Assembly: GCA_003650305.1 (NCBI GenBank)
Contig: QMOV01000003.1
Location: forward strand, 1 to 64,000
Origin: Bacteroidota bacterium
GTDB lineage: Bacteria > Bacteroidota > Bacteroidia > Flavobacteriales > Flavobacteriaceae
DNA length: 64,000 nucleotides
Direction: 5' to 3'
Positions 1-64,000 of the stretch are shown here, in pieces (within the stretch, counting starts at the first letter, position 1; the number at the start of each line of letters is the position of its first letter). The notes beneath the pieces are model-generated. The model had not been told where the DNA came from. It searched no databases and saw nothing but the letters and a program-made list of their open reading frames with translations. The translations under genes were made by a program, and so were the position numbers.

Positions 1-1283
1 CTAGCATCTGCCTCAATTTCTAAATCGTAAAACGCTTGACCTCTTGTAAAATCGGAATTAGGAATCCCCGTGTCAGCATCAGCAGGTTCTGTCATAATCT
101 GAGTAGGTGCAGTTGCAAAAGCATCCGTTGTCGTATAAATATCTGCTGGACCACCCGTATTAGTTAATACCCAGAGTGTGTTAGCACTAATATTAGAAGT
201 TTCTATTTCAGTTCTATCAGCTCCTGCAATTGTTGTCATTAATGTAAAGGATAATCCATCAGTAGATCGGTAAATCTTACCTCCAGCAAAACCCCAACTG
301 CTTCTAGTTGTTGTAAACCAAATATTATTGCTGATATCTAATTCTATATCATTGGGATTTGATGGACTACCACCAGACTCATTTATTGTAAATTTAGTCC
401 ATGTGGCACCATTATCTACAGACTTGTATAATCCTTGTTCGCTTAAACCATGAAAATTACTTGGCGAAGAAGAAAACCTAAAAAATGATCCAGCCACTGC
501 TGCATATAACTCTGTTGTACTCCCAACATCTCTGGCTACAATATCATTGATATAAAAAACACCATCGATTAATTGAGTCCCAGTAAATCCTGTATAACCT
601 CCAAATATATTTGACCATGTTACTCCTGCGTCTATCGATTTCCAAATACCTCTACCAACAGCTTGTCCACTAGTATAGGATTCACCTGACCCAATATAAA
701 ACGTGTTCGAATTATTTGGGTCTGAAATAATTACTGTTACAGCTATATTTGCGCCTATACCAGGAACTAAGGTCCATGAAGAGTTGGCATCTGTTATATC
801 ATTGTTTACCCACAAACCTCCAGAAACACCTCCAGCAAAAACTCTTGTATAATCATCTGCAGGATTTACATTTCCAGTATCATTAGGGTCGAACATAATG
901 CCTCTTGTTCTTCCGCCAATATTATTAGGTCCTCTATCTACCCAAGGATTAGAAGCATCACCTCCAACGCCTCTAGAATTTTGTCTTTCTATATTTAGTT
1001 CTTGCTGCAACTCAAATACACGTTCTGGCATTGGTCTCCCTGTATTTGGGTCTAAAGTTAGTTCCCAAACCTGTTCGTTATACCCATTTGGAGGTAATCC
1101 CATTGCTTTACGTTCTTTTTTAGAAAGGTTAACTGTTTCTTTAAAAGGACTGTTGTCTAAAAAACTTTGATGTTGCTCTTTTAATTTTTCAACACTCCTT
1201 TTGTTTTCAATATTTTGAAAAAAAAGAAAAGAAATAAAAGTTAAGAGGAAAAGTGAGAGGAAAAGTAAAGTTCTTTTTTTCAT
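1..1283 (-). CDS. Secreted BNR/sortilin-like beta-propeller protein, C-terminal part outside window
   Basis: This open reading frame is missing from the ORF track because it has no stop inside the window. Read from the ATG at 1283 it gives 427 residues without interruption. The first 25 residues (MKKRTLLFLSLFLLTF...) are a basic stretch followed by a hydrophobic segment, a signal peptide or anchor. From about residue 110 there are repeated Asp-box style motifs (GIWKSIDAGVTW, GLYKSVDNGATW, KIYRSTDG), as in sortilin/VPS10-like and exo-sialidase-like beta-propellers. Flavobacteria often export such proteins through the type IX system, but the C-terminal sorting domain that would show this lies beyond base 1. 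Enzymatic activity cannot be inferred. A second protein of this fold is encoded at 42840-45932. Confidence 0.88.
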   Translation of the reverse strand, partial: MKKRTLLFLSLFLLTFISFLFFQNIENKRSVEKLKEQHQSFLDNSPFKETVNLSKKERKAMGLPPNGYNEQVWELTLDPNTGRPMPERVFELQQELNIERQNSRGVGGDASNPWVDRGPNNIGGRTRGIMFDPNDTGNVNPADDYTRVFAGGVSGGLWVNNDITDANSSWTLVPGIGANIAVTVIISDPNNSNTFYIGSGESYTSGQAVGRGIWKSIDAGVTWSNIFGGYTGFTGTQLIDGVFYINDIVARDVGSTTELYAAVAGSFFRFSSSPSNFHGLSEQGLYKSVDNGATWTKFTINESGGSPSNPNDIELDISNNIWFTTTRSSWGFAGGKIYRSTDGLSFTLMTTIAGADRTEIETSNISANTLWVLTNTGGPADIYTTTDAFATAPTQIMTEPADADTGIPNSDFTRGQAFYDLEIEADA

Positions 1284-1354
1284 GATTTTTATATTTTAGT
1301 GTTTATAATAAAAAAAAAGATTCTATAAAAATAAGCTATATTTCTAGTATTTAA

Positions 1355-2701
1355 TTAATTAAACTGAAAACCTTTAAACTTTTTGTAAATTAAGACAGAA
1401 TTACTATCAGATAATAACGAAACATAATGACAAACACTTATAAGCCTCATATATATTTGAGGGTTATCAATTTTAATAGTTTCTGGTAATAGTTTTAGAA
1501 TAAGTTTATTGTAATTAGAAGCTTCTCCTTTAAAGGTATTGTTTACTGCTGTAATAAAAGTATCTAAAAGTTGAGTTATCACTTCATGTCCAGCAATTTC
1601 TTTATCAATAACCTCTTTGGATTGGTAAATATTCTCAACACTTAATTTAATGATGTCATTTATTTGAGCTTCATATTTACTTTTGGCTAATAATGCAGTA
1701 GAGAAACTGCCTTTTAAAATGTCTTCTTCGTTTATCATAAAGACTTCAACAGCTTCATTAATTAACGTATTGATAGCCAAAGCGCGAAGATAGCTAACCC
1801 TATCTTGAGTGTTGATTAATTGATTGTATTTTTTGGTGTTAATAGATTCTCTAACTAAATTTATAAGATATTCTAAAGCAAAGTCTTCTTGAATTAATCC
1901 TAAATTTATACCATCTTCAAAATCTACAATTGTGTAACAAATATCATCTGCTGCTTCCACAAGAAAAGCTAGTGGATGCCTTGCAAAACTAATATCATTA
2001 CCTCCTCTTGTTCGAATTAGTCCCAACTCGTTTGCAACATCTAAAAAAGTTTCTTTTTCAGATTGAAAAAAACCATATTTTTTATCTGAAATATGATTAG
2101 TTTCTTTTTTTGGAAGTGACTCTTTTGGGTATTTTGTAAAAGCGCCTAGAGTAGCATAACTTAAACGTAGTCCACCTTCTCTCCCTTTTCTACTTTGGGT
2201 TAATATTTTAAACCCATTAGCATTTCCTTCAAAATCGCATAAATCCTGATATTCTTTTTCGGATAATTGGTTTTTATACTGTTTGCCTTTTCCTGTTTTA
2301 AAAAATTCTCCTATAGCTTTTTCACCGCTATGTCCAAAAGGCGGATTTCCAATATCATGAGCTAATGCTGCTGTTGCAACAATAGCTCCAAAATCATTAG
2401 TTTGAAACCCTTGTACTTCTTTTAAATGAGGATACTTTTTCAGCAGTTTTAATCCAACCTGCCTTCCTAAAGATCTTCCTACAACACTCACTTCTAAACT
2501 GTGTGTTAATCTTGTGTGTATAAAATCGGTTTGCGATAAGGGAATAACCTGTGTTTTATCTTGAAGACTTCTAAACTCGGAAGAAAAAATAATGCGATCG
2601 TAATCGACTTCAAAGCCTAAGCGCGTTTCATCTTGTTCTTTTCGTAATCTTTTATTTGTATCACCAAAGCGTTTTAAAGAGAGTAGTTGTTCCCAGTTCA
2701 T
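1355..2701 (-). CDS. dgt: dGTPase-like deoxynucleoside triphosphate triphosphohydrolase
   Basis: A 448-residue HD-superfamily protein. The metal-binding set is visible: His67 in TRLTHSLEV, the HD pair at 115-116 in ALAHDIGNPPFGHSGE, and a later Asp in EAADDICYTIVDFEDG. These motifs and the length are typical of Dgt enzymes, which hydrolyse dNTPs to deoxynucleoside plus triphosphate and so trim the dNTP pool. The N-terminal RxxxxD.TRLGFEVDYDRIIFSS block is also a family signature. It is transcribed alone, divergent from the porin gene at 2836. It shares a theme with nrdAB and two deaminases in this window but is not in an operon with them. Substrate preference (dGTP only or all dNTPs) cannot be read from sequence. 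Confidence 0.93.
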   Translation of the reverse strand: MNWEQLLSLKRFGDTNKRLRKEQDETRLGFEVDYDRIIFSSEFRSLQDKTQVIPLSQTDFIHTRLTHSLEVSVVGRSLGRQVGLKLLKKYPHLKEVQGFQTNDFGAIVATAALAHDIGNPPFGHSGEKAIGEFFKTGKGKQYKNQLSEKEYQDLCDFEGNANGFKILTQSRKGREGGLRLSYATLGAFTKYPKESLPKKETNHISDKKYGFFQSEKETFLDVANELGLIRTRGGNDISFARHPLAFLVEAADDICYTIVDFEDGINLGLIQEDFALEYLINLVRESINTKKYNQLINTQDRVSYLRALAINTLINEAVEVFMINEEDILKGSFSTALLAKSKYEAQINDIIKLSVENIYQSKEVIDKEIAGHEVITQLLDTFITAVNNTFKGEASNYNKLILKLLPETIKIDNPQIYMRLISVCHYVSLLSDSNSVLIYKKFKGFQFN

Positions 2702-2835
2702 AATTAAATTTGTGTTGGCAAGATACTTATTTTATGTAAGTATAAAAATGAACTTTTGATTTAATGGTAATCTTTTAGAAACATTAAGTTAACATTAGAA
2801 TTGGTTATTTGTAACAACAAAAACGAATACTATTT

Positions 2836-4026
2836 ATGACTCTTAAAGCGAGACTTACTACAATATTAATATTAACACTAGCTTTTATAAATGCTCAAGA
2901 AATTCAGTCTCCTAAATTTGGAAAAGGGCTTTTTAATCTGGTAGGACAAGATAGTTCTTGGACAATGAAGATTGGAGTTAGAATGCAGATTTTGGCAATT
3001 TCTAATTGGGAAGACGGAGAAAGTAATGAATCGAATTTTTTAATACGCAGATCTCGATTAAAATTTGATGGTTTTGCAATTAGCCCAAAACTTAAATACA
3101 AAATAGAATTAGGTCTCTCTAATAGAGATATTTCTGGTGCCTCTAAATTTACAAGTAATACGCCAAGATATATTTTGGACGCTGTTGTTAAATGGAATTT
3201 TTACAAAAATTTCGTATTATGGTTTGGACAAACCAAACTACCAGGAAATAGAGAACGTGTGATTTCTTCGGCAAATCTACAGCAAGTAGATCGTTCATTA
3301 CTAAATAGTAGATTTAATATTGATAGAGATTTAGGTGTTCAGTTAAGGCATCACTTTAATCTTTCTGATAATTTCATTATAAAAGAAATTTTTTCTATCT
3401 CTCAAGGAGAAGGTAGAAATATAACCACAGGAAACCTTGGAGGACATCAATTTACAAGTCGTATTGAGCTACTTCCTTTTGGAAACTTCTCAAGCAAAGG
3501 CGATTATAAAGGTAGTGATTTAAAACGTGAAGGAACTCCAAAGCTTGCTATTGGAGTCACTTACGATTTTAATAACAACGCAGTAAAAACCAGAAGTAAT
3601 ATGGGTTCTTATATGGAAACAGATGCTGGTTTTTACGAAACTAATATTTCTACAGTATTCATAGATGCTATGTTTAAATACAAAGGGTTCTCATTTATGG
3701 GAGAATATGCCAACCGAGATGCTAAAGATCCTTTTGCTAAAAACGCTGAAGGATCTTTAACAGGAGATATTGTACAGGTTGGTAACGGTTTAAACCTTCA
3801 AGCTGGTTACTTGCTCAAAAACGATTGGGAAGTTTCAGGACGTTATACAAGCATAAAATTAGACAAAAGTATTACAGAAAAAAATGCTGAACATCAATAT
3901 ACTTTAGGTGTTTCAAAATATATTGTAGGACACAGTCTAAAAGTACAAAGCGATATTAGTTATTTAGATATTAATAATAGCAATAGTCAATTAATGTATA
4001 GGTTGCAGTTTGATATTCATTTTTAA
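2836..4026 (+). CDS. Phosphate-selective porin O/P family outer-membrane protein
   Basis: A 396-residue protein with a Sec signal peptide (cleavage likely after FINAQ, about residue 20), then alternating amphipathic beta strands and a terminal aromatic residue (DIHF), the usual ending of outer-membrane beta-barrels. Stretches such as RRSRLKFDGFAISPKLKYKIELG and WFGQTKLPGNRERVISSANLQ match what I know of the OprO/OprP-like porins of Bacteroidota. The gene ends 75 bases before a PiT phosphate transporter, so the pair plausibly forms an uptake route for inorganic phosphate across both membranes. TTAACA-like words upstream are too weak to call a Pho box. Phosphate selectivity is inferred from family and neighbour. 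Confidence 0.88.
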   Translation: MTLKARLTTILILTLAFINAQEIQSPKFGKGLFNLVGQDSSWTMKIGVRMQILAISNWEDGESNESNFLIRRSRLKFDGFAISPKLKYKIELGLSNRDISGASKFTSNTPRYILDAVVKWNFYKNFVLWFGQTKLPGNRERVISSANLQQVDRSLLNSRFNIDRDLGVQLRHHFNLSDNFIIKEIFSISQGEGRNITTGNLGGHQFTSRIELLPFGNFSSKGDYKGSDLKREGTPKLAIGVTYDFNNNAVKTRSNMGSYMETDAGFYETNISTVFIDAMFKYKGFSFMGEYANRDAKDPFAKNAEGSLTGDIVQVGNGLNLQAGYLLKNDWEVSGRYTSIKLDKSITEKNAEHQYTLGVSKYIVGHSLKVQSDISYLDINNSNSQLMYRLQFDIHF

Positions 4027-4101
4027 ATATAAAACATAACATTTTGGTAACCTTTTACTCAAAAACACTATAGATATTTGCAAACTATTTCTAATTAAAT
4101 T

Positions 4102-6414
4102 ATGGAAAATATATACTTATTAATGATTGTTGCCCTTGTCATTTTAGCTGTTGCTGATTTGGTTGTAGGTGTAAGCAATGATGCAGTAAATTTTTTAAAT
4201 TCGGCCATAGGTTCTAAAGCGATTTCTTTTAGAACTATTATGATTGTAGCAAGTATAGGTATTGCTTGTGGTGCTATGTTTTCTAGTGGAATGATGGAAG
4301 TTGCACGTAAAGGTATTTTTAATCCAGGAGAGTTTATGTTCGATGAAATTATGTACATCTTCATGGCAGTTATGATTACAGATATTCTACTCCTAGATTT
4401 CTTTAATACACTTGGTATGCCAACTTCTACAACAGTTTCTATTGTTTTCGAACTACTTGGTGCTGCAGTTGCTATGGCATTAATAAAGATAGGAGCAGAT
4501 GGTGGCAGTTTTTCCGATTTAGTAATTTATATAAACACGTCTAAAGCTACTCAAATTATATTAGGAATACTGCTCTCGGTCATCATTGCATTTTCCGTTG
4601 GTGCTTTTGTACAATGGGTTTCTAGGTTGCTTTTATCTTACGATTTTGAAAAGAAAGCGAATTGGGTAGGTGCTTTTTTTGGAGGTATTGCATTAACTGC
4701 AATGGTTTATTTTATTTTAATTAAAGGGATTAAAGGCACTGATATTGCAAGCGAAAGTTTCAACATTATTGGAGGCTCAACAATTAAAGATTTTTTAGAA
4801 ACTAAAATTTTATCAATTATTGCTATTAGTTTTGTGTTATGGTCTTTATTGGCTTACGCTTTAATTACTTTTTTTAAAATTAATATTTATAAACTAATTA
4901 TATTAGTTGGAACCTTTGCATTGGCATTAGCATTTGCAGGAAATGATTTAGTAAACTTTATTGGTGTTCCAATTGCTGCTTGGCAATCGTACGAAGCTTG
5001 GGTTGGTTCAGGTGTACCTGCTCATGAGTTTAGTATGGAAGTATTAGAATCAAAAGTTCCTACACCAACACTACTTTTATTTCTAGCAGGAATGATTATG
5101 GTTGTCACACTATGGTTTTCTAGCAAAGCTAAAGCTGTTTTAAAAACCTCTATTGACTTGTCAACTCAAGGCGAAATTAAAGAACGTTTTCAGCCTAATT
5201 GGTTATCAAGAGGTTTTGTAAGGTTTGCTATGGGTTCATCTAAAATGATGTCTTATATTTTACCTGAATCATGGCAAATCAAAATTGAAAAACAATTTGA
5301 AAAGCCAGTTATTTCTTTAACAAAAGATAAAACACATGAGCTTCCTGCATTCGATTTAGTCAGAGCAGCTGTAAATTTAATGGTTGCTGGTGTTTTAATC
5401 TCTATAGCTACTTCATATAAATTACCTCTTTCTACAACGTACGTTACTTTTATGGTTGCAATGGGAACATCTTTAGCAGATCGTGCCTGGGGAAGCGAAA
5501 GTGCTGTGTATCGGGTTGCAGGTGTTTTAAATGTTATTGGAGGTTGGTTCTTTACAGCAATAAGTGCTTTTATTGCTGCTGCTACAATTGCGTATTTAAT
5601 TAATCTTGGTGGTCCAACTGCAATAGCTGTTTTATTATTTATTGCTGTTTTACTCTTAAGTAGAAATTACATATCTCACAAGAAAAAAACTAGAGAAACC
5701 AAAGCAGAAGACAGTTTAACAAAAGCTGAAAGTAGTTCTGTACAAGGCGTAATATATGAAAGCGCAACTAACATTGCTAATGTAGTAAAACGTGGTAATA
5801 GAATTTACACTAATGCTATTAAAGGTCTTGCGCTACAAGATTTGTCTTTACTTAAAAATAATAAAAAACAAATTGTTAAACTTTCAGCTGAAGTTGATGA
5901 TTTAAGAGATAACATTTTCTATTTCATTAAAAATTTAGACGAGTCTAGTATAGGTGCAAGTAATTTCTATATTCATATTTTAGGATATTTACAAGACATG
6001 GCTCAATCTTTAGAATATATTTCTAAAGTAAGTCATAAACATGTAAATAATAATCATAAAAAATTAAAATTCAACCAAATAAAAGAACTTAAACAAGTTG
6101 ATGACGCACTCGAGATATTATTTAATAATACTAAAAAAGCTTTCGATTCACGTTCATTCGAACAGATTGGCAGTCTCTTAAAAAACAAAAGAGTTGTGTA
6201 TGATTTAGTGAAGGAAAAAATTCATGCTCAAGTTACCAGAACTCGAACAGAAGGAGGAAGTCCTAAAAACACAGCACTATATTTTAGCTTATTGTTAGAA
6301 ACTAAAGATTTGCTTAATGCTACAATGAATTTGTTAGAAGAATATCATAACGCACACGATAGCTCTGTTGAGCCAGCGACTTTGCCACATAGTGTTGAAG
6401 ATACGGAAAGCTAA
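4102..6414 (+). CDS. PiT-family inorganic phosphate transporter with PhoU-like C-terminal domain
   Basis: A 770-residue protein. The first two thirds are hydrophobic, with the two PiT signature repeats: GVSNDAVNFLNSAIGSKA near residue 24 and GNDLVNFIGVPIAAW near residue 275, each followed by segments such as GMPTSTTVS and KLPLSTTYVTF. PiT carriers move metal-phosphate with H+ or Na+. From about residue 550 the protein becomes soluble and helical, rich in Lys and Leu, with ESATNIANVVKRGNRIYTNAIKGL resembling PhoU/DUF47 helices, so a regulatory domain appears fused in cis. It is likely co-transcribed with the porin at 2836 and is followed by a clear terminator at 6439. Confidence 0.93.
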   Translation: MENIYLLMIVALVILAVADLVVGVSNDAVNFLNSAIGSKAISFRTIMIVASIGIACGAMFSSGMMEVARKGIFNPGEFMFDEIMYIFMAVMITDILLLDFFNTLGMPTSTTVSIVFELLGAAVAMALIKIGADGGSFSDLVIYINTSKATQIILGILLSVIIAFSVGAFVQWVSRLLLSYDFEKKANWVGAFFGGIALTAMVYFILIKGIKGTDIASESFNIIGGSTIKDFLETKILSIIAISFVLWSLLAYALITFFKINIYKLIILVGTFALALAFAGNDLVNFIGVPIAAWQSYEAWVGSGVPAHEFSMEVLESKVPTPTLLLFLAGMIMVVTLWFSSKAKAVLKTSIDLSTQGEIKERFQPNWLSRGFVRFAMGSSKMMSYILPESWQIKIEKQFEKPVISLTKDKTHELPAFDLVRAAVNLMVAGVLISIATSYKLPLSTTYVTFMVAMGTSLADRAWGSESAVYRVAGVLNVIGGWFFTAISAFIAAATIAYLINLGGPTAIAVLLFIAVLLLSRNYISHKKKTRETKAEDSLTKAESSSVQGVIYESATNIANVVKRGNRIYTNAIKGLALQDLSLLKNNKKQIVKLSAEVDDLRDNIFYFIKNLDESSIGASNFYIHILGYLQDMAQSLEYISKVSHKHVNNNHKKLKFNQIKELKQVDDALEILFNNTKKAFDSRSFEQIGSLLKNKRVVYDLVKEKIHAQVTRTRTEGGSPKNTALYFSLLLETKDLLNATMNLLEEYHNAHDSSVEPATLPHSVEDTES

Positions 6415-6438
6415 AATAATTGCAAATCTGAATATAAG

Positions 6439-6469
6439 AACCATCTCCATCGAGGTGGTTTTTTGTTTT
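6439..6469 (+). terminator. Rho-independent terminator after the phosphate transporter gene
   Basis: Nine-base-pair stem AACCATCTC / GAGGTGGTT with one G-U pair and the 4-base loop CATC, followed by TTTTGTTTT. It lies 25 bases after the transporter stop codon. Confidence 0.85.
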
Positions 6470-6499
6470 GTATATTTGATATAACATAAAACAAGATGA

Positions 6500-7225
6500 A
6501 TGAAAGCACACATACTTTTTTTAACTTTTCTATTATTATATAATACCTCTTTTAGCCAAAATTTATCAGGACTCCAACTATTAGATAAAGCTATAGAATA
6601 TCATGACCCAAATGGTAATTGGGACTCCTTTAATGGTGAATTATTTGTTGCTATGGAAACACCTAACAATCCAAATCGTGATAGTAAAATTATTATAAAT
6701 CTTCCTGAACAATATTTTTATGTAAAGTCAAATCGTGATTCTATAACTATAGAATATGAACTTATTAAAAATGAATGTTTTATTAAATTTAATGACAGAA
6801 TAGATGTTACAGATGAAGAAATAAAAACCCATAGGCTCACTTGCGAACGTGCAACTATGTATAAAAATTATTACACGTATTTATATGGTTTACCAATGAA
6901 ACTAAAAGACAATGGTACAATAATTCATGATAAAGTTGAACGTAGAACATTTAAAGGAAAAGAATATCTTATACTAAAAGTTACTTATGATAAAGCTGTT
7001 GGAAGTGACATTTGGTATTTTTATTTTAATCCTAAAACATATGCTATGGAAGTCTATCAATTTTATAGGATGGATGAAAACGGAAATCAAAAAGAGGATA
7101 CTGGCGAATATATTTTACTTTCTGAAGAAAAAACTATCAATAATATAATAATGCCTAAAAAAAGAGCTTGGTATTATAATAAGGATGATAAATATTTAGG
7201 AACTGATATTTTAAAGAAAGAATAG
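6500..7225 (+). CDS. Secreted protein of unknown function (possibly DUF6503)
   Basis: A 241-residue protein with a clear Sec signal peptide (MKAHILFLTFLLLYNTSFSQ). The mature part starts with LSGLQLLDKAIEYHDPNGNW and continues as mainly beta-sheet sequence, with a lipoprotein-carrier-like layout (WYFYFNPKTYAMEVYQFY). It resembles what I remember as DUF6503, a flavobacterial family with no assigned activity; that family assignment is from memory and not certain. An ATG four bases upstream is in another frame and gives no signal peptide, so the start at 6500 is preferred. It is monocistronic and convergent with the deaminase gene that ends 8 bases away. Confidence 0.78.
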   Translation: MKAHILFLTFLLLYNTSFSQNLSGLQLLDKAIEYHDPNGNWDSFNGELFVAMETPNNPNRDSKIIINLPEQYFYVKSNRDSITIEYELIKNECFIKFNDRIDVTDEEIKTHRLTCERATMYKNYYTYLYGLPMKLKDNGTIIHDKVERRTFKGKEYLILKVTYDKAVGSDIWYFYFNPKTYAMEVYQFYRMDENGNQKEDTGEYILLSEEKTINNIIMPKKRAWYYNKDDKYLGTDILKKE

Positions 7226-7232
7226 TTTAAAC

Positions 7233-7670
7233 TTAAACGCCAATATCTTCATTCCATAATTCTGGATTGTTGGTAATGAAAGTTGCCATAAGATCTTTAC
7301 ATTCTTGGTTATCTTCAACCCTAACTGCAACACCTCGAGATTTTAAAAGCGTTTCTTCTCCTAAAAAGCTTTTGTTTTCTCCAATAACTACTTTTGGGAT
7401 TCCGTACAACAAAATCGCTCCTGCACACATCGCGCAAGGCGACAATGTAGTATATAATGTGCAGTTTTTATAAACCTTTGCAGGTTGTCGCCCAGTATTC
7501 TCAAAAGCATCAATTTCGCCATGCAATACAACACTTCCTTTTTGAATGCGCCGATTATGACCTCTACCAATAATTTTATTATTATGCACTATTACAGAGC
7601 CAATGGGAATGCCTCCTTCTTTTAATCCTTTTTTAGCTTCTTCTATTGCTGCGTTTAGGAATTTATCCAT
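7233..7670 (-). CDS. Cytosine deaminase of the yeast (Fcy1) type
   Basis: The ORF track starts this gene 12 codons too early; the ATG at 7670 (MDKFLNAAIEEAKKG) gives 145 residues and fits the family. Zinc-site motifs of the cytidine/deoxycytidylate deaminase fold are present: HGE at 50-52 and PCAMC with Cys79 and Cys82. Beyond the generic motifs, RGHN (Asn39), LYTTLSP, YGIPKVVIGEN and the C-terminal WNEDIG match the yeast cytosine deaminase Fcy1 at near constant spacing, including its C-terminal Trp and Asp substrate contacts. It should therefore convert cytosine to uracil, unlike the unrelated amidohydrolase CodA. Guanine deaminase or TadA-like activity is the alternative. It sits 65 bases downstream of nrdA on the same strand. 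Confidence 0.85.
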   Translation of the reverse strand: MDKFLNAAIEEAKKGLKEGGIPIGSVIVHNNKIIGRGHNRRIQKGSVVLHGEIDAFENTGRQPAKVYKNCTLYTTLSPCAMCAGAILLYGIPKVVIGENKSFLGEETLLKSRGVAVRVEDNQECKDLMATFITNNPELWNEDIGV

Positions 7671-7735
7671 ATATTTTTTAGAAAGTAAAAACCGTAGTGA
7701 AAGCACTATTTTTTATAAAATTACTATTTTAAAAA

Positions 7736-10207
7736 TTAAGAGCCACACATTAAGCAATCGTCTCCTTCTGCAGCTTTAGCTTGTGCAATTAACGATTTCA
7801 TTTCTTCGGCAGACATTGGTTCTACTTCTGTAGTGATTTGTTGTGCAAATTTTTCTGCTGTTTTTATAGCATGTTGTTTTTGTTTTTCAACTAGTGTTTT
7901 ATCTGTCTCCAAAGGTTCTGCTGTTGATTCTTCTTTCTTTTTTATGTCTAAAGTGAATTTAATAGCATCAACCGCACTCTTTGTTCGCAAGTAATACATT
8001 CCTGTTTTTAAGCCGCTCTTCCATGCGTAAAAATGCATCGATGTTAGTTTAGCCATCGTAGCACCTTCTAAAAATAAATTAAGCGATTGTGACTGGTCAA
8101 TAAAGTACCCTCTTTGGCGTGACATATCTATAATATCTTTCATACTTAATTCCCAAACAGTTTTGTACAGTTCTTTAATGTCTTCTGGAATAATATCAAT
8201 ACTTTGAATAGAACCATTTGCTCTCATAATATCTTGTTTTAAGCTATCATTCCAAAGTCCTAATTCTACTAAATCTTCTAACAAGTGTTTGTTTACAACA
8301 ATAAATTCTCCAGATAATACACGTCGTGTATAAATGTTTGATGTATATGGCTCAAAACATTCATTGTTGCCTAAAATTTGAGATGTGCTTGCTGTTGGCA
8401 TTGGTGCAACTAATAACGAATTGCGTACACCAAACTTTAATACTTTTTTTCGTAGTTTATCCCAATCCCAAAGACCACTTAATTCTTCATCTTTAATTTC
8501 CCAAAGGTTATATTGAAACTCTCCATTACTTATAGGTGAGCCTTTATATGTTTGGTAAGGACCATCTTCTTTTGCCTCCTCCATTGATGCTGTTACAGCA
8601 GCAAAATAAAGGGTTTCAAAAATATCTTTATTTAATTGTTTTGCTTCATCACTTGTAAAAGGCAATCGTAATTTTATAAACGTATCTGCTAGTCCTTGAA
8701 CTCCTAAACCTATTGGACGATGACGAAAATTTGAGTTCTCTGCTTCTATTACTGGATAATAATTTCTATCGATTACTTTATTTAAATTTTTAGTGACGTG
8801 TTTGGTAATACGGAACAATTCTTTATGGTCAAACTCTCTATTTTTTACAAACATTGGCAATGCTATTGATGCTAAATTACATACAGCTATTTCATCGGGA
8901 GAGGTGTACTCCATAATTTCTGTGCATAAATTTGAAGAACGAATAGTTCCTAAATTCTTCTGATTAGATTTACGGTTTGCAGCATCTTTATATAGCATGT
9001 ACGGCGTTCCTGTTTCAATTTGAGATTCTAAAATTTTCTCCCAAAGTTCTCTTGCTTTTACAGACTTACGCCCTTTATTTTCAGTTTCATATTTTGTGTA
9101 TAAAGTTTCAAATTCTTCGCCATAAACGTCACATAATCCTGAACATTCGTTAGGGCACATTAATGTCCATTGTCCATCTTCTTGCACGCGTTTCATAAAT
9201 AAATCTGAAATCCACATCGCATAAAACAAATCTCGTGCACGCATTTCTTCTTTTCCGTGATTTTTCTTTAACTCTAAAAAATCAAAAATATCGGCATGCC
9301 AAGTCTCTAAATAAATAGCAAAACTCCCTTTACGTTTTCCGCCTCCTTGATCTACGTAACGTGCAGTATCGTTAAACACTTGCAGCATTGGCACAATACC
9401 ATTACTTGTACCATTTGTTCCTGCTATGTAGCTACCTGTTGCACGAATCTTATGAATAGCTAAACCAATTCCTCCAGCCGATTGCGAAATTTTTGCGGTT
9501 TGTTTTAATGTATCATAAATACCTTCAATACTGTCATCTTTAATTGTCAATATAAAGCACGATGACATTTGTGGTTTTGGAGTCCCAGAATTAAACAATG
9601 TTGGTGTAGCGTGTGTGAAATATTTTTTAGACATGAGCTCGTATGTCTCTATTGCAGATTCTAAATCGTTTAAATGAATTCCTATAGAAACTCTCATGAG
9701 CATGTGCTGTGGACGCTCGGCTATTTTACCATTTAATTTTAAAAGGTAAGAACGTTCTAGCGTTTTAAAACCAAAATAATCGTAGCCAAAATCACGATTG
9801 TAAATAATTGTAGAATCTAATTTTTCTTTATTATCCATAATGACTTGATGCACTTCATCCGACAAAAGCGGTGCTTTTTTTCCATTTCTAGGATTGATAT
9901 AAGTGTATAAATCTTCCATCGTTTCAGAAAACGACTTTTTAGTACTCTTATGTAAATTAGAAACAGAGATTCGCGCTGCAAGCTTTGCATAATCAGGATG
10001 TGCTGTTGTCATCGTTGCAGCTACTTCTGCAGCAAGATTATCAAGTTCGCTTGTAGTAACGCCATCGTACAATCCTTCTATAACTCGCATTGAAATTTTT
10101 ACAGGATCTACTAAATTATTTAAACCATAACACATTTTTCTCACTCTAGAAGTGATTTTATCGAACATCATTGGTTCTTTTTTTCCGTTTCTTTTTACTA
10201 CATACAT
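7736..10207 (-). CDS. nrdA: Ribonucleoside-diphosphate reductase class Ia, alpha subunit
   Basis: An 823-residue large subunit. Residues 1-90 form an ATP-cone ([18 protein letters not shown]), the allosteric activity site. Active-site elements follow: MSSCFIL with the first redox Cys, [22 protein letters not shown] with the N-x-C-x-E catalytic set and second redox Cys, and the radical-transfer tyrosine region [12 protein letters not shown]. The C-terminus ends CLMCGS, the swinging Cys pair that is re-reduced by thioredoxin or glutaredoxin. The enzyme makes dNDPs from NDPs in the cytoplasm together with NrdB, encoded 192 bases upstream on the same strand. Length and motifs are complete. Confidence 0.97.
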
Positions 10208-10399
10208 ATTGTGTTACAAGTTTAATTTTTCTAAAGTTATTTTCAGAAAAAGGGTTAGTTAGTCTAAAATTTATAGCTGAAACAAATCAGAATAAAGGTT
10301 AGTGGTTTCAGTTTGGTTAAAAACTAAAGTTGTTTTTACTGAAGCTTCCAAACAAAGAAGACTTCTGGTTAATTATCAATAAGGTTTGTTTATTCAAGA

Positions 10400-11380
10400 C
10401 TAAAAGTCAGCATCAAAGCTGAATTTGTCTTTCTCTTCTTCTTTATTAAGCACGCCTGCTTTTTGGTATTCTGACACACGTTTCTCAAAGAAATTAGTTT
10501 TTCCTTGTAAAGAAATCATGTCCATAAAGTCGAAAGGATTTGTGGAATTATAGACTTTTTCGCAACCAAATTCCACCAATAATCTATCGGTTACAAATTC
10601 AAGATATTGAGTCATTAATTTTGCATTCATCCCAATTAAACTTACAGGAAGTGACTCGGTAATAAATGAACGCTCAATATCTAAAGCATTGGTTAATATT
10701 CCTGTAATTCTATCTTTTGGCACTTTATTTACAATATGATTTTGATGCAAATGCACAGCGAAATCACAATGCAGACCTTCGTCTCTTGAAATAAGCTCGT
10801 TAGAAAAGGTTAACCCAGGTAATAAACCGCGTTTTTTAAGCCAGAATATTGAGCAAAAACTTCCAGAAAAGAATATGCCCTCAACTGCTGCAAAAGCAAT
10901 TAAACGTTCTGCAAAACTTGGACTATCAATCCATTTTAAAGCCCAATCTGCTTTTTCTTTAATTGCAGGAAAAACATCAATAGCCCTAAATAAGTCATTT
11001 TTTTCAGCTTCATCTTTTACATAAGTATCAATTAATAACGAATATACTTCTGAATGGATATTCTCCATCATTATTTGAAATCCGTAAAAGAATTTTGCTT
11101 CGGTATATTGAACTTCTGAAACAAAATTTTCAGCTAAATTTTCATTTACGATTCCATCACTTGCAGCAAAAAACGCTAAAATATGCTTGATGAAATAGCG
11201 CTCGTCGTCATTTAGTTTGGTATTCCAATCAGAAATATCTTGATGTAAATCAATTTCTTCTGCTGTCCAAATACTAGCTTCTTGTTTTTTATACCATTCC
11301 CAAATATCATGATGTTTAATAGGAAAAATTACAAATCGATCCTTATTTTCTTGTAAAATGGGCTCAATTTGTTGTGACAT
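10400..11380 (-). CDS. nrdB: Ribonucleoside-diphosphate reductase class Ia, beta subunit
   Basis: A 326-residue ferritin-like small subunit that holds the diiron site and tyrosyl radical. The ligand helices are recognisable: [49 protein letters not shown] and [15 protein letters not shown]. The Tyr in SEVYSLL is at the place of the radical Tyr in eukaryotic-type R2 proteins, and the whole motif is closer to eukaryotic R2 than to E. coli NrdB. The C-terminal tail FSFDADF fits the peptide that docks on NrdA. The gene precedes nrdA with a 192-base gap in which I see no other gene. I looked for paired NrdR boxes upstream and did not find convincing ones. Confidence 0.96.
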
Positions 11381-11543
11381 ATTTATAATTTGTTTTGAAA
11401 TTTATTACTCTGATTATTGCTTCGAATTGGAGCTAACAAATATTTAAAATTGATGCCAAAAAAGAAAGGTTATTTCACAAACATTGTTAACAAGTTCTTA
11501 ACAACGAACAGTTTTAAACTTAAATGAAGTAAAAATTAATCGC

Positions 11544-11576
11544 ATTGTAGAGCGCTGTTTATTAGTGCTTTACAAT
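11544..11576 (+). other. 13-bp hairpin with G-U pairs on the plus strand
   Basis: ATTGTAGAGCGCT pairs with AGTGCTTTACAAT across a 7-base loop; 11 Watson-Crick and two G-U pairs. No U-run follows, so it is not a terminator. It may be part of an untranslated RNA. Confidence 0.5.
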
Positions 11577-11624
11577 TATAAACATAATGTAACTCCATGA
11601 ACTTGGGCTTTTTATGAGACGGCA

Positions 11625-11650
11625 AAAAGAGAATTTTAAAGTTCTCTTTT
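11625..11650. terminator. AT-rich hairpin ending in a U-run, possible terminator
   Basis: AAAAGAGAA pairs with TTCTCTTTT across an 8-base loop. The stem includes A/T runs at its base, so it could act as a terminator on either strand, though a weak one. Confidence 0.45.
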
Positions 11651-11681
11651 GGACTCACTTAATTACAAATTAAACCAAATA

Positions 11682-11710
11682 AAAAGTGAGAGTTAACAAC
11701 TCTCACTTTT
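11682..11710. terminator. Perfect 13-bp hairpin, probable bidirectional terminator
   Basis: AAAAGTGAGAGTT and AACTCTCACTTTT form a perfect stem with the 3-base loop AAC. The A and T runs at the base allow termination in either direction. Confidence 0.65.
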
Positions 11711-11746
11711 CCCAATAATTAACTGAACTAACTAAAACTAAACAAA

Positions 11747-11771
11747 AAAACCAGAATCTCTTCTGGTTTTT
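11747..11771 (+). terminator. Rho-independent terminator-like hairpin
   Basis: AAAACCAGAA pairs with TTCTGGTTTT across the loop TCTC, followed by one more T. This is a good terminator shape, but no gene ends upstream of it on the plus strand. Confidence 0.65.
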
Positions 11772-12015
11772 AATCGATTAATAGCAATTAACCTTAAAGT
11801 GACCCCTACATCACTTCATATATTTTTAGCCTAAACCAAAATTTTTACTTTAGGGCATAAATATCTTAAAAAAAAGATCTTAAAAATATTTCAATGTATG
11901 GATAGTCATTTTTAATGTATGAATGGTATATTCTTTTTTATACAATAAATTAGTAGCTTTACAAAAAACTAACTATACAGTAAATACTACCAGTTATACA
12001 AGCTGCTAAAAGATT

Positions 12016-12023
12016 TAACTTTG
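12016..12023 (+). promoter_or_regulatory. Flavobacterial -7 box upstream of LytTR regulator
   Basis: TAACTTTG matches the Bacteroidota sigma-A -7 consensus TAnnTTTG, 20 bases before the start codon at 12043. No clear TTG (-33) is seen at the proper distance. Confidence 0.45.
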
Positions 12024-12042
12024 CACTAATTATTTTTAATAT

Positions 12043-12777
12043 ATGTTAAATGCTGTAATTGTTGACGACGAACCAAAAGCTATCCAAAGTTTATCTTGGG
12101 AACTTACTAATTTTAGTGAAGATATTAAGATTATTAAAACCTTTACTAATCCTGAAGATGCGCTGGGTTTTTTAAAAACCAATACTCCAGATTGTTTGTT
12201 TTTAGATATACAAATGCCAACTATGGACGGATTTCAGTTTCTTGAAAAATTAACGACTAGAGATTTTGCTGTCGTTATTACTACTGCTTATGATGAGTAT
12301 GCCATAAAAGCTTTAAAACATGAAGCAATGGACTATTTACTAAAACCTATTGATTCTGATGATTTAAGTGACACTATACAAAAAATAATAAAGTTTAATT
12401 CGCGTATTTTAAATTCTAATAAATTAGAGAAAATTCTTTTAGATATAAATAAAAAGCAGAGTAACAAGAAAATTACTTTGAATACAGATGGAAAATTAAT
12501 GTTTCTTAAGACTAAAGACATTTTATTTATTCAATCTGATGGTAATTACAGTACCTTCTTTTTAACAAAAAATCAAAAACTTGTGGTAACCAAAAAGCTA
12601 AAGGATGTAAATAGTCTTTTACCTGAACATGAATTTTTTAGAATTCATAATTCATTTATAGTTAATTTAAATAAGGTTAAAGAATTTTTAAAAACCGACG
12701 GTTATGTTGTCATGGAATCTAATCATAAAATTCCAGTAGCACGACAACGAAAATCAGATTTTTTAAAAAAATTATAA
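12043..12777 (+). CDS. LytTR-family response regulator
   Basis: A 244-residue two-domain regulator. Residues 1-118 are a receiver domain: acidic cluster VDDEP at 8-11, phospho-acceptor Asp55 in LFLDIQMP, Thr in VITTAYDEYA, and Lys in LLKPID. Residues 145-244 are a LytTR DNA-binding domain (LKTKDILFIQSDGNYS, FFRIHNSFIVNLNKVKEF). It is translationally coupled to the downstream histidine kinase through a TAATG overlap, so the two form a cognate pair. LytTR regulators bind direct repeats, usually upstream of their own and neighbouring operons; no target site could be identified with confidence. The long hairpin-rich region upstream may be its leader or control region. Confidence 0.94.
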   Translation: MLNAVIVDDEPKAIQSLSWELTNFSEDIKIIKTFTNPEDALGFLKTNTPDCLFLDIQMPTMDGFQFLEKLTTRDFAVVITTAYDEYAIKALKHEAMDYLLKPIDSDDLSDTIQKIIKFNSRILNSNKLEKILLDINKKQSNKKITLNTDGKLMFLKTKDILFIQSDGNYSTFFLTKNQKLVVTKKLKDVNSLLPEHEFFRIHNSFIVNLNKVKEFLKTDGYVVMESNHKIPVARQRKSDFLKKL

Positions 12778-14765
12778 TGTCTTTTAACACACATCTATCT
12801 TCTGCAATTAAATTATTAATCTTATGGATTATTATTACTCCACTGTTTTTACTTCACACTTCTAAAACAGTTGCACAAGGTTCTTTAGAAATACCTTTTA
12901 AAGATATTATAGATAACGCACTTACTTTAAAATCTCCAAAAATTGAGACAATAGATTCTATTTTTTTTAAATATAAAAATGATTCTATTAAAATGAAGCA
13001 TTTTGTCCTGTTAAGTAAAAACTCAAATTATTTAGAAGGTCAGTCTTATGCCCTAAATGCCCTTGGAACAATTTATAGAAATATATCTCATTACTCTAAA
13101 GCTATTGAGAGCCATAAACAAGCTGAAGAGTTAGCTGAAAAAACAAATAATATAGAATTAACAATCCTTAGTTTAAATATGCAAGGAGTCGCTTATAGGA
13201 GAATGGACTTTATTCGTTCTGCACTCGATTATCATGAAAAAGCACTTAACATTGCAAACACTATTGAAGATCCTTCAGATTATATTAAGAAAGGTATTGC
13301 TGTATCACAAAATAGTATGGGTAATATTTACTTGGCTCTAAAGCAATACGATTTAGCATTGGTGCAGTTTAACAAATCGCTTACCATAGAAAAAGATCTA
13401 AATAATAAACTTGGGCTAGCGATAAACTATCAAAATATTGGTTACGTTAAAGAATATAAAGGTCTTCTTGAAGATGCTCTAAAAGATTATGAAACGTCTT
13501 TAAGTTATTATAACGAAATAAATTCTCAAGTTGGTCGCGTAATATGTAACAATAGTATAGTGCGGATTTATATTAAACAAGAAAAGTTTTCTGATGCTCT
13601 TAAACTTTCAAAAAGCACTCTTAATAAAGCTTTAGAGGTTGGAGATCAGTTTTATATTTCTACCTCTTATATGAATTTGGGCTGGGCAAATTTTACTTTA
13701 AACAATTTAGCACAAGCCGAAGAAAATCTTAATCTCGCTATGGAGGTTTCTAAAAAGTATGGCTTAAAGTCTTCTGAAATAGAAGTTCATGAACATCTTG
13801 CTGAATTCTATACTAAAAAAGGTAATCATCAAGCTGCATTATTGGAGTTTAAAATGGCCCATGACATAGAAAAATCTATTAATAACGAAAGGAATTTAAA
13901 TTATATAAACGATTTGGTTTTAAAGTATGAAAGCGAAAGTAAAAGCAATACTATTAAAGCATTAGCATATGAAAATGAACTTGTTAAATCTAGACTAGAA
14001 AAAAACCAACTCGCACTACTCTTTGGATTATTAGGAATTATTTTAGTGTCAATCGTTTTTACTGTTTACGACAGGCACAAACAGTTAAAACAAGAAAAGA
14101 AAATTTTAACTTTAGAGCAGGATATGCTTCGTGGGCAAATGAATCCTCATTTCATTTTTAATTCTTTAAACTCTATTAAACTTTATATTATTAATAATGA
14201 AAAGGAAAATGCTGTTTATTATTTAAACAAGTTTGCTAAACTTATTCGCAAAATTCTTATGGCTTCATCTGAAAAAGAGATACCACTTTCTAATGAGCTA
14301 GATACAATGGAACTTTACATGAATATTGAGAACATTAGATTTTCTAACGAAATAGCATTTAATATCATGATTGACAATAATGTAAATGCTCATAGTATTA
14401 AAGTTCCTTCTCTAATACTGCAACCCTTTATAGAAAATGCGCTTTGGCATGGCTTATCTTCAAAAAAAGAAGATAAAAAAATTGAGGTAAAAGTAGAAAA
14501 AAATAAAAAAAAGCATATTACTATTTCAATAACAGATAATGGTGTTGGTAGAAAAGCATCAAAAAAAATAAATAAACAAAAAACTTTAAAACGAAAATCT
14601 TTTGGCATAGAATTAACCAAAGAACGATTAGAAAACTTCTCTAAAAGATATACAAATATATATACTATTAAAATTGAAGATTTACACGATAAACAAGGTA
14701 ATGCGTCTGGTACTAAAATAATTCTTGATATTCCAATACATTTAATCTCAAACGAAAAAGGTTAA
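12777..14765 (+). CDS. TPR-repeat sensor histidine kinase (His_kinase/LytS type)
   Basis: A 662-residue membrane sensor. A signal-like hydrophobic segment covers residues 11-32. Residues 80-375 contain about seven tetratricopeptide repeats in the periplasm (for example NSMGNIYLALKQYDLALVQF). A transmembrane helix follows at 413-430, then a short coiled coil and the His_kinase domain with phospho-acceptor His458 in QMNPHFIFNSLNS. The ATPase part has the N box around LILQPFIENALWHGL and the G box ITDNGVGR. It begins with the last base of the regulator's stop codon (TAATG). The signal is unknown; the TPR sensor suggests a protein or peptide ligand. Its 3' end overlaps the convergent DUF3109 gene by 4 bases. 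Confidence 0.94.
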   Translation: MSFNTHLSSAIKLLILWIIITPLFLLHTSKTVAQGSLEIPFKDIIDNALTLKSPKIETIDSIFFKYKNDSIKMKHFVLLSKNSNYLEGQSYALNALGTIYRNISHYSKAIESHKQAEELAEKTNNIELTILSLNMQGVAYRRMDFIRSALDYHEKALNIANTIEDPSDYIKKGIAVSQNSMGNIYLALKQYDLALVQFNKSLTIEKDLNNKLGLAINYQNIGYVKEYKGLLEDALKDYETSLSYYNEINSQVGRVICNNSIVRIYIKQEKFSDALKLSKSTLNKALEVGDQFYISTSYMNLGWANFTLNNLAQAEENLNLAMEVSKKYGLKSSEIEVHEHLAEFYTKKGNHQAALLEFKMAHDIEKSINNERNLNYINDLVLKYESESKSNTIKALAYENELVKSRLEKNQLALLFGLLGIILVSIVFTVYDRHKQLKQEKKILTLEQDMLRGQMNPHFIFNSLNSIKLYIINNEKENAVYYLNKFAKLIRKILMASSEKEIPLSNELDTMELYMNIENIRFSNEIAFNIMIDNNVNAHSIKVPSLILQPFIENALWHGLSSKKEDKKIEVKVEKNKKKHITISITDNGVGRKASKKINKQKTLKRKSFGIELTKERLENFSKRYTNIYTIKIEDLHDKQGNASGTKIILDIPIHLISNEKG

Positions 14766-15331
14766 CTACTCATGTCGTGTGCAACTTTTTCAAGTTCCAT
14801 ATACCAATCTTTTCCAAACTTTCTAATTAGAGCTTCTTTTACAAATTTATAGATTGGAACTTGTAGTTCTTTGCCTAAAGTACAAGCGTCATCACAAATG
14901 TGCCACTTTTGGAAATTAACTGCCGAGAACTCACTGTAATCTTTAACTCTTACAGGATATAAATGACATGATAAAGGTTTTTTCCAAGAAACCTCTCCTT
15001 GATTATAAGCCTCTTCTATCGCGCAAAGTGCAATCCCTCTATAATCATAATATACATAAGCACAATCTGTATTATTGATTAATGGTGTTTCTAATTCGCC
15101 ATCTTTAGTTGTAATAAAAGTTCCCTTTTTTTTAATAGTTTTAATGCTTTCTTGTCTTAAAAATGGTTTTATTTTTGGATAAATTTTTTGTAAAATTTCA
15201 GCTTCTTGCTTATCTAATGGTGCTCCAGCATCACCATCTACACAACACGCACCTTTACATGCATTTAAATTGCAAACAAAATCTTCCTCAATAATTTCTT
15301 CTGAAACTATTGCTTTTCCTAATTGAAACAT
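14762..15331 (-). CDS. DUF3109 family cysteine-rich protein
   Basis: A 189-residue protein with clustered cysteines: CNLNACKGACC at 22-32, then DCAYVYY, ALCAIEEAY, SCHLYPVRV and HICDDAC. This layout is that of DUF3109, related to the YkgJ-type proteins proposed to bind zinc or an iron-sulphur cluster. No enzymatic reaction is established. It is a single gene, transcribed away from marC, with a 4-base tail-to-tail overlap with the histidine kinase gene. The start at 15331 gives the conserved N-terminus (MFQLGKAIVSEEI). Confidence 0.88.
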   Translation of the reverse strand: MFQLGKAIVSEEIIEEDFVCNLNACKGACCVDGDAGAPLDKQEAEILQKIYPKIKPFLRQESIKTIKKKGTFITTKDGELETPLINNTDCAYVYYDYRGIALCAIEEAYNQGEVSWKKPLSCHLYPVRVKDYSEFSAVNFQKWHICDDACTLGKELQVPIYKFVKEALIRKFGKDWYMELEKVAHDMSS

Positions 15332-15417
15332 TCTGCAAAAATAGAGAAACTTTACTATTTTTTATTCACAATTCAATAATAAATAGCGACATTTGCAGAC
15401 AATTAAAATTATAATAA

Positions 15418-15996
15418 ATGCAATTAGATTTTAAAGAAATATTTACAGCTTTTATGGTGTTATTCGCTGTAATAGACATAGTTGGGAATATTCCAATAAT
15501 AATTGATTTGCGTAAAAAAGTTGGACATATACAGAGTGAAAAAGCATCTATAATTGCTGGAATTATAATGATTGTTTTTCTTTTTCTTGGAGAACAGATT
15601 TTGAGCCTTATTGGGATTGATGTTAACTCTTTTGCAGTTGCAGGAGCTTTTATTTTATTCTTTATCGCTTTAGAAATGATTTTAGGAATTACACTTTATA
15701 AAGATGAAGATAACACTGCTTTAACTGCTTCTGTATTTCCGTTAGCCTTTCCATTAATTGCTGGACCAGGAAGTTTAACTACACTGCTTTCTTTAAGAGC
15801 CGAATTTAGATTAGAAAATATTATTGTCGCTGTTATTATTAATGTAATAGTTATTTACATCGTTTTAAAAACATCGTCACGAATTGAACGTGTTATTGGT
15901 AAAAACGGAATTAGTATTATTCGTAAAATATTTGGCGTAGTTTTACTTGCTATTGCTGTAAAACTGTTTGCGCACAACATTAAAGCATTATTTTAA
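15418..15996 (+). CDS. MarC-family integral membrane protein
   Basis: A 192-residue protein with six hydrophobic segments. Family features visible are the N-terminal FMVLFAVIDIVGNIPIII, the central AGAFILFFIALEMILGI and the PLAFPLIAGPGSLTTLLSL loop. MarC proteins lie in the inner membrane; the name came from a proposed drug-resistance role that was later withdrawn, so function is unknown. A small membrane-protein gene follows after only 2 bases, suggesting the two are made together. Confidence 0.93.
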   Translation: MQLDFKEIFTAFMVLFAVIDIVGNIPIIIDLRKKVGHIQSEKASIIAGIIMIVFLFLGEQILSLIGIDVNSFAVAGAFILFFIALEMILGITLYKDEDNTALTASVFPLAFPLIAGPGSLTTLLSLRAEFRLENIIVAVIINVIVIYIVLKTSSRIERVIGKNGISIIRKIFGVVLLAIAVKLFAHNIKALF

Positions 15997-15998
15997 AC

Positions 15999-16202
15999 AT
16001 GAAGATATTTAGATACATTCTTTTAGTAATTGCAATTATACTTGTAATTTATAACTTAACTAAAATAGATTATAACGATCCTTTTAATAGTGAAAGTATT
16101 ATCGCCTTTATTACTGTGTTTGCTGGACTTTGTGTAGTTTTATTACTTACTATATTAAGACTTTCTAAAAAAATTGAGAACATTGAAAAAAGGAAATCTT
16201 AA
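15999..16202 (+). CDS. Small two-helix membrane protein, unknown
   Basis: A 67-residue protein with two hydrophobic segments (about residues 4-20 and 33-53) separated by a short polar stretch, and a basic, charged C-terminus (SKKIENIEKRKS). I do not recognise the family. Its start lies 2 bases after the marC stop, so translation is probably coupled and the protein may act with MarC. The shape recalls short lipopolysaccharide-assembly-like or DUF membrane proteins, but this is a guess. The gene ends 9 bases before the convergent protease gene. Confidence 0.75.
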   Translation: MKIFRYILLVIAIILVIYNLTKIDYNDPFNSESIIAFITVFAGLCVVLLLTILRLSKKIENIEKRKS

Positions 16203-16211
16203 AGAATGTTA

Positions 16212-17804
16212 TTAGATACCTTCCTGAATTATTTGTTTGATTTTATCTAACATAACATCATTACTGTTAATAATCTTTTCATAGACCTCACTGCCATATA
16301 ATTGCTCTGCTAAAGTTGCTTTAATGTAAAGTTTTACTTCGTCGTTATACGCTAAAAAAGTTATTTTAAATCGTGTTCTCTCATTTAAATATTCTTCAAA
16401 GCGGCTCAAAAAAGCATCACTAACTTTAAAATTATTAATAAAATCTTCTTGCTTAACATCTTTGTAAATGCTTCTATCGCTATCTAAATCTTCAAAAACA
16501 AAATAACTCATAATACCACTAGCCATAATACGATTTATCGTTTCATTTTCCATTTTGTTATTAATAGGTACAAATACATCTGGAATAATGCCACCACCTC
16601 CATAAACCGTTTTGCCTTTTGGAGTTGTAAATTTTAAAGAATCGGCAACTTTTATTTTACTGGCACTTGACAATTCTCCATTATCTATTCTTTCAAAATA
16701 TTCGTGGTAGTAGTCTTTGTTCCCGTTTTTATAGGAACGCTGTATAGAGCGTCCTGTTGGTGTGTAATATCGCGATACTGTAAGTCGTATTGCGCTACCA
16801 TCTCCTAATGACATTTCGCGTTGTACTAACCCTTTACCGTAAGATCTACGTCCTACAATCGTTCCTTTATCGTTGTCTTGCAAAGCTCCAGCAATTATTT
16901 CGCTGGCAGAAGCTGAATTTTCATTTATAAGTACAAATACCTCACCATTTTCAAAACTTCCTCGACTTGTTGCAAAACTTTTTTGAACATTTCCTTTTTT
17001 GTTTTTTGTAAATAAAATGAGTTTCCCTTTTCCTAAAAATTCATCTGCAATTTGTTCTGCTATCCCTAAAAATCCTCCTGGATTATCTCTTAAATCTAGC
17101 ACAAGCTTTGTAACGCCTTCTTCTTGAAGTTTGTCAAGTCCATTCTTAAATTCTTTATAGGTTGACTCTGCAAAACGATTTATTTTAATATATCCTAAAT
17201 CGGTTGTGAGCATATATGCTGCATCTATACTTTTAATTGGGACTTCACTTCGTTTTACTTTAAACTCTAAAAGCTTAGGTTCACCTCTTCGGTAAACTTT
17301 CAAATTAACTTTTGTGTTGGCTTCGCCTTTAAGTTTATTAACAACAGCTTCATTAGTCCAGTTTTTTCCATAAATTGGTTCTCCATTAGCCACTACAATT
17401 CGATCACCTCCTTTTATTCCTGCCTTAATACTCGGTCCATCTTCTAATGCTCTTATTACAGTAACTGTATCTCTATAGGTGTAAAAGCTTACTCCAATTC
17501 CAACAAAATCGCCTTTCATATTTTCAGTAACACTTTGAAGGTCTTTTTTTGGAATGTATGTAGAATGTGGATCTAAATTAGCTAGAATACTATTAACAGC
17601 AACATCTACAATGCTGTCTGTATTTACTTCATCTACATATTCGTAATCAATATAGTCTATTAGCCTATTTAGCTTGTCCTTTTTTGAGTTTGAAGTAAAT
17701 AACCCTTTTGAAGAGTCTGTAAAGTTTAACTTTCCGCCAATAAAAATACCAGCTGCAATGGCAATGCTAATAATGAGAGGTAAATATTTTTTTTGAATAT
17801 TCAT
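16212..17804 (-). CDS. S41 family C-terminal processing peptidase with PDZ domain
   Basis: A 530-residue periplasmic protease. Residues 8-24 form a membrane anchor or signal. A PDZ domain lies at about 95-175 (GIGVSFYTYRDTVTVIRALEDGPS). The S41 catalytic core follows: LVLDLRDNPGG near 235-244, the Ser in NENSASASEI near 297-299 and the general-base Lys324 in GRRSYGKG. CtpA/Prc enzymes trim the C-termini of envelope proteins. The start codon shares one base with the stop of the upstream dCMP deaminase gene (TAATG), so the two are co-translated although their jobs are unrelated. The C-terminal 110 residues are helical and of unknown role. Confidence 0.94.
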   Translation of the reverse strand: MNIQKKYLPLIISIAIAAGIFIGGKLNFTDSSKGLFTSNSKKDKLNRLIDYIDYEYVDEVNTDSIVDVAVNSILANLDPHSTYIPKKDLQSVTENMKGDFVGIGVSFYTYRDTVTVIRALEDGPSIKAGIKGGDRIVVANGEPIYGKNWTNEAVVNKLKGEANTKVNLKVYRRGEPKLLEFKVKRSEVPIKSIDAAYMLTTDLGYIKINRFAESTYKEFKNGLDKLQEEGVTKLVLDLRDNPGGFLGIAEQIADEFLGKGKLILFTKNKKGNVQKSFATSRGSFENGEVFVLINENSASASEIIAGALQDNDKGTIVGRRSYGKGLVQREMSLGDGSAIRLTVSRYYTPTGRSIQRSYKNGNKDYYHEYFERIDNGELSSASKIKVADSLKFTTPKGKTVYGGGGIIPDVFVPINNKMENETINRIMASGIMSYFVFEDLDSDRSIYKDVKQEDFINNFKVSDAFLSRFEEYLNERTRFKITFLAYNDEVKLYIKATLAEQLYGSEVYEKIINSNDVMLDKIKQIIQEGI

Positions 17805-18232
17805 TAGATTAAATCTTCAATAAGTTTTGTGTCTATTCCTGCCCTTTTTAAGAATTGTATTCCAGATTCTTCTCTATAAGCTTTACTATATACAACTCTG
17901 ACTATTCCTGCTTGATGGATTAGTTTACTGCATTCTTTACATGGCGAAAGTGTTATGTATAATGTGGCTCCTTGACAAGATTGGGTTGAAGCTGCTACTT
18001 TTAAAACCGCATTAGCTTCGGCATGCAACACATACCATTTTGTATAACCCTCTTCATCTTCGCAGTTGTTTTCAAATCCTGTTGGCGTACCATTATAACC
18101 GTCAGATATAATCATTCTATCTTTTACAATAAGAGCGCCTACTTGTTTGCGTTGGCAATGGGATAGTTTTCCCCATACTTGTGCCATTCGTAAATAAGCA
18201 ATATCGTATTTCAGTTGTTTTTGTTCTGACAT
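17804..18232 (-). CDS. dCMP deaminase (ComEB family)
   Basis: A 142-residue zinc-dependent deaminase of the dCMP family. The zinc ligands are His70 in HAEANAV with Glu72 as proton shuttle, and Cys98 and Cys101 in SPCKEC. The N-terminal part (CQRKQVGALIVKDRMIISDGYNGTPTG) matches dCMP deaminases, which make dUMP for thymidylate synthesis. It is the first gene of a two-gene unit with the CtpA-type protease. Confidence 0.92.
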   Translation of the reverse strand: MSEQKQLKYDIAYLRMAQVWGKLSHCQRKQVGALIVKDRMIISDGYNGTPTGFENNCEDEEGYTKWYVLHAEANAVLKVAASTQSCQGATLYITLSPCKECSKLIHQAGIVRVVYSKAYREESGIQFLKRAGIDTKLIEDLI

Positions 18233-18296
18233 TAATAATTATTTTTCTAAAATTATACTAACGAAGATACTTGGTTCGTATTTTAATCACAACTTA

Positions 18297-18350
18297 ACAG
18301 TCGTTAAAATTTTACCAAACTTTTATATTGAATTCTTAAACAACGACTGT
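18297..18350. repeat. Inverted repeat ACAGTCGTT / AACGACTGT
   Basis: Two perfect 9-base arms separated by 36 bases, in the 134-base gap between the dsbD stop and the dCMP deaminase start. The role is unknown; it could be a weak terminator for dsbD or a control site for the next gene. Confidence 0.5.
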
Positions 18351-18366
18351 ATTTGTTAGTTAATAA

Positions 18367-20394
18367 TTATTTTAGTTGATTAAATACCTCCAATCCGCAT
18401 TGTAAGAATTGCGCATAATCTTCTTCATTTGGCGTATATCCAACAGGTTGGTTTAAAATTTGTTTACCATCTGGGCTTAACAACACATAAAAAGGTTGCG
18501 TGTTTGTTTGAAAGAATTGTGTTTGAAAATTTGCCCATTTATGTCCATAGTTCTCCAGTTTTCGTGTACCTCCATTTATTCGGGTTACATCTATTTGCTG
18601 ATCTGGCGGCAATTCTTTTTTATCGTCCACATATAACGAAATTAGCACATAATCGTTTCGTAAATAGTTGTCTATCGTTTTATCTGGCCAAACATGCTCT
18701 TCCATTTTACGACAATTAACACATGCATAACCTGTAAAATCGAGCATTATGGGCTTATTCACTTTTTGAGCATAAGCAATACCTGTTTTTAAATCTTTAA
18801 AGCAATTTAAATTATTAGGACAATCATTCGGAAACAAGAAACTATAACCAACTGGTGGTGCTAAACCACTTAACAAGGTTAACGGTGTAAATGTATTTGT
18901 GTCTTTATTTACTCTAAAACCAGAAACCAAGTATAAGGTAAAAGAAGCAACTAAGATTCCAAATGCAATTCTTGAAAACGAAAGCTTTTTTATTGGCGAA
19001 TCGTGAGGAAATTTAATTTTTGCAAATAAATACAATGCAAGACCTGCAAAAATGATTATCCACAATCCAAGGAATACTTCAATTTTTAAAATTCCCCAAT
19101 GTTTAACTAAATCTGCATTAGACAAGAACTTTAAGGCTAATGCTAATTCTAAAAATCCTAATACTACTTTAACTGTATTTAACCAACCTCCAGATTTTGG
19201 TAAAGATTTTAGCATATTAGGAAACATTGCAAATAAGGCAAAAGGAAGACCAAGTGCTAAACCAAAACCTCCCATTCCTGCAGTTAGCTGCCATGCTCCA
19301 CCATCGGCTGTTAAGGATCCTGCTAATAGAGATCCTAAAATTGGTCCAGTGCAAGAAAACGATACCAAAGCTAGCGTTAATGCCATAAAGAATACACCTA
19401 AAACACCTCCTACATTTTCACCTTTAGAAGTTTTTGCTGTCCAACTTGCTGGGAGTGTGAGTTCGAAATATCCAAAAAAGGAAAATGCAAAAATTAAGAA
19501 TATCAAAAAGAAAATAACGTTTAACCAAACATTAGTTGAAATATCATTTAATATATCTGGATTTACAGAATCTAATAAATGAAAAGGAATACTCAATATT
19601 AAATAAACAGCTAAAATGAAAAATCCATAAAGTATGGCTTTAGACATTCCAGAACTTTTCTTTTGGCCGTTGTTCTTTGTAAAAAAACTAACAGTCAACG
19701 GAATCATTGGGAAAACACATGGCGTTAAAAGCGCTAATAAACCTCCCAGAAAACCAAGCACAAAAATATTCCAAAGTGATTTTTCTGCTTTAACATTACT
19801 TGTTATAGATGTATATTCGTTTTCACATTTTAAATCGGATTTCGAAATATCACTTGGCGACAAGCCGTATAATATCTTATTCGTCTCTTCATCATTAACA
19901 GCAACATCGTTTATAATAGTTTCTTGTCCTAAACTTGTTCCTGAAGCAGACAAATTAAACTCAAAAGGCACATCTGTTGGGGCTAAACACTTTTCGTCAT
20001 CACAGGTCATAAATACTAGACTACCTTTAACTGTTGCATTACTGCTATTCAGTTTGATTTTTTGAGTGAACTTTGCTTTTATATAAAATTTAGACACAAT
20101 CATATCAAAAACAGGATCGTGTTTAGTTACCTTATTCTCATCACTTTCAATAACGCTATCAACTAATATAAACGCTTCACTCTCTTCAAAGGTAAACTCT
20201 GTTGGTATTGGTCCACCATCGTCAACAAATTGAGAATATACTGCCCAATGGTCATCAATATTAGCAGTAAAAATTAATTCGTATTCACTTTCGCTAATCT
20301 TGTGAGATTCAAACTCCCATTTAACAGGTTCAAGAATTTGTGCTGAAGCGACTATAGTGAATAAAAATATCGTCAGAAATATTATTTTCTTCAT
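18367..20394 (-). CDS. dsbD: DsbD-like thiol:disulfide interchange protein
   Basis: A 675-residue protein with the three-part DsbD layout. A signal peptide (residues 1-18) precedes an N-terminal periplasmic beta domain to about 190. The CcdA-like membrane domain (about 205-510) holds the redox cysteines in [18 protein letters not shown] and [16 protein letters not shown]. The C-terminal thioredoxin domain has the active site [12 protein letters not shown]. It carries electrons from cytoplasmic thioredoxin to periplasmic thiol proteins and cytochrome c maturation. It is monocistronic. The N-terminal domain contains one CDDEKC pair (about residues 130-136), the likely periplasmic redox site. 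Confidence 0.94.
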
Positions 20395-20612
20395 TACAAT
20401 TATTGCTTAAAAAATAATTGAGTACAAATAACTTAAAAAAACTTACATTAAACATATAAGTTCTTGTTAATATTATTTCTTGATCGCCTTTAATTATTCT
20501 GCGGTTAGTTTAGCCTTTGAAGTTAAAGTAAATTATACTGAAGTTATTAATCGGAAAGATTAATTGTCTATAATGCGCGAGAAATCCTAATTTGATATAA
20601 ATCTTAAAATAG

Positions 20613-20684
20613 TGACTCCATCAGGATTCGAACCTGAATCTAAAGTTTAGGAAACTTTTATTCTATCCCTTGAACTATGGAGCC
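20613..20684 (-). tRNA. tRNA-Arg (anticodon CCU)
   Basis: A complete 72-nt cloverleaf on the minus strand. The acceptor stem GGCTCCA / TGGAGTC has one G-U pair and discriminator A; the anticodon arm AAAGT-TTCCTAA-ACTTT gives anticodon CCU, reading AGG; the T arm is TCAGG-TTCGAAT-CCTGA. The 3' CCA is not encoded. Confidence 0.96.
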
Positions 20685-20692
20685 TTTTAACC

Positions 20693-20722
20693 AAAAAAAC
20701 CCAATTTATTTTCATAAATTGG
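20693..20722 (-). terminator. Rho-independent terminator after the DUF5679 gene
   Basis: Read on the minus strand, CCAATTTAT pairs with ATAAATTGG across a 4-base loop and runs into GTTTTTTT. It lies between the small zinc-ribbon gene and tRNA-Arg, so the two are separate units. Confidence 0.8.
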
Positions 20723-20801
20723 ATTTGATTTTTAATCATCTATTTAGAACAGATGTTTCTTAAAATTGTTAAGTAAATTTAGCTATGAAAGATTAGCTGT
20801 C

Positions 20802-20945
20802 TTAAGCTTTTCCTAATATACGAAACATACCTGTCCCACATGTTGGGCATTTGCCTTTCATTGCTTTTCTACCATTTTTCATAACTACTTCTGCTCCATT
20901 TTCAATTTCTCTTTTTGATTTACATTTTACGCAATATCCTTCCAT
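20802..20945 (-). CDS. DUF5679 zinc-ribbon protein
   Basis: A 47-residue protein. The ORF track extends it to 78 residues, but the extra N-terminus is unlike the family, and the internal ATG at 20945 (MEGYCVKCKSKREI) gives the usual length. Two CxxC pairs (CVKC near the start, CPTC near residue 34) form a single zinc ribbon, with the conserved KNGRKAMKGKCP stretch between. The family is widespread and its function is unknown; nucleic-acid binding is a guess. It is a single gene with its own terminator. Confidence 0.85.
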   Translation of the reverse strand: MEGYCVKCKSKREIENGAEVVMKNGRKAMKGKCPTCGTGMFRILGKA

Positions 20946-21177
20946 AATTTTAAAGATTTTGTTTTTTATTAAACTGTTTATCTTCAAATGTAAGGCTTCT
21001 ACTATGCAATTGCAAATAAAAATTGCCTTTGAAGACAACTTTTAAGCACAAAAGCTAAAAAATAGTGCTTACAAAAAGATTATACTTTAAAGATAAAATC
21101 AAAGACTTTTAGCTATATCTCTTTATTCATAAGGCTTTCAAGTAATATAAGTGATTCGTCTCTTAAAATTATTGTGC

Positions 21178-21540
21178 TTAAAATTTTATACTTAAATTGT
21201 TAATAACATCCTTAATTATGTGTATTAACTCGTAATTCTGCATTTGTTCATATATCATTCCAAAATAAATTGATATCTCCAGTATGATAATTCTTTTTAA
21301 AAAGAGCAAATATGCGCAATGGAAAACGTGGTAATGAAGTCCAAACCAATCCATCTGTGATTTTGATTTTTAGTGCCTTTTCATAAAATTTACTATTAAC
21401 GAAGTAAAACCTTTATGCTTTGAAAAATCTGTAATTACTGTAGAATCCCAAGTTATTGGATTAGTAGTTATTTTTCCTTTATACCAAATATCATATATAT
21501 TTTGGATATACTCCTAAAAAATCAGATGAGCTAATTCCAT
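21178..21540 (-). pseudogene. Decayed coding sequence, family not recognised
   Basis: Minus-strand translation gives protein-like stretches in successive frames: MELAHLIF then a stop, EYIQNIYDIWYKGKITTNP continuing to KHKGFTSL, a shift to FYEKALKIKITDGLVWTSLP continuing to FWND, and another shift to GMIYEQMQNYELIHIIKDV and a final stop at 21178. An ATG at 21540, one internal stop and at least two frameshifts suggest an inactivated gene of about 115-120 codons. I do not recognise the family. The alternative is chance open stretches in AT-rich DNA, but Trp, Pro and His content is more protein-like than expected for that. Confidence 0.5.
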
Positions 21541-21550
21541 TAATTAACCA

Positions 21551-21580
21551 AAAAAAACCCTACTATTCATAGTAAGGTTT
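21551..21580 (-). terminator. Rho-independent terminator of tRNA-Asn
   Basis: On the minus strand AAACCTTACTA pairs with TAGTAGGGTTT (one G-U) around a 4-base loop and leads into a run of Ts, 12 bases after the tRNA 3' end. Confidence 0.85.
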
Positions 21581-21591
21581 TCTCTTTATTG

Positions 21592-21665
21592 CTCCTCCTC
21601 TAAGACTCGAACTTAGGACCCTCTGATTAACAGTCAGATGCTCTAACCAACTGAGCTAAGGAGGA
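21592..21665 (-). tRNA. tRNA-Asn (anticodon GUU)
   Basis: A complete 74-nt cloverleaf on the minus strand. Acceptor TCCTCCT / AGGAGGA with discriminator G; D arm GCTC...GAGC; anticodon arm TCTGA-CTGTTAA-TCAGA giving GUU; T arm CTAAG-TTCGAGT-CTTAG. CCA is not encoded. A broken second copy of its first ~25 bases lies at 21986-22028, beyond the GIY-YIG gene. Confidence 0.97.
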
Positions 21666-21673
21666 GTATGAAT

Positions 21674-21961
21674 TTAATATCTTTGTTTAAGTCTAACAAT
21701 GATTTTGGGATAATCCTTTAAGTCATTGATATACTTTTTACTTTTCATACTCTTAATGTGAGTTTCTATTTTTCTGGCTTGGACTCTTTCTTTGCAAACA
21801 ATTTTCAAAAACAATGTCCAATCATTTACTTTTGAAGTAAAAGCATTTTTATAGAAACCTGAATTGTGTTCTTTTATTCTTTCTTCAATATCAATAGATT
21901 CTCCAATATAAAATTGATCTAGTGTTTCAGAAAAAAGTATATAAACATAATTCTTAATCAT
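21674..21961 (-). CDS. Small GIY-YIG nuclease-domain protein
   Basis: A 95-residue single-domain protein of the YhbQ/UPF0213-like GIY-YIG group. The core motif is a variant: YVYILFS in place of GIY and FYIGES in place of YIG, followed by the conserved Arg in IEERIKEHNSG and a Glu in ARKIETHIKSMKSK. Such proteins are often called endonucleases, but the activity of this small group is poorly known. The stop codon is 8 bases from the 5' end of tRNA-Asn, and 24 bases upstream of the start lies a duplicated, interrupted 5' part of the same tRNA. The gene is therefore bracketed by direct repeats of tRNA sequence, which suggests insertion or duplication at this site. Confidence 0.87.
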   Translation of the reverse strand: MIKNYVYILFSETLDQFYIGESIDIEERIKEHNSGFYKNAFTSKVNDWTLFLKIVCKERVQARKIETHIKSMKSKKYINDLKDYPKIIVRLKQRY

Positions 21962-21985
21962 TTTTTAAAGAACATACTCGCTTTT

Positions 21986-22028
21986 GCTCTAACCTCCCGA
22001 TAGCTATCGGGATGAGCTAAGGAGGAGT
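21986..22028 (-). pseudogene. Truncated tRNA-Asn 5' fragment interrupted by a palindrome
   Basis: Plus-strand GCTCTAACC (21986-21994) and TGAGCTAAGGAGGAGT (22013-22028) are identical to 21640-21648 and 21652-21667 in the intact tRNA-Asn. The three bases AAC between them in the real gene are replaced by the 18-base palindrome. Homology ends at the GAGC closing the D arm, so the anticodon and T arms are absent and this copy cannot be a tRNA. Confidence 0.85.
21995..22012. repeat. Perfect 18-bp palindrome TCCCGATAGCTATCGGGA
   Basis: The sequence equals its own reverse complement over all 18 bases and is GC-richer than its surroundings. It sits exactly in the D-loop of the broken tRNA-Asn copy. 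I recall this motif as a dispersed REP-like element in flavobacterial genomes, but only one copy is in this window. Confidence 0.8.
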
Positions 22029-22097
22029 GTATTTTTCGCTTTAGCGAGCGCAAATATATATCATTTTTTAGCCACTACAAATATATTCTTTAAAATA

Positions 22098-23426
22098 TTA
22101 ATCGAATATAGCTTTAAAAATATCGTTGCCATTAGCAAAAAGCACTAATGCAATTAAAATAAAGAAACCAACCATTTGTGCATACTCCATAAATTTATCA
22201 TTTGGCTTGCGTCCTGAAACTATTTCAAATAATAAAAACACAACATGACCACCATCTAAAGCAGGTATTGGCAATAAATTTAAAACCGCCAACATAATAG
22301 ACAAAAAAGCAGTTATTGCCCAAAAGGCTTTCCAATTCCATGTGGAAGGGAACATGTTACCAATGGCAGCAAATCCTCCAACTTGTGAAGCTCCTTTTTT
22401 TGTGAAAATATATTTAAATTGTGCTAGATAGTCTTTTATTGTCCAATATCCTAAAGCAGCACCTCCATTTATACTTTCTCCAAGAGAATATTCTCTGTGA
22501 TTTAATTTTATAAAATCTGGATCTGTACCTATAGTACTTATACCTATTGTATCATCTTCATTTGGAGTTATCGTTAAATCTTTTTCTATACCATCTCTTA
22601 GTACCTTTAATGAAATACTTTCGGATGTGTTATATTTGATTGCATTGGTAAGATCTGAAAGATATTCAATAGGTTTACCATCAACAGAAAGTAATTTGTC
22701 GCTTACTAATAATCCTCCATTAAATGCAGGCGAATTTTGAATTACAGAATCTAGTTTAAAAGGGCTTCTAGGTGTCATTGCAGGGAAATCTCCTGCTTCA
22801 AAAAGTTCAGTTCCAATATCTTCAGGTAAACTTATTCTTTCTATTGTACCATCAAAATGTTCAACCGTAACTTGGCTAATTTCTCTTAATAACAAATGAC
22901 TATTTATGCTTCTAACCTCTTCAAAAGGTTGGTCGCCTACAGAAACAATTTTATCTCCATGTTTAAAACCGTATTTTTCTAGAGTTTTAGTTACACTATA
23001 TCCATATTTAATATCATCTTTTTTTGAATAATCAGTTCCCCAAACAAATAAGATTATGATATATAATATGAATGCTAAAATAAAGTTAACTGTCACTCCT
23101 CCAAGCATAATTATTAAACGTTGCCAAGCTGGTTTTGACCGAAATTCCCATGGTTGAGGTGGTTTTGCCATTTGTTCTGTGTCCATACTCTCATCAATCA
23201 TTCCGGCAATCTTAACATAACCACCAAGCGGTAGCCAACCAATACCATAAACAGTATCGCCAATTTTCTTTTTGAAAAGAGAATATTTTATATCGAAAAA
23301 TAAATAAAATTTTTCTACTCTGGTTTTAAATAGTTTTGCTGGTATAAAATGTCCTAACTCATGTAAAACAACAAGTATAGATAAACTCAAAAGTAATTGA
23401 GCAGCTTTAATTAAAAATACAATCAT
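22098..23426 (-). CDS. rseP: RIP metalloprotease RseP (site-2 protease)
   Basis: A 442-residue inner-membrane zinc protease. The active site HELGH is at residues 22-26 in the first transmembrane helix, and the third ligand is in the LNLLPIPALDGGHV segment near residue 385. Two PDZ domains lie between (about 125-215 and 215-295; PAFNGGLLVSDKLLSVDGKP is part of the second). RseP cleaves transmembrane anti-sigma factors or signal peptides within the membrane. The length fits the family. It is a single gene, divergent from the SCO gene at 23598. No anti-sigma factor is encoded nearby, so the substrate is unknown. Confidence 0.95.
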   Translation of the reverse strand: MIVFLIKAAQLLLSLSILVVLHELGHFIPAKLFKTRVEKFYLFFDIKYSLFKKKIGDTVYGIGWLPLGGYVKIAGMIDESMDTEQMAKPPQPWEFRSKPAWQRLIIMLGGVTVNFILAFILYIIILFVWGTDYSKKDDIKYGYSVTKTLEKYGFKHGDKIVSVGDQPFEEVRSINSHLLLREISQVTVEHFDGTIERISLPEDIGTELFEAGDFPAMTPRSPFKLDSVIQNSPAFNGGLLVSDKLLSVDGKPIEYLSDLTNAIKYNTSESISLKVLRDGIEKDLTITPNEDDTIGISTIGTDPDFIKLNHREYSLGESINGGAALGYWTIKDYLAQFKYIFTKKGASQVGGFAAIGNMFPSTWNWKAFWAITAFLSIMLAVLNLLPIPALDGGHVVFLLFEIVSGRKPNDKFMEYAQMVGFFILIALVLFANGNDIFKAIFD

Positions 23427-23568
23427 GTATTTATATTTAGAAATTTAATTGTTTAAAAACGCACAAAAATAAGACTTTAGTCTTACTATAAAAAGATATT
23501 TGTGCGATGTCTTACTTTTTAACATCTATTTAAGGTGTAAAAAAAATCTATGTGTATAATTTTCATTG

Positions 23569-23576
23569 TATTTTTG
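23569..23576 (+). promoter_or_regulatory. Flavobacterial -7 box upstream of the SCO gene
   Basis: TATTTTTG matches TAnnTTTG, 22 bases before the start codon at 23598. No convincing -33 TTG at the usual spacing. Confidence 0.4.
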
Positions 23577-23597
23577 CAATCTCTTAAAGCAAAATAA

Positions 23598-24272
23598 ATG
23601 TTATTGTTTTTTAAAAAATATAGACTTTTTGGTATTGCCTTTTTTATTATTTCTATTATTATTATTTCTATTATCTATAACATATTAAATGTAAAAAAGC
23701 CGTTACCAATCTATCAACCATCTCAAGTAAATTTTGAAATGGTAGATAGTACAATTCAACATAAAAAAAAATACCATCGCATAGCCGATTTTAGTTTAAT
23801 TAACCAAAACGGAAAAACAATAACTCAAGACGATTATAAAGATAAGATTTATGTTGCCGATTTCTTTTTTACAACCTGTCAAACCATTTGTCCAATTATG
23901 ACAAAAAACATGCATGAGATTCAAAAAAAAATTATTGCAGACGATGAAATAATGTTGTTGTCTCACACTGTAACTCCAAAAATTGATACAGTTGCACAAC
24001 TAAAACGTTATGCTGATGAAAAAGGAGTAAATGCATCTAAATGGAATTTAGTGACTGGCGATAAAAAACAAATCTATGAGCTGGCTAGAAAATCTTATCT
24101 CGCTGTAAAGGATGAAGGAGATGGTGGTCCTTTTGATATGATACATACCGAAAATTTTATGCTCATTGATAAAAAACGACAAATACGAGGATTTTACGAT
24201 GGTACAGATTCCAAAGAAATTGAACGATTACTAAAGGATATAAAAGTTTTAAAAGCATCGTACAAAGACTAA
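23598..24272 (+). CDS. SCO1/SenC family copper-binding protein
   Basis: A 224-residue protein with an N-terminal membrane anchor (residues 11-30) and a thioredoxin-like domain in the periplasm. The copper-binding CxxxC is in TTCQTICPIM (about residues 93-100), and the distal conserved His is in IHTENFMLID. SCO proteins deliver copper to, or reduce, the CuA site of cytochrome c oxidase. The gene lies 44 bases upstream of feoA on the same strand, but a separate -7 box is seen before feoA, so they may be independent units. Confidence 0.93.
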   Translation: MLLFFKKYRLFGIAFFIISIIIISIIYNILNVKKPLPIYQPSQVNFEMVDSTIQHKKKYHRIADFSLINQNGKTITQDDYKDKIYVADFFFTTCQTICPIMTKNMHEIQKKIIADDEIMLLSHTVTPKIDTVAQLKRYADEKGVNASKWNLVTGDKKQIYELARKSYLAVKDEGDGGPFDMIHTENFMLIDKKRQIRGFYDGTDSKEIERLLKDIKVLKASYKD

Positions 24273-24281
24273 TCTTTTTAT

Positions 24282-24289
24282 TACTTTTG
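24282..24289 (+). promoter_or_regulatory. Flavobacterial -7 box upstream of feoA
   Basis: TACTTTTG fits TAnnTTTG in the 43-base gap before feoA. The -33 element is not evident and would lie in the SCO gene. Confidence 0.4.
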
Positions 24290-24315
24290 CTTCTTTAAAA
24301 TGAATCTAAATAAGG

Positions 24316-24552
24316 ATGGGTTTCACTATTGCTGATTTAAAAAAAGGAGAACGAGGCATAATTACAGATATTTCTTCTGAAGCTATTCCGTTAAAACTAC
24401 TGGAAATGGGTTGTTTGCCAGGAAACGAAGTAGAATTAATTCAAGTGGCGCCATTTTCAGACCCATTGTATCTAGATATAAATGGTTGTCATCTAGCTAT
24501 TAGAAAAGAAATAGCAGCATTGATTTTAATTGAAAAGACAACTAATGAGTAA
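24316..24552 (+). CDS. feoA: Ferrous iron transport protein A
   Basis: A 78-residue SH3-like protein. FTIADLKKGERGIITDI, LKLLEMGCLPGNEVELIQVAPF and the C-terminal YLDINGCHLAIRKEIAALI are the standard FeoA blocks. FeoA is a small cytoplasmic partner of FeoB, needed for ferrous iron uptake. It overlaps the feoB start by 8 bases, showing a tight operon. Confidence 0.94.
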   Translation: MGFTIADLKKGERGIITDISSEAIPLKLLEMGCLPGNEVELIQVAPFSDPLYLDINGCHLAIRKEIAALILIEKTTNE

Positions 24553-26641
24553 GCAAATTAATGTTGCGTTAATAGGAAACCCAAATACAGGAAAAACTTC
24601 GGTTTTTAATGCACTTACTGGTTTAAATCAAAAAGTGGGGAATTATCCTGGGATAACTGTCGAAAAAAAAGAAGGTATCTGTAAACTTCCTCGAGGTGTA
24701 AAAGCTCATATTTTAGATTTACCAGGAACTTATAGTTTAAATGCTTCATCCATTGATGAAAATGTTGTTATCGAACTCCTTTTAAACAAGAATAATAAAG
24801 ATTATCCTGATGTTGCTGTTCTTATAAGTGATGTTGAAAATTTAAAACGAAATCTTCTTCTTTTTACTCAAATTAAAGATTTAAAAATTCCGACTATTCT
24901 TGTCATTAACATGGCAGATAGAATGAATAGAAAAGGAATTACCTTAAACACATCTATTTTAGAACAAAAATTAAATACCAACATTGCCTTAATTAGTACT
25001 CGTAAAAATGATGGCATACAACACTTAAAAGACCTTATAAACAACTACAAAGAATTATCTTTAGAGCCTTGTTTAGATACCTCAATCATTGATGTAGATT
25101 ATTTTGAAAGATTAAAAAAAGCATTTCCTAATCAAGACCTTTTTAAGCTTTGGTTAGTGATTACTCAAGATGTAAATTTTGGAAAAATGACCAGACAGGA
25201 ATTAGATTTTTCAGAATTCAAAACAAAATCGCATTCCGATTTAAAACGGCTTCAACAAAAAGAAACCATAAAGCGCTATCAATTTATTAATGAAGTCTTA
25301 AAGGAAGGGCAAACTATTGATGCCTCAAAAGCAACAGGATTGAGAGCAAAATTCGACCGTGTTTTAACTCACAAAATTTGGGGTTATGCCATTTTCTTTG
25401 TCATTTTACTTACCATTTTTCAAGCTATTTATGATTGGGCTAGTGTGCCAATGGACTTTATTGATGCTTCTTTTGCATCGCTTTCAAATTGGGTTAAAGG
25501 CACCTTCTCACCTGGAATTTTTACCGATTTATTGGCTGAAGGAATTATTGCCGGAATTGGTGGAATTGTTATTTTTATACCTCAAATAGCGTTCTTATTT
25601 CTATTCATTTCTGTTTTAGAGGAAAGTGGTTACATGAGTCGTGTCGTATTTTTAATGGATCGAATTATGCGTCGTTTTGGATTGAGTGGCAAAAGTGTTG
25701 TCCCATTAATTTCTGGAACAGCTTGCGCTATTCCTGCAATAATGGCAACACGAAATATAGAAAACTGGAAAGAGCGATTAATAACCATTTTAGTAACTCC
25801 TTTTACAACATGTTCTGCAAGACTTCCTGTGTATTTAATTATTATAGCTCTTGTAATTCCCGAAGGACGTTTTATAGGCTTAAGTTATCAAGCACTAACT
25901 TTAATGTTATTGTATTTAATTGGTTTTGGAATGGCTGTATTCTCAGCATATATTTTAGATAAGATTTTAAAAACAAAAAGCAAATCATTTTTTATAATTG
26001 AAATGCCTAATTATAAGATTCCTCTCTTTAAAAATGTAGCGATTACTGTAATCGAAAAGACTAAAACTTTTATTTTTGAAGCCGGAAGAATAATCTTAGC
26101 AATCTCAATTATTTTATGGGTTTTGGCATCTTATGGTCCCGGAAAGCAATTTAATGATGCTGAAACCATTATAACTGCTGAATACCAAAACTTAAATAAA
26201 ATAGAATTAGACGATAAAATTGCTGCACATAAATTAGAATATTCCTATATAGGAATTATTGGAAAAACCATTGAACCAGCTATTAAACCATTGGGTTATG
26301 ACTGGAAAATAGGGATTGCTTTAATTACATCTTTTGCAGCAAGAGAAGTTTTTATCGGTACGCTTGCCACTATTTATAGCGTTGGAAGTGCTGATGCCGA
26401 ACAAGAAGAAACCATTAAACAGAGAATGGTTGCAGAAGTCTATCCTAATGGTAATAAAATATTCACTTTAGCTTCTGGAATTTCTTTATTGCTATTTTAT
26501 GCTTTTGCCATGCAATGCATGAGTACTTTAGCTATAGTAAAACGTGAAACCAATAGTTGGAAATGGCCATTAATACAGCTATTTAGTATGACATCTATAG
26601 CTTATGTTGTAGCATTGATTGTGTTTCAGTTTTTGAAATAA
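24545..26641 (+). CDS. feoB: Ferrous iron transport protein B
   Basis: A full-length FeoB of 698 residues from the ATG at 24545. The ORF track begins at an upstream TTG (24530), which adds five residues not needed by the family. The N-terminal G domain has G1 GNPNTGKT, the G3 segment DLPGTYSL and G4 NMAD. A helical GDI domain follows to about 270, then the membrane domain with two Gate motifs (for example SGTACAIPAIMATRNI and TTCSARLPVYLI). It imports Fe2+ through the inner membrane. The partner FeoA is directly upstream. A composite repeat separates it from the small FeoB-associated protein gene. Confidence 0.96.
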   Translation: MSKQINVALIGNPNTGKTSVFNALTGLNQKVGNYPGITVEKKEGICKLPRGVKAHILDLPGTYSLNASSIDENVVIELLLNKNNKDYPDVAVLISDVENLKRNLLLFTQIKDLKIPTILVINMADRMNRKGITLNTSILEQKLNTNIALISTRKNDGIQHLKDLINNYKELSLEPCLDTSIIDVDYFERLKKAFPNQDLFKLWLVITQDVNFGKMTRQELDFSEFKTKSHSDLKRLQQKETIKRYQFINEVLKEGQTIDASKATGLRAKFDRVLTHKIWGYAIFFVILLTIFQAIYDWASVPMDFIDASFASLSNWVKGTFSPGIFTDLLAEGIIAGIGGIVIFIPQIAFLFLFISVLEESGYMSRVVFLMDRIMRRFGLSGKSVVPLISGTACAIPAIMATRNIENWKERLITILVTPFTTCSARLPVYLIIIALVIPEGRFIGLSYQALTLMLLYLIGFGMAVFSAYILDKILKTKSKSFFIIEMPNYKIPLFKNVAITVIEKTKTFIFEAGRIILAISIILWVLASYGPGKQFNDAETIITAEYQNLNKIELDDKIAAHKLEYSYIGIIGKTIEPAIKPLGYDWKIGIALITSFAAREVFIGTLATIYSVGSADAEQEETIKQRMVAEVYPNGNKIFTLASGISLLLFYAFAMQCMSTLAIVKRETNSWKWPLIQLFSMTSIAYVVALIVFQFLK

Positions 26642-26653
26642 TTAATAACTATT

Positions 26654-26753
26654 CCTTCCCTTTTCAAGGGAAGGTGTTCGAAGGACGGAAAGGTTAATTA
26701 ACCACCTCGTCTTTCAACTTTGTTGAAATTCACTCCTCCTTTTAAAGGAGGAG
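26654..26753. repeat. MITE-like composite repeat of three hairpins
   Basis: Three perfect hairpins lie in 100 bases: CCTTCCCTT/AAGGGAAGG (loop TTC), TTTCAAC/GTTGAAA (loop TTT) and CTCCTCCTTT/AAAGGAGGAG (loop T). The order and the words GGAAGG...GGACGGAAAGGTT and CTCCTTTTAAAGGAGG recall a dispersed intergenic element common in Flavobacteriaceae; this is from memory. It sits inside the feo operon. The ORF track's start for the next gene lies within it. Confidence 0.7.
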
Positions 26754-26776
26754 AAAAAATTATAGTAATAAACAGA

Positions 26777-26914
26777 ATGAACAACACCATACAAACCATA
26801 TTTGTTATTATTACAGTTAGTGTTGCTGTTGGATTTTTAGTGAAAAAATTCTTGTGGAACCCAAAGAAGAAAACTAACAAATCCTGTGATAATGATGATT
26901 GTGGCTGTCACTAA
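26777..26914 (+). CDS. FeoB-associated Cys-rich membrane protein
   Basis: A 45-residue protein from the ATG at 26777 (MNNTIQTIFVIITVSVAVGF); the track's 64-residue version begins inside the repeat and its extra N-terminus is repeat-derived. One transmembrane helix (residues 5-24) is followed by a basic linker and a Cys-rich tail (CDNDDCGCH). This matches the small FeoB-associated Cys-rich family that often follows feoB. The cysteines may bind iron or act in redox control of transport; no function is proven. It ends 5 bases before the convergent peptidase gene. Confidence 0.82.
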   Translation: MNNTIQTIFVIITVSVAVGFLVKKFLWNPKKKTNKSCDNDDCGCH

Positions 26915-26918
26915 ACTT

Positions 26919-28952
26919 TTATTTTTCGTTATACTTTCTTAACCAAGCTAAGGTATGTGCCACTTTACTTATAAGCTGGCTTGGTCGTCTTGCAATACCA
27001 TGCGATGCTCCTGGAAGTTCTACTAAAACAGTTTCAATTTTACGCAATTTTAAAGCATGATATAGTTGTTTTGCTTCGCTTGGAGGTGTTCTTAAATCGT
27101 TCATTCCAACCATAACCATTGTTGGGGTTTCTATATTCCCAACCAAAGAAATTGGAGAGAATTTCCAATAGGTTTCAAAATTCTCCCAAGGTTGTCCAGG
27201 ATAACGAGAATTAGCATAACCGTAATAATTGTCTGCAACCAAAGTTTTACTAATCCAATTCATAACAGGTTTAACAACAACAGCAGCTTTAAAACGGTTG
27301 TTCTTTCCAATCATCCAAGCTGTCATAATTCCTCCTGCACTTCCTCCTGTTACAAAAAGTTTGTTGTTATCCACAATGCCATTATCCACTAAATAATCCA
27401 CACCATCCATCACATCGTTATAATCTTCACTAGGATAATTATTGAATAATAAATTCCCAAATTCTTCACCATAACTTGTGCTTCCTCTTGGGTTTGGATA
27501 AAACACAACATAGCCATCTGCTGCATATAACTGAATTTCGGCAGTAAAGCGATCTCCATAATTTAAAATTGGTCCTCCATGATTTTCAACCAATAAAGGG
27601 TATTTTTTAGATGCATCATAAAAAGGAGGTTTTACGATCCAGCCTTGAATATTTCTGCCATCAAACGAAGACTTATACCAAACTTCTTCAACTTTACTCA
27701 ATTCGCGATGGCTTAAAACATCTTCATTTAGTTTCATAATTAGTTTTGGTGTTCTTTGTTTAGGTTGAATTACAGCCAATTCTGCAGGATATTCTGGTCT
27801 TGTTTGTGTGTAAACAATAGTTCCGTTTTGCGATACCGAATACGATCCTGAAGGATAAGGTCTTCCTAAAGTTGTACCTCCAACATTATTTGCCAAATGT
27901 GATATTTTTTTGCTTAAACTAATGCGTGCTATTTTTGTGTTGCCTTTATCATCATAAGTAAAATAGAGTCCTTTGCTTTCTTTATCCCAAGTAATATTAG
28001 AAATGCTTCTGTCTAAATCTCCTGATAATAATTGTCGCTTACTACCATCTGCATTCATAATATATAGCTGTCTCAATTGATAGGTTTGCACTTTATCCTT
28101 AAAGCTTATAAATGCTACTTTTTTTCCATCTGGAGAAACCATTGGTGAGTAATCTGGTCCTTGTTGCGTGGTAAGTTGAGTAATTTCTTCAGTGTCGATA
28201 TTTACTTTATAGACTTCGCTATTTCTAAAATCGTACTCCCAGTTTTCATGCCTGTTTGAAGAAAAATAAATCTCTTTTCCATTAGCGGAAAACGATAACG
28301 ATCCTCTATGGTTATAATTGTTGTTTGTTAATTGTCTCGGTGTTCCAGCTTCGGCAGGAAGAATGAAAATATGTGTAAATCCTGGCTCAATATAACCTGC
28401 TCCATCTGCTTCATGTTTTAATCTATCTGTAATTCTAGCAGGTTTTGCCCATTCTGCGCCTTTAGGTTTAGCTGGAGTTTTTATAATTACAGGAGCTTTC
28501 TCGTCAATTTTCATTGTGAACGCTAATAAATTCCCATTTGGTGACCACGTTAAAGAACTTGGAGATTTTTCGAGTTGAGACAGTTTAGCAATTTGTCCTG
28601 TATTAACCCAATACATATAAACTTCTGTGCCTTCTTTTGTGCTACTTACAAAAGCTATTCTGTCTCCATTTGGAGACCATCTGGCTTGAGACTCCCTAAC
28701 TTCTCTTGAGGTAAGTTTTCTATTTGAAGAACCATCAATATTAACAATCCAAAGATTTCCTTTGGCATTGTCTTTCATTATATCAAAACCATTTCTTCGG
28801 TAAACTACTTGAGTCCCATCTGGAGAAATTTGTGGATCGGAAACGTATTCTAACTCAAATACATCTAAAGGTTGAAATGGTAATTTTTCGCTTTGACCAA
28901 ATGAAAATTGAAAACAAAAAATAGTAACAAGGAGGATTGAAAATTTATACAT
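26919..28952 (-). CDS. S9 family prolyl oligopeptidase-like peptidase
   Basis: A 677-residue exported peptidase with signal peptide MYKFSILLVTIFCFQFSFG. Residues 30-410 are a WD40-like beta-propeller with TolB-type repeats (DPQISPDGTQVVYRR, ARWSPNGDRIAFVS, LTWSPNGNLLAFT). The C-terminal alpha/beta-hydrolase domain has the nucleophile in GGSAGGIM (about residue 535), the Asp in MVGMNDLRTPP and the His in LPGASHGIARRP. The family includes acylaminoacyl-peptidases and dipeptidyl peptidases, acting in the periplasm on peptides. Substrate choice cannot be read from sequence. It is monocistronic. Confidence 0.94.
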   Translation of the reverse strand: MYKFSILLVTIFCFQFSFGQSEKLPFQPLDVFELEYVSDPQISPDGTQVVYRRNGFDIMKDNAKGNLWIVNIDGSSNRKLTSREVRESQARWSPNGDRIAFVSSTKEGTEVYMYWVNTGQIAKLSQLEKSPSSLTWSPNGNLLAFTMKIDEKAPVIIKTPAKPKGAEWAKPARITDRLKHEADGAGYIEPGFTHIFILPAEAGTPRQLTNNNYNHRGSLSFSANGKEIYFSSNRHENWEYDFRNSEVYKVNIDTEEITQLTTQQGPDYSPMVSPDGKKVAFISFKDKVQTYQLRQLYIMNADGSKRQLLSGDLDRSISNITWDKESKGLYFTYDDKGNTKIARISLSKKISHLANNVGGTTLGRPYPSGSYSVSQNGTIVYTQTRPEYPAELAVIQPKQRTPKLIMKLNEDVLSHRELSKVEEVWYKSSFDGRNIQGWIVKPPFYDASKKYPLLVENHGGPILNYGDRFTAEIQLYAADGYVVFYPNPRGSTSYGEEFGNLLFNNYPSEDYNDVMDGVDYLVDNGIVDNNKLFVTGGSAGGIMTAWMIGKNNRFKAAVVVKPVMNWISKTLVADNYYGYANSRYPGQPWENFETYWKFSPISLVGNIETPTMVMVGMNDLRTPPSEAKQLYHALKLRKIETVLVELPGASHGIARRPSQLISKVAHTLAWLRKYNEK

Positions 28953-29016
28953 TATAAGCTTTTAAAATTAAAACTGAAAGGTAATAATTCTATGCTTTAG
29001 TTCATAAAAGATATTG

Positions 29017-29775
29017 CTACTCTTTTTCTGTTTTGGAAATATTTATACTAGCTCCAACTGAAAAATAGTTCATAGTGTGATTAAGACCAGTTCCGAAAGA
29101 AACATCTAATTGAAAGTTATCTTTTACTAAATAGGTGATTCCAGCATCAAAACTCGCCTCATGTTGGTCTAAATCTATGAGGTTACCATAAGGTTCTAAA
29201 TAAACTCCTATTTTGTTGTTAATGCCAATTCCTAAAGCTACTGAATAGGTTAAATTTCCTTTTCCAACTCCAAAATAGTCGTATCCAATATTATATCCAA
29301 TCCCAACTTTTTCACTAATGCTATGTGAAATTGAAAGTTTATTGATAGTTCCCAATCTATCAATAGTAAGCTCTTTGGTTCCTGTAGGGAGAATTAAATG
29401 CGTTAAAAAAGCTATTTCTGTATTTACATCTTTTCTTTGAAAAATTTGAAATTTTGTGCCAATCTCTAAATCACTTATTCCATTTACTTTTTCAGAAGAA
29501 GTCTTGTTTTTTATGCTTTCAAATTGATTTACGAGCCTTAATTCTATACCTTTTGTAATTCCATATCGAAATAATGTTGAAGGTGCTAAAGTTTGTCGCA
29601 AGGAAATTCCTTCACTTTTAGAAGACCCAAACAAAACTCCAGTTTCTATTTGAAAGCTTCCTTTTGGAACAGTAGAAGAACTTTCGGTTTGGTCTGGTCT
29701 ATCAGTGATAATAGCTTGTGCATTTATTGATAAATTTATCAATAGTAGCATTACAAAAATTATAACTCTAATCAT
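29017..29775 (-). CDS. Outer-membrane beta-barrel transporter-like protein (Phenol_MetA_deg type)
   Basis: A 252-residue protein with signal peptide (cleavage after INAQ, residue 19), then a TDRPDQTESSSTVPKGSFQIETG start that is typical of the PF13557 barrel family, followed by alternating amphipathic strands. The C-terminus is not aromatic but is followed by a short charged tail. It is the last gene of the split-FeoB operon, 18 bases after the permease gene, so it is probably the outer-membrane partner for the same metal ion. The family name comes from an unrelated phenol pathway and should not be taken as function. Confidence 0.8.
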   Translation of the reverse strand: MIRVIIFVMLLLINLSINAQAIITDRPDQTESSSTVPKGSFQIETGVLFGSSKSEGISLRQTLAPSTLFRYGITKGIELRLVNQFESIKNKTSSEKVNGISDLEIGTKFQIFQRKDVNTEIAFLTHLILPTGTKELTIDRLGTINKLSISHSISEKVGIGYNIGYDYFGVGKGNLTYSVALGIGINNKIGVYLEPYGNLIDLDQHEASFDAGITYLVKDNFQLDVSFGTGLNHTMNYFSVGASINISKTEKE

Positions 29776-29793
29776 ATTGTTTTTTTATCCTAA

Positions 29794-31209
29794 TTAAAAT
29801 AATCTCCAAATTTGAGTTACTAAAAATGTAATCACAAATCCCATTATTACTGGCAAAATTGAAGCAACTGTGGTCCATTTTGCACTTTTAGTTTCTTTAT
29901 AAATGGTGTAAATTGTTGTGCTACACGGATTATGCAATAAGCTGAACAACATTAAATTAATTGCTGTAAGCAAAGTCCAACCTCCTGCTCTTAAAATATC
30001 TCCTGTGGCAGTAACCGAATCTAATTCAAACATTACTCCCGCTCCTGCTCCTCCTACAATACCACTTGCCATAACGGTTAACATTAAAATAGTAGGAATC
30101 ACAATTTCATTAGCAGGTATAGCAACAATATATGCCAGTAAAATAACTCCGTTCATTCCTAACAAAAACCCAAATCCATCCAACGAATTAATTGTCCAAG
30201 TAGCAACACTTTCGTTACCAATATAAATATTTGAAATCAGCCAAATAACAGCTCCTGCTGGTGCAGCAAAAAGGATAGCTCGCCATAAAACAATTATAGT
30301 TCTATCAATCAAGGATGTGTAAACTGTTTTCCAAAAACGTGGTGGACGATATGGAGGCAATTCTAAATTAAATGTAGAAACTTCACCTTTTAAAACTGTT
30401 TTTGTTAATGCCCAAGAGGTAAAAAACATAAAAAACAGTCCTAAAATTGCTACTCCAATAACTGCCGATAACGATGCAAATGCAGAAAAAGAAGCAGGAA
30501 CAACAGCACCAATAAAAATGGTAGCAATTAATATTTGTGTTGGCCAACGACCATTACACAAAGAAAAATTATTAGTAATAATAGCGATTAAGCGTTCTCT
30601 GGGACTATCAATTATTCGAGTGGCAACAACTCCTGCTGCATTACAACCAAAACCCATACTCATTGTTAAAGCTTGCTTGCCATGTGCACCAGATTTTTTA
30701 AACATATAATCCAAGTTGAATGCAACTCTTGGTAAGTAACCAAAATCTTCAAGAAGTGTAAACATTGGGAAAAATATTGCCATTGGTGGTAGCATCACAG
30801 CAATTACCCAAGCGACTGCTAAATAAACGCCGTCAATTAAAAAACCATCTAACCACCAAGGCATTCCTATATTCGTTGCAAAACTTTTTAAAACTGGATG
30901 TATATTATCTAGTAACAAGTTTGCTAACATCGATGAAGGATAATTTGCTCCTATAATGGTAAGCCAAAGAATCACACCTAAAATCAAAAACATAATTGGA
31001 AAACCCCAAGTTTTACTTGTTACAATTTTATCTATTTTAGAATCTAAACGGAAACGGGGGGTTTCGTTATCGATACTAATAGATCCATTTGCAATTTCAG
31101 AAGCATCAGCATAGATTCCTTCAGCAAGTCCGTCATGAAAATCATCTCCAATCTTCCAACGTAAATCGCTAGACAAGGCTATTATATTTTCTATAGAATT
31201 TTTGCTCAT
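29794..31209 (-). CDS. FeoB-like permease domain (split FeoB, membrane half)
   Basis: A 471-residue protein that corresponds to the membrane half of FeoB. After a soluble N-terminal region resembling the GDI domain (about 1-65), there are Gate/nucleoside-recognition segments ([40 protein letters not shown]) and about ten hydrophobic helices. It lacks the GTPase domain, which is encoded by the upstream gene 10 bases away. The Gate Cys motifs CNAAG and SLCNGR differ from the ACAIP and TTCSARLPVY of the FeoB at 24545, consistent with a different cation. Manganese is a plausible substrate because some Bacteroidota FeoB paralogues carry Mn2+. Confidence 0.9.
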
Positions 31210-31219
31210 TGCTTTAATT

Positions 31220-31984
31220 TCATACTAGCTCTCCTGTTTTTAACGCATCAACAATATGTGTGTCTCCTTCTAATAATCGAAAAGCGATCCATCGACTATT
31301 TGGTATTGTTGGGAATTGTTTTTTAATTTCTGTGCTCAATGTTCTTACAGCAGTTTCTATGTTTTTTGGTACATTCTTTATCTGGTGAGGTTTGCAAATT
31401 ATTTCTCCATTTGCAACTTCGTTTATAGTATGAATTAAATCTGAAATGCCTTGACTGTATCGTGCACTTGTTGGTACTACAGGAATTCCTAAATCTCTGG
31501 CTAAAGTTCTTATATCAATTTTGATATTATTTCGTTTAGCTTCATCCATTAAATTCAAACACAAAACAGCTTTGTCAGTTATCTCTAAAATTTGCAGAAC
31601 TAGGTTTAGATTCCGTTCTAATCTGCTAGCATCTACAACAATAACGGTAACATCAGGTTTCCCAAAAAGAATAAAATTGCGAGCGACTTCTTCATCTTGT
31701 GATGTTGAAAGCAAAGAGTAAGTTCCTGGTAAATCAATTAATTTGAATTTTTTAGAATTATACTCAAAAGCACCTTCGGCTCTAACAACTGTTTTTCCAG
31801 GCCAATTCCCTGTATGTTGACGCAACCCTGTTAAGGCGTTAAAAACTGTGCTCTTTCCAGTATTTGGATTCCCAGCCAGCGCAACTACAAAATCATAATT
31901 GTTGGTATTCACTCCTAACTTTTTTAAGCCTTTTGCGTTAAAATGTGTACACATATCACAAGCACTATTAACTTTATTCACCAT
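31220..31984 (-). CDS. FeoB-like GTPase domain (split FeoB, G-protein half)
   Basis: A 254-residue stand-alone GTPase. G1 is GNPNTGKS near residue 38, followed by the FeoB-specific [15 protein letters not shown] switch I region, the [10 protein letters not shown]3 segment and the NLMDE G4 motif. The N-terminus carries a short Cys motif (SACDMCTHF), often seen in this split form. No membrane segment is present. It should control the permease half encoded immediately downstream. The gene starts 3 bases after the DtxR-FeoA fusion. Confidence 0.93.
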
Positions 31985-31987
31985 AGC

Positions 31988-33010
31988 TTAATCTTTTTTA
32001 ATGAGTATTTTGGATGCTTGATCTCTTCGTAATGCTATAGAAGTTCCTTTAACCAAGTAGGCTATAGGATCTTTCATAGGGCTCATCAAATCAATACAAA
32101 TCTCAGTACCTCTTACAAAACCTAAATCTAATAATCGTCTTCTGTTATCTCCTCTACTTTCTTTTGAAATCCCTAAAATATGTGCTATCTCACCATCTTT
32201 TAGGTTTGATAACCTCACTATATTTTCTTCAACTACTTCATCTTTTTCAAGAACAGCAACTGTTATATTTGCTGCAACAATTGGTGCTAATTTAAATTCT
32301 TCGCCTTCTGCATAAAAAACCACTCTTTGGTTGTTATTTTCTACCACTCTTATTTGAGAACCAATATGAATGTTCTCGGCAAGGATTTGTTTGTAAATTA
32401 CATCTGGTTCATCTTCAATATGAACTATTTTTCCAACAGTATTTACCCCCAAAGAAGATAAAAACTCTCCATGAACATCAGCCATTTTTCCAGTGTTTGT
32501 GGGAATTGGGTCTCCATGCGGATCGTATATTGGGTTCCCTAATTGTGTTGCTAACAAATTTGTTTCTTCATTACTTAATTCATGCTCTTTCGATTCTGCC
32601 ATTTCATGCCACTCCTTTTTATCATAACCTGTTTTTTCTGCCAAATACTTTTCCCAAAGCCTATGAACTCTAACAATACGCAAAGCATAATCTCTTCCAG
32701 AGTTTGTTAACTTTAAAATATCTCCATCAAATTGTATCAGCTCATTAATGGCCATTTTTTTAATAACATCAACTATAATACTGTCCTTAAACTTTAAGGC
32801 TCTTGTTAAAGCATTTACATTATCTTCTTTACCAGAATTTTCGCTGTGATATAAATGTTTTAGAACATCTTCGATAACTATTTTTTCATTCGATTTTAGA
32901 TTGTTTTTAATTAGCCAAAACCAACCCTTTCTTGGTCGGAATAACAAATACCCTAAAAATGAAATAACAAAAAATAAAAGTAAAGCGTATATAGGATTAT
33001 AAGTATTCAT
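31988..33010 (-). CDS. Membrane-anchored DtxR-like/FeoA fusion protein
   Basis: A 340-residue protein with three parts. Residues 7-24 are a single transmembrane segment, followed by a short basic linker. Residues about 42-190 are DtxR/MntR-like: a winged-helix part and a dimerisation part with HRLWEKYLAEKTGYDKKEWHE and the metal-site stretch LGNPIYDPHGDPIP. The C-terminal 75 residues are a FeoA-like SH3 domain (LSNLKDGEIAHILGI, LLDLGFVRGTEI). The anchor makes a classical free repressor unlikely; it may sense cytoplasmic metal at the membrane and control the FeoB halves directly. The start follows the previous stop after one base. Confidence 0.88.
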   Translation of the reverse strand: MNTYNPIYALLLFFVISFLGYLLFRPRKGWFWLIKNNLKSNEKIVIEDVLKHLYHSENSGKEDNVNALTRALKFKDSIIVDVIKKMAINELIQFDGDILKLTNSGRDYALRIVRVHRLWEKYLAEKTGYDKKEWHEMAESKEHELSNEETNLLATQLGNPIYDPHGDPIPTNTGKMADVHGEFLSSLGVNTVGKIVHIEDEPDVIYKQILAENIHIGSQIRVVENNNQRVVFYAEGEEFKLAPIVAANITVAVLEKDEVVEENIVRLSNLKDGEIAHILGISKESRGDNRRRLLDLGFVRGTEICIDLMSPMKDPIAYLVKGTSIALRRDQASKILIKKD

Positions 33011-33011
33011 G

Positions 33012-33668
33012 TTAATTGATTTTTACATACATATTACTTGCTATCTCTTTAGAAATAGTCAGCTCTGAATTATTTATTTTAATAGTCATAGACTCATCAA
33101 AAGCTTCTTTGGTTAAAACCTGTATAGCTGTTCCTATGGCAATACTATTTTTATCAAGATATTTAAGAAAATTATCTGAAGAATCTTTTACACCAACACA
33201 AGAACAATTAACACTTGGATTTACTTGTGATAAAAAGATTTTTTGAGATTTTTGTAAGTTACCTTCTCTATCAGGAATTGGATCTCCATGTGGATCATGA
33301 GTAGGAAGCCCTAAAAAAGCATCCAATTCATTAATTAGTTTTTGAGACTTAATATGTTCTAATTGCTCGGCAATATCGTGAACTTCATTCCAAGAAAAAT
33401 TTAGCTTTTCTACAAGGAATACTTCCCAAAGACGATGTTTACGAACAACATTCGCGGCAATAATTTTACCTTCTTTAGTTAAAGAAACGCCTTGATATTT
33501 TTTGTAGTCAACAAGTTCTTTTTCCGCTAGTTTTTTTAACATGTCTGTAACCGAAGATGCTTTAGTGGTCATCTTTTCTGCAATAGCGTTTGTGCTTACA
33601 GAAATGCTGCCTTGTTTACCGAGATGATAAATGGCTTTTAAATAATTTTCTTCAGATTGTGTAACCAA
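33012..33668 (-). CDS. DtxR/MntR-family metal-dependent transcriptional regulator
   Basis: A 218-residue repressor-type protein. The winged helix occupies residues 1-65 (SEENYLKAIYHL, ASSVTDMLKKLAEKELV), the dimerisation and metal-binding part 66-140 (HRLWEVFLVEKL, LGLPTHDPHGDPIPD), and the C-terminus is an SH3/FeoA-like domain. The start codon is TTG at 33668; it gives the usual N-terminus, and no ATG lies nearby. DtxR proteins bind DNA when loaded with Fe2+ or Mn2+. It is the first gene of a five-gene metal operon, and a palindrome at 33722-33739 is a candidate operator. Confidence 0.92.
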   Translation of the reverse strand: MVTQSEENYLKAIYHLGKQGSISVSTNAIAEKMTTKASSVTDMLKKLAEKELVDYKKYQGVSLTKEGKIIAANVVRKHRLWEVFLVEKLNFSWNEVHDIAEQLEHIKSQKLINELDAFLGLPTHDPHGDPIPDREGNLQKSQKIFLSQVNPSVNCSCVGVKDSSDNFLKYLDKNSIAIGTAIQVLTKEAFDESMTIKINNSELTISKEIASNMYVKIN

Positions 33669-33686
33669 AACTTGTGTTTTATGTTA

Positions 33687-33694
33687 CAAATATA
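33687..33694 (-). promoter_or_regulatory. Flavobacterial -7 box of the split-FeoB operon
   Basis: Read on the minus strand, TATATTTG matches TAnnTTTG, 18 bases before the TTG start codon of the DtxR gene. Confidence 0.5.
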
Positions 33695-33721
33695 CAAAAA
33701 TTTACTTAACGGTAAATATTT

Positions 33722-33739
33722 TTTTAGACAAGTCTAAAA
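33722..33739. promoter_or_regulatory. Candidate DtxR operator, TTTTAGAC-AA-GTCTAAAA
   Basis: Perfect 8-base arms around a 2-base centre, 54-71 bases upstream of the DtxR start. The size and AT-rich flanks with inner GAC/GTC fit a site for a dimeric winged-helix metal regulator. It is unlikely to be a terminator for the preceding gene because no U-run follows on the minus strand. Confidence 0.55.
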
Positions 33740-33743
33740 CATA

Positions 33744-34484
33744 TTAAAACCCTCTCTCTTTCTGCAATTGCTCGTAAGCACCTTGTACTTGCCTAAACTT
33801 TTCTTCAGCTCCTTTTTGGTGTTCTTTACCTAAATGCATCACTTTGTCTGGATGGTATTTTTTTGCCATTCTTCGGTAGGCTCTTTTAATTTCGGTATCA
33901 GAAGCAGATTTGTCGATTTCTAAAATTTTATAGGCATTTTCCTTGCTACTATAAAACATGGCTTTAATGCTTTCAAAATCACGAGCACTAATCCCTAAAT
34001 AACCTGCAATTGTATTAATTTGTTTAGCTTCAACTTCTGTTACAAATCCATCTGCTTTTGCAATACCAAACAAAAAGTGCATAAGTTGCAAACGTGCAGG
34101 ATGTCCCATCATTTGTTTAATCTGTAAGCAAACTTGTCGTGTAGAAATTTTGGTTTGCTTATTTATGTTTTTAAATAACTTAAATGCATGGTTTGCTCGT
34201 TCTTTACCATACATTCCTACAAATTGCTGACGCACAAAATCTAATTCGCGCTGGTCTTGTTTGCCATCAGCTTTTATTACAATTGACGACAAGATAAGTA
34301 GGCTGACTTCAAAATCTCCCGATTGGGTTTGTCCACGTTGAAATGTTCTTCTTCTGGTTCGTGTCGTAGTATTTTCATTTCCCATCGCATCAACAACACT
34401 TCCTAATGCCAATCCAATAATAGCGCCAATTGGCCCACCAAATGACCAACCTAACGATGCTCCTATCCATTTTGAAAAACTCAT
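33744..34484 (-). CDS. TerB/DjlA-like co-chaperone with C-terminal J domain
   Basis: A 246-residue protein. The N-terminus has a glycine-rich hydrophobic stretch (SLGWSFGGPIGAIIGLALGSVV), as in DjlA. Residues about 57-160 are a TerB-like helical domain (ILSSIVIKADGKQDQRELDFV), and the last 65 residues are a J domain with the essential HPDK loop (MAKKYHPDKVMHLG). J domains stimulate DnaK ATPase. This order matches the DjlA family. It is monocistronic and ends 75 bases before the DtxR gene. Confidence 0.9.
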   Translation of the reverse strand: MSFSKWIGASLGWSFGGPIGAIIGLALGSVVDAMGNENTTTRTRRRTFQRGQTQSGDFEVSLLILSSIVIKADGKQDQRELDFVRQQFVGMYGKERANHAFKLFKNINKQTKISTRQVCLQIKQMMGHPARLQLMHFLFGIAKADGFVTEVEAKQINTIAGYLGISARDFESIKAMFYSSKENAYKILEIDKSASDTEIKRAYRRMAKKYHPDKVMHLGKEHQKGAEEKFRQVQGAYEQLQKERGF

Positions 34485-34535
34485 GTAAGTAATAAATTTT
34501 GTTTATCGTCAAATATAATATTAGTTAGTAGATAG

Positions 34536-34569
34536 TTGCGTTAATATGTTACACAATTATGTATCTTTG
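34536..34569 (+). promoter_or_regulatory. Flavobacterial promoter of the bacilliredoxin gene
   Basis: TTG (34536-34538) and TATCTTTG (34562-34569, matching TAnnTTTG) are 23 bases apart, at the upper end of the Bacteroidota sigma-A spacing. The start codon is at 34604. Confidence 0.55.
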
Positions 34570-34603
34570 TCGTCTATATTATTAAAAATAAAAAAAATTA
34601 AAT

Positions 34604-35014
34604 ATGTATCCAGCAGAATTAGTAAAACCAATGCGTGAAGATTTAACCAATGTTGGTTTTGAAGAATTATGTACATCTGAAGCTGTTAATGTAGCTATTG
34701 CAAAAGAAGGGACGACTTTATTGGTTGTAAATTCGGTTTGTGGTTGTGCAGCAGCAAACGCAAGACCAGGAGCTCGATTAAGTTTGCAAAACGCTAAGCG
34801 TCCAAACCATTTAACGACTGTTTTTGCAGGTGTCGATAGAGAGGCTACTGAAAAAGCAAGAGAATATATGATTCCGTTTCCTCCAAGCTCACCTTGTATT
34901 GCACTGTTTAAAGATGGAGAATTAGTGCATATGTTAGAACGTCACCACATTGAAGGTCGTCCAGCAGAATTAATTGCTGAAAACTTAATGGATGCTTATA
35001 ATGAGCATTGTTAA
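34604..35014 (+). CDS. BrxA/BrxB family bacilliredoxin
   Basis: A 136-residue thioredoxin-fold protein of the YphP/YqiW family. The family active site CGC is present in NSVCGCAAANARPG (about residues 46-59), and the C-terminal FKDGELVHMLERHHIEGR is also conserved. In Firmicutes these proteins remove bacillithiol from oxidised proteins; bacillithiol also occurs in some Bacteroidota, so the role may be the same here. It is monocistronic with a clear promoter and a terminator. Confidence 0.92.
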   Translation: MYPAELVKPMREDLTNVGFEELCTSEAVNVAIAKEGTTLLVVNSVCGCAAANARPGARLSLQNAKRPNHLTTVFAGVDREATEKAREYMIPFPPSSPCIALFKDGELVHMLERHHIEGRPAELIAENLMDAYNEHC

Positions 35015-35063
35015 AAAGAAGTAGGAAGCACGAAGACAGGAGACAAAAGTTTTTTAACTATTT

Positions 35064-35090
35064 AAACCACGATAAAATCGTGGTTTTTTA
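35064..35090 (+). terminator. Rho-independent terminator after bacilliredoxin
   Basis: AAACCACGAT pairs perfectly with ATCGTGGTTT across AAA, followed by more Ts. Stem of 10 bp. Confidence 0.88.
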
Positions 35091-35106
35091 TGCTTATTTT
35101 TGAAGC

Positions 35107-35841
35107 ATGCTAAAACTTATGGCCTATCCAATATCCGTTATTTATTTCTTCTTTTTCGGATTAACATTGCTAGTGTTTCATCCAATTCAATGGATTTGTT
35201 TAAATGTGTTTGGATATAATACGCATAAAAAAAGTGTGTCTTTAATGAATTTCTTTTTATTAAGATGTTCAAATATATTAAGGACGCGTTTGACGTTTAA
35301 CAATCCTTATAATATATCAACAAATCAGCCTTTAATTGTTGTTTCCAATCATCAAAGTTTGTTAGATATTCCTCCTATTTTCTGGTATATGCGAAAACAT
35401 CATCCTAAATTTATAAGCAAAATAGAATTAGGAAAAGGCATTCCGAGTGTGTCTTATAATTTAAAACATGGAGGTTCTGTACTAATTGATAGGAAAAAAC
35501 CAATGGCATCTGTAACTGCTATTAAAAAGTTTGCTGATTATATTGAAAAAAATAATCGTGCAGCTGTAATTTTTCCTGAAGGTACACGTAGCCGAAACGG
35601 AAAGCCAAAGAAATTTCAAACCAAAGGTTTATTAACTTTAATCGAACATATTCCGTCTGCAATTGTAGTTCCTATTACTATTAATAATTCATGGAAAACG
35701 CTACGTTATGGAAAATTCCCGATGGGTTTAGGTGCGCATATTACATTTACTGTACATCAACCTTTAAAAGTAAATGAGCATGATGCTAATGCCTTAATAA
35801 AAACTATTGAAACACAAATAACTCAAGCTATTATATTATGA
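35107..35841 (+). CDS. plsC: 1-acyl-sn-glycerol-3-phosphate acyltransferase
   Basis: A 244-residue membrane acyltransferase. An N-terminal hydrophobic segment (residues 7-32) precedes the catalytic HX4D motif in SNHQSLLDIPP (about 77-83) and the substrate motif FPEGTRSRNG. PlsC converts lysophosphatidate to phosphatidate in phospholipid synthesis. It overlaps the following HD-hydrolase gene by ATGA, and a GNAT gene follows that, so three genes form a transcription unit. Confidence 0.92.
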   Translation: MLKLMAYPISVIYFFFFGLTLLVFHPIQWICLNVFGYNTHKKSVSLMNFFLLRCSNILRTRLTFNNPYNISTNQPLIVVSNHQSLLDIPPIFWYMRKHHPKFISKIELGKGIPSVSYNLKHGGSVLIDRKKPMASVTAIKKFADYIEKNNRAAVIFPEGTRSRNGKPKKFQTKGLLTLIEHIPSAIVVPITINNSWKTLRYGKFPMGLGAHITFTVHQPLKVNEHDANALIKTIETQITQAIIL

Positions 35842-36494
35842 CTAATATAGAAATTATTGAAGCTACAAAAGCATTTGTGCAAAAAGAGCTAACTAATGCT
35901 GAAGGTGGACACGATTGGTTTCATATTTTAAGGGTGTTTAACAACGCCAAATTAATCTCTGAAAATGAAAGTGTTGATGGATTTATAGTTGCTTTAGGTG
36001 CATTATTACATGATATTGCTGATAGCAAATTTCATAAAGGCGACGAAAGTGTTGGACCAAAAGTTGCTCGAGAATTTTTATTTCAACAAAATGTTGATAG
36101 CACTGTTATTGAGCATATAATAAAAATAATTGAGAATATTTCTTTTAAATCTTCTTTAGATGAAAAGAAGAATTTCAATTCACCTGAATTAGAAGTCATT
36201 CAGGATGCTGACAGATTGGATGCCATTGGAGCTATTGGTATTGCACGATGTTTTAATTTTGGTGGTTTTAAAAATAGAAAGTTATTCGATCCATCTATAA
36301 AACCAAATCTCAAAATGACCAAAGAAGAGTACAAGGCTTCCGACTCACCAACTATAAATCATTTTTACGAAAAGCTACTGCTTTTAAAGGATAAAATGAA
36401 TACCAAAACAGGAAAGCGAATTGCAGCTAATAGACATCAATTTATGAAGTTATATTTAGAACAGTTTTATGCAGAATGGGATGGTGAAAAATAA
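35838..36494 (+). CDS. HD-domain metal-dependent phosphohydrolase
   Basis: A 218-residue HD hydrolase like E. coli YedJ. The first metal ligand is in HDWFHILRVFNNA, the HD pair in LLHDIADSKFHKGD, and a late Asp in IQDADRLDAIGAIGIAR. Such proteins hydrolyse phosphates of unknown identity. The ATGA overlap with plsC indicates coupled translation. Confidence 0.9.
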   Translation: MTNIEIIEATKAFVQKELTNAEGGHDWFHILRVFNNAKLISENESVDGFIVALGALLHDIADSKFHKGDESVGPKVAREFLFQQNVDSTVIEHIIKIIENISFKSSLDEKKNFNSPELEVIQDADRLDAIGAIGIARCFNFGGFKNRKLFDPSIKPNLKMTKEEYKASDSPTINHFYEKLLLLKDKMNTKTGKRIAANRHQFMKLYLEQFYAEWDGEK

Positions 36495-36936
36495 TATTTT
36501 ATATAAAACTATTGAAGGTTATCCTGACACTAAAATATATCAAGATATAGTAAACCTATACTCTGAAATTTTTGAAGATGCCGATTTAGAATTCTTAAAA
36601 AAACGCGTTGAAAAAAACGCTAAACTCTTTTCTGTCTTAGCTTATTATAACAACCAATTTATTGGGTTTAAAGTTGGCTATCCTTATGATAAGGATACCT
36701 TTTATGGTTGGATTAGTGGAGTTTTACCTAATTACAGAAAACAAGGTGTTGGAACACAGATAGCTATAATTCAGGAAAATTTCGCAAAAGATAATGGCTT
36801 TAAAAAATTAAGAACAAAGTCGATGAATACTTATAAAGCAATGATGATATTGAATTTAAAAAACGGATTTGATATTACTAAAGTTTATACAAATGCAAAA
36901 GGGCAAACTAAAATAGTGTTTGAAAAATTACTCTAA
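36481..36936 (+). CDS. GNAT-family N-acetyltransferase
   Basis: A 151-residue acetyltransferase. The acetyl-CoA pyrophosphate loop is visible in VLPNYRKQGVGTQIA (R/Q-x-x-G-x-G/A). The ORF track starts at an ATG 12 bases earlier; both starts overlap the HD-hydrolase 3' end, and the later ATG at 36481 (MVKNNILYKTIEGY) is slightly preferred. The substrate is unknown. The stop codon directly abuts the stop of the convergent 1004-residue gene. Confidence 0.85.
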   Translation: MVKNNILYKTIEGYPDTKIYQDIVNLYSEIFEDADLEFLKKRVEKNAKLFSVLAYYNNQFIGFKVGYPYDKDTFYGWISGVLPNYRKQGVGTQIAIIQENFAKDNGFKKLRTKSMNTYKAMMILNLKNGFDITKVYTNAKGQTKIVFEKLL

Positions 36937-39900
36937 TTACTTATAAAAAAATTTATCTAAAGTCACTTTTTGTTTTTGTTCGTAAAGCTTAATCACTTTT
37001 ACCTCTTTCGTTTCATTAGCTAAACCATAATTTTTATAAACAGTATATTTTAAATATGTAGGATTAAGAATGTCTTTGTTACTTAAACATTCAATATTAA
37101 TAATCCATTCGCCTGCATCAGCATCATCTATTATATATTCTTCGGTATGATAGCCATAGTTGATTTCATCTATCATGCGTTCCTTATTTTCAAAACGCGT
37201 ATGTGACCATTTGTAATATTTCTTTTGTGGATTTACAAACTGTATTTCAAATTCTGTGTTTGGATCATTCCATTCAAAAACGATTCGAAGATCATACTTA
37301 AAGTCAACAGATAAGAAGTCTGTAGGAAGGTCTCTAAACGTTACTTTGCTTCTATGAAAAGTAATTAAATGTTTTAGTTCATTACTAACCACCTGCAATA
37401 AACCATCAAAATCAAGACCTTCAATAGTGTTGCTTAACATTTTTTTATAGAGATTCATAGCTTTTTGATAACCTCCTGTTTTGCTGTAAATAAGTGCTAA
37501 ATCTCTATAAGACTGTTCATGATTTGGTCGTAATACAAGTAGCTGTTCATAGATATATTTTGCCTCTTCATATTTATTTAATTCTTCTAGTTTATATGCT
37601 AATGATTTTAAAGCTTTAGGGTTATCATTTGCAACAGAAGCGATATTAGTTAAAATTGTAAAAGCAAAATCTTCATTCCATTTCGTAAAATAATTTGAAA
37701 CATCTAAATAATATGAAATTGATAACAGACTATCTTGGTTTTGCTGTTTATAATAAATGTTTTGGGCTTCTTCGAATGTTATTGATTTTTCTAATTCTAA
37801 AATATATGGTGAATTGTTAATATTATAATTTAATAACTGAATATCATTTTCAGTATAATCATTCCCTTTAATTAATGCAGTATCTATAATGTTTTGATCT
37901 TGATTACCACTTGTATATTTCGTTAAAATTTTAATAACTCCACCTCTTCCTTGAGTTCCATATTTATTAGTAGCAGCTAACGACTTTAAAATAGTAATAC
38001 TCTCAATTTCTTGTGGATCTACAAATGGTGGGTTTTCAGTATAAATTGATCCATCAATATCTAATATAGCTAAAGCTGGATTGTTAATAGAACCTCCACC
38101 TCTAATAACGAATTTAGGATTGTTAGGATCCAAACCTGTTACTTGAACTCCAGCAAACTGTCCTCTAATAACATCTGCCAAAGTATGATGATTTTGTTTA
38201 ATATCTTTTGATGTAATAGTATTTAAAGAGTAGCCTATTCCATCCTTATCCCTTTTACCAAATCCTCCTTCAATATCTTCATCTTTTTTACTTTCTCCAG
38301 TAAGCACAACCTCATCAAGTAATTCTCCATCACTTTTTAGTAAAATATAAATATCTTCAGGGTTTGTAACCAAAACTTCTTTTTCAATCATACCAAGATA
38401 ATTAACAATCAAAATGTCATCTTCTTTAGCTTTAATACTAAAGTATCCTTCTGAATCTGATTGTGATTCAACAAAGGTGTTTTTTAATCTTATAGTAGCT
38501 CCTTGAATTGGCCCAGCAGCATGAAAAATTTTTCCTTGTAGTAAGTTTATTTGTTTTAATTCTTTATCATTAATATCGTTATATGTTTCTATATCATAAA
38601 CTTCATTTATAATAAAATCTAATGCAAGTTTTGAACTTACTTTATTTAAATTAATATAATGTCCATCTGCGTAGAACGCTGTTTTTTGAAGTAAGTAATG
38701 ATTAGCTTTCTCTAAAGAATTAATACAAAATGTTGGAACGTTGATACCTGGTTCTAGTGGTGAAAAATTAGATATCCCATTTGTGAAAAGCATAACCACA
38801 TCTGCATTGAAGGTATTTGATTTCAAAATGTTTTTATAATCGGTAGCACCATCATAAAAACTGTTTTTTAAATATTCTATTAATTCTTTTGACTTCCCAT
38901 TTAAAACATTAAACAATTTTGCTTGTTTATTAATATTGCTAAACTTAATTACTTCAATATCTACTTTTTTTAAAACTTTTAAATAACCAGATAGCAATTC
39001 AAACTCTTTTTCAGACACTCTGTTTTTCATTTGTTTTGAAACATCGTAGAAAAGTGTTATTTTTTTTGGTTTTTCTCTTTCAATTATAACTTCTCTGTCT
39101 TTTTCTACAGGGAAGGACGTTAAAACACTAAAATTCATCCCAACATTAGCAAACCGTTTCCATTTAGCTTGACTTATAAGTCTTAAAAATGATGTTCCTC
39201 TGTTATTTGAAGCTGAAACTGCAAAATTTACATTTTCTCCGTAAACTTCAACAAGTTCTATTCCAAAAACTACATCATCATTAACCATTATATTATATGG
39301 TCTTAAGTCTATAGCTTCCTCTCCTTCTTTTCTTGTTATTATATGAAAAATATTAGTTTTTAATATATTCTTTTTGGGATAGCTTTTTTTATAATCGTAA
39401 ACATTTACACGGATTTTAATACTGTCAGAAGTATTTTCAATTATATTAAATTTTATATCTAAAAGTTTAGTTTTTTTATTCTTAATTTTAATTTTAGTAG
39501 TAATTTCTCCTCCAAGTGCTTCTTTATCTTTCCAATAACCCATTACAGAAGAAGAAACGCTTGTATTCCCCAATCTAATTTGGCTTCGTTTTTCATTTGA
39601 AATTAAAACCTCATCAAGTAACTCAAGTGATGGTTCTAAATAAAATTTATTAGTGTTGGTAAGAAATTTAACCAGTTGTGAAGCTCTTACTTTAAGTGTT
39701 TTGTATCCTAAAGCGGAAAACTGCAAAAACTCTTTCCCTCCTACAATGTCTTCATGGTATGTTAATTTAAATTTTTCCGTCTCGTCGCTAACAGTTCCAA
39801 TACTTTTCTCAATAAATCCAATATTTACATAAGGAATAGGTTGATTTGTTACTTTGTCTAACACAAAAGCTTCTATAGTAACTTCGTATTGTGCAAAAAG

Positions 39901-39951
39901 TGAGGTTGAATAAAAAAGAGTCGCAATAAATAATACAAGTGTAGTTTTCAT
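36937..39951 (-). CDS. Chimeric periplasmic protein: CarboxypepD_reg, VWA, TonB plug, TPR, DUF2135-like
   Basis: A 1004-residue protein with signal peptide (cleavage after LFAQ, 21). Order of parts: a carboxypeptidase-regulatory-like beta domain (24-110, ending LLDEVLISNE); a beta-rich domain (130-285); a VWA-like domain with an altered MIDAS motif DVSKQ (297-450); a second regulatory-like domain (472-545, ending LLDEVVLTGE); a TonB-dependent receptor plug (575-680: HTLADVIRGQFAGVQV, RGGGSINN, GRGGVIKIL); TPR repeats (780-845); and a C-terminal DUF2135/YfaP-like domain (885-985). The plug is not followed by a beta-barrel, so it cannot be a normal SusC-type receptor. No lipobox or type IX tail is evident. 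Function unknown. Confidence 0.85.
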   Translation of the reverse strand: MKTTLVLFIATLFYSTSLFAQYEVTIEAFVLDKVTNQPIPYVNIGFIEKSIGTVSDETEKFKLTYHEDIVGGKEFLQFSALGYKTLKVRASQLVKFLTNTNKFYLEPSLELLDEVLISNEKRSQIRLGNTSVSSSVMGYWKDKEALGGEITTKIKIKNKKTKLLDIKFNIIENTSDSIKIRVNVYDYKKSYPKKNILKTNIFHIITRKEGEEAIDLRPYNIMVNDDVVFGIELVEVYGENVNFAVSASNNRGTSFLRLISQAKWKRFANVGMNFSVLTSFPVEKDREVIIEREKPKKITLFYDVSKQMKNRVSEKEFELLSGYLKVLKKVDIEVIKFSNINKQAKLFNVLNGKSKELIEYLKNSFYDGATDYKNILKSNTFNADVVMLFTNGISNFSPLEPGINVPTFCINSLEKANHYLLQKTAFYADGHYINLNKVSSKLALDFIINEVYDIETYNDINDKELKQINLLQGKIFHAAGPIQGATIRLKNTFVESQSDSEGYFSIKAKEDDILIVNYLGMIEKEVLVTNPEDIYILLKSDGELLDEVVLTGESKKDEDIEGGFGKRDKDGIGYSLNTITSKDIKQNHHTLADVIRGQFAGVQVTGLDPNNPKFVIRGGGSINNPALAILDIDGSIYTENPPFVDPQEIESITILKSLAATNKYGTQGRGGVIKILTKYTSGNQDQNIIDTALIKGNDYTENDIQLLNYNINNSPYILELEKSITFEEAQNIYYKQQNQDSLLSISYYLDVSNYFTKWNEDFAFTILTNIASVANDNPKALKSLAYKLEELNKYEEAKYIYEQLLVLRPNHEQSYRDLALIYSKTGGYQKAMNLYKKMLSNTIEGLDFDGLLQVVSNELKHLITFHRSKVTFRDLPTDFLSVDFKYDLRIVFEWNDPNTEFEIQFVNPQKKYYKWSHTRFENKERMIDEINYGYHTEEYIIDDADAGEWIINIECLSNKDILNPTYLKYTVYKNYGLANETKEVKVIKLYEQKQKVTLDKFFYK

Positions 39952-39974
39952 ATATACAAGAGAATCAAATTATA

Positions 39975-40757
39975 TTATTCCCCAGGAAAATTAGCTTTTC
40001 GTTTTTCTAAAAATGCTGATGTTCCTTCCTTAAAATCATTGGTTCCAAAACAGTTGCCAAATTCTTCAACCTCAACATCAAAACCGTTTACACCGTCTTT
40101 AAAATTTGCATTAATAGCTTTTATGGCCGATCCAATTGCCACTGAAGAATTACGCATAATCTTTCCAGCAATTTTTTCGCAAAGCGGAAGTAATTCTTCT
40201 TGAGTAGTTACATGATTTACCAAACCATAATTAAGCGCTTGGCTAGCGTCAATCATTCCTGCTGTCATTATCATTTCCATTGCTCGTCCTTTACCAACCA
40301 ATTGTGGCAAACGTTGCGTGCCACCATAACCTGGAATAACGCCAAGCGAAACTTCTGGCAAACCCATTTTTGTATTATCACTAGCGACTCTAAAATGTGC
40401 TGCCATGGCTAATTCCAATCCTCCTCCAAGAGCAAATCCATTAACAGCAGCTATAACTGGACTGGATAGGTTTTCTACAAAATTGAACAGTAATTCCTGC
40501 CCTTCGGCAGCTAATTCTTGACCTTCATTTACATCAAAATCGGCAAATTCGCTTATATCTGCTCCTGCTACAAAGGCTTTTTCGCCGCTTCCTGTTACGA
40601 TAATAACTTTTGTATTCTTATCTTCATTAGCAGATTTAAATGCCTTATGCAATTCTTCAATAGTTTCAATATTTAGGGCATTTAATTTCTTTGGTCTATT
40701 AATTGTTATGGTTGTTATTCCATTATGGGTTTGGGATAAAATATTATCGTAATTCAT
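39975..40757 (-). CDS. Enoyl-CoA hydratase/isomerase (crotonase family)
   Basis: A 260-residue crotonase-fold enzyme. The CoA-binding and oxyanion parts are GEKAFVAGADISEF and NGFALGGGLELAMA, with the catalytic Glu pair region in LPEVSLGVIPGYGGTQRLPQ. Conserved glutamates in ELAMAAHFR and GLPEV support hydratase rather than pure isomerase activity. It acts on 2-enoyl-CoA in beta-oxidation or butanoate metabolism. The gene lies between a histidine kinase and the 1004-residue gene on the same strand, with gaps of 39 and 23 bases. Confidence 0.93.
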   Translation of the reverse strand: MNYDNILSQTHNGITTITINRPKKLNALNIETIEELHKAFKSANEDKNTKVIIVTGSGEKAFVAGADISEFADFDVNEGQELAAEGQELLFNFVENLSSPVIAAVNGFALGGGLELAMAAHFRVASDNTKMGLPEVSLGVIPGYGGTQRLPQLVGKGRAMEMIMTAGMIDASQALNYGLVNHVTTQEELLPLCEKIAGKIMRNSSVAIGSAIKAINANFKDGVNGFDVEVEEFGNCFGTNDFKEGTSAFLEKRKANFPGE

Positions 40758-40796
40758 AATTGTTTAAATGAGATTCCTGAATTCTCAGGAATTGGA

Positions 40797-42248
40797 TTAA
40801 TCTCTAGGAAAAGTTACAATAAATGTTGTGCCTTTTCCTTCTTGAGATGTAAAAGTAATACTTCCGTTATAAGTTTCAATAATTTTTTTAATCATTGGTA
40901 AGCCTAATCCCATTCCGCTAGTTTTAGTTGTAAATTTTGGCTCAAATACTTTAGGACTATTTTCTTCAGAAATACCATTTCCGTTATCTGCTACAGTAAT
41001 AATTACATCGTCATCTTTAGAATAAACAGTTACTATAATTTTAGGCTCTTGAGTATTCGGAATAGATTGAATTGCATTTTTTACCAAATTAGTCACCACA
41101 CGAATAAGTTGTGTTCTATCAAATTTGGCAATAATCTCTTTTTCTTTTGAAGTGAAACTAATATAATCTTCTGTAAAAATATCAAGTGCCAAATTAACAA
41201 CCTCAACGATGTTAAGCATTTCATTTTTTTGCGCTGGCATTTTAGCAAAGTTTGAAAATGCTGAAGCTATAGAGCTCATCGTATCTATTTGCTGAATTAG
41301 TGTTTTACTATACTCTTCAACTTTTTGATACACTTCAGGATCATTAGAATCGAACTTGCGCTGAAAGCTTTGTACGCTCAATCGCATTGGGGTTAACGGA
41401 TTTTTTATTTCGTGTGCTACTTGTTTTGCCATTTCTCTCCAGGCTTGTTCTCTTTCGCTTTGTGCTAATTGTACAGCACTTGCTTCTAACTCATCTATCA
41501 TATTATTATAAGACTCTACTAATACCGAAACTTCCTGGCTGGCTCCTTTAAGTTCAATTTTTTTATTGTGCTTTTCGAGTCGCGTTTCTTTCATTTTATC
41601 ACTAATAGTTTTAAGTGATTTTGTAATAAATCTTGAAACAAAATAGGCAAAAGCAATGGCGACTAGCAACATTACAAAATAGGCATAACCCAAGCGAACT
41701 AAAAACTCTTTAAGTTCGGCATCACTAAACGAATCGTCATCAAAATAAGGTACGTTAAGTATTCCTAATGGCTTGGCTTTTACATCTGTAAATATTGTAA
41801 ATGAAGATCGATAATCTCCTCCTAATCGTTCGTTTTTTTCAACATAATGCTTACTGGAGCTTTGGTTTAGCTGGTTCAATGTTTCGGTTGAAATACATCT
41901 TGTTATTGAGTCGCTTTCAAAACTAGGCTTTGAGCTCTTTATTAAAGACCCTTCTAAATCGTAAATGTTAAATTCAACATTTAATTTATCGGCAATTTCA
42001 TAAATTTTATCTTTGAATATTAGTTTAAGATGTTCTGTTTCTCTAGGCCAAGAGGTTTCCCTTAACACATAATTCATACTTGTAATTAACTGAGCCTCCT
42101 TACGTTCTAATCGTTGTTTGTGATAATCTTTAGATTGCTCGTTATATTGATAAATGGTAACTGCTGCAATTAAAACAGAAGCAACAACTACCAATAATAT
42201 CATGTAAATAAAAATACGAGATCGTAAAGAAAGTCTGTTTGAAGCCAT
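40797..42248 (-). CDS. NtrY-like sensor histidine kinase
   Basis: A 483-residue transmembrane kinase. Helices at about 12-32 and 188-208 flank a periplasmic sensor region. A HAMP linker follows, then the HisKA domain with His in MAKQVAHEIKNPLTPMRL and a HATPase domain with N box TNLVKNAIQSIP, G1 DNGNGIS and G2 GMGLGLPMIKK. The EIKNPLTP motif is typical of NtrY-type kinases. There is no adjacent response regulator, so the partner lies elsewhere. The gene follows hemJ after 43 bases on the same strand. Confidence 0.92.
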   Translation of the reverse strand: MASNRLSLRSRIFIYMILLVVVASVLIAAVTIYQYNEQSKDYHKQRLERKEAQLITSMNYVLRETSWPRETEHLKLIFKDKIYEIADKLNVEFNIYDLEGSLIKSSKPSFESDSITRCISTETLNQLNQSSSKHYVEKNERLGGDYRSSFTIFTDVKAKPLGILNVPYFDDDSFSDAELKEFLVRLGYAYFVMLLVAIAFAYFVSRFITKSLKTISDKMKETRLEKHNKKIELKGASQEVSVLVESYNNMIDELEASAVQLAQSEREQAWREMAKQVAHEIKNPLTPMRLSVQSFQRKFDSNDPEVYQKVEEYSKTLIQQIDTMSSIASAFSNFAKMPAQKNEMLNIVEVVNLALDIFTEDYISFTSKEKEIIAKFDRTQLIRVVTNLVKNAIQSIPNTQEPKIIVTVYSKDDDVIITVADNGNGISEENSPKVFEPKFTTKTSGMGLGLPMIKKIIETYNGSITFTSQEGKGTTFIVTFPRD

Positions 42249-42291
42249 TATTAAAATTTACTCAATCAATATAACAATAATCAAGCCGTGT

Positions 42292-42840
42292 CTAGGCTTT
42301 AGGGTTTTTATCTCTTATTCTTTTATAGAGTTTTATCCCCAATATTAACAATAAAACTAAAACAAATAATCCTACAACACCAAAAATCCAATCAATGCCG
42401 TTTTTCAAGATTGCCAAAAACACTACTGAAAATAAAATAATCGTTGATCCTTCATTAAAAATACGCATAAAGCTAGACGTGTATTTTACATCATCTTTTT
42501 GCAACTGATTAAAAATTTGATGAGTCTTTAGATGATACAAAATAAGTAATACTACAAATGCTAGTTTTATTAGCATCCAATCTTCATTTAATAAGTTAGG
42601 CATTAAAATTAATAACCAAACTGCAAAGATTGTGGTAAGTATTGCAGATGGCCAAGTAATAATAAACCATAATCGTTTGGTCATTAGTTTTAACTGTTCA
42701 GACAAAATCTCTTTATCTGGTGAGGGTTTATTGCTTGCTTCAATTTGGTACACAAATAGGCGAGGAATGTAGAACAGACCTGCAAACCACGTGATTACAA
42801 AAATAAGATGAAGGGCTTTTATGTATTGATAATACTCCAT
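42292..42840 (-). CDS. hemJ: HemJ-type protoporphyrinogen IX oxidase (CopD superfamily)
   Basis: A 182-residue membrane protein with about four or five helices. The conserved His11 and the WFAGLFYIPRLFVYQ segment at 18-32 are HemJ signatures, and Lys/His residues in the next helices (LKLMTKRLWFIITWPSAILT) also fit. HemJ oxidises protoporphyrinogen IX to protoporphyrin IX, using haem b and the respiratory chain. The start shares a base with the stop of the upstream sortilin-like gene (TAATG). It is on the same strand as hemH, which takes its product. Confidence 0.9.
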   Translation of the reverse strand: MEYYQYIKALHLIFVITWFAGLFYIPRLFVYQIEASNKPSPDKEILSEQLKLMTKRLWFIITWPSAILTTIFAVWLLILMPNLLNEDWMLIKLAFVVLLILYHLKTHQIFNQLQKDDVKYTSSFMRIFNEGSTIILFSVVFLAILKNGIDWIFGVVGLFVLVLLLILGIKLYKRIRDKNPKA

Positions 42841-45800
42841 TAATCTTCAATAAATAAATAGTTCAAATTTTTTGCGTTAAATGCTGCGTTAAATGATTTA
42901 ATCTCGTTATCAATTAAGTTATTGAAAGTTGAAAGTTGTTCGTTAATTTTTTTGGACAACTCATCTTTTACTGCTATATCTTGCTCTGTTGGAGGAAAAT
43001 CTCCCATGCTTACCAATGAGTTTAAATGTCCTAACTTATTTGTTAATTGTATTGGAAAATTTAAAGGATCTTGTCCACTTCTATTTTTGGTTTGATACAA
43101 TGCTTTTTCAATTTCTGAAAACTGATCTTTCAATGCTTTTGCTTTTTCCACAAGTTCTTTTACATTTTCATTAGCTGCATATTGCGACTCAAAAGCACTT
43201 AATTGTTTGTTTATCTTTCTAATCTTTTTAATAGACTTATGAGCGTTGTCCATCGTTTTGTTAACATCCTTTATAAAATCGAATTGAGTTTGCATTTCTG
43301 ATAAAGAACTTTCAGATCTTGGATCAGCTACTACAGTAAAAGGCTGTTGAATGCTTTCGTCATTTACATTAAGACTTACCTTATAATTACCAGGAATAGC
43401 ACGAGGACCAGATAAACTTGCCCACCATAAAATCATGCCTTCAAGACGTTCTGCTCCATCGTAAGTCATATTCCAAACAAACTGATTTGTTCCTTTTTTT
43501 ACTTTCAGTTTGTCTTTCTTTTTATGTTTTGTACTAAAGGTTTTAATGGTGTCTCCTTTAGTATCAAAATAGGTGAGCGATACCTCATCTTTTTCGTCAG
43601 AATCTTTCAAATAAAAATACGTTATTACTCCATTAGCATGGTTAGTACCTTCTGTTTTACTCCCTTTTCTGCTTCCACCACGCATTCTATAAGTGTCTTT
43701 TGGCCGAAATAAAATATTATTGCCTTTATTAATTGCATATAATTGATGTAAAACGGTTAAATCATCTATTATCCATACACTTCGTCCTTGTGTAGCTACA
43801 ATTAGGTTATCATCTTTTATAATTAAATCGGTAATTGGAACGATAGGTAAATTTAATTGAAACGGTTTCCAATTTTTCCCATCATTGAACGAAATATACA
43901 TTCCTGTTTCTGTTCCAGCATATAATAATCCTTTTTGTTTTGGATCTTCACGAAGTACTCTTGTAAAATGCTCTGAAGCAATTCCGTTAGTGATTTTTGT
44001 CCAAGTTTTTCCATAATCTTTAGTTTTGTAAAGATATGGTGCAAAATCGCCTGTTTTGTATTTCGTTCCTGCAATATAGCATGTCCCTGCATCAAAAGCG
44101 CTTGGCTCAACACTATTAATCATCATCCATTCTGGCATTCCTTTTGGTGTCACATTTTCCCAGTTGATACCTCCATCTCTAGTAACATGAATTAAGCCAT
44201 CATCACTACCAACCCAAAGCAATCCTTCTTGTAATGCTGATTCTTGTGCAGCAAAAATGGTACAATAATATTCTACAGAAGTATTATCTTGGGTAATTGG
44301 TCCACCAGATGATTTTAATTTTTCAGGATCGTTTCGTGTTAAATCAGGACTAATAATTTTCCATGATTGTCCTTCATTTTCTGTAACATGAACCTGATTG
44401 GAAAATGTATATAATTTGTTTGGATTATGTTTTGAAAAAATAATTGGAAAATTCCATTGAAAACGATATTTCATACCTTCTGCTCCATGACCCATTGGAT
44501 TGTCTGGCCAAACATTAATGGCTCTTACTGTTCCTGTTTTATGATTTACTCTGGTTAAAAAGCCATCATAACTTCCTCCATAAATAATGTCATTATTTTC
44601 AGGATCTACTGCAATATGAGCAGATTCTCCTCCTGCTGTACTCTCCCAATCATCTTCACTAATCGACCTACCACTTGTTCTGTGAGGTATTCTTATTGCT
44701 GAATTATCTTGCTGAGCAACATAAATTCTATACGGAAAATGATTATCGGTTGTTACACGATAAAACTGTGATGTTGGTTGGTTATGGTATGTGCTCCATG
44801 TTTTGCCTCCATCGTATGTTACTTGAGCTCCTCCATCATCTCCTATAACCATGCGATCAGGATTTTCGGGAGCAATCCAAAGATCATGATGATCGCCATG
44901 TGGTGCATTATATGTGCTAAATGTTTTTCCGCCATCTGTACTTTTATGATAACGAACATTTAAGACATAAACCACATCTACATCTTTTGTATCTGCATAA
45001 ACTCTTGTGTAGTACCATGCACGTTGACGTAGTTTTCGCTCACTATTTACTTGTGTCCAAGTTTCTCCTCCATCATTACTTTGGTATAATCCTCCTTTCT
45101 CTTTATTCTCTACTATTGCCCAAACACGTTGATTATTAACTGATGAAACCGTTACACCAATAATACCTAATGTGTCTTTTGGAAAGCCTTTGTTTACAGA
45201 TATTTCTTTCCAAGTTTCTCCACTATCTGTACTTTTCCAAAGTGCCGAACCTTCTCCTCCAGAGCTTAAACTGTAAGGTGTACGTTGTATTCTCCAAGTT
45301 GAAGCATATAAAATTCTTGGATTGGTTGGATCGATAATTAAATCTACTGCTCCTGCATAATTATTAGCAAAAAGGATTTTGTTCCATGTTTTTCCGCCAT
45401 CTGTGCTTTTATAAACACCTCTATCTTGAGTTGGCTTGTAAATGTTTCCTAAAACTCCTGCATAAACAATATTATGATCTGTAGGATGTACAGCAATTCT
45501 CGGAACATGTCTCGAATTTTTCAGTCCCGATTCTATCCATGTTTTTCCAGCGTCTACACTTTTCCATAAACCATATCCAGAAGATACATTACCTCGAACC
45601 GTTTTTTCTCCACCTCCAACATAGATTACATTTGGATCGCTTTTAGAAACTGAAATAGCTCCAATACTACCTCCAAAATAACCATCAGAAATATTTTCCC
45701 AAGTTCTTCCTCCTGTTGTGGTTTTCCAAACACCTCCACCTGTAGCTCCAAAATAAAATAGATTTGGCTGATTAGGAACTCCTGTTACAGCGGCACTTCG

Positions 45801-45932
45801 TCCTCCTCTAAAAGGCCCAATAAGTCTATACTCTAAAGCATCGTAAAATTCTTCGTTAAAAGTTTGTGCATTGATTTGGTCGTTACTAAATAGCAATAAG
45901 AATGTTGCTACTATTACAGTTGAAAATCGCAT
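42840..45932 (-). CDS. Sortilin/VPS10-like BNR-repeat secreted protein
   Basis: A 1030-residue protein with signal peptide (cleavage after INAQ, residue 23). Residues 30-730 form a pair of beta-propellers built from many Asp-box repeats (GGVWKTTTGGRTWENI, GLWKSVDAGKTW, GVYKSTDGGKTW, ALWKSTDSGETW). Residues 780-900 form a beta-sandwich, and the remainder to 1030 is a helical tail. The DPRSESSLSEMQTQFDFI stretch in the tail is common in this family, which databases name glycosyl hydrolase or exo-sialidase. I see no proof of such activity. It overlaps the hemJ start by one base, so translation is coupled despite unrelated products. Confidence 0.93.
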   Translation of the reverse strand: MRFSTVIVATFLLLFSNDQINAQTFNEEFYDALEYRLIGPFRGGRSAAVTGVPNQPNLFYFGATGGGVWKTTTGGRTWENISDGYFGGSIGAISVSKSDPNVIYVGGGEKTVRGNVSSGYGLWKSVDAGKTWIESGLKNSRHVPRIAVHPTDHNIVYAGVLGNIYKPTQDRGVYKSTDGGKTWNKILFANNYAGAVDLIIDPTNPRILYASTWRIQRTPYSLSSGGEGSALWKSTDSGETWKEISVNKGFPKDTLGIIGVTVSSVNNQRVWAIVENKEKGGLYQSNDGGETWTQVNSERKLRQRAWYYTRVYADTKDVDVVYVLNVRYHKSTDGGKTFSTYNAPHGDHHDLWIAPENPDRMVIGDDGGAQVTYDGGKTWSTYHNQPTSQFYRVTTDNHFPYRIYVAQQDNSAIRIPHRTSGRSISEDDWESTAGGESAHIAVDPENNDIIYGGSYDGFLTRVNHKTGTVRAINVWPDNPMGHGAEGMKYRFQWNFPIIFSKHNPNKLYTFSNQVHVTENEGQSWKIISPDLTRNDPEKLKSSGGPITQDNTSVEYYCTIFAAQESALQEGLLWVGSDDGLIHVTRDGGINWENVTPKGMPEWMMINSVEPSAFDAGTCYIAGTKYKTGDFAPYLYKTKDYGKTWTKITNGIASEHFTRVLREDPKQKGLLYAGTETGMYISFNDGKNWKPFQLNLPIVPITDLIIKDDNLIVATQGRSVWIIDDLTVLHQLYAINKGNNILFRPKDTYRMRGGSRKGSKTEGTNHANGVITYFYLKDSDEKDEVSLTYFDTKGDTIKTFSTKHKKKDKLKVKKGTNQFVWNMTYDGAERLEGMILWWASLSGPRAIPGNYKVSLNVNDESIQQPFTVVADPRSESSLSEMQTQFDFIKDVNKTMDNAHKSIKKIRKINKQLSAFESQYAANENVKELVEKAKALKDQFSEIEKALYQTKNRSGQDPLNFPIQLTNKLGHLNSLVSMGDFPPTEQDIAVKDELSKKINEQLSTFNNLIDNEIKSFNAAFNAKNLNYLFIED

Positions 45933-46023
45933 GTTTATTTTTGGTTTAGTTATGAATAAATAAATGTAAGGATTAAATATTGTTATGCCTTAATTCGATT
46001 CAATTTTAACTTAACTTCAAAAA

Positions 46024-47046
46024 TTATTTGCCAGAGTCCCACTCATTAACCCACCTTGATAATAGAGTAACCCAATCTTCATTATCATTCAAACAGGCAA
46101 CTGTTATAAATTTTTCTCCTCCCATTTCCTTAAAAATTTCTTTACCTTCCATAGCTATTTCTTCCAGTGTTTCTAAACAATCACTAACAAAAGCTGGTGT
46201 TACTATTGCCATATTCTTTATGCCTTGCTTTGCTAATCGCTCAATGGTATGATCTGTATATGGTTGTAGCCAAGGATCGAATCCTAATCGAGATTGGAAC
46301 GACGTTGAAAATGTTTCAGGTTTAAGTTGAAGGTTTTCAGACACCAATCGTGTTACTTCGTAACATTGATGTCGATAACAAAATTCATGTGCTTTTGAAT
46401 GTGTTTCGCAACATGTTTTATCAATCTTACAATGCGATTTTGTGATGTCTCTTTTTTTAATATGTCTTTCTGGCACACCATGATAAGAAAACAAAATGTG
46501 CTCGAATTCTTTATCTTTTAATGTGCCTTTTATCGAATTTGAAAGCACTTCTATATAATCAGATTTATTATAAAATGCTGGAAAAGATTCAATTTTAAGG
46601 TTTGGAAAATATTTTTGCTGCTCTTCTTTAGCTTTTACTAAAATAGTTTCAGTTGTTGCCATTGCGAATTGTGGATAAAGTGGAAATAATAAAACCTCCT
46701 CCAAATCTTTATCAACTAATTCCTGAAGCCCTTTTTTTATAGTCATACTTCCATAGCGCATAGCTAATGCCAAAGGAATATTAACTTGTTTTTTAACCTT
46801 TTCTTTAAGTTTTTCTGAAATGACTATAAGCGGAGAGCCATCCTCCCACCATATTTTTTTATAAGCTGCTGCCGAAGCTTTGGGTCTAGTGTTTAAAATA
46901 ATGCCTTTAACAAGCAAAGTTCTTGCCCAAAGTGGAATATCAATCACACGTTCATCCATTAAAAATTCACCTAAATACTTTTTTACCTCTTTTGGTTCTG
47001 GGCTATCAGGTGATCCGAGATTTACTAATAGAACGCCTTTTTTCAT
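46024..47046 (-). CDS. hemH: Ferrochelatase
   Basis: A 340-residue ferrochelatase. The N-terminal GVLLVNLGSPDSPEPKEV, the catalytic His in LFSYHGVPERHIKK and the distal ETLEEIAMEGKEIF Glu are all present, as are the MRYGSMTI and FQSRLGFDPWLQPYTD blocks. It inserts Fe2+ into protoporphyrin IX (or coproporphyrin III). Several Cys in CKIDKTCCETHSKAHEFC are in the region where some bacterial ferrochelatases bind a [2Fe-2S] cluster. The gene starts 13 bases after the AraC-type regulator gene, so these two are likely co-transcribed. Confidence 0.95.
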   Translation of the reverse strand: MKKGVLLVNLGSPDSPEPKEVKKYLGEFLMDERVIDIPLWARTLLVKGIILNTRPKASAAAYKKIWWEDGSPLIVISEKLKEKVKKQVNIPLALAMRYGSMTIKKGLQELVDKDLEEVLLFPLYPQFAMATTETILVKAKEEQQKYFPNLKIESFPAFYNKSDYIEVLSNSIKGTLKDKEFEHILFSYHGVPERHIKKRDITKSHCKIDKTCCETHSKAHEFCYRHQCYEVTRLVSENLQLKPETFSTSFQSRLGFDPWLQPYTDHTIERLAKQGIKNMAIVTPAFVSDCLETLEEIAMEGKEIFKEMGGEKFITVACLNDNEDWVTLLSRWVNEWDSGK

Positions 47047-47059
47047 ATAATTTTTTGGA

Positions 47060-47968
47060 TTACGAAGATAGAGACATTATATATTTTTTTGGTGTAGTCC
47101 CATATTTCTTTTTAAAAGCCGAAATAAAATGACTTGCTGTACTATAACCTACTTTTAAACCAACTTCGGTTACGTTATAGTCGCCAGATTCTAATAATTT
47201 TCTGGATACTTCCATTTTATATTCAAACAAAAAACTATAAACAGAGTCACCATAAATTTGTTTAAAACCTTCCTTAAGTTTTTTTAAGCTTAATCCGATT
47301 TCGTCGGCAAGCTCTTTTAAGCTTGGTGGTTCTGCCATTCTAGAAATAATAATATCCTTTGCATTTCTAATCTTTGCCACATTAGTTTCATCTACCAAAA
47401 AAGGGCACTGCTCTACATTTGTGTCTTCATTTCTGTTAAAATATAAACTTAAAAGCTCGTATGCTTTTCCTTTAAAATATAAATTTTTTATGGAAAGATT
47501 AAGATTATAGTTGATTAATTGATATAAAATAATAGCCATTGAAGGTGTGATTTTTCCATCTTTATAGTACTTCTTGTCTTTATTGTCATCGCTCAAAAAC
47601 GTAATATAATCGGCTTCTTGAGAAAACAAGCTATGAAATTTTTTAATGGGAATTAATATAGTGATTAACCATGATTTGAAATTAATTTCTAGATTTAAAG
47701 GCAATTCTTGTTGTGGATTATATAGCAATAATGAATTTTCTTCAAATATATCTAAAGCATATTTTCCGCTATTAAAGTTAAATTTACTAGAACCCTTTAA
47801 ACAGAAATGAAACTGTATAATATCACTATTTATTTCACGACTAACGCGTTGTATTTTATTGCTTTCATTTTGATATAACAAAATAAAAAAACCGTCTTCA
47901 ACTTTAGTTTCGTTGTAAGTTCTTTGAGCGACATTTTTTTTTGTATTATTTTTCTTATATGGGCTCAT
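47060..47968 (-). CDS. AraC-family transcriptional regulator
   Basis: A 302-residue regulator. The C-terminal 100 residues hold the two helix-turn-helix units: PSLKELADEIGLSLKKLKEGF and VTEVGLKVGYSTASHFISAFKKKYGTTPKKY. The N-terminal 190 residues form a cupin-like sensor of unknown ligand. It lies between hemH (13 bases downstream, same strand) and hemA (divergent), which makes it a good candidate regulator of haem synthesis. The ligand might be haem, iron or a porphyrin; that is inference from position. Confidence 0.92.
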   Translation of the reverse strand: MSPYKKNNTKKNVAQRTYNETKVEDGFFILLYQNESNKIQRVSREINSDIIQFHFCLKGSSKFNFNSGKYALDIFEENSLLLYNPQQELPLNLEINFKSWLITILIPIKKFHSLFSQEADYITFLSDDNKDKKYYKDGKITPSMAIILYQLINYNLNLSIKNLYFKGKAYELLSLYFNRNEDTNVEQCPFLVDETNVAKIRNAKDIIISRMAEPPSLKELADEIGLSLKKLKEGFKQIYGDSVYSFLFEYKMEVSRKLLESGDYNVTEVGLKVGYSTASHFISAFKKKYGTTPKKYIMSLSS

Positions 47969-48025
47969 ATTATTTAGTTTGAATTAACAATTGACCTATT
48001 AAAAAACACTGATTATACTGTAAAA

Positions 48026-48043
48026 ATATGATAAATATCATAT
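48026..48043. promoter_or_regulatory. Palindrome ATATGAT-AAAT-ATCATAT in the hemA/AraC divergent region
   Basis: Perfect 7-base arms with a 4-base centre, 58 bases upstream of the AraC gene and 112 bases upstream of hemA. Candidate operator shared by both promoters; AraC proteins more often use direct repeats, so the binder is unknown. Confidence 0.4.
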
Positions 48044-48098
48044 AATATTAAAAATAAAGTTTAAAAACCCACAAACGATACTAAAAGTTCTTTGAGCG

Positions 48099-48130
48099 TT
48101 GTTTTTATTAATTGAAGCTACTTAATTTTG
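48099..48130 (+). promoter_or_regulatory. Flavobacterial promoter of hemA
   Basis: TTG (48099-48101) and TAATTTTG (48123-48130, matching TAnnTTTG) are spaced by 21 bases. The start codon is at 48155. Confidence 0.6.
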
Positions 48131-48154
48131 TTTAATAATTCCGATTAAAATATA

Positions 48155-49414
48155 ATGGACCAATATAATATTTCTAAAGACAATTCCTTTTACGTAATAG
48201 GTTTAAGTTATAAAAAAGCTAATGCAAGTATTAGAGGTCGTTTTAGTTTAGATGCAACTTCTAAATTAGAGCTACTTAATCAAGCCAAAATGAAAGGTGT
48301 TAAAAGCTTAATTGTAAATTCTACTTGTAATCGTACAGAAATTTATGGATTAGCTCAACATCCTTTTCAGTTAATAAAATTACTATGCGATAATACTGCT
48401 GGAACTATAGACGAATTTCAAGAAGTAGCATACATCTATAAAAATACTGAAGCCATTTCTCATATGTTTAGAGTTGGTTCTGGACTAGATAGTCAAATTC
48501 TTGGTGATTTCGAAATTATAAATCAGTTAAAGACAAGTGCTATAGTTTCAAAAAGACTTGATTTATTAAACAACTACTTGGAGCGTTTGGTAAATGCAGT
48601 AATACAAGCGAGCAAGCGCATTAAAACAGAAACTCTAATTTCTTCTGGCGCTACTTCTGTTTCATTTGCATCAGTGCAATATATTTTAAAGCATGTAACA
48701 AACATTTCCGATAAAAATATATTACTTTTTGGTACAGGAAAAATTGGTAGAAATACTTGCGAGAATCTTGTAAAACATACCAAAAACGAGCAAATTACAT
48801 TAATTAACCGAACAATAGGTAGAGCAGAACGAATAGCTGGAAAATTTAATTTGGTGGTCAAGAACTATGCTAATTTACAAGAGGAAATTACCAAGTCTCA
48901 TGTTTTAATTGTTGCAACTGGAGCTCAAAATCCAACAATCGATAAGCAAATTATTCATGCCAAAAAACCGTTATTAATTTTAGATTTATCTATCCCAAAA
49001 AATGTAGATGATGATGTAAAGAAATTAAAAAACGTGACGCTTGTTCACCTAGATGATTTATCTCAAATAACCGATGAGACTCTTGAAAAAAGAAAAACTC
49101 ATATTCCTTTAGCAGAAGCTATAATTGAAGATATTAAAAGCGAATTTTTTGAGTGGTTGGAAACAAGAAAATTTGTTCCTACAATTAAAGCTTTAAAAGG
49201 TAAATTACAAGATTTTGCTACTGCTGAATTAAATTTACAACGGAAAAAAAATATTAACTTCAACGAAGAACAAGCAGAGTTAATTAGTAATAATATTATT
49301 CAAAAAATCACCAATCATTTTGCACATCACTTAAAAGATGATGATATACCTACCAACGAAAGTCTTGAATTAATTAAAAAAGTATTTCAGTTAGAAACTT
49401 TAGAAAATGTCTAA
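48155..49414 (+). CDS. hemA: Glutamyl-tRNA reductase
   Basis: A 419-residue enzyme that makes glutamate-1-semialdehyde from Glu-tRNA with NADPH, the first committed step of C5-pathway tetrapyrrole synthesis. The catalytic Cys is in LIVNSTCNRTEIYG (about residue 53), and the GSGLDSQILGDFEI block follows. The nucleotide-binding part has LLFGTGKIGRNTCENL, and the C-terminal dimerisation helix ends in LIKKVFQLE. It overlaps hemC-hemD by 8 bases. No hemL (the next step) is in this window. Confidence 0.96.
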   Translation: MDQYNISKDNSFYVIGLSYKKANASIRGRFSLDATSKLELLNQAKMKGVKSLIVNSTCNRTEIYGLAQHPFQLIKLLCDNTAGTIDEFQEVAYIYKNTEAISHMFRVGSGLDSQILGDFEIINQLKTSAIVSKRLDLLNNYLERLVNAVIQASKRIKTETLISSGATSVSFASVQYILKHVTNISDKNILLFGTGKIGRNTCENLVKHTKNEQITLINRTIGRAERIAGKFNLVVKNYANLQEEITKSHVLIVATGAQNPTIDKQIIHAKKPLLILDLSIPKNVDDDVKKLKNVTLVHLDDLSQITDETLEKRKTHIPLAEAIIEDIKSEFFEWLETRKFVPTIKALKGKLQDFATAELNLQRKKNINFNEEQAELISNNIIQKITNHFAHHLKDDDIPTNESLELIKKVFQLETLENV

Positions 49415-50981
49415 AATTATTAGAATTGGCACTCGCGATAGTGAATTAGCACTATGGCAGGCAAAGACTGTCCAAAAATTACTTGAAGATTTAGGTCATA
49501 AAACCGAACTAGTTCCTGTAAAATCTACTGGAGATTTAGTGCTAAATAAACCCTTATACGAACTCGGAATTACTGGAATTTTTACAAGAACATTTGATAT
49601 TGCAATGCTCAATAACGATATTGATATTGCTGTACATTCTTTAAAAGATGTGCCAACAATTTTACCAAAAGGGATTGTGCAAGCCGCTGTTTTAAAGCGA
49701 GGGAATATTAAAGATACTTTGGTTTTTAAAAACAATGAAGAGTTTTTGTCCCAACGAGATGCAGTTATTGCTACAGGAAGTTTAAGACGAAGATCGCAAT
49801 GGCTAAATAGACACCCAACACATACGCTTGTAGATTTACGAGGCAATGTAAATACCCGTCTACAAAAACTGGAAGATAACAATTGGAATGCTGCAATTTT
49901 TGCTGCTGCTGGTTTAGGCAGAATTGGATTAAGACCAAAAAACGCCATCAATTTAGATTGGATGATTCCTGCTCCAGCACAAGGTGCAATTATGATAACT
50001 GCTTTAGACGAAGATGATTTTATTAAAAGCGTTTGTACTGAATTAAATCATGACGAGACTCAAATTTGTACAACTATTGAACGTGACTTTTTAAACCTTT
50101 TAGAAGGTGGTTGTACTGCTCCTATTGGAGCCATTGCTTATATAAAAGAAGAGCAAATATTTTTTCAAGGTGTTTTACTAAGTAAGGATGGGCGAAAAAA
50201 AATAGAGGTTTCCAGAACTGAAAAATTAGGCGAACATCATAAAATTGCATCCTTTTGTGCAAACTATATTATTGAACGTGTTGGCAAACGCTTAATGGAA
50301 GACATAAAGAAAGTGGACAAGAAAGTTAATATATATTCCACAAAAGCTTTAACTGATTCTCAACAACATTTATTTCATAACGACATTAAAGTCGATGGAT
50401 CAGATTTTATTAAAATCAACTTTAACAGAATAAAACCATTCCTCTTAAAATCTGAAATAAAAAACGTAATCATTACTAGTAAAAATACTGTAGAATCTAT
50501 AATTACAAATATTTCTTCTGAAGAATTACAGTTTAAAAATATCTATTGTGTTGGACGACGTACAAAACGTTTGGTAGAGCAAAAAATTGGAAAAGTGACA
50601 CATACTGAAAAGAATGCAAAAAAATTAGCCGAATACCTTGTAGAATTTATTGAAGGCACAGAGGTTACCTATTTTTGTAGCGATTTACGTTTAGATGATT
50701 TACCAAAGATTTTAACCGAAAATAATATAACTGTAAACGAAGTTGAAGCCTACAGTACAAAATTCGATAGTGAAAAAGTAGGTGAAACTGTTGAAGGAAT
50801 TATGTTCTACAGTCCCTCAACAGTAAAAAGTTATTTACTAGAAAACAAGGCTGATAAAATTGCTTTTTGTATTGGCGAAAGCACTGCAACTGAAGCAAAA
50901 AAACATTTTAAAGACGTAAGGATTGCCAAAGTACCAACTGTAGAAAGTGTTATAGAATTAGTGAACTTAAATTATATTTAA
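49407..50981 (+). CDS. hemC: Fused porphobilinogen deaminase and uroporphyrinogen-III synthase (HemC-HemD)
   Basis: A 524-residue bifunctional protein. Residues 1-305 are Hem[39 protein letters not shown] and the dipyrromethane-cofactor Cys236 in [11 protein letters not shown]. Residues about 318-524 show the two-lobed HemD fold ([45 protein letters not shown]), with low conservation as usual. Together they turn four porphobilinogen molecules into uroporphyrinogen III without releasing hydroxymethylbilane. Stand-alone hemC is about 310 residues, so the fusion is clear. It is co-translated with hemA. Confidence 0.94.
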
Positions 50982-50993
50982 AAGAAAACATAC

Positions 50994-51017
50994 TGTCTGG
51001 TCGAGCGCAGTCGAGAA
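50994..51017. repeat. REP-like sequence TCTGGTCGAGCGCAGTCGAG
   Basis: GC-rich island between hemC-hemD and hemE with an imperfect palindrome TCGA-GCGCAG-TCGA. It resembles a dispersed flavobacterial intergenic repeat that I recall as GGTCGAGCGCAGTCGAGA; no second copy is in this window. Confidence 0.55.
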
Positions 51018-51045
51018 CTAAAAAAATTGAAGTAAAATTAATAAG

Positions 51046-51066
51046 ATTCCCGCTTTCGTGGGGAAT
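51046..51066. repeat. Imperfect palindrome ATTCCCGC...GGGGAAT
   Basis: ATTCCC and GGGAAT arms around a 9-base GC-rich centre, directly before the hemE start. It resembles another dispersed REP-like element of flavobacteria (from memory). As a hairpin in the leader it could influence hemE translation. Confidence 0.5.
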
Positions 51067-51070
51067 AAAT

Positions 51071-52099
51071 ATGATAAAAAACGATTTATTTTTAAGAGCT
51101 TTAAAAGGCGAAACTGTAGAGCGTCCTCCTGTTTGGATGATGCGTCAAGCTGGACGTTATTTACCTGAGTTTATTGCAATCCGAGAAAAGTATGATTTTT
51201 TTACACGTTGTAGAACTCCAGAACTCGCAAGCGAAATTACAGTACAACCCATTCGTCGTTTTGGTATGGACACAGCAATCCTGTTTAGCGATATTTTGGT
51301 AATTCCTCAAGCTATGAATATTGAGGTGCAAATGAAACCTGATTTTGGACCTTATCTACCAAATCCTGTGCGTGACCAAAAAGGAGTAGATAATGTAATT
51401 GTTCCAGATGTAAATATGGAATTGGATTATGTGATGCAGGCTATAAAAGCTACCAAAGAGATTCTTAATAACGAAATTCCATTAATTGGTTTTGCTGGTT
51501 CTCCATGGACTATTTTATGCTATGTTGTGCAAGGCCAAGGCAGTAAAACCTTTGATAAGGCAAAGGAATTTTGTTTCACTAATCCTGTTGCTGCACATCA
51601 ATTATTGCAAAAAATTACAGAGACGACTATTGCTTATTTAAAAGCAAAAGTAAAAGCTGGAGTTGATGCTGTTCAAATTTTCGATTCTTGGGGAGGAATG
51701 CTATCTCCAGTCGATTATCAAGAATTTTCATGGCAATATATCAATCAAATTATTGAGGCATTAAAAGATGACGCTCCAGTAATAGCTTTCGGAAAAGGAT
51801 GTTGGTTTGCGCTTGAAGAAATGGCAAAAAGCAATGCTTCCGCATTAGGAGTCGATTGGACCATTACACCTCAAAATGCACGTTATTTAACTGGTGGAAA
51901 TATCACGCTTCAAGGTAATTTTGATCCTTCTCGCTTATTATCGCCTCCTTCTGAAATTAAAAAAATGGTGATACAAATGATTAACGATTTTGGTAAAGAC
52001 AAATATATCGTTAATTTAGGTCATGGCATTTTGCCTAATATTCCGTTAGATCATGCCAAAGCGTTTATTGATGCAGTAAAGGAATATAAGCCCAATTAA
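51071..52099 (+). CDS. hemE: Uroporphyrinogen decarboxylase
   Basis: A 342-residue enzyme. The N-terminal [17 protein letters not shown], the active-site Asp in [13 protein letters not shown], the [12 protein letters not shown] strand and the C-terminal [18 protein letters not shown] are typical. It decarboxylates the four acetate groups of uroporphyrinogen III to give coproporphyrinogen III. It follows hemC-hemD by 89 bases that contain two REP-like sequences, and hemB follows 48 bases later. Confidence 0.96.
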
Positions 52100-52147
52100 C
52101 CTTGGCAAAAGAAAAAATAGTAGAAACAGGAAATAAACAAAAAAGTT

Positions 52148-53137
52148 ATGTTCCCATTAAGACGAAATAGAAGATTAAGAACCAACGAAGCTATTCGTTC
52201 ATTAGTTCGAGAAAACACTATTACACCAAACGATTTTTTAGTGCCACTTTTTGTTGTTGAAGGCAAAGGTGTAAAAGAAGAGATTGCCTCCATGCCAAAC
52301 TACTTTAGATTCAGTTTAGATTTATTGGAGAATGAAGTAAAGACACTTTGGTCGCTTGGTTTAAAATCAGTCTTATTGTTCGTAAAAGTTTCAGATAATT
52401 TAAAAGACAATGCAGGAACAGAAGCCTTAAATCCAAATGGTTTAATGCAACGTGCTATTAAAACTGTAAAAAATGCATGTCCAGAAATGTTAGTAATGAC
52501 AGATGTTGCGTTAGATCCTTATTCCTCTTATGGACATGATGGGATTGTAGAAAATGGCAAAATCATCAATGATGAAACTGCCGATGTTTTAGCAGAAATG
52601 AGCATTTCTCACGCAAAAGCTGGAGCCAATTTTGTTGCACCAAGCGATATGATGGATGGTCGTATTCTTACTATTCGTGAAGCTTTGGAAGACCAAGGGT
52701 TTATAGACACAGGTATTATGAGTTATTCTGCAAAATATGCTTCTGCTTTTTATGGTCCTTTTCGTGATGCTTTAGATTCTGCTCCTGTTGATTTGGTAAA
52801 CGTGCCAAAAAATAAAAAAACATATCAAATGGATTTTGCTAATCGTTATGAGGCACTTCGCGAAACCGAAATGGATATTGATGAAGGAGCAGATATTGTG
52901 ATGGTAAAACCAGGAATGACTTATTTAGACATTGTTAGAGATGTGAAAAACGAATTTGATGTTCCAGTTGCAGTATATCAAGTTAGTGGCGAATATGCAA
53001 TGATAAAAGCAGCAGCAGAAAAAGGCTGGTTAAATCACGATCAGGTAATGTTAGAAAGTACGCTCGCTTTTAAAAGGGCTGGAGCAGATATTATCGCCAG
53101 TTATTTTGCTAAAGATATTGTAAAATTGATTTCGTAA
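52148..53137 (+). CDS. hemB: Delta-aminolevulinic acid dehydratase (porphobilinogen synthase)
   Basis: A 329-residue enzyme that condenses two 5-aminolevulinate into porphobilinogen. The active-site lysines are in FVAPSDMMDGR (next to the barrel loop) and in MVKPGMTYLD; the flap and second-lysine surroundings are normal. The metal-site loop reads DVALDPYSSYGHDGI, with Asp/Ala where zinc enzymes have three Cys, so this is the magnesium-using, zinc-independent type. It closes the hemA-hemCD-hemE-hemB run. A coproporphyrinogen oxidase gene, sometimes found here in related genomes, is absent. Confidence 0.96.
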   Translation: MFPLRRNRRLRTNEAIRSLVRENTITPNDFLVPLFVVEGKGVKEEIASMPNYFRFSLDLLENEVKTLWSLGLKSVLLFVKVSDNLKDNAGTEALNPNGLMQRAIKTVKNACPEMLVMTDVALDPYSSYGHDGIVENGKIINDETADVLAEMSISHAKAGANFVAPSDMMDGRILTIREALEDQGFIDTGIMSYSAKYASAFYGPFRDALDSAPVDLVNVPKNKKTYQMDFANRYEALRETEMDIDEGADIVMVKPGMTYLDIVRDVKNEFDVPVAVYQVSGEYAMIKAAAEKGWLNHDQVMLESTLAFKRAGADIIASYFAKDIVKLIS

Positions 53138-53160
53138 ATTAGCATCAAGAAAAATCATTC

Positions 53161-54240
53161 ATGGGTTTACTCTTTTTATATGCATTCACCTCTGTTTTCA
53201 TTTCCTTCTTGTGTTCAATTCTCGAAGCTGTGTTATTAAGTGTTTCTCCTACTTTTATTAATTTAAAAAAGAAAGAAGGAAAAACATTTGCTACTTCTCT
53301 TGAAACTTTAAAAAAAGATATCGATAAGCCTCTTATTGCCATACTAACCTTAAACACGATTGCGCATACAGTTGGTGCTATTTTAGTAGGTGTCCAAGCC
53401 GAAAAAGTATTTGGCAATGGAGATAATTCAATCTTGATTGTTTCTGCGCTAATGACGATATTGATTTTAGTTGCTTCCGAAATAATACCAAAAACAATAG
53501 GTGCAACCTATTGGAAACAATTAGCAGGAATTTCTACAACAGTTTTAAATGCCTTAATATTTTTCTTCACATGGACAGGTATTATTTGGGTTTTACAATT
53601 ATTTACAAAACTATTTGGTAAAAACACAAAAGGTAAAAGTGTATTAAGCCGTGAAGATTTTCATGCTATGGCTGATATTGCACAAGAAGAAGGTGTTTTT
53701 CTAGAATCTGAAAGTACTATTATAAAAAACCTTATCAACTTTAAAGCAGTTCTTGTTACGGATATTATGACCCCACGAACAGTTATGAAAATAGCTTCAG
53801 AAAAGATGAAAATTCAAACCTTTTATGATGAAAATCCGAATTTGAAATTTTCTAGGATTCCTATTTATGGAAACAATACAGATGAAATTTCTGGATATTT
53901 TTTAAAAGACAATTTGCTAGAAGCAATTATAAAAGGAAATGGAGGGAAAACATTAAAATTTATACAACGTGAATTACTGTTTACTACAAGAAATATCCCA
54001 ATTCCTGAGTTGTTTGAAATCTTAATCGCTAAACGAGAACATATTGCTTTAGTGGTTGATGAATATGGATCTGTAAGTGGATTGGTAACACAAGAAGATG
54101 TAATCGAAACCCTTTTAGGGTTGGAAATTATGGATGAAAGCGACAATGTAGCTGACTTACAACTATTAGCGAGAAAAAGTTGGGAAATAAGAGCAAAACG
54201 CCTTGGTATTATTGATGAAAAAAAACCTGAAAACGAGTGA
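53161..54240 (+). CDS. CNNM/HlyC-CorC-type membrane protein with CBS domains
   Basis: A 359-residue protein. The first 150 residues are the DUF21/CNNM transmembrane domain (SVFISFLCSILEAVLLS, ILVASEIIPKTIGATYWK), followed by a pair of CBS domains (about 190-330: VTDIMTPRTVMKIA, LVVDEYGSVSGLVTQEDVIETLLG). A C-terminal CorC domain is missing, so it is the short form. Such proteins are linked to magnesium or cobalt efflux. It overlaps the ogt start by four bases. Confidence 0.92.
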   Translation: MGLLFLYAFTSVFISFLCSILEAVLLSVSPTFINLKKKEGKTFATSLETLKKDIDKPLIAILTLNTIAHTVGAILVGVQAEKVFGNGDNSILIVSALMTILILVASEIIPKTIGATYWKQLAGISTTVLNALIFFFTWTGIIWVLQLFTKLFGKNTKGKSVLSREDFHAMADIAQEEGVFLESESTIIKNLINFKAVLVTDIMTPRTVMKIASEKMKIQTFYDENPNLKFSRIPIYGNNTDEISGYFLKDNLLEAIIKGNGGKTLKFIQRELLFTTRNIPIPELFEILIAKREHIALVVDEYGSVSGLVTQEDVIETLLGLEIMDESDNVADLQLLARKSWEIRAKRLGIIDEKKPENE

Positions 54241-54710
54241 GTACTTGCACAATAGAAACACCTCTTGGTATTGCTAAAATAGTTGGAGATTCAAACGGAA
54301 TCAGTTCAGTTTCAATTTTAAATTCTAACGAGGATGTTTCAATTATTATTCCTGAAGAACTTCAGGATTGCATATATCAGCTTCGAGATTATTTTAAAGG
54401 AGAGCGTGAAAACTTCAGTTTAAAACTAAATCCGCAAGGAACAGAGTTTCAAAAAAAAGTTTGGCGCAAATTACAAACTATTCATTTTGGTAAAACCATA
54501 TCTTATCTTGAACTTTCAAAACAATTAGGTGATGTAAAAGCTATTCGAGCAGTAGCCAATGCAAACGGTAAAAATCCACTTTGGATAATTATACCTTGTC
54601 ATCGTGTTATTGGTAGTAATGGTAGCTTAACAGGATATGCTGGAGGATTGCATAGAAAACAATGGTTATTAGAGCATGAAAGCCCTTATAAACAACAATC
54701 TCTGTTTTAA
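54237..54710 (+). CDS. ogt: Methylated-DNA--protein-cysteine methyltransferase
   Basis: A 157-residue single-use DNA repair protein that takes the methyl group from O6-methylguanine onto its own Cys. The active site is IIPCHRVIGSNG (Cys about 121), with the helix-turn-helix LELSKQLGDVKAIRAVANANGKNP before it. The start is GTG at 54237, overlapping the previous stop as GTGA. Confidence 0.94.
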   Translation: MSTCTIETPLGIAKIVGDSNGISSVSILNSNEDVSIIIPEELQDCIYQLRDYFKGERENFSLKLNPQGTEFQKKVWRKLQTIHFGKTISYLELSKQLGDVKAIRAVANANGKNPLWIIIPCHRVIGSNGSLTGYAGGLHRKQWLLEHESPYKQQSLF

Positions 54711-54777
54711 TCTTGTTCACACAAAGTGAAAATCTCATCTTAAATTACTATATTTAATTCTAATTAAAGACACTCCA

Positions 54778-55935
54778 ATGAAATTTCTAAAAAAGCTTTT
54801 AAAGTGGATAGTTATTCTATTCGGCTTACTCATTATTACACTTTATATTTTTGATTATGATTACTTATTAAAAGCAGTAAGAACTATATATGGAAAAGGA
54901 CATAAAACTGCTTATTTAGAAGACTATAAAGTGTTTGATAACAGAACTATTGAAAAAGGGACTGCACAACCTTGGAATTTACACAAAGACTACAATACAG
55001 TAAAAGAAACTGAAACACTTACAACTCTAAATAATGATAAAGGAACTATTGCTTACCTTATTATAAAAAGCGACAGTATTTGGTTTGAAAATTACTACGA
55101 TGGCTTTAATAAAGACTCTAAAAGTAATTCGTTTTCTATGGCAAAAAGTATGATTTCTGCATTGTTAGGAAAAACCATTATGGAAGGTAAAATTAAAAGT
55201 TTAGATCAACCAGTAAGTGATTTTTATCCAGAGTTTAGTGAAGGATTGGCCGCTAAAATGACTGTTGGCGATTTGTCGTCTATGGCTTCTGGTTTAAATT
55301 GGGACGAAGCTTATTATTCGCCTCTTTCAATTACAACAAGAGCTTACTTTGATGATGATCTTAAAAAATTAATTCTTGGTTTAAAAGTTGTTGATGAGCC
55401 AGGAAAAAGTTATAAGTATTTAAGTGGAAGTACTCAACTTTTAGGAATGGTAATTGAAAAAGCCACTGGTGTAAAATTATCCGATTATTTAAGCGATAAC
55501 TTTTGGAGGCCAATGGGAGCAGAGAACAAAGCGTTTTGGCAAATTGATAGCGAAGAAAGTGGGCTAGAAAAAGCCTATTGCTGTATTGCTAGTAATGCGC
55601 GTGATTTTGCACGCTTTGGAAAATTATACAAACAACATGGTAAATGGAATGGTAAGCAAATATTAGATTCGGCTTTTATCGTAAAATCAACAACGCCTCG
55701 TTTTGCTGAGAGTCCTGAATATGGTTACGGTTGGTGGTTGGCAAATCATCATGACAAAAAGATATTTTACATGAGAGGACATTTAGGACAATTGGTTATT
55801 GTTATTCCTAAAGATGATGTTATTATTGTCCGTTTAGGACATAGAGTTGAATTACCAAAAGATATGGAAATAGAACCGCATTCACCAAATTTTTATACAT
55901 ATATTGATGAAGCCTATAAAATGATGGATAAATGA
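54778..55935 (+). CDS. Class C beta-lactamase-like serine hydrolase
   Basis: A 385-residue protein with an N-terminal membrane anchor (residues 9-26). The SxxK catalytic motif is in SFSMAKSMISALLGK, the YxN-like element is in KYLSGSTQLLGMVIEKATG, and the third box is in MRGHLGQLVIV. This is the esterase/DD-peptidase/beta-lactamase C group; real substrates are unknown and resistance should not be assumed. It ends in ATGA overlap with the exonuclease gene. Confidence 0.9.
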   Translation: MKFLKKLLKWIVILFGLLIITLYIFDYDYLLKAVRTIYGKGHKTAYLEDYKVFDNRTIEKGTAQPWNLHKDYNTVKETETLTTLNNDKGTIAYLIIKSDSIWFENYYDGFNKDSKSNSFSMAKSMISALLGKTIMEGKIKSLDQPVSDFYPEFSEGLAAKMTVGDLSSMASGLNWDEAYYSPLSITTRAYFDDDLKKLILGLKVVDEPGKSYKYLSGSTQLLGMVIEKATGVKLSDYLSDNFWRPMGAENKAFWQIDSEESGLEKAYCCIASNARDFARFGKLYKQHGKWNGKQILDSAFIVKSTTPRFAESPEYGYGWWLANHHDKKIFYMRGHLGQLVIVIPKDDVIIVRLGHRVELPKDMEIEPHSPNFYTYIDEAYKMMDK

Positions 55936-56645
55936 TTAGCAAACTCCAATTAGAAAACATACTTTTTATGGACATTGAAACCGTTCCAGAGGTTCAACAT
56001 TTTTCTGATTTGAATCAAACTAAACAAGACCTTTGGGAGCAAAAATCGCAATATCAACGTAAAGATGAATTTACAGCTCAAGAATTTTATCCAAGAGCAG
56101 GAATTTGGGCAGAGTTTGGCAAAATTATTTGTGTTTCGGTTGGCTATTTTACTTATTTAAGCGATGTAAGAACTTTTAGGACAACTTCTTTTTATGGTGA
56201 TGAAATTAAAATTTTAAAAGATTTTAAAAATCTTCTTATTTCACATTTTAGCCAAGCAAAACATTTATTGTGTGCTCATAATGGTAAGGAATTTGATTTT
56301 CCTTATATAGCACGTCGTATGATAATTAACAATCTAGAACTACCATATAAACTCAACTTATTTGGTAAAAAGCCATGGGAAGTTCCTCATTTAGATACTT
56401 TAGATTTATGGAAATTTGGAGATTATAAAACCTATACATCTTTAAAATTATTGACTAATGTACTAGGGATTCCCTCTCCAAAAGATGACATTGATGGTAG
56501 TGAAGTCTATCATGTTTACTATGAAGAAAACAATATCGACAGAATTATTAATTATTGCGAAAAAGACACTATTGCAGTAGCTCAAATACTCTTAAGGCTT
56601 CGCGGCGATGATATATTAAATGAAGAAGAAATAATTCATATATAA
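55932..56645 (+). CDS. Predicted 3'-5' exonuclease of the PolB-like superfamily
   Basis: A 237-residue DnaQ/RNase-H-fold protein. The DEDDy acidic residues are in FMDIETVPEV (residues 13 and 15), AHNGKEFDFPYIARR and YCEKDTIAVAQILLRLR. It resembles the proofreading domain of family B polymerases without the polymerase part. The function is unknown, perhaps RNA or DNA repair. Coupled by ATGA overlap to the serine hydrolase gene. Confidence 0.88.
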   Translation: MISKLQLENILFMDIETVPEVQHFSDLNQTKQDLWEQKSQYQRKDEFTAQEFYPRAGIWAEFGKIICVSVGYFTYLSDVRTFRTTSFYGDEIKILKDFKNLLISHFSQAKHLLCAHNGKEFDFPYIARRMIINNLELPYKLNLFGKKPWEVPHLDTLDLWKFGDYKTYTSLKLLTNVLGIPSPKDDIDGSEVYHVYYEENNIDRIINYCEKDTIAVAQILLRLRGDDILNEEEIIHI

Positions 56646-56939
56646 AATTAGCCACTGAAAAAAATTATAGCATCAATATCTTTTTTGTTAATAATATTAA
56701 TCTTTGTAGAAGTTTTAATGTTTTTTGAAAACTTATGAATGCTTTTTTTAATCTATAAGTAGGTTCAGGTAAATTTGAAAAAACATTCATAAGTTAAATT
56801 CATGGTAGATTTGGGAATCTATAAGACTAATTTGGGGACTGCTAATATGAAACTAAATTTTGAATAAATCAGTTTAAAAGCGTAATAAATCGATGAAATG
56901 CTTAAAATTTTAACATTTAATTTCTTAGTTAAGTTATTT
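56646..56939. other. Intergenic region between convergent genes, holding a long hairpin
   Basis: Nearly 300 bases of AT-rich DNA between the exonuclease gene and scoB, which converge. The only structure I see is the inverted repeat at 56730-56795. No credible ORF. Confidence 0.7.
56730..56795. repeat. 12-bp perfect inverted repeat forming an 18-bp imperfect stem
   Basis: AACTTATGAATG and CATTCATAAGTT are exact reverse complements 42 bases apart. After one bulged C, TTTTTT pairs with AAAAAA, extending the stem. It could be a bidirectional terminator or a small mobile remnant. Confidence 0.6.
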
Positions 56940-57590
56940 TTAACTCATTTCTGGAATTTCTCCAGCGATAATTAAAACTCCTTCTGTCGCATTTTTTATA
57001 TCTTCAACTGAAACTCCTGGAGCACGTTCTAAAAGTTTAAAACCTTTTTCTGTAACATCCAACACTGCAAGATTAGTTACAATTTTTTTTACACAACCAA
57101 CTCCTGTTAAAGGCAACGAGCATCTTTTAAGAAGTTTAGATTCACCTCGCTTATTGGTATGCATCATTGCAACTATAATGTTTTCTGCACTTGCAACTAA
57201 ATCCATAGCTCCACCCATGCCTTTAACCATTCTACCTGGAATTTTCCAATTGGCAATATCTCCGTTTTCGGCTACCTCCATAGCTCCAAGAATAGTTAAA
57301 TCAACATGTTGTCCTCTAATCATTGAAAAACTAAGAGCAGAATCAAAAAAACTGGCTCCAGGTAAAGTAGTTATGGTTTGTTTTCCTGCATTAATAATAT
57401 CGGCATCCTCTTCTCCTTCAAAAGGAAAGGGTCCCATTCCTAAAACACCATTTTCGCTTTGAAAGTCAACATCAATATCTTCTCTTACAAAATTTGCTAC
57501 AAGTGTTGGAATACCAATTCCAAGGTTAACATAGTAACCATCTTTTACTTCTTTTGCAATTCGTTTTGCAATTCCGTTTTTATCTAACAT
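56940..57590 (-). CDS. scoB: 3-oxoacid CoA-transferase, subunit B
   Basis: A 216-residue subunit. The catalytic Glu that forms the CoA thioester is in QSENGVLGMGPFP (about residue 46), with GIGIPTLVANF before it and the GGAMDLV segment after. With the A subunit it transfers CoA between succinyl-CoA and acetoacetate or a related 3-oxoacid. It follows scoA after 12 bases. Confidence 0.93.
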   Translation of the reverse strand: MLDKNGIAKRIAKEVKDGYYVNLGIGIPTLVANFVREDIDVDFQSENGVLGMGPFPFEGEEDADIINAGKQTITTLPGASFFDSALSFSMIRGQHVDLTILGAMEVAENGDIANWKIPGRMVKGMGGAMDLVASAENIIVAMMHTNKRGESKLLKRCSLPLTGVGCVKKIVTNLAVLDVTEKGFKLLERAPGVSVEDIKNATEGVLIIAGEIPEMS

Positions 57591-57602
57591 AAATTTAATG
57601 TG

Positions 57603-58304
57603 TTAATTTCTTTGTCTAACTGTACGTTGCTCAATTCTTTTCTCATGTTTTTCGCCTTGAAAAATACGTTGCACAAAGATTCCTGGTATATGAACTTGGT
57701 TAGGATCTAATGTTCCTACTGGAACTAGTTCTTCTACCTCAGCTACTGTAATTTTTGCTGCGCCACACATATTTGGATTAAAATTTCTAGCAGAACCTTT
57801 AAAAATTAAATTTCCTGCTTCATCACCTTTCCATGCTTTTACAAAAGCAAAATCGGCTTTAAAGGCATATTCCAACACATGCATTTTATCATCGAACTCA
57901 CGAGTTTCTTTTCCTTCGGCGACTTCGGTGCCATAACCTGCTGGAGTATATATTGCAGGGAAACCTGCTTGTGCAGCTCTGCAGCGTTCGGCAAGTGTGC
58001 CTTGTGGAATAAGCTCTACATCCAATTCGCCACTTAACATTTGGCGTTCAAACTCATCATTTTCACCTACATAGGAAGAAATCATTTTTTTTATCTGGTG
58101 CTTTTGAATTAATAAGCCCAAACCAAAATCGTCAACTCCTGCATTATTAGAAATACATGTAAGTTCTTTTACATTTAGTTTAACCAATTGGTCAATACTG
58201 TTTTCAGGTATTCCACACAAACCAAAACCTCCCAACATTAAGGTCATATTATCGGCAACACCTTGTAATGCCTCAGTAACATTATTCACTTTTTTGTTAA
58301 TCAT
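57603..58304 (-). CDS. scoA: 3-oxoacid CoA-transferase, subunit A
   Basis: A 233-residue subunit. [31 protein letters not shown] and [23 protein letters not shown] are standard for the A subunit. It supplies the nucleotide-pocket side of the heteromeric CoA-transferase. It is the promoter-proximal gene of the scoAB pair. Confidence 0.93.
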
Positions 58305-58371
58305 TTATACAAAATTTAGTGCTTGAAAATTACGAAATAAAAAAGGTATTCTAAAAAGAACCCATAGGATT

Positions 58372-60705
58372 TTAAAAATCAATTTCTGGGTCATCGTCAA
58401 GCGCATTTTTTCTTTCGCTTTTCTCTTCTTGATGTTTTCCACAATCTAATACTATAGACAAATCTTCTGGCTCATCGAAATCGTCTTTTGATACATTTAG
58501 TGTTTCATCGTTATAACAGCTTTTCATGTACAATGCCCAAATAGGCAATGCCATTGAAGCGCCTTGACCATAAGTAATTGTTTCAAAGTGAGCCGCTCTA
58601 TCTTCGGCACCAACCCAAACTCCAGTTACTAAATTTGGTACCATTCCCATAAACCATCCATCACTTTGGTTTTGTGTAGTTCCTGTTTTTCCAGCAATTG
58701 GATTATCAAATTGATAAGGATAGCCTGTAATTATTTCTTTATATACTGGCTGGTCTCCTGAAGAAGTATGTCTTAATCTTGTTCCTGAACCTCCTTGAGT
58801 AACGCCTTCTAATAAATTAATAGTGACATACGCTACTTCTTTGCTTAATACATCTTTAGTCTCTGGAGCGAATTGATATAATATAGTCCCATTTTTATCT
58901 TCAATACTCGTAATCATTACTGGTTTTGTATAAACTCCCTTATTTGCAAAAGTAGAATATGCTGCAACCATTTCGTAAACACTTAAATCTGGTGTTCCTA
59001 AAGCTATTGATGGCACTGGAAGAATATCCTGTTCGATACCCAAACTATGTGCTAAATCAATAACTGGCTGTGGTCCAATTTTATCCATTAATCTTGCTGT
59101 AACAGTATTTACAGAATTGGCCAAAGCATTTTTTAGAGTTCGTATGTTTCCATATTTTTCGCCTGAATTTTTAGGACACCATTCTTCTGGGTTTCCATAT
59201 TTATTTTTTTCAATGCAAAAAGGAGAATCCGGAAGCGTATCACAAGGCGATAAGTGTAATTGATCTATAGCAGCTGCGTAAACAAAAGGTTTAAAAGTAG
59301 AACCTATTTGACGTTTCCCTTGTTTTACCATGTCGTACTGAAAATGCTTATAACTAACGCCACCAACCCAAGCTTTTACATGTCCTGTTTGGGGTTCCAT
59401 AGACATCATTCCTGTTCTTAAAAACGATTTGTAATACCGCATAGAATCCATTGGCGTCATTATTGTATCTATTTCACCTCTCCATGAAAACACACTCATT
59501 TTGGTTGGTTTATAAAAGGATGCCTTAATTTCTTCATCTGCTTTTTTTAAATCATATTTCATTTTCCGCCAACGTTCAGATTGTTTTATGGAACGTCTCA
59601 TTAAAGTATCGATTGCTCCATATGTGAGTTCTAAAAAGGGAGCTGTTGGATTTCGTCTTGCTGTATTTTGATAAAAAAATTCTGCTTGAAGTCTTGGCAT
59701 ATGTTGAGCTACAGCATCTTCAGCATATTGTTGCATACGTGAGTCTATTGTAGTATATATTTTTAAACCATCTTTGTAAATACTATATTTTGAGCCATCA
59801 GGTTTTCGATTTGCTTTATTATTTACCCAATCTTTCATAAAGCCTTGTAAATAAGCTCTAAAATAGGTAGCCAATCCTTCACGATGAGATTCTGGAGTAT
59901 ATCTTAAATCTAATTCTGTTTTCTGTAAAGAATCTTTAACGGTTTCAGTAATGTAATCGTATTTTCCCATCTGGCTTAAAACAACATTCCTTCTGTTTTT
60001 AGTCCCTTCTGGATTTCTATGAGGTCTTGGATTGTACAATGAAGAGTTTTTAAACATCCCAACCAACATAGCCGACTCTTTTAAATTCAACTCTTTTGGT
60101 TCTTTGCCAAAGTAAATTCGTGCAGCACTTCTAATACCATCCGCATTGTTTCCAAAATCATAAATATTGAAGTATTGTGCTATGATTTCTTCTTTAGTGT
60201 ATTGCCGCTCTAACCTAATAGCAATAATCCATTCTTTAATTTTTTGGGCTATTCTTCCTAAAGTGCTTTTAGAGCCTTCTCCATGAAACAATTGTTTTGC
60301 TAATTGTTGAGATATTGTACTTGCGCCTCCACCTCTTCCCATTTTTACCATAGCTCTCAATGTTCCTCTAGCATCAACACCTGAATGCTTATGAAATCGC
60401 ACATCTTCTGTAGCTATAAGTGCATCAACCAAATGCTGTGGTAATTCTTTATAATCGACCGGAGTTCTATTATCGTTAAAATAAAATTTGCCAAGTGTTT
60501 CTCCATCTGAAGAAATAATTTCTGTAGCAAGGTTTGTTTTAGGGTTTTCTAAAATAGTATGATCAGGCATTTCACCAAAAGCTCCCCAAGATGCAAGTAA
60601 AAAGAGTAATACTATTACTAATAATCCGCCAGAAAAGAGCATCCAAAACCATCGAATATAGTTCGAAAAAATTAATTTTTTCTTCGTTTTCTTTTTTGCT
60701 GTCAT
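58372..60705 (-). CDS. Class A penicillin-binding protein (PBP1A family)
   Basis: A 777-residue bifunctional murein synthase. A transmembrane helix at about 17-40 anchors it in the inner membrane. The GT51 glycosyltransferase domain (about 60-240) has the catalytic Glu in ATEDVRFHKHSG and the GASTISQQLAKQLF motif. The transpeptidase domain has SxxK in GSTFKPFVY, SVN in ANSVNTVTARL and KTG in AGKTGTTQNQSDGW. It is the third gene of the ricT-gldH-pbp unit, 2 bases after gldH, an arrangement known in Bacteroidota. Confidence 0.95.
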   Translation of the reverse strand: MTAKKKTKKKLIFSNYIRWFWMLFSGGLLVIVLLFLLASWGAFGEMPDHTILENPKTNLATEIISSDGETLGKFYFNDNRTPVDYKELPQHLVDALIATEDVRFHKHSGVDARGTLRAMVKMGRGGGASTISQQLAKQLFHGEGSKSTLGRIAQKIKEWIIAIRLERQYTKEEIIAQYFNIYDFGNNADGIRSAARIYFGKEPKELNLKESAMLVGMFKNSSLYNPRPHRNPEGTKNRRNVVLSQMGKYDYITETVKDSLQKTELDLRYTPESHREGLATYFRAYLQGFMKDWVNNKANRKPDGSKYSIYKDGLKIYTTIDSRMQQYAEDAVAQHMPRLQAEFFYQNTARRNPTAPFLELTYGAIDTLMRRSIKQSERWRKMKYDLKKADEEIKASFYKPTKMSVFSWRGEIDTIMTPMDSMRYYKSFLRTGMMSMEPQTGHVKAWVGGVSYKHFQYDMVKQGKRQIGSTFKPFVYAAAIDQLHLSPCDTLPDSPFCIEKNKYGNPEEWCPKNSGEKYGNIRTLKNALANSVNTVTARLMDKIGPQPVIDLAHSLGIEQDILPVPSIALGTPDLSVYEMVAAYSTFANKGVYTKPVMITSIEDKNGTILYQFAPETKDVLSKEVAYVTINLLEGVTQGGSGTRLRHTSSGDQPVYKEIITGYPYQFDNPIAGKTGTTQNQSDGWFMGMVPNLVTGVWVGAEDRAAHFETITYGQGASMALPIWALYMKSCYNDETLNVSKDDFDEPEDLSIVLDCGKHQEEKSERKNALDDDPEIDF

Positions 60706-60707
60706 AA

Positions 60708-61202
60708 TTAATTCTTACCCTGCATTTTCTCTATTCTAAATCCAATATCTGTAATGCCTTCGAGATTTTCTATACCTCTAACACTACCATTTTCTCTCAT
60801 AGCATGTTGAATATTAACTTTATATTCTCCGCTTTCAGTAAAAACAACAGCTTCTTTATACCATAATTTATTTTCTTTTACATCTGAAAATCCTGTGCCT
60901 AAAAATTCTCCATTTGGTTTTGTCATTAAATACTCTAAAGTATCTTTTGTTACTTTTCCGTTCGGAAAATTCATTTCAACTATTAAAAACAAATTACTGT
61001 ATTTAAAATCGGAAGTGTTTCTAATATTTACAAACAAATTATATTGGTTAGTTGTGTCTGGAGGAGTGATGATAAACTCAATAATGGAATCTTTATGCCA
61101 ACTATTAGTTATGGTTTTATACTCATCGAAAACTTGACTAGAATCGCAAGATGTAAATCCTAATATAATGACTATAAAAAGAGACCATGAATTATTTCGC
61201 AT
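60708..61202 (-). CDS. gldH: Gliding motility lipoprotein GldH
   Basis: A 164-residue lipoprotein. The signal peptide ends in a Bacteroidota-type lipobox GFTSC (Cys19). The mature part is beta-rich and includes NSWHKDSIIEFIITPPDTTNQYN and LEGITDIGFRIEKM, which I recognise as GldH. GldH is one of the proteins required for gliding in Flavobacterium; its exact role is unclear. It overlaps ricT by 11 bases and lies 2 bases before the PBP gene. Confidence 0.9.
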   Translation of the reverse strand: MRNNSWSLFIVIILGFTSCDSSQVFDEYKTITNSWHKDSIIEFIITPPDTTNQYNLFVNIRNTSDFKYSNLFLIVEMNFPNGKVTKDTLEYLMTKPNGEFLGTGFSDVKENKLWYKEAVVFTESGEYKVNIQHAMRENGSVRGIENLEGITDIGFRIEKMQGKN

Positions 61203-62358
61203 TGTTTTGAGGCTTTCTTTTATTTCTATTCCTGCTTCTATTATTTCTACGTTTCTTTTTGCGTCTTGGACTATCGAATCGTGTTAAACTGTCTTGACCT
61301 ACAACGTTTTCAAAGTCATTTTTAGTGTCTTCTATTAGCTCTTCGGCATATTCTTCTAGGCTTATAACTTTTTTATTTTTTGAATTTATTTCTATTATCT
61401 CATTGGCTTGGTCTGCTGTTAATTTATGCCAATTCATCCATTCGCCTTCGTAAGCATACCACATGTGTCCTTCAAAAATATCTGTTTTTTGACAAACAGC
61501 TACACCTTTTTCTGTTTGCAATTTTATATCTGTTTTAGGAAAGTCTTTCAACGCATCAATGTATGTGTCCAGTTCATAATTTAAGCAACATTTAAGTTTT
61601 CCACATTGTCCTGCTAATTTTTGAGGATTTAAAGATAATTGTTGGAATCTTGCTGAAGATGTGCTTACCGTACGAAAATCGGTTAACCATGTTGAGCAAC
61701 ACAATTCTCTACCACATGAGCCAATGCCTCCAAGTCTTGCGGCTTCTTGTCGAAACCCAATTTGCTTCATTTCAATTCTTGTTCTAAACTCTTTAGCAAA
61801 TACTTTAATGAGTTCGCGAAAATCTACGCGCTCTTCTGCAGTATAATAAAATGTGGCTTTACTTGCATCGCCTTGATATTCAATATCTGAAATTTTCATT
61901 TGCAATTTAAGATCTATAGCAAATTGTCTTGCTTTTACTTTCATTGCCTCTTCTTTGTCTCTAGCTGTACACCAAATATCGATATCCTTTTGAGTTGCTT
62001 TACGATATATCTTTAGTGTCTCCTCACTATCTTCTTCAATCTTTTTGCGTTTCATTTGCACTCTTACAAGTTCTCCTGTAAGAGTTGCCATACCAACATC
62101 ATGTCCTGATTGTGCTTGTGTAGCGACCACATCTCCAATACTTAATGATAAATTTTCGGTGTTTTTGTAATAGTGTTTTCTTCCGTTTTTAAAACGAACT
62201 TCAATAAAATTAAAAGGGGGTTCTCCATTGGGAAGAGACATGTTTGATAGACAATCGAAAACAGTTAGTTTATTGCAACTATCATTACCACAAGTTCCAT
62301 TATTTTTGCATCCAGTAGGCTGACCATCTTTACCAGTTGAACAACTGTTACAAGCCAT
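61192..62358 (-). CDS. ricT: PSP1-domain protein, RicT/YaaT family
   Basis: A 388-residue protein from the ATG at 62358 (MACNSCSTG). The track's start ten codons earlier lies inside a leader hairpin and adds an unrelated N-terminus. An N-terminal Cys-rich region (CNSC, CKNNGTCGNDSC) precedes the PSP1 core with GGIGSCGRELCC and KLKCCLNYEL. In Bacillus the YaaT/RicT protein belongs to an iron-sulphur complex acting on RNA maturation. The C-terminal tail (about 375-388) is very basic (RRKKKRRNNRSRNRNKRK), suggesting nucleic-acid contact. First gene of the ricT-gldH-pbp unit. Confidence 0.9.
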   Translation of the reverse strand: MACNSCSTGKDGQPTGCKNNGTCGNDSCNKLTVFDCLSNMSLPNGEPPFNFIEVRFKNGRKHYYKNTENLSLSIGDVVATQAQSGHDVGMATLTGELVRVQMKRKKIEEDSEETLKIYRKATQKDIDIWCTARDKEEAMKVKARQFAIDLKLQMKISDIEYQGDASKATFYYTAEERVDFRELIKVFAKEFRTRIEMKQIGFRQEAARLGGIGSCGRELCCSTWLTDFRTVSTSSARFQQLSLNPQKLAGQCGKLKCCLNYELDTYIDALKDFPKTDIKLQTEKGVAVCQKTDIFEGHMWYAYEGEWMNWHKLTADQANEIIEINSKNKKVISLEEYAEELIEDTKNDFENVVGQDSLTRFDSPRRKKKRRNNRSRNRNKRKPQNNAK

Positions 62359-62377
62359 AAAATATAGATATATAGAT

Positions 62378-62400
62378 TCTGAAAACATTTCATTTTCAGA
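62378..62400. promoter_or_regulatory. Leader hairpin upstream of ricT
   Basis: TCTGAAAA and TTTTCAGA form an 8-bp stem with a 7-base loop, 20 bases upstream of the ricT start. No U-run follows, so it is probably not a terminator. Confidence 0.4.
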
Positions 62401-62442
62401 AGATGATTAATAAAAAATACGAGATTCACACTTTAGTATGAA

Positions 62443-62474
62443 TTACAATCCAACGTTTTTACTTTGGATTGTAA
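62443..62474. repeat. 11-bp inverted repeat TTACAATCCAA / TTGGATTGTAA
   Basis: Perfect 11-base arms around a 10-base loop in the gap between the ferredoxin stop (62551) and the ricT start. On the minus strand it could be an inefficient terminator for the ferredoxin unit; no strong U-run follows. Confidence 0.5.
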
Positions 62475-62550
62475 AGATAGGATTATTCTAAAGATTTAAA
62501 ACAAAGAATACTAATTCAATAATGTATTATACCCTTATTGGAGTTAAAAA

Positions 62551-62781
62551 TTAAACGTTCTTAACACTAATAATCTTAACAGGGCAAGATTTTGATGCTT
62601 TCTCGCTGTGTTCAAAAATAAATTCGTCTTGAGACTTTATAGTGAAGAATCCTTTTTTTTCTACAGAATGTAACAATACCGCTTTCCCGTCTTTTTTTGA
62701 CATTTGAAACTGATTAGGAGCTAACTCTACACAATAGTTACAGCCAATGCATTTAGCGCGTTGCAAGGTAATAATTACCAT
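62551..62781 (-). CDS. Single-cluster ferredoxin
   Basis: A 76-residue protein with CIGCNYC (residues 11-17) and a distal Cys-Pro in SKSCPVKII, giving four ligands for one [4Fe-4S] cluster. It fits the short ferredoxins known from Thermotoga and many Bacteroidota. The start shares one base with the U32 peptidase stop (TAATG), so it is made together with that protein and may feed it electrons or help with its cluster. Confidence 0.9.
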   Translation of the reverse strand: MVIITLQRAKCIGCNYCVELAPNQFQMSKKDGKAVLLHSVEKKGFFTIKSQDEFIFEHSEKASKSCPVKIISVKNV

Positions 62782-64000
62782 TAAGCTTCAGCTTTGTTTT
62801 CTACAAGTTTGTATAACTTGTCGGAAGGTCGAATTCTAAAGTCTAACGGAATAGTTACAGAATCCCCTTTAGTTCCTTTGTCTTGCTTTTCGTCATTAAC
62901 CAACATGTCTTTTACTTGCATTTCTTTTGCTCCTGTTGTTGGTCCTGTAATCAGAATTGTATCTCCAATAGAAATGTCGTAAGCTTCAATTTTAAATTCA
63001 CCAATTTTTGCTTTAGTAAAAAAATGCATGCCTTTTCCAATATAAACTTTCTTTTGTGTAGCATGAGATCCAGAGCCTTTACTCCATTCTCCCAGTTTTT
63101 GACCTAAATAATATCCATTCCAAAATCCACGATTATACACTTTTTCTAACTCCTGCATCCAAACAATCACTTCTTCTTTTTTGTAAGTTCCATTTGCTAC
63201 ACTATCTATAGCTTCGCGATAACATTTAATTACATTTGCTACATACTCTGGAGCTCTTCCGCGTCCTTCAATTTTTAACACTTTTATTCCTGCATCTGCA
63301 ACCTGATCTAAAAAATGGATGGTACATAAATCTTTTGGAGACATAATATATTCGTTATCCAACTCCATTTCAAATCCTGTTTCCTGATCTATAACTGTAT
63401 ATTTTTTTCTACAATTTTGCTTGCATGCACCACGATTGGCAGATGAATTATGTGAATGTAAACTCATATAGCATTTCCCAGAAACAGCCATACAAAGTGC
63501 CCCATGACCAAATATTTCAATTTCTACAAGTTTACCTGAAGGTCCTTTTATGTGTTCTTTTTCTATTTGCTCTGTAATCTTTTTTACTTGTCGTAAGCTT
63601 AACTCGCGACTCAACACCATAGTATCTGCAAACATCGCGTAAAATTTAACTGTTTCAATATTCGTTATGTTAATTTGAGTCGAAATATGAATTTCCATTC
63701 CAACTTCTCTTGCAGATGCAATAACAGCTTGATCCATTGCAATAACAGCAGTAATATTTGTTTCTTTAGCTTTTTTAATTAATGTTTTAACGACTATAAG
63801 ATCATGGTCGTAAATAATAGTGTTTAGCGTTAAATATGTACGAACATTTTTTGATTTGCAACGTTTGGATATTTCAGGCAAGTCGTCTAAAGCAAAATTA
63901 ATAGAAGCTCTAGCTCTCATGTTTAATTGCTCCACTCCAAAATACACCGAATCCGCTCCATTGTCTAAAGCTGCTTGAAGCGATTCGAAATTTCCGGCAG
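62781..64000 (-). CDS. U32 family peptidase, TrhP-like, N-terminus outside window
   Basis: The ORF track begins at an internal GTG (63947), but the frame stays open to base 64000 and the added residues AGNFESLQAALDNGADS match the usual U32 N-terminus, so the gene is 5'-truncated by the window. Visible features are MRARASINF, FGHGALCMAVSGKCYMS, and a Cys cluster in SANRGACKQNCRKKY. The C-terminal barrel-like domain covers about the last 90 residues. The family includes TrhP/YegQ, which hydroxylates uridine 34 of tRNAs using prephenate-derived chemistry; it was first called a collagenase-like peptidase. The exact role here is inferred from similarity. Confidence 0.92.
   Translation of the reverse strand, partial: AGNFESLQAALDNGADSVYFGVEQLNMRARASINFALDDLPEISKRCKSKNVRTYLTLNTIIYDHDLIVVKTLIKKAKETNITAVIAMDQAVIASAREVGMEIHISTQINITNIETVKFYAMFADTMVLSRELSLRQVKKITEQIEKEHIKGPSGKLVEIEIFGHGALCMAVSGKCYMSLHSHNSSANRGACKQNCRKKYTVIDQETGFEMELDNEYIMSPKDLCTIHFLDQVADAGIKVLKIEGRGRAPEYVANVIKCYREAIDSVANGTYKKEEVIVWMQELEKVYNRGFWNGYYLGQKLGEWSKGSGSHATQKKVYIGKGMHFFTKAKIGEFKIEAYDISIGDTILITGPTTGAKEMQVKDMLVNDEKQDKGTKGDSVTIPLDFRIRPSDKLYKLVENKAEA

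Follow-up and report, generated by a model that had tools for sequence, protein, structure and literature searches.

A TonB-receptor plug without a barrel, and its possible coupling to TonB, in a Bacteroidota family of VWA/TPR/DUF2135 proteins

What does a TonB-receptor plug domain do in a protein that has no barrel to close? This question is raised by a locus in a 64,000-nucleotide stretch of DNA from a member of the Flavobacteriaceae (GCA_003650305.1, contig QMOV01000003.1; hereafter, the whole stretch is called the window), where an initial annotation had described a plug without a barrel in a multidomain protein, and had suggested either a periplasmic scaffold that uses the plug as an interaction module or a decoy for TonB. 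To our knowledge, nearly all recognised work of the Ton system is the energising of outer-membrane transporters. Were TonB to act on soluble multidomain proteins as well, many Bacteroidota proteins now annotated as "TonB-dependent receptor plug domain-containing" would have been misread, and the finding would bear on why Bacteroidota own several TonB proteins and on how envelope work is energised.

The gene is intact, with exactly the boundaries first reported, and its product is organized as signal peptide-NTE1-beta-VWA-NTE2-Ton box-plug-TPR-DUF2135-like (Table 1). The VWA domain and the two regulatory beta (NTE) domains that had been placed before the plug are present, but their true order is NTE1-beta-VWA-NTE2, and the beta domain at residues 121-291 had gone unnamed. 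In Pfam searches, the plug at residues 572-672 scored 36.7 bits against a cut-off of 23.9 (E 6.5e-9), and CarbopepD_reg_2 matched in two stretches with 74.9 bits, the best at 472-549. The NCBIfam SusC/RagA model (TIGR04056) covered residues 473-689 only, and phmmer matches in the PDB were to the NTE and plug part of SusC/RagA, leaving the barrel uncovered. Neither the window ORF nor its neighbours matched a 22-strand barrel by Pfam, NCBIfam, phmmer, or a barrel scan. VWA and DUF2135 scored below Pfam thresholds in the window protein (the PF09906 cut-off was not reached), and both calls are based on homology to relatives above threshold, with Foldseek adding to the VWA call. The VWA and the TPR-DUF2135 C-terminus are homologous to those of a VIT-VWA-TPR-DUF2135 family; no VIT domain was found at the N-terminus of the window protein by Pfam or a local HMM. 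A plain signal peptide forms this N-terminus, with no SHLS motif or transmembrane helix, and no membrane anchor was found, either as a lipobox or as a transmembrane helix past the signal. Lipoprotein anchoring was ruled out because there is no lipobox; among 120 family N-termini, one had a lipobox-like motif, and start codons are uncertain for some family ORFs.

Table 1. Coordinates of the window protein, its domains, and features of related or neighbouring loci.
Feature	Position	Strand	Basis or remark
Whole gene, 1004 aa	36937..39951	-	intact ORF; coordinates exact
Sec signal peptide, residues 1-20 (...SLFA-Q), no lipobox	39892..39951	-	sequence
NTE1, first CarboxypepD_reg-like domain, ~22-115	39607..39888	-	Pfam two-stretch match; local HMM in relatives
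Uncharacterised beta domain, 121-291 (~170 aa)	39079..39591	-	AlphaFold2 strands; homologues
VWA domain, 292-455	38587..39078	-	homology; Foldseek to VWF A2 3zqk and CLCA1 VWA 6pyo
Degenerate MIDAS motif DVSKQ, 303-307	39031..39045	-	second site Asp to Asn at 391
NTE2, second CarboxypepD_reg-like domain, ~470-542	38326..38544	-	Pfam CarbopepD_reg_2; Foldseek to BT3090 NTE 9hfj, TM 0.88
Ton box LDEVVLTG, 545-552, in disordered linker	38296..38319	-	lowest-entropy window; pLDDT; Bt1763 motif match
Barrel-less SusC-type plug, 572-677	37921..38238	-	Pfam, AlphaFold2, Foldseek to SusC/RagA plugs
TPR region, 705-860	37372..37839	-	Pfam TPR_2; AlphaFold2 helices
DUF2135-like beta domain, 861-1004	36940..37371	-	alignment with relatives matching PF09906
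Proteins with three to four tandem units	L082:6914-10858; L089:4141-8079; L095:817-5466; L097:3-4265		
NTE-plug-YfbK fusions (vWF_A/VWA/YfbK_C)	L114:77-2227; L121:1175-3340; L129:1413-3512		strong Pfam scores, every part
VIT-VWA-TPR-DUF2135 protein with TonB C-terminal domain in the cassette slot	L136:1501-3921	-	PF03544, 27.6 bits for the linker, above cut-off
531-aa protein between two family genes (Altibacter locus)	L039:9224-10819		no Pfam match
904-aa MG2 (alpha-2-macroglobulin-like) protein	L050:7603-10317	-	adjoins barrel-less plug gene
Two adjoining DtxR/MntR-like genes	window 31988-33668	-	

The plug fold was also recovered by structure prediction, the check proposed at the outset. 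A full-protein AlphaFold2 model built from 62 aligned sequences had a mean pLDDT of 82, with residues 577-677 folded at moderate confidence and residues 543-576, the Ton-box stretch, disordered (pLDDT below 50). When the cassette was modelled by itself from 91 sequences, pLDDT was about 90 across most of the plug. In Foldseek searches, NTE2 and the VWA domain matched the structures given in Table 1, and the plug matched the SusC structures 8aa4, 8a9y, and 5fq6 together with RagA, CirA, PfeA, and ChuA. A chance plug match is ruled out by the Pfam E-value together with AlphaFold2 and Foldseek. Residues of the plug include invariant and near-invariant positions across relatives, and SusC signature residues near its end are changed in the barrel-less clade (D657S, I663R/K, R667 to L/I/V, and N670G).

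A TonB box is retained before this plug, and no other six-residue stretch of the NTE-plug cassette is as conserved. The window sequence LLDEVVLTG matches the essential DEVVVTG of Bt1763, a Ton box whose deletion or mutation abolishes SusC function (PMC7782687). Barrel-less proteins were represented by 67 sequences sharing less than 60% identity (mean pairwise 0.30). Among them, the Ton-box columns formed the lowest-entropy 6-residue window of 184 in the cassette, with 1.18 bits compared with 2.33 for the average column and about 2.2-3.5 for the flanking columns. The Ton-box L was found in 127 of 131 cassettes and the E in 115. Set against SusC receptors, for which our comparison sets were small (16 and 42), L545 was retained in 40 of 40 sampled barrel-less sequences and in 98% of SusC, and the linker between Ton box and plug was K/E-rich with a median of 14 aa in barrel-less proteins, compared with 2 aa in 15 of 16 SusC. 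Members of the barrel-less clade often lack the TG of their Ton box. The proposal that the plug serves as an interaction module fits these data; a generic scaffold is less favoured than TonB docking, because the Ton box is kept and is more conserved than the rest of the cassette.

We propose, with about an even chance of being right, that the window protein would be a soluble periplasmic member of its family, in which the NTE-Ton box-plug cassette would act as a portable TonB-docking module and make the protein a non-receptor client of the Ton system. Lying in a flexible linker, the Ton box would be free to pair with the TonB C-terminal domain as in SusC receptors; the folded plug would then be pulled or held by TonB with no barrel around it. 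The VWA, TPR, and beta domains would bind a partner, probably one anchored to the outer membrane or cell wall, and inner-membrane energy or TonB position would so be passed to a non-receptor assembly. Such a partner would be needed for force transmission, since the window protein carries no anchor itself. On the TonB side, the genome of the window encodes two TonB_C proteins (contigs C154 and C1). What we infer in this model is that TonB binds, that force is transmitted, and which partner is involved.

The window protein is a member of a Bacteroidota VWA/TPR/DUF2135 family in which the cassette is single, in tandem up to four, or slotted into VIT-VWA proteins. Some Dokdonia-type proteins (L082, L089, L090, L095, L097, and L105) have tandem arrays of three to four NTE-Ton box-plug units, all ahead of a shared TPR-DUF2135 C-terminus. 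Each listed tandem unit has a Ton-box-like motif after its NTE, even repeat 2 of L095, in which no plug was detected downstream. Inner plugs score less well: Pfam recognises the final plug alone in L095 and no plug at all in L097, and the inner ones are therefore called from local HMM scores. In the VIT-VWA-TPR-DUF2135 proteins, the variable slot is the stretch between VWA and TPR, and among 57 such linkers, 28 held both NTE and plug, 5 an NTE alone, 2 a plug alone, and 22 had neither. TonB docking is therefore not essential to the VIT-VWA backbone. Eight of these 22 linkers still had a Ton-box-like motif (shuffled sequences: mean 1.0, maximum 7). The slot of L136 is occupied by a TonB C-terminal domain, and that of L210 by a similar stretch at 19.9 bits, under the curated cut-off; L054 has a plug-like stretch at 22.0 bits, slightly under its cut-off. 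In addition, NTE-plug-YfbK fusions are encoded upstream of a VIT-VWA family gene in L114 and L121, and upstream of a 596-aa NTE-plug-TPR-DUF2135 gene in L129. Coupling to the Ton system is indicated by a disordered motif that is conserved beside a barrel-less plug and survives plug loss, and by the TonB domain in the same slot.

The cassettes differ in their origin. In a midpoint-rooted tree of 96 cassettes, those of the window type formed one group apart from SusC (support 100/99), and the VIT cassettes were dispersed among SusC receptors. A single VIT-cassette clade was rejected (delta lnL 211.5, p-AU 3.7e-6), and one VIT cassette (G016) clustered with a SusC from the same genome (98/94). 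Cassette and backbone identities disagree: L047 and L049 share 67% in the cassette and 42% in the backbone, and L046 and L121 share 45% and 67%, respectively. This disagreement is most simply explained if cassettes were replaced repeatedly by those of resident receptors, and the VIT-VWA proteins have captured cassettes several times from SusC receptors. The recurrence of the cassette across a little-described family suggests that TonB may act on non-receptor proteins, and the tandem plug arrays and the swap of plug for TonB domain make this idea directly testable. More tentatively, with slightly worse than even prospects, periplasmic VWA, VIT, and YfbK-type proteins that have repeatedly captured the cassette, in tandem up to four, could form a Bacteroidota class of non-receptor TonB clients, in which the Ton motor would pull soluble assemblies too.

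Could the NTE and plug instead be reused solely as stable interaction folds of a scaffold, with no role for TonB and with the Ton-box segment kept for packing on the NTE or plug? The replaced SusC signature residues imply an altered surface, degenerate cassettes are frequent in VIT-type proteins, and TPR and VWA are classic interaction domains. The Ton-box sequence flanks the NTE, and packing could explain its retention; the frequent loss of TG and the charged linker that separates Ton box from plug would likewise count against docking. Yet the Ton-box stretch, although predicted to be disordered, is more conserved than any folded stretch of equal length, it persists where plug or NTE is gone, and a TonB C-terminal domain sits in the same slot of L136. 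We therefore regard a scaffold of this kind as rather unlikely, at roughly one chance in four.

The genes around the window locus encode a GNAT acetyltransferase (convergent) and an enoyl-CoA hydratase (upstream), and no barrel fragment, which had been raised as a sign of a broken receptor, lies beside the gene. Orthologues occupy the same neighbourhood in Flavobacteriaceae bacterium PRS1 (66% identical over 1000 aa; L038/L057) and Altibacter sp. HG106 (36% identical; L039/L101). The same domain order in other Bacteroidota, another point raised initially, was found in 17 full-length proteins from named genomes that share NTE1-beta-VWA-NTE2-plug-TPR-DUF2135, a set collected with one peptide pattern (QSYRDLA...) and biased to the window-like branch. 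In L043 (genome G030), NTE1-beta is its own 376-aa gene near a 736-aa VWA-NTE-plug-TPR-DUF2135 gene, which gives the window protein the look of a fusion. Family genes are grouped in sets in Altibacter and Dokdonia, and a 531-aa protein is encoded between two of them at the Altibacter locus (Table 1). A role in defence was rejected, as there was no PADLOC match.

This context bears on the decoy proposal, in which the Ton box would compete with receptors for a few TonB proteins, or the plug would act in trans on a receptor barrel. Ton box and plug are kept, tandem cassettes would raise valency, and several barrel matches in the genome have no Pfam plug match on the same ORF, although the plugs there may be divergent. 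However, no TonB, ExbB, or receptor genes were seen linked to the window gene, which lies among housekeeping genes in conserved order, and a simple decoy would not require conserved TPR, DUF2135, and VWA parts; we consider this sink or regulator improbable. A broken or chimeric receptor, produced by decay or an assembly artefact, has nothing for it beyond the general expectation that plugs accompany barrels, and is rejected with near certainty given the intact and conserved gene and the matching architecture that two related genomes have at this locus.

How would a TonB-docking protein of this kind compare with known systems? With the SusC/RagA receptors (TIGR04056; Bt1763 and RagA), the window protein has in common the NTE (PF13715), a DEVVVTG-like Ton box, and a plug fold of the same family; it differs in lacking the 22-strand barrel, in its longer charged linker between Ton box and plug, in its changed signature residues, and in the TPR and DUF2135-like domains after the plug. 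The VIT-VWA-TPR-DUF2135 proteins (for example L046 of Wocania, L053, and L055) share the VWA, the TPR and DUF2135 backbone, and the position of the cassette between VWA and TPR, whereas in the window protein VIT is replaced by NTE1 and a beta domain, and the VWA metal site and DUF2135 Asp motif are degenerate. E. coli YfbK, and the vWA proteins that have been proposed as force transducers (PMC12204202), share with the window protein a VWA in a periplasmic protein, with the NTE-plug-YfbK fusions as neighbours of family genes. Unlike them, the window protein has no vWF_A, YfbK_C, or SHLS transmembrane helix and would be a client of the motor, not a part of it; no YfbK-type protein (vWF_A) was found in the window's own genome. 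PorE is likewise a periplasmic TPR protein, and its NTE-like (CP) domain has been suggested as a link to a TonB/TolA-type transducer (PMC12204202); that paper also reports that tol-pal loci are not identifiable in Bacteroidetes. PorE has TolB and OmpA-like domains and no described plug, whereas a peptidoglycan-binding domain is absent from the window protein. The family described here, having a true Ton box and plug, would form a class distinct from the PorE and vWA proposals. A narrow search of the open-access literature that combined TonB with barrel-less plug, VIT, or DUF2135 proteins found no description of them.

The altered VWA metal motif noted initially (DVSKQ) was also seen, and a second site is changed as well (Table 1). 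In the window protein, the MIDAS positions (DxSxS...T...D) read D, S, Q, T, N, and the site is not intact. It is lost in many proteins of the window architecture, and short VWA members keep D-S-S-T-D or near variants; relatives with an intact site include L059, L061, and L107. Similarly, relatives carry an Asp-rich DUF2135 motif, NDTDIDLHVxDP, that has degenerated in the window clade (window: PNTEFEIQFVNP). Judged from these residues, the VWA and DUF2135 parts probably act as metal-free binding folds.

Two further observations were made at these loci. One of the two adjoining DtxR/MntR-like genes elsewhere in the window would, as read from its sequence, encode a membrane helix at the N-terminus and what looks like a FeoA-like part at the C-terminus. 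In L050, the C-terminal part of the MG2 protein, which has no Pfam plug match, resembles a divergent Ton box and plug (EVIVEG...VVIDGIPV...GSVIAIFT).
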